A model generated the notes under the pieces. The model made no database searches. It saw nothing but the letters and a program-made list of their open reading frames with translations, and had not been told where the DNA came from. Of a stretch of DNA of 33,158 nucleotides, positions 1 through 33,158 are shown piece by piece (the stretch's first letter is position 1; the number at the start of each line of letters is the position of its first letter). Origin of the DNA: Chthonomonadaceae bacterium (GTDB lineage Bacteria; Armatimonadota; Chthonomonadetes; Chthonomonadales; Chthonomonadaceae); NCBI GenBank assembly GCA_027450145.1, contig DAIDKH010000047.1:1-33158 (forward strand). Reading direction: 5' to 3'. The position numbers were made by a program, and so were the translations under genes.

Positions 1-2
1 AT

Positions 3-1553
3 GACATAGCTGTGCTGGGCGCAGGTTTTGGTGGTTCGCTTTTTGCTGCATGCGCAGCAGTAATGGGCTTTTCGGTTATCCTAATTGAAAAGCACAAACA
101 CCCCAGGTTTGCCATTGGCGAATCAACCTCTCCGTTTGCCAATCTGGTACTCGAGGAAATTGCGAGCGCCTATGGCTTAAATGAGTTGTTGCCACTAACG
201 AGTTATGGAACGTGGAAATCCTCTGTACCTCAACTGCGATGCGGGCTAAAACGAGGCTTCACCTACTTCACGCATCCACTGCAAACCCATCGGACTATTG
301 ACAGGTCTACGGAGTTGTTGGTCGCAGCGAGCCCGTGCGATGCCATGGCAGATATGCACTGGATGCGCGAAGATGTAGATGCCTACTTTTGTGATGTTGC
401 GCGCAACCGAGGTGTTGATTATATTGACCGGACCAGAACCGAGCTTCTCCATGACGACCGTGGTTGGCGCCTGACACTTCACGCAGAGAACATCGTAACG
501 GATGTGGAGGCAGCAGTTCTTGTAGACGCCGGCGGACCACGCGGCACTCTCGCCCAATTCCTCCAAATGCCCAACCAGTCGTTTCAGGCGCTTCCCGATA
601 CCTCTGCCATCTACAGCCACTTTAAAAACGTTCTGTTATGCGACCATGAAACCTCGCTCGGTGCGCCATATCCACCAGATTGGGCCGCAGTCCATCATCT
701 CTTTGACGGCGGTTGGATATGGTCGCTACGGTTTGACAATGGGATAGTCAGTGCTGGCGCCGCATTGACTGAAACCTTTCGACAGAAATATTTGTTCAAC
801 ACCCATCCTGAATCTGAATGGCATGATTTGCTCGCTCTGTTGCCCGATGTCGACAAACTCTTTAAGTGCTCCAACAATGTTCAGCCATTTATCCATGTGC
901 CTAAGTTGTCCTGGCGCGCAAGAATTGCTGCAGGCGATGATTGGGCGATGCTTCCCTCCGCAGCGGCAAGTATAGACCCACTCTTTAGTACGGGAATACC
1001 ACTAACTCTTCTAGGAATTCAGCGCTTGTTGGAACTCATAGGCGCGTACGGGCTTCGCGCCAATTTCAGAGACTATTCCAAAATCACACTGGAAGAAGCC
1101 GATTGTACAGCCGCTCTAGTTGGAGCATGCTACAAAACCATGTACAATATGGCTCTGTTCGCGCCGCTAACCATGCTCTATTTTGCGGGTGTATCCTATG
1201 CGGAAGCAACTCGACGAACGGGTAGAGAACGTCTGTCTAATGGGTTCATGAGTTTGGATAGATCTCAATACAGAAGCAACATGTTAGCGCTTCTAAATTC
1301 TGTTGACGGATATATCCACGATCCGACTGGCGTTGCGCGTCTTGAAGCAGACATTGCGGATGTTATTGCGCCTATCAACGTTGCAGGCCTTGCACGTCCC
1401 GAAAAGATGAACTGGTATGGAGTGGACCTTAAGGATTTAGTCGATGCTGCCCCCAAACTTGGCTACGCTCCACCTGCTTTGCGGCAAAAACTAAGGTCGG
1501 CAACGTGGGCAAATGGTTGCAATGACGAACGCCTTGAGGCACCGAACGAATGA
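3..1553 (+). CDS. FAD-dependent oxidoreductase, flavin-dependent halogenase-like (5' partial)
   Basis: The reading frame is open to the left edge, so the true start lies outside the window. It begins with a Rossmann FAD-binding fold (DIAVLGAGFGGS), followed by GESTSP, the GEST motif typical of flavin halogenases and related monooxygenases. Further on it shows DMHWMREDVD and, near residues 320-330, DPLFSTGI, which corresponds to the DPxFSxG flavin-contacting motif. The halogenase hallmark WxWxIP is altered: the equivalent stretch reads WIWSLRF, with Arg where Pro is expected. The fold and cofactor are therefore well supported, but halogenation is not; a hydroxylase or oxidase role is equally possible. 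The stop overlaps the gpsA start as ATGA, so the two are probably translationally coupled. No other biosynthetic genes are visible nearby. Confidence 0.75.
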   Translation, partial: DIAVLGAGFGGSLFAACAAVMGFSVILIEKHKHPRFAIGESTSPFANLVLEEIASAYGLNELLPLTSYGTWKSSVPQLRCGLKRGFTYFTHPLQTHRTIDRSTELLVAASPCDAMADMHWMREDVDAYFCDVARNRGVDYIDRTRTELLHDDRGWRLTLHAENIVTDVEAAVLVDAGGPRGTLAQFLQMPNQSFQALPDTSAIYSHFKNVLLCDHETSLGAPYPPDWAAVHHLFDGGWIWSLRFDNGIVSAGAALTETFRQKYLFNTHPESEWHDLLALLPDVDKLFKCSNNVQPFIHVPKLSWRARIAAGDDWAMLPSAAASIDPLFSTGIPLTLLGIQRLLELIGAYGLRANFRDYSKITLEEADCTAALVGACYKTMYNMALFAPLTMLYFAGVSYAEATRRTGRERLSNGFMSLDRSQYRSNMLALLNSVDGYIHDPTGVARLEADIADVIAPINVAGLARPEKMNWYGVDLKDLVDAAPKLGYAPPALRQKLRSATWANGCNDERLEAPNE

Positions 1554-2578
1554 ACTCACAACCGCATATTCCCCATGCTGCCGTGCTTGGCGGCGGCAGT
1601 TGGGGCACAGCATTATCACTTGTTTTGGCTCAAAACGGATGGTACTGCAACCTGTGGGCACGCGATGAGGAACTCGCGCAAGAAATAGCACAACACGGCG
1701 AAAACAGACGATATCTCCCGGGCCACGCGTTGCCCGAGCTTGTACACGTTACATCCTCACTATGCACCGCGCTGCAGCAGGCGGAGATGGTGATATGGGC
1801 AGTTCCAAGCGACGCGATTCGTGAAACAGCGCAGCTCGTTCAACACATCTTACCAGCAGAGACGGTGTTGGTTTCAGCAGCGAAGGGATTAGAGGCATCA
1901 ACGGGATTGCGCATGTCACAAGTACTGGCAGAAGTACTTCCTAATTACAGCCACCGTATCGCCGCCCTTTCTGGCCCAAACCTTGCCGTTGAGATAGCGC
2001 GAGGTCTGCCTGCGGCAGCAGTCGCAGCATCGCTGTCGTCAGCGGTTCGACAGTCTGTTCAGAATGCCTTTTCCCGCATGGACATCCCCACGTTCCGAGT
2101 TTACACGAACCACGACATTGTAGGAGTGGAGCTTGGTGGCGCCATAAAAAACGTCATTGCAATAGCTGCGGGAGTATGTGAGGGGCTGGGAATGGGCGAC
2201 AACGCTCGAGCTGCACTAATGACTCGTGGTCTCGCCGAGGCAATGCGTCTTGGATCGGCGATGGGTGCCGAACCTCACACGTTCCTTGGTCTTTCAGGAG
2301 TCGGAGACCTAATCGCGACTGCCATTAGCACCCTGTCACGCAACTACCGAGTTGGCCTAGCGATAGGCACGGGCGGCTCACTTAACGATGTTTTACAGGA
2401 ATTGGGCCAGGTGGCAGAGGGCGTACCGACTACCAAGGTACTGTGGCAGCTAGCTGGCGAATATTCGGTTCCAATGCCTCTAGCTCGGGCGCTCTACGGT
2501 ATCTTGTTCGAAAATTATGAACCTGCGAAAGCAATGATGCTTCTGCTAGAGCGTCCAGCAGGAGCTGAACTATCGTAA
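1550..2578 (+). CDS. gpsA: Glycerol-3-phosphate dehydrogenase [NAD(P)+]
   Basis: Reduces dihydroxyacetone phosphate to sn-glycerol-3-phosphate, the backbone precursor of phospholipids, in the cytoplasm. The 342 residues match the family length. The NAD-binding glycine motif GGGSWGTA is at residues 14-21. The family blocks SAAKGLE, SGPNLAVEIA, GAIKNVIAIAAG with the catalytic lysine, GLGMGDNARAALMTRGL and GLSGVGDL follow in the usual order. The ATG overlaps the stop of the upstream flavoprotein (ATGA), which fixes the start and implies coupling. A small hairpin (GGACG/CGTCC, 2587-2600) follows the stop but lacks a T-run, so it is a poor intrinsic terminator. The gene converges with the LprI-like gene at 2771; the 192-base gap between them holds nothing else I can identify. 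Confidence 0.97.
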   Translation: MNSQPHIPHAAVLGGGSWGTALSLVLAQNGWYCNLWARDEELAQEIAQHGENRRYLPGHALPELVHVTSSLCTALQQAEMVIWAVPSDAIRETAQLVQHILPAETVLVSAAKGLEASTGLRMSQVLAEVLPNYSHRIAALSGPNLAVEIARGLPAAAVAASLSSAVRQSVQNAFSRMDIPTFRVYTNHDIVGVELGGAIKNVIAIAAGVCEGLGMGDNARAALMTRGLAEAMRLGSAMGAEPHTFLGLSGVGDLIATAISTLSRNYRVGLAIGTGGSLNDVLQELGQVAEGVPTTKVLWQLAGEYSVPMPLARALYGILFENYEPAKAMMLLLERPAGAELS

Positions 2579-2770
2579 ACGCGCGTGGACGTAGCCGTCC
2601 GCCCATCCACATGCAGGTTGGCGCCACGCATCTACTATTGGCTCAGGTCGCCAAGCTCTCATACCAACGGACCAATTGGCCTAGACAATTTACTCTAATA
2701 TCAGCCGCGGTAGTCTAAAGTTAACGACCTGATGATAAACCGGCGCATGAGTAGATGAATCACTTGGACA

Positions 2771-3166
2771 TCAGTTACTAGTGCCACCCAATGTGCGCTT
2801 TAGTTCCTTTTGAAGTGATTGCAACTCAGCAATTCGCTGGTTGGTCAGTTCCGTTTGGACCAGCGCAAATTGGGTTGGATACAGACTTCCACCCTGAAAT
2901 CGCGCGGCGCGGAAGAGTGCGTCGTCGGTTCGAAACCTGTACCATGTCTGTTGTGATTGGTCAAATAGGGCCAGTTCCGATGGCGGTAAGTGTTTCCGTA
3001 GGGCCGCAACGCTGGCGTTTAGTTTGCGGTTGGCGGCTACAAGCTTCTGACCCGATACCTCATCCAGCCCCAATTGTGTCTGCGCGGAGGCCGATCGCGA
3101 CCTAGCGAAACTTATAATACAACCGGCTGCCGCCAGCAGGCAGAGTACATTCCATCTTCCACGCAT
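2771..3166 (-). CDS. Small secreted protein with LprI/DUF1311-like domain
   Basis: A 131-residue protein with an Arg-containing N-terminus, a hydrophobic core (about residues 6-20) and a likely signal peptidase I site after ASA (residue 28). Residues 60-115 resemble the LprI N-terminal domain (DUF1311): SQQTWYRFRTDDALFRA corresponds to the family's W..FRDAEC.FEA, and LTNQRIAEL closes the domain. In the family this domain is linked to lysozyme inhibition. Both cysteines that normally form its disulfide are missing: they align with Ala83 and Val103, and the mature region has no cysteine. The ATG is preceded by GAGGGG about 10 bases upstream. It starts 24 bases after the aspS stop on the same strand, so it probably shares that transcript. 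The domain is fairly secure; lysozyme inhibition is only a family association. Confidence 0.7.
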   Translation of the reverse strand: MRGRWNVLCLLAAAGCIISFARSRSASAQTQLGLDEVSGQKLVAANRKLNASVAALRKHLPPSELALFDQSQQTWYRFRTDDALFRAARFQGGSLYPTQFALVQTELTNQRIAELQSLQKELKRTLGGTSN

Positions 3167-3190
3167 AGTCGAAATACCCCTCTAGCCAAC

Positions 3191-4987
3191 CTACTTCGCT
3201 TTCTTTGTGATCGTCAGTCCGAGTTCTCGCAGTTGGTCAGCGTCCACTGTAGACGGTGCATCCATCAGCGGATCATACCCCAGTCCCATCTTTGGAAAGG
3301 CTATTACCTCGCGTATGTTGGGCTCGTCCAGCAAGTTCATGATTAGTCTGTCGATTCCCGAAGCGAAACCGCCGTGAGGAGGCGCACCGTATGAAAACGC
3401 CTCCAGTATATGGCCAAATCGCTCCTGCTGACGCTCAGCATCTATACCCAGTAACCCAAAAACTCGAGCCTGTATGTCGGCACGGTGGATTCGTATTGAC
3501 CCTGAAGCAGACTCCTGACCGTTACAAACGAGATCATAGCACAGGGCGCGGACCTTTCCGGGATCCGTCTCCAGATACTCCATATGTTCTGGTCGCGGCA
3601 TAGTAAACGGGTGGTGCTCTGCATCCCATCGCTGTTCATCTTCATTCCACTGTACCAAGGGAAAGTCCGTAACGAAACAAAATGCGAGCCGCGAGGGATC
3701 GCGCAGGTTGCACCGACGTCCTATTTCAAGGCGCAGCCTGGAAAGCACATTGGCAACCACTGCGCGCTTCGCATCTGCTATAACGCAAATAAGGTCTCCT
3801 GGCCCAGCCTCGCACTTTTGAACTATTTCCGCCATCTGTTCTGCAGTAAAGAACTTCGACAATGGTGACTTGAAATCTGACGGCCCGGCCCCGTTGACCG
3901 CAATCGTTGCCAATCCGCCTGCACCGAATTCCTTACAGAACGCGCCAAGCTCGTCGACCTCTTTACGACTTAGCGATGCTCCTCCCGGAAACAGTACAGC
4001 TTTCACCTGCCCGCCAGCCTCGACCACTGACTGAAATAGCGCGAAACTGGACTGAACCGCAAGGTCACTTAAGTCCTTTAGCGTCAGTCCAAACCTTAGG
4101 TCCGGTTTATCATTGCCGTAAAGGCTCATGCTTTCATCGTAAGTTAAGCGCGGGAACGGATGTTCCATTTGCTTGTCGCTTAACTGCTTTACCACTCCGG
4201 CAGTAACCTTTTCGGCAATTGCAAGCACGTCTTCCTGTGTCACAAAGGACATCTCAACGTCCAATTGCGTGAACTCGGGCTGTCGATCCGAGCGTTGTGC
4301 CTCGTCCCGAAAGCAACGCGCGATCTGGAAATACCTGTCCACTCCCGCCACCATGAGAAGTTGCTTGTACTGCTGTGGTGACTGCGGCAAAGCATAAAAG
4401 TGACCCGGCTGGAGGCGATAGGGTACCAAATAGTCACGGGCGCCCTCGGGTGTAGACTTCGTAAATATAGGAGTCTCAATTTCCAGAAAACCCTCGGCAT
4501 CCAGAATGTCACGAAGAATCTTAACCGCCCTATGGCGCATTTGAAGCATTTGATACATACGCGATCGGCGCAGATCGAGGTACCGATACTTAACCCTCAG
4601 TGTCTCATCTACCTGGGTCATCTGCTCCTCATCACTTAACGGAAACGGGAGCGACTTAGCAGTATTCAGCGTCTCGATCTCGTTAGCCGCAACCTCTATG
4701 CTACCAGTGGAGAGCTTCGAATTTTCTGTTCCCGGCTGGCGAGCCGCAACTGCACCTGAAATTGCAACCACAAACTCGCTGCGCAGTGCGTTGGCAATGG
4801 GGACAAGTTCCGGATTATGCTGCTTGTCGACAACCACCTGTACAAGGCCGGTGCGATCCCGAAGGTCGATGAACACGAGATCGCCGAACGTGCGAAGTTT
4901 GTGGACCCACCCGTTCAGTACCACCTGCTGCCCTATATTGGCTTCCGTCAGAACGCCGCATGTAACTGTCCGCTGCCAGTGAATCAC
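3191..4987 (-). CDS. aspS: Aspartate--tRNA ligase
   Basis: Charges tRNA-Asp with aspartate in the cytoplasm. The 598-residue length and architecture are those of bacterial AspRS: an N-terminal OB-fold anticodon-binding domain (residues 1-105), class II catalytic core and GAD insertion. Motif 2 is FRDE at 226-229 with DRQPEFTQLD following. Motif 3 is GGFASGIDRLIM at 539-550 with the conserved Arg547. I choose the GTG at 4987 because AAGGAG lies 7 bases upstream. In the anticodon-binding domain, the position that as I recall is Leu in discriminating and His in non-discriminating bacterial enzymes is Phe34 here. Whether it also charges tRNA-Asn is therefore unclear, and no gatCAB is in view. The LprI-like gene follows 24 bases downstream. 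Confidence 0.98.
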   Translation of the reverse strand: MIHWQRTVTCGVLTEANIGQQVVLNGWVHKLRTFGDLVFIDLRDRTGLVQVVVDKQHNPELVPIANALRSEFVVAISGAVAARQPGTENSKLSTGSIEVAANEIETLNTAKSLPFPLSDEEQMTQVDETLRVKYRYLDLRRSRMYQMLQMRHRAVKILRDILDAEGFLEIETPIFTKSTPEGARDYLVPYRLQPGHFYALPQSPQQYKQLLMVAGVDRYFQIARCFRDEAQRSDRQPEFTQLDVEMSFVTQEDVLAIAEKVTAGVVKQLSDKQMEHPFPRLTYDESMSLYGNDKPDLRFGLTLKDLSDLAVQSSFALFQSVVEAGGQVKAVLFPGGASLSRKEVDELGAFCKEFGAGGLATIAVNGAGPSDFKSPLSKFFTAEQMAEIVQKCEAGPGDLICVIADAKRAVVANVLSRLRLEIGRRCNLRDPSRLAFCFVTDFPLVQWNEDEQRWDAEHHPFTMPRPEHMEYLETDPGKVRALCYDLVCNGQESASGSIRIHRADIQARVFGLLGIDAERQQERFGHILEAFSYGAPPHGGFASGIDRLIMNLLDEPNIREVIAFPKMGLGYDPLMDAPSTVDADQLRELGLTITKKAK

Positions 4988-5017
4988 TACACATCTCCTT
5001 TTTGGTTCGCACTTCGT

Positions 5018-5281
5018 TTATCGCAGCTCGACGCTGGGGCCAGTAACAGCCCACAAACTGCCAACCATTACCCGGCGCTGCGCCTCGACGACGATGATAG
5101 CCATCATTGTACCCAACGGACGAGTCGATGACGCGGTTCTCCCAGACCGGTGTACATGAAATACCATCGGAACGGCAGATTTCCATTCGGTGAGTCCCAA
5201 CATTTTAACCCCGGGGGTGACTTTGAATGTAGCACGCACTATCGGTATATGATTGCAGGAACAGACTGAGCAATCGGTCAT
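5018..5281 (-). CDS. Possible small protein upstream of aspS (unrecognised)
   Basis: An 87-codon ATG frame ending 30 bases before the aspS start on the same strand, a spacing that would suit an operon. The N-terminus has closely spaced cysteines (MTDCSVCSCNH), which could bind metal, and the rest is mixed hydrophobic and basic. I recognise no family. The start has only a weak GAAG-like sequence upstream, and competing frames exist, so this may be random. If it is not coding, the stretch is simply aspS leader. Confidence 0.25.
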   Translation of the reverse strand: MTDCSVCSCNHIPIVRATFKVTPGVKMLGLTEWKSAVPMVFHVHRSGRTASSTRPLGTMMAIIVVEAQRRVMVGSLWAVTGPSVELR

Positions 5282-5304
5282 TTACTTCAAAATGCTAACT
5301 TACG

Positions 5305-5331
5305 TTGTGCACGAGTCGGTAAGGGTATAAT
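5305..5331 (+). promoter_or_regulatory. Candidate promoter for structured RNA / 5601 gene leader
   Basis: A perfect -10 box TATAAT at 5326-5331 is preceded by TTGTGC at 5305-5310, a half-matched -35 with a short 15-base spacer. Initiation would fall near 5338, at the start of a hairpin-rich stretch and about 265 bases before the next start codon. Confidence 0.4.
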
Positions 5332-5337
5332 GGCATC

Positions 5338-5515
5338 TAATAGTGTGACCGGCTAAACACAAACCTGATTGCTGTTATGCATGGCTGTACCACCGGTCTT
5401 GAAACCTTAAGTACTTTCATGGCAGTCTAAGGATAGACAGCCCCACGTATTTTTAAGGAAAGAAACCGTGGGTAAGCATTTTGGTGCTGCTAAGGCGCAG
5501 CAGCCAATTTATATT
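5338..5515 (+). ncRNA. Candidate structured RNA: chain of hairpins with TAAGG loops
   Basis: This gene-free stretch holds successive helices: GACCGG 5347-5352 with CCGGTC 5393-5398; TGAAA 5400-5404 with TTTCA 5415-5419; GGC-A-GTCTA 5421-5429 with TAGAC-A-GCC 5434-5442 closing on an AGGA loop; CCCACG 5442-5447 with CGTGGG 5467-5472; and GCTGCT 5486-5491 with AGCAGC 5499-5504. TAAGG occurs at or in the loops of the last three (5428, 5454, 5491), while the second hairpin's loop contains the complement CCTTA (5405-5409). It could be an independent small RNA or a cis-acting leader of the secreted protein at 5601. It does not match tmRNA, 6S, SRP RNA or RNase P as I know them. The rest of the gap up to 5600 holds an isolated TTGACA (5534) without a matching -10. 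Confidence 0.35.
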
Positions 5516-5600
5516 CTCTACCTTTGGAGTCAATTGACAAATCTACAATGATGTAGTCACACCGACTGATTAAACGTACTTAGAAACGGAGAAAGCAAAA

Positions 5601-6020
5601 ATGAAGAGTAGACTGTATTGCACGATCGCCGCGCTATCCCTCACAACCGCAATCGGCTTTTGCAGCACGCCTGCTCGTGCCGACAAAGGAGACATTGCAG
5701 TAGGTGGGGAATTCGTGATGCGAATTCGCACTGGTGCGGCCGGGCTTACGCAGGATCAGCGCGTCAACGCTGTAACAGAACGCCTCGTTCCCATATTGTC
5801 AATGCCAAACCTCAGTGCACAGAGTGTTCACGAAATCTACCACCCAAATTCTGTTGAGATTTGGGTTGGCAATCACTTGCTAATCACAACTACGCCTGCC
5901 GACGCAAAGGCCAACGGCCTTAACCTGCACCAACAAGCAAAGCTCTGGGCTGACTCGTTAAAAAAGGTCTTGCCAGAGCTAAATGCAAAACCGACGACTA
6001 GCGCAACAGCAGCTAAATAG
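5601..6020 (+). CDS. Small secreted protein, similar to periplasmic part of some MscS-type channels
   Basis: A 139-residue protein with a Sec signal peptide: MKSR n-region, hydrophobic core to about residue 22 and a cleavage site near ARA (residue 27). The mature part (GEFVMRIRTGAAGLTQDQR, then VEIWVGNHLLITTTPADAKANG) resembles the short extracytoplasmic domain found at the N-terminus of some bacterial mechanosensitive channel proteins, with the pattern 'V-IRTGA-G-t-eqRa-av-eRl' followed by 'vei-vg---Llt-T-aDAka-g'. Here it stands alone, without membrane segments. That similarity is from memory and the function is unknown. GGAG lies 9 bases before the ATG. The gene is preceded by the hairpin-rich leader at 5338-5515 and followed by a 14-bp stem at 6026-6071. 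Neighbours give no functional hint. Confidence 0.75.
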   Translation: MKSRLYCTIAALSLTTAIGFCSTPARADKGDIAVGGEFVMRIRTGAAGLTQDQRVNAVTERLVPILSMPNLSAQSVHEIYHPNSVEIWVGNHLLITTTPADAKANGLNLHQQAKLWADSLKKVLPELNAKPTTSATAAK

Positions 6021-6025
6021 GCGTT

Positions 6026-6071
6026 CTCTCCCCTTTGCGAGCCACAGGAGCTGCGGTTCGCAAAGGGAGAG
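6026..6071. terminator. Long hairpin between convergent genes
   Basis: CTCTCCCCTTTGCGA (6026-6040) pairs with TCGCAAAGGGAGAG (6058-6071) over 14 bp with one bulged C and a 17-base loop. It lies exactly between the convergent ends of the secreted-protein gene and the KTSC gene. Neither strand has a T-run after the stem, so it is either a bidirectional terminator needing a factor or a transcript-stabilising 3' stem. Confidence 0.5.
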
Positions 6072-6076
6072 ATTAT

Positions 6077-6301
6077 CTACCGAAGTGGTATAGACTGATA
6101 CACGTAGGCATTTTCAACCTTAGAGCGAAAGTACAGTCCCACGTTTTCGGATTGCATCATCGCCAAATACACGGATGGCGGTACGCCAATATAAAGGCGT
6201 GCCACTTTGTCTTCTAGCACGACCTCCAAATCCTGTTTGCGTGCGTCGTACCCTACTCTTGTCAATATTGCATCGTTTATCACTAGCCTATCCAAATTCA
6301 C
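6077..6301 (-). CDS. KTSC domain-containing small protein
   Basis: A 74-residue protein matching the KTSC domain pattern throughout: RVGYD (family 'igYd'), LEVVLEDKVARLYIGVP ('LeVeF-nG-vYrY--VP'), VYLAMMQSENVGLYF ('vye-lm-A-SkG-yfn') and VYQSI near the end. KTSC domains are small and soluble, occur alone or fused to nucleic-acid-related proteins, and have no settled function. The GTG start at 6301 overlaps the stop of the upstream dehydrogenase as GTGA, which argues for translational coupling. The usual SKG is changed to NVG here. The family call is good and the role unknown. Confidence 0.7.
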   Translation of the reverse strand: MNLDRLVINDAILTRVGYDARKQDLEVVLEDKVARLYIGVPPSVYLAMMQSENVGLYFRSKVENAYVYQSIPLR

Positions 6302-7365
6302 TCCTCCGGTGCTGTTCGATTCGGTCCGATTTCGCCTCGGTCCAACATCTCGGAAAACGCGTTACCTCCATAGGTTAGGGGTAGGTCAACACGTCCTCGA
6401 CGCAGGCTGCTATAGTATGCTGCAAACCCTATCTCAGAGGCTCGAATGGCGTTATTCGCGTTTAGGAAACTGATGTGACCTGGTTCATCTAGTTGCCTGA
6501 TTACGTCTAGCGCAGTAAGTTGGTGATCAGACAGATCACCTTGAGGAATTTCTACCTCATTCGCCGGGCTGCCCTTACTTGTGTACATGCGGTATTTGCG
6601 CTCGTTTAGCACCTCAATAATACCGTCTTGACCAATTATTCGTTGTGCACAACCTATGCCAGAAGGAGATCCCGTCAACAAAACGCCCATCACACCGTTC
6701 TTCCATCTATAGGCAACCATGCCCTGGTTCTCATGGCGCTGACCGAATATACGATGTTCAGTATGGCTCTCGATTTGTCCAATTACCCATTCCACATCAC
6801 TTTCGTTGTTATAATACTGAAGCATATCAAACCAGTGCGTACCCCAGTCGTAGAGGTTCGGGCAATGGGCCTCTATCTGCAGAAGTTTGCCAATCGCACC
6901 ATCGTCAAGGAGAGACTTTAGGTGTTGGAACAACTTTATGTGCCGTCGTTGATGGTTGAAGCTCAATAGAACGCCTGCTTCATCTGCTGCTGCCTTCATC
7001 GCTTTGGCGCCATTCCAGGTATCGGACATGGGCTTCTCGCTGTGGATCACTTTGATTCCGGCCTTGGCACACGCAATCGCAATTTCGGAATGAACGTTGG
7101 GCCAGGTACAAATCGATACGATATCGATCTGTTGCTCTTGAAACATTTTCTGGTAATCTGTGTAAGTCGGAGCGTCCTGGCCATGGTTCTTTAAAAATGC
7201 TGCACTGTGATCTGGTACGAGGTCTGCAATTGCAACTAACTTCACTCGTCCACTAGAATTGAATGCCGGAAAGTGTGTATTGGCCATTCCGTATCCGGTA
7301 GGTCCAGGTTTTTCCCGAAGTAGGCCAGTGCCTATAATAGCGTAGTTGTAGATCTTTTGGGGCAT
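6298..7365 (-). CDS. Gfo/Idh/MocA family oxidoreductase
   Basis: A 355-residue NAD(P)-dependent dehydrogenase of the glucose-fructose/inositol dehydrogenase family, acting on sugars or sugar derivatives in the cytoplasm. The N-terminal Rossmann segment reads YAIIGTGLL, then has a family-unusual insert before GMANTHFPAF. The conserved SEKPMSD motif carries the substrate-binding lysine, and LYDWGTHWFDML carries the catalytic-region Asp/His. The C-terminal half is the usual alpha/beta substrate domain. I place the start at the ATG at 7365 because AAAGGA lies 7 bases upstream; an in-frame GTG at 7398 would add 11 residues. It is coupled to the KTSC gene by a GTGA overlap and divergent from the AAC(3)-type gene. 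The substrate cannot be told from sequence. Confidence 0.9.
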   Translation of the reverse strand: MPQKIYNYAIIGTGLLREKPGPTGYGMANTHFPAFNSSGRVKLVAIADLVPDHSAAFLKNHGQDAPTYTDYQKMFQEQQIDIVSICTWPNVHSEIAIACAKAGIKVIHSEKPMSDTWNGAKAMKAAADEAGVLLSFNHQRRHIKLFQHLKSLLDDGAIGKLLQIEAHCPNLYDWGTHWFDMLQYYNNESDVEWVIGQIESHTEHRIFGQRHENQGMVAYRWKNGVMGVLLTGSPSGIGCAQRIIGQDGIIEVLNERKYRMYTSKGSPANEVEIPQGDLSDHQLTALDVIRQLDEPGHISFLNANNAIRASEIGFAAYYSSLRRGRVDLPLTYGGNAFSEMLDRGEIGPNRTAPEE

Positions 7366-7505
7366 CACTGCATCCTTTGTAGGTGGAAAATTCACCACTT
7401 ATTTTCAGCGTACATAACAATGTTTCCTTCTAATTTCACGATCTTTTGAATTTTTGCGGCACAACGCGCGGATAGAGACTTCACACCCGTGCAGGAGCAA
7501 CGAAT

Positions 7506-8366
7506 ATGTGGTGTCAAAAGGATATTACGTCGCAATTAAACGCTTTGGGTGTTAGGCAGGGCGACAGTCTGTTAGTTATCAGTTCTCTTCGTGCCGTAGG
7601 TGAAACCGTTTGTGGCGCATCAGGTGTGTTGAGTTCACTATTGGAGGCAGTTGGACCCAATGGCAACCTTCTGTTTCCGGCGTTTACCCTGAGTAATGTT
7701 CTGCCAGTGACCGAGACCGGAGAGGTGTTCTGTTCCGAGGATGAACGTCTGGCCTCAGCATTAATGACCCCATTTGAGCCAGAATCGACACCTGTAGATA
7801 CCAATCTTATAGGCATATTGCCTGAAATCGCCAGGAAACATCCTGATGCTTACCGTTCATCGCATCCACTTTTTTCATTCACTGCACTAGGAGAGGACGC
7901 GCATTTCTTCGTTCGTGCCACTCCTCATCACTACCCATTTGGTTCAGAATCACCGCTTGCCAGGCTATTCCAAAAGGACGGGAGTGTGATCTTACTAGGC
8001 ACAGACTACAGTGCAAATATTGCTCTGCACCTTGCCGAGATCTGGGCCGAGACACCATACACTCGAAGGTCATTACTGTACCGCACAGCAGATAAAAGAA
8101 CATGTGAAATGATGGGCGTACCTGGCTGTCGAGCTGGCTTTGGACGCCTCGAACCTTTGATGAACCAGAGCCGCTTGCAGCGAATAGGTACAGTGGGCAG
8201 CGCCAAATGCCGACTGTTTTCAATGCGTATGGCGATATCACTTGCAACAACGTACCTTGGTGGCGAGCCTAGCGGTCTACTCTGTCGCAACCCAGAATGT
8301 TCGCGGTGCACAACGGCGCGCAAATTATGTGGCTCACAGGATTCATCACCAACAGATACGCAGTGA
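7506..8366 (+). CDS. AAC(3) family N-acetyltransferase
   Basis: A 286-residue member of the acetyl-CoA-dependent antibiotic N-acetyltransferase family (PF02522-type). Visible blocks are SSLRAVGETVCGASGVLSSL near residue 27, GPNGNLLFPAFTLSN, RSSHPLFSFTALG, YPFGSESPLARL, GSVILLGTDYSANIALHLAE and the cysteine-bearing end CRNPECSRC. The His that usually precedes SSLRA-like motifs is Ile here, and the Thr usually found in the 'NT.LH.aE' motif is also Ile. True members acetylate the 3-amino group of aminoglycosides, but many chromosomal homologues have other or unknown substrates. With these substitutions and a sugar dehydrogenase divergently adjacent, I would not call it a resistance gene. It starts with ATG after AGGAG about 8 bases upstream. 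Confidence 0.85.
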   Translation: MWCQKDITSQLNALGVRQGDSLLVISSLRAVGETVCGASGVLSSLLEAVGPNGNLLFPAFTLSNVLPVTETGEVFCSEDERLASALMTPFEPESTPVDTNLIGILPEIARKHPDAYRSSHPLFSFTALGEDAHFFVRATPHHYPFGSESPLARLFQKDGSVILLGTDYSANIALHLAEIWAETPYTRRSLLYRTADKRTCEMMGVPGCRAGFGRLEPLMNQSRLQRIGTVGSAKCRLFSMRMAISLATTYLGGEPSGLLCRNPECSRCTTARKLCGSQDSSPTDTQ

Positions 8367-8486
8367 TGCCATTGGCAGTGCGCTGTGTTACTTCGTGAGA
8401 TTGCGCGGACAGATCATGGTTACAAATATGTCATCACGAACCGCGTAGTAGCCGCGACACTCACCCGCAGTAACCACCCTGTAAGG

Positions 8487-8492
8487 TATAAT
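8487..8492 (+). promoter_or_regulatory. -10 box upstream of zinc-ribbon gene
   Basis: TATAAT in the context TAAGGTATAATTTATC, about 40 bases before the ATG at 8533. No good -35 is seen at the expected distance. The 166-base gap after the acetyltransferase gene holds nothing else I can identify. Confidence 0.4.
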
Positions 8493-8532
8493 TTATCATT
8501 GAATTTAACCCTACGCACTCGGGAGTTCTGCA

Positions 8533-9198
8533 ATGAAGTGTCGGCATTGCGGAGTAAAAAACCCTCGAAAGTCCGTGAACTGTCCTTCCTGCGGACTTCC
8601 GCAGATTAGCAATCGACAGTACTTGCGTCATGCCGGCGATGCTACGGGCAATCTGTGTCGCATTTGCGGCGTCTCGCTTCCTGGCGCTTCCTTATGTCCT
8701 AACTGCGGCATTCCTTTTGGTATGGTGCTCGATATACGCGATAGCACTCTATCTTCGCTAATTAATGCCAACACAGCCAATGTACAGGTAAGGCAGCCGC
8801 TTAACGTAGAGAGCATACCAGAAGGTGTATCGAATGGCTGGCGATTCAGCTCCTTCGTATTAACAGCCTTCTTTACAGCTGTTCATAAGCTCTGGTGGTA
8901 CTGGGTCTATTGCTTGCTTCTGGGCGCCGTGTGGCTTGTTGCGTTTACGCTTCGCACCGCCAATCCACAGTGGACTGTTGGTGGAGAGTTTTTAGATGTA
9001 AGTACGCTTATAACGGCATTATTATGGCTGACACTTAAGGTGTTAACTGCGCGTGATGCAGGACGGCTTGCCTGGAAATCCGGCCGGTATCGTGATACAG
9101 ACCGGTTTGCGAGTACTCGCACGAAGTGGTTCCGAGCGGCCATCCTATACGTCGCCGTATTAGCTGTTTGCTCCGCGTTGGCTATTCTAGTTCATTAG
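8533..9198 (+). CDS. Double zinc-ribbon membrane protein, unknown function
   Basis: A 221-residue protein with two N-terminal zinc ribbons: Cys3/Cys6 with Cys17/Cys20, and Cys42/Cys45 with Cys55/Cys58, each CxxC...CPxCG. A linker follows, then three probable membrane segments at roughly residues 117-140, 150-170 and 200-220. Ribbon-plus-membrane proteins of this kind are common and mostly uncharacterised; they are thought to bind zinc and mediate protein contacts. Upstream is a -10 box at 8487, and GGAG lies about 9 bases before the ATG. It precedes the aminotransferase by 104 bases. I recognise the architecture but no specific family. Confidence 0.7.
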   Translation: MKCRHCGVKNPRKSVNCPSCGLPQISNRQYLRHAGDATGNLCRICGVSLPGASLCPNCGIPFGMVLDIRDSTLSSLINANTANVQVRQPLNVESIPEGVSNGWRFSSFVLTAFFTAVHKLWWYWVYCLLLGAVWLVAFTLRTANPQWTVGGEFLDVSTLITALLWLTLKVLTARDAGRLAWKSGRYRDTDRFASTRTKWFRAAILYVAVLAVCSALAILVH

Positions 9199-9302
9199 GC
9201 TGATCTTGCAGCCAACGACCCGATTTGAAGGCGGATATATAGTGAGCTGGCAGGATCAAACAACCTGCTGCCGATGGGATTGAGAGAAAGGATATCGTAA
9301 TC

Positions 9303-10499
9303 ATGGCAATTTCACAACGAGCGCGCAATGCAGCCCCCTCGCCCACGCTTGCAATAACTGCGAGAGTAAAAGCCCTGAAGGCTGCTGGACGTGATGTCAT
9401 TGGATTTGGTGCCGGTGAACCAGATTTTGACACTCCAGATCATATTAAACAGGCTGCTATCGACGCCCTTAACGCCGGATACACAAAATACACTCCGAGT
9501 TCTGGTGATGTAGACCTGAAAGCGGCAATCGCGGCAAAGCTCAGTCGTGATAATGGTCTTCAATACAAACCATCGCAAATTATTGTGTCATGCGGCGCCA
9601 AGCACTCACTATATAATATCTTTCAGGCGATGCTGGACGATGGCGACGAGGTCATCGTATCGGCTCCTTATTGGGTAAGTTATCCTGAAATGGTTAAGCT
9701 CGCTGGAGGAAAACCGGTTATAGTGGAAACAAATGCAGCCGATAACTTTGTCCCAACACGAGAAGCTTTGCGTGCAGCAATTACCCCCAGAACCCGAGCG
9801 GTCATATTGAATTCTCCCTCCAATCCTACTGGCGGAGTCGCCTCAAGGCAGCAAGTAAAGGACATTGCCGCACTTTGCATACAGCACGATTTGTACCTAG
9901 TAAGCGATGAGATCTACGAGAAGCTGGTTTATGATGGCAATGAACACGTCAGTGCTGCAGCCTTAGGCGACGAAATATTCCGACGGACGATCACAGTGAA
10001 TGGCTGCTCGAAGGCCTACTCCATGACCGGATGGCGAATTGGGTACGCAGCAGCTGCGGATGAAGAGCTGATCGCTGCCATGGGACGCATTCAGGATCAA
10101 TCGACCTCTAATCCCACATCGATTGCACAGAAGGCCGCGGTTGCAGCACTCAATAAGAACCCTGAGGTCGTCGAGCAGATGCGGGTGCATTTTGAGCGAC
10201 GCCGTAATTCCATCGTCGCGCTTCTCAACGCAATACCCGGAGTGTCGTGCTCTATGCCTGGCGGTGCATTCTACGTCTTTCCTAATGTCGCCGAACTTTA
10301 CGGCAAACGGTTTGGCGAAACCGTGATTACGGGCAGTGACTCACTTGCAGACTATCTGCTCGATACTGCAAACGTGGCCGTAGTGCCGGGTTCTGGCTTC
10401 GGTGCAGACCAGTACATCAGGCTCTCCTACGCCACTTCGGAGGCGAACATATCGGCTGGCCTAGAACGCATTGCCACCGCAATCAAAAAATTGGAATAG
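9303..10499 (+). CDS. Pyridoxal phosphate-dependent aminotransferase, aspartate aminotransferase type
   Basis: A fold-type I class I aminotransferase of 398 residues, the usual length. PLP lysine is Lys237 in GCSKAYSMTGWRIGY. SPSNPTGG (171-178) supplies the cofactor Asn, SDEIYEKLVYDG (from 201) the Asp and Tyr, and Arg373 in YIRLSY binds the substrate alpha-carboxylate. The N-terminal GFGAGEPDFDTP block is typical of the Thermus-type (Igamma) aspartate/prephenate aminotransferases. The likely reaction is aspartate + 2-oxoglutarate to oxaloacetate + glutamate, possibly also prephenate; the exact specificity is inferred. AAAGGA lies upstream of the ATG. The stop is followed after one base by the rnc start, so the two are probably co-transcribed. 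Confidence 0.92.
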   Translation: MAISQRARNAAPSPTLAITARVKALKAAGRDVIGFGAGEPDFDTPDHIKQAAIDALNAGYTKYTPSSGDVDLKAAIAAKLSRDNGLQYKPSQIIVSCGAKHSLYNIFQAMLDDGDEVIVSAPYWVSYPEMVKLAGGKPVIVETNAADNFVPTREALRAAITPRTRAVILNSPSNPTGGVASRQQVKDIAALCIQHDLYLVSDEIYEKLVYDGNEHVSAAALGDEIFRRTITVNGCSKAYSMTGWRIGYAAAADEELIAAMGRIQDQSTSNPTSIAQKAAVAALNKNPEVVEQMRVHFERRRNSIVALLNAIPGVSCSMPGGAFYVFPNVAELYGKRFGETVITGSDSLADYLLDTANVAVVPGSGFGADQYIRLSYATSEANISAGLERIATAIKKLE

Positions 10500-10500
10500 A

Positions 10501-11220
10501 ATGCAACCATCCAACCTTGAGCTTCTAAAGGCAAGGCTCAACATACGTTTCAATAACGACGAGATGCTGCAGCGTGCATTAACCCACCGCTCGATGGAGT
10601 CCGAGTTTGGCATGCCAAGCAACGAGCGACTTGAGTTTTTAGGTGATGCCGTGGTGGGGCTGGTAGTAGGAGAGTGCTTCTACCAGCTCTGCCCCGAGGT
10701 TACCGAAGGCACACTAGCCAAATTGCGGGCATTTACTGTAAGCGAAGCCAGGTTGGCTGCTGCTGCGCGTGCATCTGGTATAGCCGAATTTGTTCTGCTG
10801 AGCCCCACAGTGGAACATTCGGGTGGGCGAACTCGAAATTCCATACTGTCCGACGCGTTTGAGGCCGTTATTGGCGCAGTTTACCTTGATCAAGGGCTGG
10901 CAGTCGCTAGTGTCCTTGTACGCCGACTACTTGAAAAGGCTATGGCAGAAGCCCAAAGCGACTCGCTTCGTGGAGACTATAAATCCGCGCTACAGGAACA
11001 AGTCCAGTCAACCTTTCAGGTGTTGCCACACTACGAAACCATCGACGAATCTGGAAAAGACCATGACAAAACATTTGTTGTGGAGGTCTATCTTCGGGGC
11101 GTGCCATTAGGAACAGGAACAGGCAAAAGCAAAAAGGAAGCAGAGCAGCTTGCTGCCCGTGCGGCAATAATAGCGCTCAACGACGCTAATTCCGTTTTGG
11201 AGATACCGGTTGACCTATGA
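10501..11220 (+). CDS. rnc: Ribonuclease III
   Basis: Cleaves double-stranded RNA, including rRNA precursors. The 239 residues show the RNase III signature NERLEFLGDAVVGL from residue 41, the second acidic motif DAFEAVIGAVYLDQG from 118 with catalytic Asp118 and Glu121, and a C-terminal double-stranded RNA-binding domain (about 163-236) containing GTGKSKKEAEQLAARAA. I use the ATG at 10501, one base after the aminotransferase stop. An in-frame TTG at 10471 would overlap that gene and add 10 residues without family support. The next gene may begin at a TTG overlapping the rnc stop. Confidence 0.96.
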   Translation: MQPSNLELLKARLNIRFNNDEMLQRALTHRSMESEFGMPSNERLEFLGDAVVGLVVGECFYQLCPEVTEGTLAKLRAFTVSEARLAAAARASGIAEFVLLSPTVEHSGGRTRNSILSDAFEAVIGAVYLDQGLAVASVLVRRLLEKAMAEAQSDSLRGDYKSALQEQVQSTFQVLPHYETIDESGKDHDKTFVVEVYLRGVPLGTGTGKSKKEAEQLAARAAIIALNDANSVLEIPVDL

Positions 11221-12058
11221 GCTTGCATTGCAACAGGTTTACGGACGATTGCTGCGATATGGTCTGATTGCATGTGACTACCTTCTGTTCAAAATGGTAA
11301 CTGTTGCACCGCTTCACTGCAATGGCGAGGCCCCATTGAGAAGCGACTTTGTGGAATGTGTTGCTACCGGCCTTGAGTCGCTGGGTGTTGGAATGTACCC
11401 TACTCCTTCTCTTGAGTTTACCGATGAACCAGTAGATCAGCAGGCATTTCCTCACGATGAGCTGTGGCAACAGTCCTTGTATACTCCTTGTGAACAATCC
11501 ACCCATGACTCTTGCTTGGGTACGTGTTATTACAGTCTCCCTGCCGGATGCCAAAGCTCCCGCATGCGTCGCTATAGTTGGCTTATGAACTGGTCGGGAT
11601 ATGCGTGTGCGTTTCCCGACAGGGTGGAAGCGTCCCTAAAAGACGTCGCGAATAGAACGGAGGCTGCACTCTGGCTGCAATCGTTGGCACTTGTGCGTAG
11701 AGATAGAGCAAACAACGCAATTCGAACTGCAGCGGATTTCCTGGCGGAAGGAGACACTGTGCAATGTACGCAGTGGTTGTACAATGCGGCGTGCCTGCAG
11801 CTACCAGCCAAAAGCGGCGCACAACGCAGTCTTCTTGACTCCTTGGAACAAACTCCCCGAGACCAGGTAGTGCATGAGCTCATTTACCTCGCTCGGTCAG
11901 CGCCCAGAGACATCCGGGCGCTTGCATGTGCTCGACTTCAGCTCTTCACATTCAGTACCAATGCCAAACGAACTCTCGCACAACTTCGGTGGGATTCATC
12001 AGCTAGGGTTCGCGCAGCCGCAAGTTTAAATCGCCCATCGATAAGCACTAATTGCTAG
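11210..12058 (+). CDS. Unrecognised protein with helical-repeat-like C-terminus
   Basis: A frame of 282 codons between rnc and the heptose kinase. The TTG at 11210 overlaps the rnc stop by 11 bases and has GGAG 7 bases upstream, so I prefer it. An ATG at 11294 (residue 29, MVTVAPLH) is an alternative without a ribosome site. The N-terminal half has scattered cysteines (about six between residues 92 and 132) and no recognisable motif. Residues about 145-280 are helical and Ala/Leu/Arg-rich, and end with RDIRALACARLQL and SSARVRAAASLN, which look like degenerate HEAT-type repeats. No catalytic motif is seen and I cannot name a function. Its place in a plus-strand run suggests co-transcription with rnc. 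Confidence 0.6.
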   Translation: MTYELALQQVYGRLLRYGLIACDYLLFKMVTVAPLHCNGEAPLRSDFVECVATGLESLGVGMYPTPSLEFTDEPVDQQAFPHDELWQQSLYTPCEQSTHDSCLGTCYYSLPAGCQSSRMRRYSWLMNWSGYACAFPDRVEASLKDVANRTEAALWLQSLALVRRDRANNAIRTAADFLAEGDTVQCTQWLYNAACLQLPAKSGAQRSLLDSLEQTPRDQVVHELIYLARSAPRDIRALACARLQLFTFSTNAKRTLAQLRWDSSARVRAAASLNRPSISTNC

Positions 12059-12109
12059 GCTTCTAACAACCCTGATCAGTAGCCGATCCGAGTAGGAGTT
12101 ATACACACA

Positions 12110-13105
12110 ATGGCACCACAGCGTACAGTTCACCACCTGGCCGATTTTTCGCAGATGCACATAACTGTGCTCGGCGATCTTATGGTGGATGAATATGTAA
12201 GAGGTATTGTGCGTCGCATATCACCAGAGGGGCCAGTGGTTGTGGTCGAGGTGCAGGCGGAAGACTGGCAGCCAGGCGGGGCAGCAAACGTAGCCGTCAA
12301 CGTTAAATCACTTGGCGCGAACACTGCGGTTATTGGCATTGTAGGCGATGATGAAATGGGGCAACGACTTCGTGATGGCCTGGAGCACCTTGGTGTTGGA
12401 ATTAGCGGGATTTTGAGTGAGAGTACAAGACCAACGACCAGAAAAACTCGCATAGTTGCGCACAACCAGCAGGTTGTTAGAGTAGACCGCGAAACGACTC
12501 AGGAACCAGGGCAGTTGTGTATCTCCACTATAAAACAGGCGGTACGAACTTCGCTAAGTAACACCAATGCGCTTCTAATTTCAGATTACCGCAAAGGGTG
12601 CATCACCCGCGATATGGCATACGAGGTAATGGAGAATTGCCGACAGGCTGGCACGCCCGTGTACGTTAATCCTAAGCCCGTTAGCGCCAGATGGTTTAAA
12701 GGGGCTGCCGCACTGTCGCTTAACCATAGCGAGGCCGAGGCACTCATCGGTATGCTACAGGAACCGGGGCCAGGCTTAGACCAACAGGGCGAAACACTTC
12801 GGCAGGAATTGGATGTAGATGCCCTGCTCATAACATTAGGCCCCTTGGGTTTAGCGTGTTGGACACAGGCGGAAGGGTACACATTCGTAGAAGCGCACAG
12901 AGTCGAGGTGTACGATGTGGCAGGCGCCGGTGATACGACGATGGCAGCTTTTGCACTTTCGTTAGCGGCTGGCGCTACAGTTCCACAAGCAGCTGTAGTA
13001 GCCAATTACGCTGGCGCATGCGCAGTGAGGAAAACGGGAGTTGCGGCGGTTACCTACTCGGAACTGGCCCGAGCTGTACGCGACGAAACACCATCAACGA
13101 ATTGA
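12110..13105 (+). CDS. rfaE1: D-glycero-beta-D-manno-heptose-7-phosphate kinase (RfaE1/HldE kinase domain), PfkB family
   Basis: A PfkB-family sugar kinase of 331 residues whose N-terminus matches the HldE kinase domain: LGDLMVDEYVRG, RRISPEGPVVVVEV and QPGGAANVAVNVKSLGA (GGAAN at 56-60). The C-terminal PfkB signature is DVAGAGDT at 269-276, with catalytic Asp275. HldE kinase phosphorylates heptose-7-phosphate to the 1,7-bisphosphate during ADP-heptose synthesis for lipopolysaccharide or S-layer glycans. Here only the kinase domain is present; the nucleotidyltransferase half is absent, as in organisms with separate RfaE1 and RfaE2. No other heptose genes are in the window, so the substrate is inferred. 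GGAG lies 11 bases before the ATG. Confidence 0.88.
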   Translation: MAPQRTVHHLADFSQMHITVLGDLMVDEYVRGIVRRISPEGPVVVVEVQAEDWQPGGAANVAVNVKSLGANTAVIGIVGDDEMGQRLRDGLEHLGVGISGILSESTRPTTRKTRIVAHNQQVVRVDRETTQEPGQLCISTIKQAVRTSLSNTNALLISDYRKGCITRDMAYEVMENCRQAGTPVYVNPKPVSARWFKGAAALSLNHSEAEALIGMLQEPGPGLDQQGETLRQELDVDALLITLGPLGLACWTQAEGYTFVEAHRVEVYDVAGAGDTTMAAFALSLAAGATVPQAAVVANYAGACAVRKTGVAAVTYSELARAVRDETPSTN

Positions 13106-13266
13106 CAGCAGAGCCTATTCAAAATGCGCACGAGGCTTGATATTCGTAACTTTGCAAGTAATACCAAACAACGTGATCTGAAAGCCTTAGACTATTTAAT
13201 TTTCTGCCCCATATGGGTCCCAAAGGGTGCCTAACTAATGTCACAGATTATATCTGAGCCCGGTAT

Positions 13267-13878
13267 ATGAAACGGCAAGTGCCACAGTATTCCGCGACGC
13301 TCAGGCGATACTTCCTGCAGTATACGCGGTACATGTTGGGCAGAAGTTTTCATGCTGTGAGCATTAGAAATGAGCGGCCCTCACCCATAACAACCGCTCG
13401 TCTGCCGCTACTGATTGCTATAAATCATTCTAGTTGGTGGGATCTTCTAGTGGCTGGATGGCTTGACAGTTATTTATTCGGTCGAGAGAGCTATGGCGTC
13501 ATGGATGCAACCCAGCTTGAAAGATATGCCCTATTTAAGCGCATGGGCGTCATCGGCGTAGATAGAAGCTCTATTTCCGGTGCGCAACGGTTTTTGACGA
13601 CCTGTAGGGAGCTTCTTGTCGACAGTGACAGAACCCTGTGGATAACTCCGCAGGGTGAAATATGCAGCAGCTACCGTCGGCCCATTCGCTTTCAACCGGG
13701 GCTCGCTCATATTGCCACGGCTATTCAAAGTTTCCAGTACTGCCATGCAGCCTTTCACTATGAGTTTGGTGACGAGCGCCTGCCCGAGGTATTTGTGCAG
13801 TTTTCACAGCCGTGTGCCGTCGAAATCCAAAGTCTCAGGACAGCAAAGCAGTGGTTGCGCTCCATGGAAAAGCGCTAG
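13267..13878 (+). CDS. PlsC-like lysophospholipid acyltransferase, frameshifted (N-terminal part)
   Basis: A membrane-associated acyltransferase of the PlsC superfamily. The HX4D catalytic motif is HSSWWD in NHSSWWD near residue 57, and ITPQGEI near residue 132 replaces the usual FPEGT acceptor-site motif. VIGVDRSS matches the intervening conserved block. The frame stops at 13878 after 203 codons. The C-terminal portion expected of this family continues in another frame from about 13869 (see next entry). Inserting one base in the AAAA run at 13868-13871 would join the two into about 268 residues. This is either a real frameshift mutation or a sequence error. No ribosome site is obvious before the ATG. 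The 161-base gap upstream holds no gene I can support. Confidence 0.8.
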   Translation: MKRQVPQYSATLRRYFLQYTRYMLGRSFHAVSIRNERPSPITTARLPLLIAINHSSWWDLLVAGWLDSYLFGRESYGVMDATQLERYALFKRMGVIGVDRSSISGAQRFLTTCRELLVDSDRTLWITPQGEICSSYRRPIRFQPGLAHIATAIQSFQYCHAAFHYEFGDERLPEVFVQFSQPCAVEIQSLRTAKQWLRSMEKR

Positions 13879-14072
13879 AGGATGACCTTAATGAACTACA
13901 AAGCGCGGTTCAGTTTCAACGTAACGAAGAGTTTACAACCCTAATTACAGGTGGCGGCGGTACGGTTGCGCTCTATGACCTGTACCGCAAAGCGCAAGCA
14001 CGCATTGCGGGCAGGCCATTTTACTCACTCCACGGTGACATTAAAACGCCGCCTTGGCGCAACCGTCGATAA
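13869..14072 (+). pseudogene. C-terminal fragment of the frameshifted acyltransferase
   Basis: In the frame shifted by one base from the upstream gene, codons from about 13869 read KALEDDLNELQSAV, then EEFTTLITGGGGTVALYDLYR and end at the TAA at 14070-14072. This matches the C-terminal tail typical of PlsC-like proteins with the TPQGEI motif: an 'ln-l---v' helix, a glycine-rich 'f--Ll-G-gG', then 'v-D-wrr'. It has no start of its own. It is separated by only 29 bases from the convergent foldase gene. Confidence 0.65.
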
Positions 14073-14101
14073 ACTCGCGCCCCCGATCCAATCATTGAGT
14101 T

Positions 14102-15154
14102 CTATCCGCCAACATTAAGTCGATACGCGGGATCAGCACTGATTATGCGTGCCTTTTTTGCAAATGCGATAAGTTGTCCCTGCACCCGCGGGCCGTTTAT
14201 CTCGTTACCCTTCAGTAACAGCGCATCCTGTTTGCAGAGAGTTTGCGCTTGAGCAAACGGAACTGTTATGGGGGCAGTTCGGCCGAGACACTTGATAATC
14301 CAGAGATGACCCGCACAATTAAACCCGCTTTTGACTGACCCCGGAGCCATGCTGAACATCAGCTTTTCCATACCAGGGTATTGCTGTGGACTTAGAGACC
14401 CAGGAACTATTAAGGGGAGCAGACCTCCGTTGGCTTTGCTGGTGTCCTCGCTGTACTGTTTAGCGACTGCCCCAAAATCTGCTCCATGGGCAAGTGCGTC
14501 TACGGCTGCTTTTAGTGCAGTTTTATTGGCGCACGCTATAACCTCGCATTGCACAGAAGCAGGCTTATAAAACAGTGCATGCGGCGTGCGAGGATCAGTG
14601 TTCCGTTTGTAAAATGCTGATACCTCAGCGTCGCTTACACTTACGCCCTGTGTCAATAAAGTCTGCATCCCCATTGATATGGCAAGCTGTTGGCGAAGGT
14701 CGTCAATTGTTTGGTGATTACCAGCCAACGCAGCGATGACCTTGGGATTATTCTTCTGTATTTCGGAGATCTTGTCGTCAATTTGTTGTGCGGTGGGCAT
14801 TACACCCTGTTGAGCAAGAAACTGCATCTTCAATGTATTATCTGTGAGCGACTGCGCAACCTGATTGCCAGCAGCCGCTGCCAACGCATGTTCAAATTGA
14901 GCGCGGGTTATGATCGCGTTGTTGATAAACGCGAATGGCTTTGGCCTCTTATCGCGCCAATGAGCCAATAAGCCGCCGATGACAACTCCCGCTAACAATG
15001 CAGCGGCAGCGACAGTCATGAGCGCAGCTTTGCGTGGTTTTGCAACCTGACCGCCTTTTGTCGAAGAAGTTGGCGCGTCTGCTGCCTTGCGAGCAGGTCT
15101 TGGGCGCCCCTCAACTGCGGATGATTCAGCGTCGAGGCTTTCCTGATTGGACAT
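14102..15154 (-). CDS. Membrane-anchored peptidyl-prolyl isomerase, parvulin/PrsA-SurA type
   Basis: A 350-residue protein with a 42-residue Ser/Ala/Lys-rich cytoplasmic N-terminus, one membrane anchor at about 43-65 and an extracytoplasmic remainder. After INNAIITRAQFEHAL, typical of the SurA_N-like region, comes a helical chaperone part. A parvulin rotamase domain lies at about 200-300: ADFGAVAKQYSEDTSKANGGLLPLIVPGSL is the conserved core, followed by PGSVKSGF and LWIIKC. Such proteins assist folding of exported or outer-membrane proteins. The mature part carries several cysteines, which could form disulfides. The start is fixed by GGGAGG about 10 bases before the ATG. No partner genes are adjacent. 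Confidence 0.85.
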   Translation of the reverse strand: MSNQESLDAESSAVEGRPRPARKAADAPTSSTKGGQVAKPRKAALMTVAAAALLAGVVIGGLLAHWRDKRPKPFAFINNAIITRAQFEHALAAAAGNQVAQSLTDNTLKMQFLAQQGVMPTAQQIDDKISEIQKNNPKVIAALAGNHQTIDDLRQQLAISMGMQTLLTQGVSVSDAEVSAFYKRNTDPRTPHALFYKPASVQCEVIACANKTALKAAVDALAHGADFGAVAKQYSEDTSKANGGLLPLIVPGSLSPQQYPGMEKLMFSMAPGSVKSGFNCAGHLWIIKCLGRTAPITVPFAQAQTLCKQDALLLKGNEINGPRVQGQLIAFAKKARIISADPAYRLNVGG

Positions 15155-15378
15155 TAATCTACAACCTCCCTAAGCTAGTGTGCTTAGCTACTACTCTGTT
15201 ACATTTTACTGCAAATATGATAGTTGGCGGTCAAAGCACTTATTTGTAGCTTACACTACTTTAAATAAATATTTGATCAACGCAATAATATACAGGATTG
15301 TTCCAAAGGTTCATCAACGAGTGGCCTGCCATTAGTCGCCAATACATCGTCTTGTTTTTTCTACTGGTTCATATCCAG

Positions 15379-16350
15379 TTACACACCATTTACTTTGTTA
15401 GTAAAATCATCCAGGTCATCGGCAATGAATTCGTCAATCCGCAGATCAATGTACGGGCCAACCTTGAAATGCCCACCTAGCGCTGTACGAAACATCTGAC
15501 CGCCGTCTCGCAGATTTCTCAGACCAGCGAGGAGGTTTCGCGTTTCCGCCAGTTGGTTCTCTAACGAAACCGATATTACCACAAGATCTGGCGCCTCAAG
15601 TGCAACCAGGTCAATAAAGCTATTTGTCGGTGTATCAGCGCCTACAAAGGTCACCTTCCAACCATCTGCATGAAGAGAATCCGCAAGCATGCGTACGCCA
15701 ACCGAATGCAGGTTACCAGCAACGCAGCCTAGCACCGCATGGCAATCGCGATGCACAACCGGCAAGCATATTTCTGCTACGCGGGCCATCATACGCTCGA
15801 CAATAGCACTTGCTACGTGCTCGCGTGCCTCATCCACCTTACCCTGCTCGTAAAGGTCGCCAATCAAGCGCAGTGCGGGCTGAAACACCTCGAGGTAAAT
15901 CTTTGCCATGCCAAAATTGGCCGACAGCATATTGTTCAGCACCGCCGAACATGCTGCTTCATCCCCCGCGAGGAGATACTGCAGTAGCTGGGACGCAAGG
16001 GCGGACGACTCAATTGACATGCCGTCTGCGCCCGCCCCGTGGTCGGCACTATCTCCTGGCTTTAGTCTCCTCCTTGCACCCCGCGATGCAACTGCATGCA
16101 TTCGTAAAAGAACCTCGGCAAAGGGCGCCTCAAGACTGTAGTATATGAACCTGCCCTCTCGTTCGGAATGAACAACATTTTGCGCTCTCATCTTTGCGAG
16201 GTGATTGCTAAGATTCGGCTGCTTGAGCCCAGTAATCTCGCACAACTCCGAAACAGATTTACGCCCTAATCTTAGTGCCTCAAGTATCGATCGGCGCGAA
16301 GGATCGGCAAGCGCTTGGGCGATACCGTCTGGGTCGTGCATACGAACCAT
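15379..16350 (-). CDS. ArsR-type HTH fused to cobalamin-binding domain (CarH-like regulator)
   Basis: A 323-residue one-component regulator. Residues 10-75 are an ArsR-type winged helix (SVSELCEITGLKQPNLSNHL), residues 112-195 a four-helix cobalamin cap, and 203-320 a B12-binding Rossmann domain. In the cap, Glu177-His178 match the EH of CarH's Wx9EH motif, but the tryptophan is Tyr167. The B12 domain has NLHSVG with His215 as the candidate cobalt ligand (the usual D/E-x-H-x-x-G with Asn), SVSL near 260 and LGG at 291-293. CarH/LitR proteins use a MerR-type domain with the same sensor and release DNA in light. This protein has the sensor on an ArsR domain. It probably responds to cobalamin, light or redox; the target is unknown. 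AGGAG lies 11 bases before the ATG. Confidence 0.85.
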   Translation of the reverse strand: MVRMHDPDGIAQALADPSRRSILEALRLGRKSVSELCEITGLKQPNLSNHLAKMRAQNVVHSEREGRFIYYSLEAPFAEVLLRMHAVASRGARRRLKPGDSADHGAGADGMSIESSALASQLLQYLLAGDEAACSAVLNNMLSANFGMAKIYLEVFQPALRLIGDLYEQGKVDEAREHVASAIVERMMARVAEICLPVVHRDCHAVLGCVAGNLHSVGVRMLADSLHADGWKVTFVGADTPTNSFIDLVALEAPDLVVISVSLENQLAETRNLLAGLRNLRDGGQMFRTALGGHFKVGPYIDLRIDEFIADDLDDFTNKVNGV

Positions 16351-16414
16351 TCTTTGTCATTCTCCTGCTCATAATGGCTCTAGCCAGTCGGTAGGCACAC
16401 GTTGTCAGTTCCAC

Positions 16415-16444
16415 ATTATAACGTTAGAGAATATCAAGTGTCAA
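16415..16444 (-). promoter_or_regulatory. Consensus sigma-70 promoter of the ArsR-B12 gene with overlapping palindrome
   Basis: Read on the minus strand, TTGACA (16439-16444) and TATAAT (16415-16420) are both perfect and 18 bases apart. Initiation would be near 16408, giving a leader of about 58 bases. The palindrome TAACGTTA (16419-16426) overlaps the -10 edge and is a candidate operator for autoregulation. Confidence 0.7.
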
Positions 16445-16535
16445 TAACATGAATACCTCAGGCTCTCCTGCTGCTAGGGTACACTTAACTGAGTTATGAA
16501 GTTATTCAATATCGGACGGACTTCAGGAGCGGCCT

Positions 16536-17279
16536 GTGATAGTACTGCTGGATTTCGACGATACACTTAGCGAATACAGCTCGTTTAACTTGCGATATGT
16601 TGAGACCATGGCCAACCTACTTACCAATGAGTTCGGCGGATCTCCAGACGTATGGTTCGGCAGTACAGCAAAAATGGCACTCGCAATTGAGGCAGACTAC
16701 AGTGCCCGGTTCGTCGGACAGCCCCTCAACGGCTACAACAGATGGCGCGAACACGCCAACCACTTGGCGGCGTCTATGCTCTTTGAATGGGCCGGTTTTT
16801 CCCCACCACCCGATGCTGTGCAAATAGTACGAGATCTTCACGAGGCGGCAGTTACTGCGAGCACTGCGCTATTTCCGGGAATGAGTGAAACGGTCAACAG
16901 CATTTATCAGGCCGGTGTGCCTATCTGTATGGCCAGTGGTAATGACTCTCGGCATATACAATTAGCCATTTCGCAGTTGGACATTGCCACGTACTTCACG
17001 CGCCTTTACGGACCAGATCTCCTAGATTGTGCGAAAGAGGGTCCAGAATTTTACTCACTTATTGCCGCTGATCAGGGTGTGGATCCCCACGAGTTCCTTG
17101 TTGTCGACAATGATCCTACCGCTCTGGAGTGGGCGCAGTCATCTGGAATGAATGTGCTTCATGTCCACCTTCTGACGGCGCCACCCACCAGGCGAGATAT
17201 GTTCGACCTCCCAACGATTACCGACCCAGAATCTGTTAGCCAGATTATTCTAGAACTCTCGCGGGTACAAAGAAGTTAG
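16536..17279 (+). CDS. HAD family hydrolase
   Basis: A haloacid dehalogenase-superfamily phosphatase of 247 residues. Motif I is DFDDT at residues 6-10 with nucleophile Asp6 and acid/base Asp8. Motif II is the Ser in MASGND, motif III the Lys in CAKEGPEFY, and motif IV VVDNDPTALEWA. A helical cap lies between motifs I and II, as in phosphoglycolate phosphatase-like members. The substrate is not evident. The GTG start has GGAG 6 bases upstream. It is divergent from the ArsR-B12 gene and 60 bases ahead of ndk. Confidence 0.85.
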   Translation: MIVLLDFDDTLSEYSSFNLRYVETMANLLTNEFGGSPDVWFGSTAKMALAIEADYSARFVGQPLNGYNRWREHANHLAASMLFEWAGFSPPPDAVQIVRDLHEAAVTASTALFPGMSETVNSIYQAGVPICMASGNDSRHIQLAISQLDIATYFTRLYGPDLLDCAKEGPEFYSLIAADQGVDPHEFLVVDNDPTALEWAQSSGMNVLHVHLLTAPPTRRDMFDLPTITDPESVSQIILELSRVQRS

Positions 17280-17339
17280 GCTGCACCCACACGATGCTGC
17301 ATAACATGTGCGAATGAATAACAGGAGATTATCTACAAA

Positions 17340-17756
17340 TTGGAACGAACGTACATTATGATTAAACCAGATGGGCTAGAGCGACGCCTTGCCGGTGAGA
17401 TCATTCGCCGATTCGAGACCCGAGGCCTCAAGCTCGTTGCTCTTAAAATGCTGGTTCCATCACGACAGACTGCCGAAGCTCATTATGCCGTCCACCGCGA
17501 CAAACCATTCTTCGCAGATCTCGTCAACTTCATTACATCAGGACCAGTAGTCGCAATGGTATGGGAAGGCGAAGAGGCAGTTAAGCTCACGCGCACCATG
17601 ATTGGAGCCACGCGGCCGACGGAGGCAGCACCGGGTACCATTCGCGGTGACTTCACGACATTGCTTCAGGCGAATCTCGTCCACGGCTCGGACTCCGTAG
17701 AAAATGCTGCCGCCGAGATTTCTCTTTGGTTTAGCCCACAGGAGATCGTTGGCTAA
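17340..17756 (+). CDS. ndk: Nucleoside diphosphate kinase
   Basis: Transfers the gamma-phosphate from ATP to other nucleoside diphosphates. The 138 residues are the normal length. [11 protein letters not shown] opens the protein and the active-site block NLVHGSDS carries the phosphorylated His115; [15 protein letters not shown] is also diagnostic. The start is TTG, since the family's N-terminus begins MERT and the next ATG would cut into the first strand. AGGAG lies 12 bases upstream, which is long. Confidence 0.97.
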
Positions 17757-17767
17757 CAATCCCCCAG

Positions 17768-17805
17768 CCGCCCAGGTCGTCGGAAACATCCTGCGGTCTG
17801 GGCGG
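17768..17805. terminator. GC-rich hairpin between convergent ndk and cydB
   Basis: CCGCCCAG (17768-17775) pairs perfectly with CTGGGCGG (17798-17805) around a 22-base loop. It is placed between the ends of ndk and cydB. No T-run follows on either strand, so it is a probable but unproven bidirectional terminator. Confidence 0.45.
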
Positions 17806-17830
17806 AGACTATCCAGCATGCCCCCAACGG

Positions 17831-18877
17831 TTAGTGGCCGTAGACACTAGTACCGAGCTTCACTTTTCCTCTAAACGACCGAAACAACATTGAGAAGTAA
17901 ACTATTGCAAGGACGATTGCGATAGACCACCACACCAGACCAATTTCCAGGCCAACCTTACCACTTGCGGAATTTGCCACCGTTAGGTCAGCGTAGGGAT
18001 TAAGGGTGGAACGAAGCAGCACAGGGTAAACACCTGCAGCCGTTGCCGCCAGCAATCCCAGCAAGACTCCAGTAGTGGAAAGGAATGCCATTAAGTCATT
18101 TTTGCGACGAAGCATTACCGGCAAGCTCGCGGCGCTTACGGCTATTAGGAGCGCAAGAAGCCAGGTCCAGGGACGGTCGATGAGGTGGGCATAGAGCGAC
18201 GGACACACAGCATTCGTAGCTAAAGTAACGAGCACGCCCAGTACAAACATAGTCGGCCAGAGAATTGCTGCGGCGGTTCTCGTGCGCTCATATACCGCGT
18301 TGTCCGTCTTAACCAGCAGGTAACAAGCGCCGTGCAGCGCAAGGGCGACTGTTGCGAATAGGCCCACCAAAACAGTGTACCAATCTAAAACCCCAGGTTC
18401 CGGTCCGGTTCTAAAGTTGGTAAACAGTGGTCCCCTAAAATACCCTGCGGACGTAAGTGGAACGCCCCTAATCACATTGCCCAGGGCTGCACCTAGGATG
18501 ATTGCCATTAGAATTGATGAAAGAAAAAACATACCATCCCACCCCGCCCGCCAGATCCAATGCTTTTCATGAGAACGCAGCTCAATCGAAAGCCCACGCA
18601 TCACGAGGAGCCAAAGTGCCATCATGAGCGGTAGGTAAAATCCACTAAATCCTGCGGCATAAACGCGAGGGAAAGCGAATACAAGGGCGCCACCACCTGC
18701 CAATAGCCATACTTCGTTACCATCCCACACTGGGCCTATTGCAGCCAACGTTGTCTGGCGCTCTACGTCGGTACGTGCCACAAACAGGTGCAGAATACCT
18801 ACACCAAAATCAAACCCGTCAAGAACGACGTAGACTGCCATCATAACGGCCACTAAGGCGAACCAAATTGATCCCAT
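17831..18877 (-). CDS. cydB: Cytochrome bd ubiquinol oxidase subunit II
   Basis: The second subunit of the cytochrome bd quinol:O2 oxidase in the inner membrane. The 348 residues contain eight or more hydrophobic segments, and the N-terminal YVVLDGFDFGVGIL and GPVWDGNEVWLLAGGGALVFAFP blocks are characteristic of CydB. It follows cydA by 31 bases with AAAGG before the ATG. No CydX-like peptide is seen after it, and no cydDC genes are in the window. Confidence 0.95.
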   Translation of the reverse strand: MGSIWFALVAVMMAVYVVLDGFDFGVGILHLFVARTDVERQTTLAAIGPVWDGNEVWLLAGGGALVFAFPRVYAAGFSGFYLPLMMALWLLVMRGLSIELRSHEKHWIWRAGWDGMFFLSSILMAIILGAALGNVIRGVPLTSAGYFRGPLFTNFRTGPEPGVLDWYTVLVGLFATVALALHGACYLLVKTDNAVYERTRTAAAILWPTMFVLGVLVTLATNAVCPSLYAHLIDRPWTWLLALLIAVSAASLPVMLRRKNDLMAFLSTTGVLLGLLAATAAGVYPVLLRSTLNPYADLTVANSASGKVGLEIGLVWWSIAIVLAIVYFSMLFRSFRGKVKLGTSVYGH

Positions 18878-18908
18878 TTCACGCTACCTTTCGCTGCACC
18901 TCAACCGA

Positions 18909-20273
18909 TTAATCTGTCGACGCCGTTACATGGGTATCCATCGACTCGTGGTAACCCGCAGTGTCGGGGCCACGACCAATCTCTCGCATGATTAAGTAGG
19001 CGAAGAGCAGAGCAACCACAGTATATAGACCACAGAAACCTAGCGTGGTGAAGGCCACGTCACCGCCGCTTACTGTTGGTGAAGCTCCAGCGAGGGTCCG
19101 CTCAAGGCCATACACCACCCAAGGTTGCCGCCCGATTTCGGCAACCATCCAACCTGCAGTTGTAGCTATATACGGAAACGGAAAAGCAAGCATGAGCACC
19201 CAAAGGAGTGGTCGATTTCTGAATAGCCGCCCGCCTCGCAACTGCCATGCAGAGAACAACATGAGCGCGATAAAGAGCGTGCCCAAACCAACCATGATGT
19301 GATACGAGTAGTAGAGAAGCTCCACGTTATCTGGCTGAACATTTTTAGGAAATGAGTCTAACCCCTGAACCTTCGCACCGAAATCACCATAGGCAAGGTA
19401 ACTCAGGATACCCGGGACCTCAATAGCGTTCTCGATTTTCCCGGTTTGTAGATTCGGCTGCCCCATAATTGCCAGGGATGCATCTGCACTCGTCGTAAAT
19501 TTGCCTTCCATTGCCGCTAGCGCAGGCTTCTGGTAGCGCGACATCATCTTGCCCTGCCCGTCTCCAGTAGGGAAGATTTGAAGCAACGTTGCAATACATC
19601 CAGTGACAACCGCGACTCGTAGGAATGCTTTGGCGTGCTCTACATGCATGCCGGCAAGAATGTAGTACGCGGCTACCGCACTAACTACAAAGGATGCTGT
19701 CGCGACTGTGGCGACCATGTTATGAGAGTACTCCCATAGTGCCCAGGGATTTAGAAGATAAACCACCGGGTTCGCCAGGTGTAAATCCCCATTATGACTA
19801 GCCACGTATCCAACTGGATGCTGCATAAACGCATTGGTCACAATGATGAAGTAGCCCGACAGCCAGCTTCCAAGGAACAGCATGACGGCGGACAGCGTGT
19901 GAACCTTCTGCCCAAACCGCTTTTCACCAAACAACAGAATGCCTAGAAACGAGGACTCTGCAAAGAATGCAAACATGCCTTCCATCGCCAGAGACATGCC
20001 AATAACACCGCCGGCAAAGTTGCTAAACGCCGCCCAGTTCGTCCCAAATTGAAACTCCATGGGTATACCAGTCACAACGCCTACCGCAAAATTAATTCCG
20101 AATATCCGCGTCCAGAATCTGGCAGATTCATTATAAATCGCGTCCTTCTTGCTGATATACAGTAACTTAAAGATAACGATTAAAAGCGCCAGACCCATGG
20201 ATAGCTGTGGGAAGAGGTAGTGATAAATAATGGTGAACGCAAACTGAAACCGGCTCCATCCTACTGCACTCAT
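18909..20273 (-). CDS. cydA: Cytochrome bd ubiquinol oxidase subunit I
   Basis: The heme-bearing subunit that oxidises quinol and reduces oxygen. I start it at the ATG at 20273 (454 residues), because this gives the family N-terminus SRFQFAFTIIYHYLFPQLSMG, with His18 as the counterpart of the heme ligand His19, and GGAG lies 7 bases upstream. The open frame extends to 20369, but those 32 residues do not look like CydA. FGTNWAAFSNFAGGVIG, FAFFAESSFLG and GRQPWVVYG are conserved blocks. At 454 residues it lacks the length of long Q-loop enzymes such as that of E. coli, so it is probably the short Q-loop (CIO-like) type. A divergent ArsR/TlpA pair shares its upstream spacer. Confidence 0.95.
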   Translation of the reverse strand: MSAVGWSRFQFAFTIIYHYLFPQLSMGLALLIVIFKLLYISKKDAIYNESARFWTRIFGINFAVGVVTGIPMEFQFGTNWAAFSNFAGGVIGMSLAMEGMFAFFAESSFLGILLFGEKRFGQKVHTLSAVMLFLGSWLSGYFIIVTNAFMQHPVGYVASHNGDLHLANPVVYLLNPWALWEYSHNMVATVATASFVVSAVAAYYILAGMHVEHAKAFLRVAVVTGCIATLLQIFPTGDGQGKMMSRYQKPALAAMEGKFTTSADASLAIMGQPNLQTGKIENAIEVPGILSYLAYGDFGAKVQGLDSFPKNVQPDNVELLYYSYHIMVGLGTLFIALMLFSAWQLRGGRLFRNRPLLWVLMLAFPFPYIATTAGWMVAEIGRQPWVVYGLERTLAGASPTVSGGDVAFTTLGFCGLYTVVALLFAYLIMREIGRGPDTAGYHESMDTHVTASTD

Positions 20274-20670
20274 ATGGCAACTCCATTTCCACACGCGCAA
20301 AAAAGCCAACCCACTATACTGCAATATTTCCCTGATTGTACCCACTTGTTGACGTGGGGCTATCCTCAATATGCAGGATTTTACCGAACATTAACCAACG
20401 ATTCCCGAGCGACCCGGTCCGAATAATAACCGGAATGGGCAGTCCCTACCTACTGCCGTTCGTTTCAAATAAGCATAGATGATGATCGTAATTCAAAAAT
20501 ATAGTAGCTTACGAACCACCGGCCAACCATTGTTATTTTATTAACGTATATAATTATAGTTGGTGTAAAATGAACTATTTTGCATCGACCTTGATGCGAC
20601 TACTAATTGACAAACTACGTATATTGTGATATAACTATCTATAATTATATCGCAAACATGGACAACACCT
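20274..20670. promoter_or_regulatory. AT-rich spacer between cydA and arsR with twin palindromes
   Basis: A 397-base spacer. The perfect palindrome TATAATTATA occurs twice, at 20549-20558 and 20640-20649, 91 bases apart. The first includes a minus-strand TATAAT (20553-20558) that could be a cydA -10, giving a long leader of about 275 bases. The second overlaps the predicted start of arsR transcription. GATATAA (20628-20634) and TTATATC (20645-20651) form a larger dyad around it. The cydA-proximal part carries a small hairpin (CCCAC 20341-20345 with GTGGG 20354-20358) and nothing else recognisable. Confidence 0.5.
20607..20635 (+). promoter_or_regulatory. Promoter of the arsR-tlpA pair
   Basis: TTGACA (20607-20612), a 17-base spacer and TATAAC (20630-20635), with TGn directly before the -10 (extended -10). 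Initiation would be near 20642, about 29 bases before the start codon and inside the second palindrome. Confidence 0.65.
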
Positions 20671-20976
20671 ATGACCTCAAATTCAGCCTGCTCGTTAATC
20701 GATATGGAAACACTGGAGCGAATAGCCCCTATCATCAGGCATACAGCTCATCCGCTTCGATTGCGCATTCTTGACTTCCTTTCGTCCCAAGAGGAACCGC
20801 AAACGGTTACGGCCATTATCGAAGCGTGTAAATCTCCACAGGCCATTGTAAGCCAGCAGCTGCGTATCCTGAAGGATCAGAATGTTTTGAGCGCACGACG
20901 AGATCGTAACCATGTGAAATACAGTGTGGCCAATAGCAACGTCCTCCTGTTGCTAGACTGCATTCGGCGCCACTAA
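20671..20976 (+). CDS. ArsR family transcriptional regulator
   Basis: A 101-residue winged-helix protein of the ArsR/SmtB family: HPLRLRILDFLSSQE (alpha1/alpha2), IVSQQLRILKDQNVLSARRDRNHVKYSV (recognition helix and wing). The ELCVCDL metal motif is absent. Three cysteines are present, at 7, 53 and 97. Cys53 sits just before the recognition helix and Cys97 in the C-terminal helix, so a redox or sulfur-sensing dithiol like that of SqrR/BigR is possible, though the spacing differs. No ribosome site is visible before the ATG. It is followed after 5 bases by a TlpA-like gene and is divergent from cydAB; the spacer palindromes suggest it controls both. Confidence 0.9.
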   Translation: MTSNSACSLIDMETLERIAPIIRHTAHPLRLRILDFLSSQEEPQTVTAIIEACKSPQAIVSQQLRILKDQNVLSARRDRNHVKYSVANSNVLLLLDCIRRH

Positions 20977-20981
20977 CGTCG

Positions 20982-21548
20982 ATGGTGAAGTCTACCCAAA
21001 CTGCTAAACCTGGGCGCGGCGCAGAGAGATTTCTGGTTGTCGTCATTGTGCTGTGTGTGATTTGGCTTTTCGCGTTTCAAATGGGGCTCGTGACAGACCA
21101 GCAGCTAAGTATCAAGCCAGTTGCCGAGCGGCAGCCATTAGGCAGCATGTCTATGCCACTGTTGAATGGTGGCACATGGAACTCAGCTAGCGAAAAGGGC
21201 AAGGTGCTGTTAATTAACTACTGGGCTACCTGGTGCCCGCCTTGCCGGCATGAACTGCCCGACCTAGAGAAGCTATACCAGAAGTACGGTTCAAAAGGAT
21301 TTGAGGTTGTAGGGATTGAGATGGGCGGCGAACCCAAGGCCCAGGTTCAGTCGTTTGTGCAATCCAATAACATCACCTACCCGGTAGCATTCCCAACAGA
21401 TGTGCAGGCACTAGTAAGCGTCGCCCCGGCGCTCCCAACTTCTGTATTGACGGATCGGCAAGGTAGAGTAGTGATGAGCATTACCGGCGCAATTAACCGG
21501 TCACAATTTGAACCTGTGCTCAAAAAGCTTCTGGTGGAACACGATTAG
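20982..21548 (+). CDS. TlpA/ResA-type membrane-anchored thioredoxin
   Basis: A 188-residue protein with one N-terminal membrane anchor (about 17-36) and an extracytoplasmic thioredoxin fold. The redox motif WCPPC has Cys85 and Cys88, preceded by LLINYWAT; ALPTSVL supplies the cis-proline. TlpA/ResA/CcmG proteins reduce periplasmic disulfides, often on apocytochrome c or copper-delivery proteins for oxidases. It lies 5 bases after the ArsR gene and shares its promoter, and stands opposite cytochrome bd, so a role in respiratory-enzyme maturation or thiol homeostasis is a reasonable inference. It converges with the hydrolase gene over 16 bases, which contain a small stem (TAGTC 21552-21556 with GACTA 21563-21567). 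Confidence 0.9.
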   Translation: MVKSTQTAKPGRGAERFLVVVIVLCVIWLFAFQMGLVTDQQLSIKPVAERQPLGSMSMPLLNGGTWNSASEKGKVLLINYWATWCPPCRHELPDLEKLYQKYGSKGFEVVGIEMGGEPKAQVQSFVQSNNITYPVAFPTDVQALVSVAPALPTSVLTDRQGRVVMSITGAINRSQFEPVLKKLLVEHD

Positions 21549-21564
21549 CTGTAGTCTGATTGGA

Positions 21565-22305
21565 CTAGCCGTTACGAACTTCATCAGCTAGCTTTTGCAG
21601 CCAGGCATATACCGACGCCTTGGCTGCGTCTGGAAGATCCATATGCGAGGAATTGACCTCTAAGTAATCGCTCCCCGGCCGTAATCTGTTGGCGAGAGCC
21701 TGTACACGTGTCACGGGTAACAGAACATCCTGACCAGCCGCAACAAATAGGGCCGGGCACGTAATGGGCGTGAGTAGTTCCACGAATTCCTCTAATTGGC
21801 CAACAAATTCCTCTGCAGTCGCTCCGCTCACGTGATCTCCGCGCTGTTCCAGCATCTTTCTGCCTATCACTGACTGAAAGCCTTTTGCTGGATGTTCCCC
21901 CATCGCCATTGCTATAACCGCCGTCGGTGCGACATCTGTTTCCCGCAGGTACGAGATCGCGCTTAGGCAAGCAGCCGCGCCCAGCGAGTGACCACACAGG
22001 ACGTACTCAGATTGAGGTAAGTTTTCGCAGAAAGCCCGAATGACCGACAATATGTTTGCTGCAGCAACCTGGGGTGTCGCCATCCGACCGCCAGAAGCCC
22101 CGAGTTTATGGCCAGCAAGATCCATTGTCAAACACTCGAGCCCTCGCAAGCAAAGGTAACTCGCCAGGCCATCCATACTGTACTTGCCTGCCGTGTATCC
22201 ATGCACAAGAATAGTGGTGAACCTGGCTGTCGTCGTCGCAGGTACATATCGCAAGCAGGCGATGGAATAGTCCTCGCACGGAACCAGCAGCGATTGAAGC
22301 CTCAT
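21565..22305 (-). CDS. Alpha/beta hydrolase
   Basis: A serine hydrolase of 246 residues. HGYTAGKYSMDGLASYL is the oxyanion-hole region, GHSLGA has nucleophile Ser107, and GQDVLLP (Asp193) and SSHMDLP (His221) complete the triad. The layout resembles monoacylglycerol lipase-like and other esterases; the substrate is unknown. I choose the ATG at 22305 because it overlaps the lnt stop as ATGA, implying translational coupling. An in-frame start at 22347 would lie inside lnt. Pairing with lnt may hint at lipid chemistry, but this is weak. Confidence 0.88.
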   Translation of the reverse strand: MRLQSLLVPCEDYSIACLRYVPATTTARFTTILVHGYTAGKYSMDGLASYLCLRGLECLTMDLAGHKLGASGGRMATPQVAAANILSVIRAFCENLPQSEYVLCGHSLGAAACLSAISYLRETDVAPTAVIAMAMGEHPAKGFQSVIGRKMLEQRGDHVSGATAEEFVGQLEEFVELLTPITCPALFVAAGQDVLLPVTRVQALANRLRPGSDYLEVNSSHMDLPDAAKASVYAWLQKLADEVRNG

Positions 22306-23894
22306 CCTGCAATATTGGCTGGTCCATTGGCTTTTCGCGCGAGCCACACCAGTCTAGCAAGAAACAACATGCATACAAGCACAAACCAGTCCCCAAAGCG
22401 AACGTAGAAGGTGCGACCGTGCATACGATGTACGACAATATCAATGTAGCCTGGCTCGTCGTCGGGTAACCTGTCGATCATTCGGCCCTCGGCATCCATC
22501 ACACACGTAATGCCTGTAGTAGTTGACCGTACCACCTCGCGCCGGTTTTCAATTGCCCTTAGAGTTACTGCGGCAATGTGCTGTTGCCGTGCCGCCGTAC
22601 TTCTAAACCACGAATCATTGCTCTGCGTAACCAGAAGATCTGCCCCTAAATTGGTCATAGCACGGACATCCATTGGATACATAGACTCATAGCAGATGAA
22701 CGTGCCAATGGAGAAACGTCCAACTTTCGGAGTTCGGCCAACCATGGGAGAGTCATGTGGTCCAACGCTCACATCATCCGGAGGAAATTGGAACGCTCGG
22801 CCGACTATTGGATCCAGAATTCCGCGAAATGGTATGAACTCGCCGAACGGAACGAGGCGTTGTTTATCGTATCGTTCCGGTTTGCCATCTCCCGGCAAAA
22901 ACATAACGGAACTGTTTGTCTCGCTGGTTCCCAAGGTGGCATCAACACGACTACCTGTAACCACAGCAGCATCATACTTGTTGGCTAAAGCGTGCAGGAA
23001 CTCATATGCCCTGGGATTGTGAATCGCATCGTTAGGCATGCCAGTTTCGGGCCACACATACAGGTCGGGCGGTGGCGACGCGACACTTGCCGATTTAGTG
23101 AGGCCGGCGTAGAGCGCATACTGCGCATCCGGCGAGGGGACGTTAAACGACGACACGCCAGTCTGCATGTCTGCGACGACCATCGACGGCCCTGTGTCGT
23201 ACTGCTGTAATCTTGCCGAGCCGTATAGGCACACCATCATCGTGGCTACACCGGCGAACCAGAGAGGCCGACTTCTATCCGGACGATCGGGATTCAGTGA
23301 CCAATATGCGATAGCACCGCCAACCAATGCGAGCAGAAAGCTGACACCGTAGGCTCCCGTTATGTCCGAAATCTGGAGCACAGGCAGGAAGTGGTATTGT
23401 GTGTAACTTAATTGTTCCCAGGGCATCGAGAGCGAACCGAGGGTTCTTGCCCACTCCATAACAACCCACGCGGAGGCCCAACCCACCACTTTAAGAACGG
23501 GGTTTTGAATGCGAGAGATTTTCCAGGCAGCACCTGCCCAGGCAGCATAAAAAAGGGCAAGCACAAGTGTTAGTCCAAACCACGCGAGCCACCCAATGGG
23601 CGAGCCAGTCCAACCCACAATAGTCCAACCAGTCCAATACCACAATGGCCCAAGAAAAAACCATCCAAAGAGGTAGCCGCGTCGAGCGGCCTGAGCGACT
23701 CCGCGTGACCTGGATACGCTGATCATCAGCGGCGCTAAGGCGACCCAGGCCAAAGGCCACAAGCCGACAGGAGGAGAGGAAAGCCAGAGAAGTAAACCGG
23801 CTGCTATTGCTAACGACGCACCGGCCTTGCCCTTCACGGGCTCGTTAGCGGCCGCTGGTCCGTCTTCCGGTTGTATTTTATGTGCAGTTGCCAC
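22302..23894 (-). CDS. lnt: Apolipoprotein N-acyltransferase
   Basis: Adds the third acyl chain to the N-terminal cysteine of lipoproteins at the periplasmic face of the inner membrane, a step typical of diderm bacteria. The 530 residues have about six hydrophobic segments in the first 200 and a nitrilase-like domain. The catalytic triad is Glu283 in WPETG, Lys344 in YDKQRLVPFGE and Cys401 in FICYES. A last membrane segment is near 500-520. The start is GTG at 23894 with only a weak AGG upstream. A compound hairpin at 23911-23950 lies in its leader. Confidence 0.96.
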   Translation of the reverse strand: MATAHKIQPEDGPAAANEPVKGKAGASLAIAAGLLLWLSSPPVGLWPLAWVALAPLMISVSRSRGVAQAARRGYLFGWFFLGPLWYWTGWTIVGWTGSPIGWLAWFGLTLVLALFYAAWAGAAWKISRIQNPVLKVVGWASAWVVMEWARTLGSLSMPWEQLSYTQYHFLPVLQISDITGAYGVSFLLALVGGAIAYWSLNPDRPDRSRPLWFAGVATMMVCLYGSARLQQYDTGPSMVVADMQTGVSSFNVPSPDAQYALYAGLTKSASVASPPPDLYVWPETGMPNDAIHNPRAYEFLHALANKYDAAVVTGSRVDATLGTSETNSSVMFLPGDGKPERYDKQRLVPFGEFIPFRGILDPIVGRAFQFPPDDVSVGPHDSPMVGRTPKVGRFSIGTFICYESMYPMDVRAMTNLGADLLVTQSNDSWFRSTAARQQHIAAVTLRAIENRREVVRSTTTGITCVMDAEGRMIDRLPDDEPGYIDIVVHRMHGRTFYVRFGDWFVLVCMLFLARLVWLARKANGPANIAG

Positions 23895-23910
23895 AGAGTT
23901 GTTGTACCTG

Positions 23911-23950
23911 AAACCTGTTAAAATAAGCTACCTTGAGGTAGCACAGGTTT
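23911..23950. promoter_or_regulatory. Compound hairpin in the lnt / Tat-lipoprotein divergent spacer
   Basis: AAACCTGT (23911-23918) pairs with ACAGGTTT (23943-23950), and inside it GCTACC (23927-23932) pairs with GGTAGC (23937-23942) over a TTGA loop; an 8-base AT bulge separates the helices on one side. It starts 17 bases upstream of lnt and ends 12 bases before the -10 box of the opposite gene. It may be an lnt leader attenuator or a protein-binding dyad. Confidence 0.4.
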
Positions 23951-23962
23951 TATTCTGTAAAG

Positions 23963-23968
23963 TATAAT
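23963..23968 (+). promoter_or_regulatory. -10 box for the Tat lipoprotein gene
   Basis: TATAAT in AAGTATAATCTACC, 65 bases before the ATG at 24034. No convincing -35 is seen; the compound hairpin occupies that position. Confidence 0.4.
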
Positions 23969-24033
23969 CTACCAATTCACAGCCAGTTTGGTTATCAATC
24001 TTCAGCAGTATATTGCCTCAGGAGCTGCATGAT

Positions 24034-24933
24034 ATGTCAAAGAACGAGCCACCTAACAGCTCCCACCATCTACTTACCCGTAGAGACCTATTGCGCTCTG
24101 GTGCAGCCCTCACGGCGCTCTCTGCAACAGGTTGTGCGGCACCGGTTCCCGGCACGGTCAATCAACTGACGGGGTATCGCTTGCGAGCAACGATCAACTT
24201 CAACGACACCCTCTCGGGCAGCTACTACTACTTCGTTCTCATTAACAACAGGCACAGCAGCATACCTCAAGCGAATGGCCCCATACCTGTGGGCGGCCCG
24301 CTAAGCGGCAACACCTACGGCAATGGCTTTGCTACCGGCAGCACCTCTGGAACAAGTGGATTTACCGATATTGTTCTGTATGGTCAGCAGCTTCCTATTG
24401 GAATCGCCCAAAACAACACGGCAATTTACCATGTCATTGGCGAAGATGCCACCGACCTAGGTAACGCAAACTATTTCGATTTGCGCTTCATTCGTCAGAC
24501 CGGAAATGCTCTTCAAACCAGTGACCCCATTAACAGCGGAAACCCAGCCACAGGAAGCCAGCTGATCTGGGAGATTGACCTCGGTCAATTAACTATCGAC
24601 CCTACCACCAACCTACCATATGCCAGTTCTGCAACACGCCTCTCTGCCGTTCAACAAATGAGTTGGCTGCAAATCAACATAGTGGCGACCAACATTTTGC
24701 CGCGCGATCCTCAAACGGGCGTGAACAAGCAGTACGACTCCATGGGGAACAATAACCAACAGCAGGATTACTATGTTGGTATACCAGTATTTCTCAACGG
24801 TGCGTTTCAACCAGGTTCCTACCCTAATCTTGCTGGCACAGAGGTGACTGGAGATGTCCAACCGCCCGGTTCACCACAAGATCCCAAGCTGGATATGACC
24901 GGCTGGAAGTTTGACCTCTTTCAATCTGGCTAG
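24034..24933 (+). CDS. Tat-exported lipoprotein, unknown function
   Basis: A 299-residue protein opening with a twin-arginine signal (TRRDLLRSGAALTAL) followed by a lipobox-like ATGC, so it is probably exported folded and lipidated. The mature part is low in charge, rich in Gly/Asn/Thr/Ser and beta-like (TINFNDTLSGSYYYFVLIN, YHVIGEDATDLGNANYFDLRF), with no cysteine and no catalytic motif that I recognise. It looks like a surface beta-sandwich protein. The ATG at 24034 has GGAG 9 bases upstream; a TTG at 24013 is an alternative. It is divergent from lnt, which would process it. Its stop is only 4 bases from the convergent ruvB stop. Confidence 0.75.
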   Translation: MSKNEPPNSSHHLLTRRDLLRSGAALTALSATGCAAPVPGTVNQLTGYRLRATINFNDTLSGSYYYFVLINNRHSSIPQANGPIPVGGPLSGNTYGNGFATGSTSGTSGFTDIVLYGQQLPIGIAQNNTAIYHVIGEDATDLGNANYFDLRFIRQTGNALQTSDPINSGNPATGSQLIWEIDLGQLTIDPTTNLPYASSATRLSAVQQMSWLQINIVATNILPRDPQTGVNKQYDSMGNNNQQQDYYVGIPVFLNGAFQPGSYPNLAGTEVTGDVQPPGSPQDPKLDMTGWKFDLFQSG

Positions 24934-24937
24934 TTGC

Positions 24938-26011
24938 TCAAGTCAAATCATCCATCAGTTTGTATTGCGCTGCCCCCTGCTGTAGCGACATTGGCAACGG
25001 CAAGCCGACATGGGCGCACGCCTGCCGGGTGACGGCCCTACCACGTGAAGTACGGTTAAGGAAGCCTAATTGCATGAGATAGGGTTCCGCCATGTCCTCG
25101 ATCGTGTCTCGCTCCTCACCAAGCATTGCCGCAAGCGTTTCAAGGCCCACGGGCCCGCCGTCGAATTTCTGGATAATTGCAGTTAGAAAACGGCGGTCAA
25201 AGGCATCCAGCCCCAATTCGTCCACTTCCAACATCCAAAGTGCTGTTTCGGCCGCTTTCCTGTCGATGGTGCCTGTGCCGCGGACCTGCGCCCAGTCCCT
25301 TACACGGCGAAGTAACCGGTTGGCAACGCGGGGCGTTCCCCGCGACCGGCGCGCTATCTCTAGTGAACCACCGTCATCAACGTGAACATCGAGAATAGCG
25401 GCAGACCGCCGCACGATAGTATTCAGGTCGTCGACATCATAAAGTTGGAGGCCGTGCTGTATGCCAAACCTGTCGCGCATTGGCGATGAAACCATGCCTG
25501 CACGAGTGGTTGCACCTACCAGAGTGAACCGTGGCACCGGCAGTGCCACAGTACGGGCTGCTGGCCCCTGACCAATGACAATATCCATCCGGAAATCCTC
25601 CATTGCCGAGTAGAGAATTTCCTCGACGGTCCTGTTTAACCGGTGGATTTCATCAATAAAAAAGACGCTTTGGGGTTCGAGGCCGGACAATATTGCGGCT
25701 AGATCTCGAGGTTTTTCGAGGGCCGGTCCAGAGGTAATTCGAATCGGCGCATCCATCTCGTTGGCGATAATGTTGCTCAAAGTAGTTTTGCCAAGTCCTG
25801 GTGGGCCGTAAAGCAGTACGTGATCCAGAGTTTCACCGCGGGAGCGAGCAGCCTGAATTGCAATTTTGAGGTTTTCTTTTACCCTTAGCTGGCCGATCAT
25901 CTCGTCGAGCCGACGCGGCCGGATGGAAAGCTCACTCTCGTCATCCGTGCGTGTTCGGGGGTCGATAAGCCTCTCCGGATCGCGGTCGTCTCTGGAACCT
26001 GCTGGCGCCAA
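24938..26011 (-). CDS. ruvB: Holliday junction branch migration helicase subunit RuvB
   Basis: The hexameric AAA+ motor that, with RuvA, drives Holliday junction migration. The 357 residues contain Walker A GPPGLGKT (69-76), Walker [10 protein letters not shown] (Asp120, Glu121), the ATTRAG sensor region, and the C-terminal winged helix with [12 protein letters not shown]. The N-terminus [11 protein letters not shown] is standard. The start is TTG at 26011 with AGGAG 8 bases upstream; no in-frame ATG fits. ruvA and ruvC are not adjacent in this window. Confidence 0.97.
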
Positions 26012-26098
26012 AATGTGGTCTCCTGCCTCCCATGAAATGTGTCAGCATTACGGTAGTTGTATTGAACCCTAAGCGAAGGGGGAAGCGGCTAAAACTGC

Positions 26099-26104
26099 TA
26101 TAAT
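26099..26104 (+). promoter_or_regulatory. -10 box abutting the 26111 start (leaderless)
   Basis: TATAAT at 26099-26104 is followed 6 bases later by the GTG start codon at 26111. Transcription would begin at or next to the first base of that codon, so the mRNA is predicted to be leaderless. No clear -35 is visible. Confidence 0.45.
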
Positions 26105-26110
26105 GATACT

Positions 26111-28195
26111 GTGAAATGTGTTCTTTTGTCTACTGTGCTGGTCTTCACCATACTTGCTAACGCGTCGGCCGTACCACGGGTTACAGTTGTTGTAGTACCG
26201 GATTTGCGGGCTCACGATCTCGAGAACATCGCGGTTGTTGCTCGTAACATTCGTTCGACCACGGCCGGGTTTATTGTTTGCCGCGCCGGTGGCCACGGTA
26301 CAGCGCAGCTTCGGCCGGATGGGCGCGATCGCCTCAGTTCACTCTTACTTACAATTGCGGCAGGTGCCCGAACGGTTGGACCAGCGGGCTCAATCATGGC
26401 TGCCTCCTCACCGCCTAACTCACTCGCGCCGGCGCAGGTCCCTGCGGTGCTATGGAGTTCTATACTACGCTTTGCGAAGGAGGAACCCTATCCAGTCCAT
26501 ACGGGCATTCTAGGCGATTTAGTGCACCGAGCAGGCATGACTACCGCAAGCATTGCTGATGCCCACACACCCTATGAATCGGCTCTTTCAATGCTGCTGA
26601 CTGCCGATAGCTCCGGGAATTCAGATACATCCGCTGGCATGTTGATGTTAAGCAAACGGTCGGCGTGTAGTCCTGGTGGCGTGGAGACAGATGTGACACG
26701 CCTTGAGAACTCGTGGATGTCGCTGCCGCAAAGTGTTGGTCTTTGCGCCATAACGATCTGGTCGCTACGCCGTGCGGATCATTCCGCACCGAAGTGTCTA
26801 CCAACCGCTGCATCAGCGCATAGGCGAAAGGCATTGGACGACGTCAATGAGATTCTAACGAGCGTGGTACGAAAGGCGATACCGCGTGGTGGATACGTAC
26901 TTTTGCTCGCGCCTGGGCCAGCAGTCGCCAGTCCACCAATAGACAGGTTGGCTCCTTTTTTAATGGCAGGTCATGGTGTAATTCCTGGGGCACTTTCAAC
27001 ATATTCCACGAACGTGAGAGCGGTTGCAGTAAATACCGACGTGCTGCCTACCATCCTGAAACTCCTGGCCATTCATTCAAGGGTACGATTGGTTGGCCGG
27101 TACATTAGCGGTGACCATTCACCACTTAACTTGCGAGAGTACCGATCGCTTCACAGGATGTTGGTACTTCGCGCCATCAGTCAACAGAAATTTGGTGGCT
27201 TGCCCACACTTCAACTGATATTACTAATCGCCTGCATCGCGGCGATCATCCTAAACCGAGCCAGCATTTATAGTAGTGCGGCATGCGTACTGGCAACATT
27301 GCCTGTGGCGCTGCTATTACTGCCTCTACTGCCCACGGCCTCGGTATATGCACAGGGCATAGAAATCGCTATATGCTTTGCGTTATCGGGTTTAGCGGGC
27401 TACTTTTGGCCAACCAGAGCTACCTTGGTGGTCTGCTCACTGACAGGGATCCTCGTCATAACGTGTGTGGCTGACTTGCTGACAGGCTGTCACCTCCAGC
27501 GCATCGCGTGGATGAGCTATTCGGTTATGGAGGCTGCGCGGTTCTTTGGTGTTGGCGGAGAGTATACTGGTGCGACCTTGGGCAGTGCAATAGTGGCGAC
27601 TGCCTGCCTGAACCAGCGCTCAAGTAAATTCCTGCTTATATCAATAACTGCCATCTTTGCCCTCTCGATCCTTATGGCCTGGCCCGCCGCTGGCGCGAAG
27701 GTTGGGGCACTACCCACCGGCATCTGTGTCACAGGTCTCGCATTAGTTGCATTCTCGAACAAACGGATTAAGCTAGCCTATATCACTGCTGCTGCAGCTG
27801 CCGTTGCAATGCTCCTTACAATTCTAGTCGTTGTTGACAAGCGACGGACTATGCATGAATCACAGTTAGGCCGTGCTTTTCAAGGCCATGCAGGTGGCAC
27901 AATACTGCAAATCGCCGAACGCAAACTTGCTATGAGCGGTTACCTGCTAACTCATAGCATTTGGGCACTCGTTTTGGTGGCCGCGCTCATCACTGTGTGG
28001 CAGGCAACCCAGCGCCTTGGTTCTACCGGCAAAGCTCTAGCGACAATCTCCTGGCTAGGAGCTTTCTGCTGTCTTATCTTTAACGATGCTGGCCCGGCCA
28101 TAGCCTCAGCATTCGTAGTTCCGGTTACCGCCTACCTAGTGACCAAATGCGCACAGACATCGGGCTGCCAAGTGACCTCATCACATCAGATTTAA
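26111..28195 (+). CDS. Alkaline-phosphatase-fold domain fused to multi-pass membrane domain
   Basis: A 694-residue protein in two halves. After a signal-like N-terminus cleaved near ASA (residue 20), residues 21-360 resemble the alkaline phosphatase/sulfatase fold. The opening strand is VTVVVVPDLRAHDL. Later comes APFLMAGHGVIPGALSTYST, then VNTDVLPTILKLLAI and LVGRYISG, which mirror 'p-ll-G-gi--G-l-s-sTR--Gvv-ntDiapTlL-llGi' in that family. The usual metal-binding nucleophile and His/Asp pairs are not evident, so it may be a pseudoenzyme. From about 370 to the end there are roughly ten membrane segments. Start: GTG at 26111, with the -10 box directly before it. It is divergent from ruvB. Function unknown. 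Confidence 0.75.
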   Translation: MKCVLLSTVLVFTILANASAVPRVTVVVVPDLRAHDLENIAVVARNIRSTTAGFIVCRAGGHGTAQLRPDGRDRLSSLLLTIAAGARTVGPAGSIMAASSPPNSLAPAQVPAVLWSSILRFAKEEPYPVHTGILGDLVHRAGMTTASIADAHTPYESALSMLLTADSSGNSDTSAGMLMLSKRSACSPGGVETDVTRLENSWMSLPQSVGLCAITIWSLRRADHSAPKCLPTAASAHRRKALDDVNEILTSVVRKAIPRGGYVLLLAPGPAVASPPIDRLAPFLMAGHGVIPGALSTYSTNVRAVAVNTDVLPTILKLLAIHSRVRLVGRYISGDHSPLNLREYRSLHRMLVLRAISQQKFGGLPTLQLILLIACIAAIILNRASIYSSAACVLATLPVALLLLPLLPTASVYAQGIEIAICFALSGLAGYFWPTRATLVVCSLTGILVITCVADLLTGCHLQRIAWMSYSVMEAARFFGVGGEYTGATLGSAIVATACLNQRSSKFLLISITAIFALSILMAWPAAGAKVGALPTGICVTGLALVAFSNKRIKLAYITAAAAAVAMLLTILVVVDKRRTMHESQLGRAFQGHAGGTILQIAERKLAMSGYLLTHSIWALVLVAALITVWQATQRLGSTGKALATISWLGAFCCLIFNDAGPAIASAFVVPVTAYLVTKCAQTSGCQVTSSHQI

Positions 28196-28275
28196 ACACC
28201 TTTATTGCACCCAATGAAAATTCGGGGACCTATTTACTTCAATTTTGTGTGAATAGTCTGTTTCCGATGGCCGCG

Positions 28276-28297
28276 GTAGCATGAAATTACATGCTGC
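28276..28297 (+). terminator. Hairpin downstream of the 26111 gene
   Basis: GTAGCATG (28276-28283) pairs with CATGCTGC (28290-28297), with one G-T pair, around a 6-base AT loop, and is followed by AGTTTCC. It is a modest intrinsic-terminator candidate about 80 bases after the stop. The remaining gap up to 28504 holds the fmdB promoter region. Confidence 0.35.
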
Positions 28298-28400
28298 AGT
28301 TTCCATTATGATCGCCAACGGACGTATTCCTGGTCAATAATCGTAATGAAAATCACCTGCTAACTGTAATGGATAGCCTTAGCACCACTGTTGCGATAGT

Positions 28401-28437
28401 GCAGAGAGTAATGCTCTCTGCCTAATTCGGCTATAAT
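28401..28437 (+). promoter_or_regulatory. fmdB promoter with operator-like dyad
   Basis: A -10 TATAAT at 28432-28437 has, where the -35 should be, the perfect dyad GCAGAGAG (28401-28408) TAATG CTCTCTGC (28414-28421). A protein bound there would control the promoter. The predicted 60-base leader contains a TCGG-GTAA-CCGA mini-hairpin with a GNRA loop, and GAGG lies 8 bases before the ATG at 28505. Confidence 0.5.
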
Positions 28438-28504
28438 GTACATATCCATCTATCGCACAGATGCGCCATTACTCGGGTAACCGACCCTACAATGAGGAAT
28501 TTAG

Positions 28505-28795
28505 ATGCCTACCTACGGATATCAATGTACAAGTTGCAAGCATGAATTTCAGGTATTTCAGGCGATGAAAGACGCTCCAATCTCCGAATGCCCGGAATGT
28601 GCTGCGCCGGTGAAGCGGCTGCTGTACCCTGTGGGCGTAGTGTTTAAGGGATCCGGATGGTACGTTACAGATTCGCGCAAACCGGAGCCGCCCGAATCCA
28701 GCGGTAGCTCCGCAAACACGAGCAAACCGACAGAGAGTTCCAAGCCGGGCGCGGAAACTACTGCACCAGCTACCGCGACATCAGACTCAAAATAG
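28505..28795 (+). CDS. FmdB family zinc ribbon protein
   Basis: A 96-residue protein: MPTYGYQCTSCKHEFQ with Cys8/Cys11, then CPEC with Cys29/Cys32, forming a single zinc ribbon, then VFKGSGWYVTDSR, the conserved end of the FmdB core. A 35-residue Ser/Thr/Pro/Glu-rich tail follows and is probably disordered. FmdB was named as a putative regulator in a formamidase operon, but the family is widespread and its role is uncertain. It stands alone between a dyad-controlled promoter and a strong terminator, so it is probably a single-gene transcript. Confidence 0.92.
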   Translation: MPTYGYQCTSCKHEFQVFQAMKDAPISECPECAAPVKRLLYPVGVVFKGSGWYVTDSRKPEPPESSGSSANTSKPTESSKPGAETTAPATATSDSK

Positions 28796-28813
28796 CCTGA
28801 CATCGACGAAAGG

Positions 28814-28862
28814 ATGCCGGCCCAACAGGAATAGATCCAGTAGTTGAGCCGGCATATGTTTT
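28814..28862 (+). terminator. Intrinsic terminator of the fmdB gene
   Basis: ATGCCGGC (28814-28821) pairs with GCCGGCAT (28848-28855), with an inner CAAC/GTTG helix, followed by TTTT at 28859-28862. It begins 18 bases after the stop. Confidence 0.65.
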
Positions 28863-28983
28863 CGATTCGTAGTGGTCATTAATCGTTCAGTTCCAGTGTT
28901 CCAACATAACGCTCGGTTCCTGTTAGATCGCCAACTTAGGCACTTTGTACAGCGCGATTGTTAAGCCGCCATCGGCAGTGTAC

Positions 28984-29003
28984 ACAGAGTAATTACCCTC
29001 TGT
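28984..29003. promoter_or_regulatory. Second CAGAG...CTCTG dyad
   Basis: ACAGAG (28984-28989), TAATTACC, CTCTGT (28998-29003). It shares the CAGAG...TAAT...CTCTG layout with the dyad over the fmdB promoter. It lies in the 430-base gene-free stretch between the fmdB terminator and the end of the HTH gene. Confidence 0.35.
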
Positions 29004-29112
29004 CACGCACAATCTGTAGTGGGATCATTAGGTTACGACGATAATCTAAATCACCACATCCCCATTACAGATCCACCGCTAGCCGAGGTACCGTCCTGTT
29101 AGGTTCTTGCGG

Positions 29113-29141
29113 TTCATCAATCCTGATGAACATAATCATCA
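29113..29141. repeat. Overlapping inverted repeats TTCATCA / TGATGAA / TCATCA
   Basis: TTCATCA (29113-29119) pairs with TGATGAA (29124-29130) over a 4-base loop, while TGATGA (29124-29129) can instead pair with TCATCA (29136-29141). The two stems exclude each other. It lies 152 bases beyond the stop of the HTH gene. The rest of 28863-29292 holds no supported gene. Confidence 0.4.
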
Positions 29142-29292
29142 CCGCGGCCAGCACACGGCAATATGAGATGGTTGGAAGCTATATCCTAATCGAATATCCA
29201 GGTGTTCACGTTTTGTTCCGCGATTCTGATAGGTTAGGCGACATCTGTGCCCCACCGCATCCATCATCCCATACTGGTAGTTAATATCTTAG

Positions 29293-29805
29293 CTATCGAG
29301 AGCATGCGCGCACGAATGATGCCATCGGCCTTTCGACCCACTGAGTTAACAGCATAACCCTTGGAAATCCAATAAGGGGCCCCTTCTCAAGATTGGTAAG
29401 CATGCTTACAGTAAATCCGGGTAGTTCGTTAGCCACCTGCTGCCATGTCATCTCTCTCTGTAGTCGTTCCTGACACAACGCCACATAAAGCGCCCTTGTG
29501 TCTAATCGCAATATTTCATGCTCCCCTGCCACCGGTAACCTCTGTTCTTGAATAGTACCATCCTCAGCGCCTGTAAGAAAGCTCTCCGGTGATCTCTTCA
29601 GCCATCGTAACACTTGTAATACTACTGCACTCGTAACACTTCGCTTCTTCAGCATGTCGCGAAGTGTGCCTGGGCTAATCGGAATGGAGTCAGTGGCCTC
29701 GAATGGCCGATTAATTTCAGCCGCCACCTGTTTCCAGGTGTAATCCATTGCGCGTCTACGTTCATCTAAAGCCCTATGCAGCGCCAACATATCGAAGGAC
29801 TCCAT
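29293..29805 (-). CDS. Tandem HTH (XRE-like) protein, internal duplication
   Basis: A 170-residue protein built of two similar units, at about 7-77 and 105-165. Each has an AL-x(4)-ER helix, then TWKQVAAE (23-30) or TWQQVANE (120-127), then S-x-x-x-L (SPGTLRDML or TVSMLTNLE), and ends with a hydrophobic helix and W(L/V)-x-R-(S)P-x-SF. The 'TW-QVA-E' plus 'S--tL' layout is that of a lambda-repressor/XRE-type helix-turn-helix, so the protein probably carries two DNA-binding domains in one chain. No sensor domain is present. GGAGGG lies upstream of the ATG. It is flanked by inverted repeats on both sides, including a forked hairpin in its own leader. No target or partner is evident. Confidence 0.7.
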   Translation of the reverse strand: MESFDMLALHRALDERRRAMDYTWKQVAAEINRPFEATDSIPISPGTLRDMLKKRSVTSAVVLQVLRWLKRSPESFLTGAEDGTIQEQRLPVAGEHEILRLDTRALYVALCQERLQREMTWQQVANELPGFTVSMLTNLEKGPLIGFPRVMLLTQWVERPMASFVRACSR

Positions 29806-29856
29806 AATCCCTACCCTCCGTTAAATTCAACGTCCGGCTCCATGCACGCATGAATA

Positions 29857-29938
29857 GCTCACCAGAAGCAAACCAGATGGGCGTTCCGTCATTACTAAAA
29901 CGAATAATGCCAATTCAAACGCCACCCTCCTGGTGAGC
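29857..29938 (-). promoter_or_regulatory. Forked hairpin / long inverted repeat upstream of the HTH gene
   Basis: GCTCACCAG (29857-29865) and CTGGTGAGC (29930-29938) are a perfect 9-bp inverted repeat 64 bases apart. Within it GGCGTT (near 29880) pairs with AACGCC (near 29919), and ATTA with TAAT. It sits 52-133 bases upstream of the HTH gene and would be transcribed in its leader, or act as paired operators. Confidence 0.4.
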
Positions 29939-30114
29939 ATAGATCCTGTCGTATCGCTCGCCTACCTATTAGCATTAAATGCCGTCCGTGAAACGTAAGC
30001 CAAAACAACGCCCGGTCAGTGCTCAGGCGCAATTCAATTCGCATCACGTTAATAAGTACCTGCCCCAATGAGCCTGCGGCATCCATGCTGATCAGCGGAA
30101 TTCGATTATTTGCT

Positions 30115-30148
30115 AGTTTGGCCTTCTAGGAAGTGAGGCGCCAAACTG
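30115..30148. repeat. Inverted repeat in the spacer before the M48 gene
   Basis: AGTTTGGC (30115-30122) and GCCAAACT (30140-30148) are an 8-bp perfect inverted repeat with a 17-base loop. The spacer from 29939 to 30314 also has TATAAATC twice, 21 bases apart (30247 and 30268), which may be alternative -10 boxes for the M48 gene. No further gene is supported there. Confidence 0.3.
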
Positions 30149-30314
30149 GAGGAATATACTGGCAACCTAGCATCTCGACTTGCCTTTAATCACATCGCTT
30201 CCGTTATAGGTTGTACTAACATCTTATTCATTACTTGCAGGTACATTATAAATCGACGATTGTTCGGTATAAATCTCAAAAACAAATGGCGCACTTCCAA
30301 ACGGGGATTCAAAC

Positions 30315-32402
30315 GTGGCTATCAACCTACTTACCCAATCGATACTTATAATTACGTTACCTTGCCTCGCTGCTCTACTCATGCTCAGGTACTTCAACGC
30401 ACATCGCGGATACGAACCGAATAGCCGTGCCCTGAATATTGTCGTTACATCAAGAGTACTACTATTTGCCTGGTCGTGGTTATGGTCAACCTGGATCCTA
30501 CAACGAATTGACATTCCTTTAGAGAACACGCGATTGGGAATCGTGTATTTCTATGCATGTGTCAATCTAGTTATGTGGCTGCCGCTCATTATTCAGTCGC
30601 TGATAGTCAGCCTTATCACTTTTTCAATTGTCAATCACCTCAAGCGTGTTGACGTTAGCCGTAAACAGCTCATATGGAACGCTGCAATGAAGGGAACCTG
30701 GTTCATTTTATTGGCAGTGCCGTTAGAAGCGGCATTTGGTGAATACCAGGTGGGTCATTTCCGTGGAGCACTTGGTCTCATCATATTTAGTGCTGGTGTT
30801 GCTCAGTTTAAAAGCACAACGCTGTGGTTATCGACGGGTATGCTGTATACAAACGTACCACGTGGGTCGTTCCACGATAGATTGCACGGTTTAGCCAAAC
30901 AGTTCAGTGTTTCGGTAAAATGCCTACTTTTCGCTAAATCAAAAACAACAGCGGCCCCAAATGCTTTCGTGTCGTTGAATAGATGCGTTATGGTCACCGA
31001 TACACTTTTAGATGAGCTTTCAACAGACGAAGTGGACACAATAATCGCACATGAGCTGGCGCACATTAAGCTTAAGCATCTGCTGAGTAGGGTGGTTCTG
31101 TTCGGTGTCTCTGTGGCGATTCTCGTTAATATTGTACTTTGGAATATTGGAAGCACCTCCATTGCCCTCCTACTTGGAGAGTTGTACGCAACTGGCTTCA
31201 TCGTATACCTAGCGCTTTTGTGGTTTAGCAGGCGGAACGAGTTTGCAGCAGACCACATGGCAGTATCAAAGTTTGGTAATCCACACCAATTTATTACTGC
31301 ACTGGCAAAGTTGGGTGGGGACCGCGGCATGCCGCTTACGTGGAATAGGATAGTTGGGCTGTTCTTAACGCATCCGCCAACGAATGAGCGTATCACTCGG
31401 ATCGCCAAAGCGGGAGGTCTCTCTTCCAAAGAGGTTTGGGAACTAGTAGGCTCTGAGCAAATCGAGCCCACGGGCCATTATAGCGTTCCGGTTTACCAGC
31501 GTGCTTTTGCAGTTCTATCTACAGATCCAACTTCAATTTATCTCAAGTTAGCATCTGGATTTGGGCAGCAGTTCCTGGTTGGCGCGCTGCCTATACTGTT
31601 TGGTGTAGAGAATATTCCGTTCGTCGTGATCGCTGCGATACTTGGTTGGTTTCTCCATAGAGCGATTTATAACTGGATTCTCAGAAGAGACGCTCGGGCC
31701 CGAATTAATAGCATTGCGCGATCTGACAAGTCAGCGCAGCCACACGAACACATAGTACCGGTAATTGTTAGTCCTCCACGTATTGCCCGACCGTTAGTGA
31801 GCATCGGATTTTACGATGCAATGGAAATGAGGGCCACAAAAAGTCATCTTATCTTCCATGGCAAGGAGATACAGTTCCAGGTCGGGCGAGCCGACTTGCA
31901 AAACCTGACGCCGTGCTACCGTGATTTTCCATGGGCAAGTCACAACCGTACGGATGTATGGTTGCGTGGATCAGAGGCAGGGGAGGAAATTTGCTTTTCG
32001 TTGCTAGCCGTACCTAATCCTCTAGCATTTTGTCCAATTCATGCTCATACCGAATTGAAGGATCTCCTGCTAAAGTGGTTAGACCACGAAGAGTTGTTTC
32101 CACCAGCCTTGCCCCAGGAAATCCAGCTGCCGTCTCTTCACCATATGGTGAATACCAAACAAGTCAACTACGGTCTAGTCGGGATGAAAATGAAGACTGT
32201 AGCGGTGTGGTCAACGCTATTCGTCATGCTGGCAGTGGCAATTGTTAAAAGCTTCCCAGACGATATGATAGATGCGTTGGTAATGCTTAGTTTGCTAACA
32301 CCGCCATTGGGAATACTCCGGTTGAAATACGCTCTACGACGGGAAACGTGTAGAAAGCCTGAGCGGAACCCGATGGGCGCGACTGGTGCTTCCAGCCAAT
32401 AA
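30315..32402 (+). CDS. M48 family membrane metallopeptidase
   Basis: A 695-residue zinc protease anchored in the membrane. N-terminal hydrophobic segments (about 5-25, 42-62, 75-105, 125-165) precede the catalytic domain. There, IIAHELAH (His246, Glu247, His250) is the HExxH zinc site, and RRNEFAAD supplies the third ligand Glu309. Two membrane helices lie between the two motifs (about 260-305), as in HtpX. The domain ends with THPPTNERI, the conserved M48 tail. The remaining 300 residues (two membrane regions near 415-450 and 620-655) match nothing I know; the length is more than twice that of HtpX. The start is GTG with GGGG 8 bases upstream. HtpX-type enzymes act in membrane protein quality control; that role is inferred here. 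Confidence 0.9.
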   Translation: MAINLLTQSILIITLPCLAALLMLRYFNAHRGYEPNSRALNIVVTSRVLLFAWSWLWSTWILQRIDIPLENTRLGIVYFYACVNLVMWLPLIIQSLIVSLITFSIVNHLKRVDVSRKQLIWNAAMKGTWFILLAVPLEAAFGEYQVGHFRGALGLIIFSAGVAQFKSTTLWLSTGMLYTNVPRGSFHDRLHGLAKQFSVSVKCLLFAKSKTTAAPNAFVSLNRCVMVTDTLLDELSTDEVDTIIAHELAHIKLKHLLSRVVLFGVSVAILVNIVLWNIGSTSIALLLGELYATGFIVYLALLWFSRRNEFAADHMAVSKFGNPHQFITALAKLGGDRGMPLTWNRIVGLFLTHPPTNERITRIAKAGGLSSKEVWELVGSEQIEPTGHYSVPVYQRAFAVLSTDPTSIYLKLASGFGQQFLVGALPILFGVENIPFVVIAAILGWFLHRAIYNWILRRDARARINSIARSDKSAQPHEHIVPVIVSPPRIARPLVSIGFYDAMEMRATKSHLIFHGKEIQFQVGRADLQNLTPCYRDFPWASHNRTDVWLRGSEAGEEICFSLLAVPNPLAFCPIHAHTELKDLLLKWLDHEELFPPALPQEIQLPSLHHMVNTKQVNYGLVGMKMKTVAVWSTLFVMLAVAIVKSFPDDMIDALVMLSLLTPPLGILRLKYALRRETCRKPERNPMGATGASSQ

Positions 32403-32403
32403 A

Positions 32404-32616
32404 ATGAACCTGAAGAGCAAATTAGGATTTGTCCTAAGCATTTCAACCCACCTATTTTCCTTGGCATCTTTATTGGGTTGCCTTAATAATGAAATTGTTA
32501 AGCACGAGGGGAGCGGAAGCTACCTGGCAAGGCATTTTCGCCCCCCGAGTCTTTCTATCCCTGCGGAATGCTCTGGTCTGGAACGGGGTGTTGCCCAAGT
32601 GTCACAGGGATATTGA
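32404..32616 (+). CDS. Possible small lipoprotein after the M48 gene
   Basis: A 70-codon ATG frame starting directly after the M48 stop. Its N-terminus looks like a lipoprotein signal: KSK, a hydrophobic stretch, then a perfect lipobox LLGC. The rest has no recognisable domain and overlaps the 3' end of the opposite-strand protease gene by 62 bases. There is no ribosome site, only close placement to the upstream stop, so it may be chance. Confidence 0.25.
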
Positions 32617-33157
32617 GCGTCGATCCGCTACGCCAGACTGCTACAGACAGTCGCTGTCCCACGGTACCAGTGGCAATAATTGATTGAAGCGAGCTCGGGT
32701 TCGTGGTGGCGGTACCGTTTACAGCGGTGATGATATCACCGGACTGAAGACCGGCCGCCTCTGCCGGGCTGCCTGGTACAATCTGAACAACAAGTAGTCC
32801 CTGCACCGAAGCCGGAATATTAAACCGCTGGCGGACCGCAGTAGGTATCGGGCCAAACATCAATCCCATCCATGGATGGTTCACCCTGCCAGTGGCCGCG
32901 AGTTGCTTGATTACCTGCTTCACCGAGTTGATGGGTATGGCATAGCCGATGCCGACGCTACCGCCCGTGTTCGAAACTATCGCCGTGTTTATCCCAATAA
33001 TTCGCCCCTTGGTATCGGCGAGTGCGCCGCCTGAATTGCCGGGATTAATAGGTGCATCGGTTTGGATATAAGATGATAATTCTCCAGCCTGTCCGGGCGG
33101 CAAACTGCTGTTGTGCATTGCGCTTACAATTCCCTCTGTTACTGTAGTGCCTACTCG
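32555..33157 (-). CDS. HtrA/DegP-type serine protease (N-terminal part outside window)
   Basis: About 201 C-terminal codons of an S1C protease; the frame stays open to the right edge. [10 protein letters not shown] leads to the catalytic block [10 protein letters not shown] with the nucleophile Ser, then [10 protein letters not shown], the end of the trypsin-like domain. One PDZ domain follows (about 100 residues), with [29 protein letters not shown]. Only one PDZ domain and a 15-residue tail are present, as in DegS- or HhoA-type enzymes. Such proteases remove misfolded periplasmic proteins. It converges with the M48 gene; the two are quality-control proteases side by side, though not in one operon. 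Confidence 0.93.
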
Positions 33158-33158
33158 T

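Follow-up and report, generated by a model that had tools for sequence, protein, structure and literature searches.

An ArsR-family regulator with a CarH-like cobalamin sensor and a predicted photoprotection regulon in Armatimonadota

Results

Domain architecture of the ArsR-B12 regulator

The window, the whole stretch of 33,158 nucleotides analyzed here from a Chthonomonadaceae bacterium, encodes on its minus strand a protein in which an ArsR-type DNA-binding domain precedes a CarH-like cobalamin sensor. The gene, its domains and the residues discussed below are located as follows.

15379..16350, minus strand: ArsR-B12 regulator gene, 323 aa (ORF, Pfam and NCBIfam)
16168..16305, minus strand: ArsR-type helix-turn-helix HTH_5 (PF01022), residues 16-61 (Pfam)
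16186..16224, minus strand: recognition-helix motif KQPNLSNHLAKMR, residues 43-55 (family alignment)
15781..15996, minus strand: four-helix cap B12-binding_2 (PF02607), residues 119-190 (Pfam)
15850..15852, minus strand: Tyr167, at the position of the CarH cap Trp131 (alignment)
15817..15822, minus strand: Glu177-His178, the EH of Wx9EH (alignment)
15469..15741, minus strand: Rossmann cobalamin-binding domain B12-binding (PF02310), residues 204-294 (Pfam)
15706..15708, minus strand: His215, predicted lower axial cobalt ligand (alignment)

The sequence-only reading of this gene had described an ArsR winged helix, a cap with an EH pair and a B12 domain with His215, and Pfam and NCBIfam bear out this order with the residues as named. 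In the 323-aa protein, HTH_5 is matched with an E-value of 1e-12 (48.2 bits against a cut-off of 22 for PF01022), and B12-binding_2 (E 1.1e-13) and B12-binding (E 4.2e-14) both exceed their curated cut-offs. The ArsR/SmtB model NF033788 matches residues 10-77 (E 8.8e-23; 79.9 bits, cut-off 55) and, with PF01022, places the winged helix in the ArsR/SmtB family. The CarH model NF052513 matches the sensor part only, residues 115-267 (E 3e-14), scoring 53 bits where the cut-off is 400, and Pfam found no MerR domain in the protein. When aligned by BLAST with the MerR-CarH of a related genome, likewise only the sensor matched, at 25% identity. As an AlphaFold2 model of the protein had a pLDDT of 41, nothing is claimed from structure.

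Distribution and conservation of the family

Relatives were sought in 291 genomes of the window's phylum, Armatimonadota, and 58 were found, at most one per genome. Four are partial or without the HTH: contig ends truncate those of G011 and G012, and those of G120 and G255 lack the ArsR part. The aligned loci include 54 full-length proteins with both ArsR and B12 domains; since the architecture is an open frame in all 54, the fusion is neither chance nor broken. A scan beyond the phylum used exact 8-residue peptides, which detect close relatives only, and no full-length relative was found on the plasmids searched.

The recognition helix is near-invariant, with Q44, P45, N46, S48, H50 and L51 each present in 54 of 54 proteins. 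In the sensor, E177 and H178 are each kept in 53 and H215 in 52. Residue 167, which the earlier reading had correctly equated with the CarH cap tryptophan (codon 15850-15852), is Tyr in 37 proteins, Trp in 12, Phe in 2 and another residue in 3, and so is aromatic in 51 of 54; Tyr167 is the norm of the family and no oddity of the window's protein. The Wx9EH of CarH is thus not intact, reading Yx9EH in the window's protein. At residue 168, which corresponds to His132 of TtCarH, the family mostly has E, K, M or Q, with no His equivalent. Residue 213 is Asn in 39 of the 54 proteins, Ser in 11 and Glu in 3, and with Asn213 the window's protein has NxHxxG in the CarH B12 motif D/ExHx2G...SxT/V...GG; the motif Gly is conserved in 52 of 54, Ser260 in 49 and GG in 53-54. 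Three of the four segments of the light-responsive cobalamin signature GxxW, EH, GxxH and GxxxP are kept in the window's protein, which has GDLY (W to Y), EH, GNLH and GADTP.

In a tree of the B12 parts, a 100/99 branch separates 34 sampled ArsR fusions from the phylum's own MerR-CarH proteins, of which 17 were included. The fusion would thus seem to go back to a single event, with a sensor not taken from the local CarH, although long branches near the root leave the exact sister of the sensor unsure. The same branch supports the earlier proposal that a CarH-like sensor was independently paired with another DNA-binding module. No description of an ArsR domain joined to a B12 sensor was found in the non-subscription full-text literature searched.

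One of the relatives without the ArsR part (genome G120, L105 5172-6083, minus strand) bears a Cro/CI-type HTH_3 at its C-terminus, after the CarH-type cap and B12 domain; this is a third DNA-binding module on the same sensor in this phylum.

A predicted palindromic operator associated with the ArsR-B12 gene

In upstream regions of the window's order, TATCA and TGATA half-sites 8 bases apart exceed shuffles, and TATCA-N8-TGATA was then searched in ten genomes. A site was found upstream of a fasciclin gene in the window's genome (G000) and in G001, and independently in G027, which belongs to another family. The part common to the fasciclin-gene sites, ACATATCA-N8-TGATATGT, was taken as the predicted operator and searched with at most 2 mismatches, the reversed pattern serving as control. 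All 54 genomes with the ArsR-B12 gene together hold 44 sites against 5 control matches, and the 62 without it hold 10 against 15 (pooled Fisher p 1.1e-5, an optimistic value, since genomes of one genus are not independent samples). Within the window's order, the 12 genomes with the gene give 17 sites and 2 control matches, the 19 without it 5 and 9; in family f14, which played no part in deriving the pattern, the 42 genomes with the gene give 27 and 3, and the 43 without it 5 and 6. The mismatch thresholds were chosen with the first sites already known; the f14 counts, the match in G011 and the own-promoter test and window-wide scan described below are independent of that choice. Across the 3.7 Mb of G011 the operator is matched once, at the promoter of that genome's own ArsR-B12 gene.

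A first guess at the operator, TTGACANNTGATA, returned own promoters and chance matches in coding sequence only, and was discarded. Two other palindromes were seen. One, close to ACATATCGAT-N4-ATCGATATGT, recurs in f14 (L263 1501-1524, at G140:C99:55438; G135:C1:1220; G163:C73:20609), lies 3 bases upstream of an SDR gene in G140 and is probably the site of another regulator. The second is a core-only palindrome (TATCATTATACACTGATA in G000; G000:C2:51880-51897, L113) about 60 bases upstream of an HTH_5 regulator gene; it also occurs in G001, G002 and G005, being kept in two genera, and may be either the operator of that regulator itself or a further target.

Predicted regulon

One predicted target is the fasciclin gene (PF02469). 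With at most 4 mismatches, upstream sites occur in the window's order in 7 of 9 cases among genomes with the ArsR-B12 gene (G000, G001, G002, G005, G010, G012, G027) and at none of the nine fasciclin genes in genomes without it; G003 and G025 yielded no fasciclin site. In f14, fasciclin sites occur in G086, G166, G174, G186, G195 and G196, with a weaker one in G171. The fasciclin gene of G174 lies directly 3' of the ArsR-B12 gene with the predicted operator between them. In G000 an ECF sigma gene comes after fasciclin, and ECF sigma genes have a site in six f14 genomes with the ArsR-B12 gene (G041, G128, G164, G165, G166, G184). The carotenoid gene crtI, identified by TIGR02734 (E 9.7e-153 in G000), has a direct site in G027 and G011, and in G000, G001 and G003 the site precedes the peroxiredoxin gene upstream of it; none was found at crtI in G005, G010 or G012. 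Single sites precede a DUF2867/NAD(P)-binding SDR gene (G027) and a flavin amine-oxidase-type gene (G174). About half of the operator sites are without a clear target, some lying inside coding sequence, and the upstream regions of photolyase and crtB genes gave no convincing site.

Local synteny was set aside as a clue to function; the neighbors of the window's gene (HAD hydrolase, NDK, cydAB) are common only within the genus. In f14 the ArsR-B12 gene is divergent to an acyl-CoA dehydrogenase gene at 30 of 42 loci (for example, L035 7429-8541), with 3-hydroxyacyl-CoA dehydrogenase and Etf genes downstream at some loci. As the main f14 target this neighbor was set aside because the genome-wide sites point elsewhere, and its presence suggests an additional metabolic role in that family. 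In G005 alone, the ArsR-B12 gene adjoins nrdR and a ribonucleotide reductase gene (L032 2526-5885) that by eye resembles the B12-dependent class II type. The window's genome also has a methanol-type corrinoid protein adjoining an mtaB-like gene (G000:C5:17879, L001), so corrinoids are handled there outside the ArsR-B12 regulator as well.

The ArsR-B12 promoter

Two features precede the gene in the window.

16415..16444, minus strand: sigma-70 promoter TTGACA-N18-TATAAT, 12 of 12 consensus matches
16429..16452, no strand assigned: predicted operator, minus-strand sequence TCATGTTATTGACACTTGATATTC, best window match of the target-derived matrix

The matrix was derived from 20 target sites, with own promoters excluded. 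Applied to 52 own upstream regions, it gave p<=0.05 in 23, where 2.6 were expected (combined p 6e-17), and no significant site in the other 29. Over the whole 33-kb window its top match is 16429-16452 at 6.4 bits, the next scoring 3.5. This predicted operator is conserved in two congeners, departs from the consensus at five positions and covers the -35 box of the ArsR-B12 promoter; the region 16400-16450, put forward earlier for a gel shift, takes it in. An operator that overlaps the -35 box of a full-consensus promoter fits repression.

In all three congeners the regulator and a HAD-family hydrolase gene (window 16536-17279, plus strand) diverge from a common promoter region of 185 bases, and the operator could therefore act on the HAD gene as well.

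Discussion

Given that, in dozens of related bacteria, predicted sites lie before genes for carotenoids, photoprotection and stress, the ArsR-B12 protein probably does the job of CarH with another DNA-binding half. Our best explanation, which we consider likely, is an ArsR-family CarH, that is, an autoregulated cobalamin-dependent repressor of photoprotection genes released by light or by loss of the adenosyl group. Cobalamin would be held between the cap and the Rossmann domain, with His215 below the cobalt and Tyr167, Glu177 and His178 above it. In the dark, or with intact AdoCbl, the ArsR winged helices would bind ACATATCA-N8-TGATATGT (half-site TATCA/TGATA) over core promoters and block the regulator's own gene together with fasciclin, ECF sigma factor and crtI or peroxiredoxin-crtI, and in some genomes the DUF2867 SDR or the amine-oxidase-type flavoprotein. 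Photolysis of the Co-C bond by light, or adenosyl loss, would then rearrange the sensor, change the oligomer and free the DNA.

The architecture, conserved ligand residues, operator, regulon and own-promoter match are computed results. The conserved ligands suggest that the protein binds cobalamin, and the position of the operator points to repression rather than activation. That light is the signal we infer from the nature of the targets and kinship with CarH, and from the predicted regulon (crtI, fasciclin, ECF sigma, DUF2867 SDR) light or photo-oxidative stress is the leading reading. AdoCbl photochemistry is uncertain given Tyr167, Asn213 and the missing His132 equivalent.

In genomes of the order without the ArsR-B12 fusion, fasciclin often adjoins a MerR+B12 gene (Pfam-confirmed in G006), and both kinds of regulator therefore appear to serve overlapping genes. 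NF052513, the MerR-CarH model, is found in 11 of 31 order genomes with one overlap with ArsR-B12 (G025; p 0.014), whereas no mutual exclusion was detected across the phylum (p 0.54); with exclusion this weak, strict replacement is not claimed. On a broader reading, the whole lineage runs a CarH-type B12 light response through an ArsR domain, with a Tyr cap in place of the Trp regarded as the mark of AdoCbl photoreceptors, having taken over the fasciclin, crtI and ECF sigma genes that MerR-CarH adjoins in sister genomes. We regard this wider claim as evenly balanced.

The same regulator and regulon might instead answer a signal other than light, such as cobalamin supply, its alkyl form or the redox or oxygen state, in the manner of AerR/PpaA, the photoprotection genes then answering oxidative stress. 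The change of Trp to Tyr, the NxH in place of D/ExH and the absence of an upper-ligand His are in keeping with this, the peroxiredoxin and ECF sigma targets fit redox, and the acyl-CoA dehydrogenase beside the f14 gene adds to it. However, the EH and cap are kept in 53 of 54 proteins as in AdoCbl photoreceptors, and residue 167 is still aromatic in 51. Carotenoid, fasciclin and DUF2867 genes are targets typical of light regulators, and in sister genomes it is MerR-CarH that adjoins fasciclin. A signal other than light is unlikely in our view.

It is also conceivable that the palindrome is the site of another, co-occurring regulator and that ArsR-B12 controls other genes, for example the acyl-CoA dehydrogenase divergent to it at 30 of 42 f14 loci. 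The core-only palindrome before the HTH_5 gene in G000, G001, G002 and G005 implies that another ArsR-like protein may use similar sites, and 29 of 52 own promoters are without a significant site. Set against these points, a matrix derived from the targets picks out own promoters much more often than chance would (combined p 6e-17), the single genome-wide match of G011 falls at its own promoter, regulator, operator and fasciclin are adjacent in G174, and the sites track presence of the ArsR-B12 gene in two separate taxa, which makes a different owner of the sites very improbable. That the protein is a typical ArsR metalloregulator whose B12 domain is inert is scarcely credible despite the strong ArsR/SmtB family score, as the inspected HTH part of the family has no conserved metal ligands or Cys/His cluster (position 37 is V in 48 of 54 and C in 6), residues past position 83, including His85, are gapped in most members, and conservation is much stronger at the B12 ligand residues.

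In the literature reached, those B12 photoregulators whose DNA target is known belong to the MerR type and have a Wx9EH cap. An ArsR version put together independently, and with its own predicted regulon, shows that the sensor can be transferred between DNA-binding folds, and the family lets one ask, as a natural experiment, whether such a sensor can do without the cap Trp. It may also offer a switch for green light whose operator is short and defined, and it links fasciclin proteins to B12-based regulation. Genome mining by the strict Trp signature (GxxW) would miss the family.

Comparison with known B12 regulators

Among solved structures the sensor best matches CtMerR (8jbs, E 3e-17) and a photocobilin (8j2x, 2e-16), followed by corrinoid proteins and TtCarH at about 3e-7. 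CarH is defined by an N-terminal MerR-family DNA-binding domain, a Wx9EH cap, the D/ExHx2G...SxT/V...GG motif, control of carotenoid genes and an AdoCbl-dependent oligomer broken by light (PMC9304148). Like CarH/LitR (TtCarH 5c8d/3whp), the ArsR-B12 protein combines an N-terminal DNA-binding domain with a four-helix cap and a Rossmann B12 domain and has the EH and the lower His. A carotenoid/photoprotection regulon, autoregulation and an operator on the -35 box would also be shared, those on the ArsR-B12 side being predicted; carotenoid-gene regulation is represented by predicted operators only (crtI and peroxiredoxin-crtI in G000, G001, G003, G011 and G027). It differs in having an ArsR in place of a MerR domain, Tyr for the cap Trp, no His132, NxH for D/ExH and a predicted site that is a 24-bp palindrome.

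In TtCarH, His132 is needed for tetramer release, and H132A is mostly tetrameric after light (PMC10442372), yet CtMerR, SasPcob and AbDPcob are light-responsive without a His of this type (PMC11796333). CtMerR (8jbs/8jbt), a light-responsive MerR regulator found by SignatureFinder, shares GxxH, EH and GxxxP of its signature with the ArsR-B12 protein, and both are without His at the His132 position; it differs in its MerR DNA-binding domain and in an intact GxxW where the ArsR-B12 protein has GxxY. Photocobilins (8j2w, 8j2x, 8j2y) contain a related B12 sensor module but have a biliverdin-binding domain, in some an enzyme output, and no HTH. The warning case for Tyr167 is CarA of Myxococcus xanthus, a CarH-like, MerR-type protein that kept EH, lost the cap Trp and is B12-independent (PMC9304148); in the ArsR-B12 protein, by contrast, the Trp is replaced by another aromatic residue and the rest of the sensor is conserved. 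AerR/PpaA are likewise cobalamin-binding regulators of photosynthesis or pigment genes, but act via a partner such as CrtJ/PpsR (PMC9144470), whereas the ArsR-B12 protein has its DNA-binding domain in the same chain.
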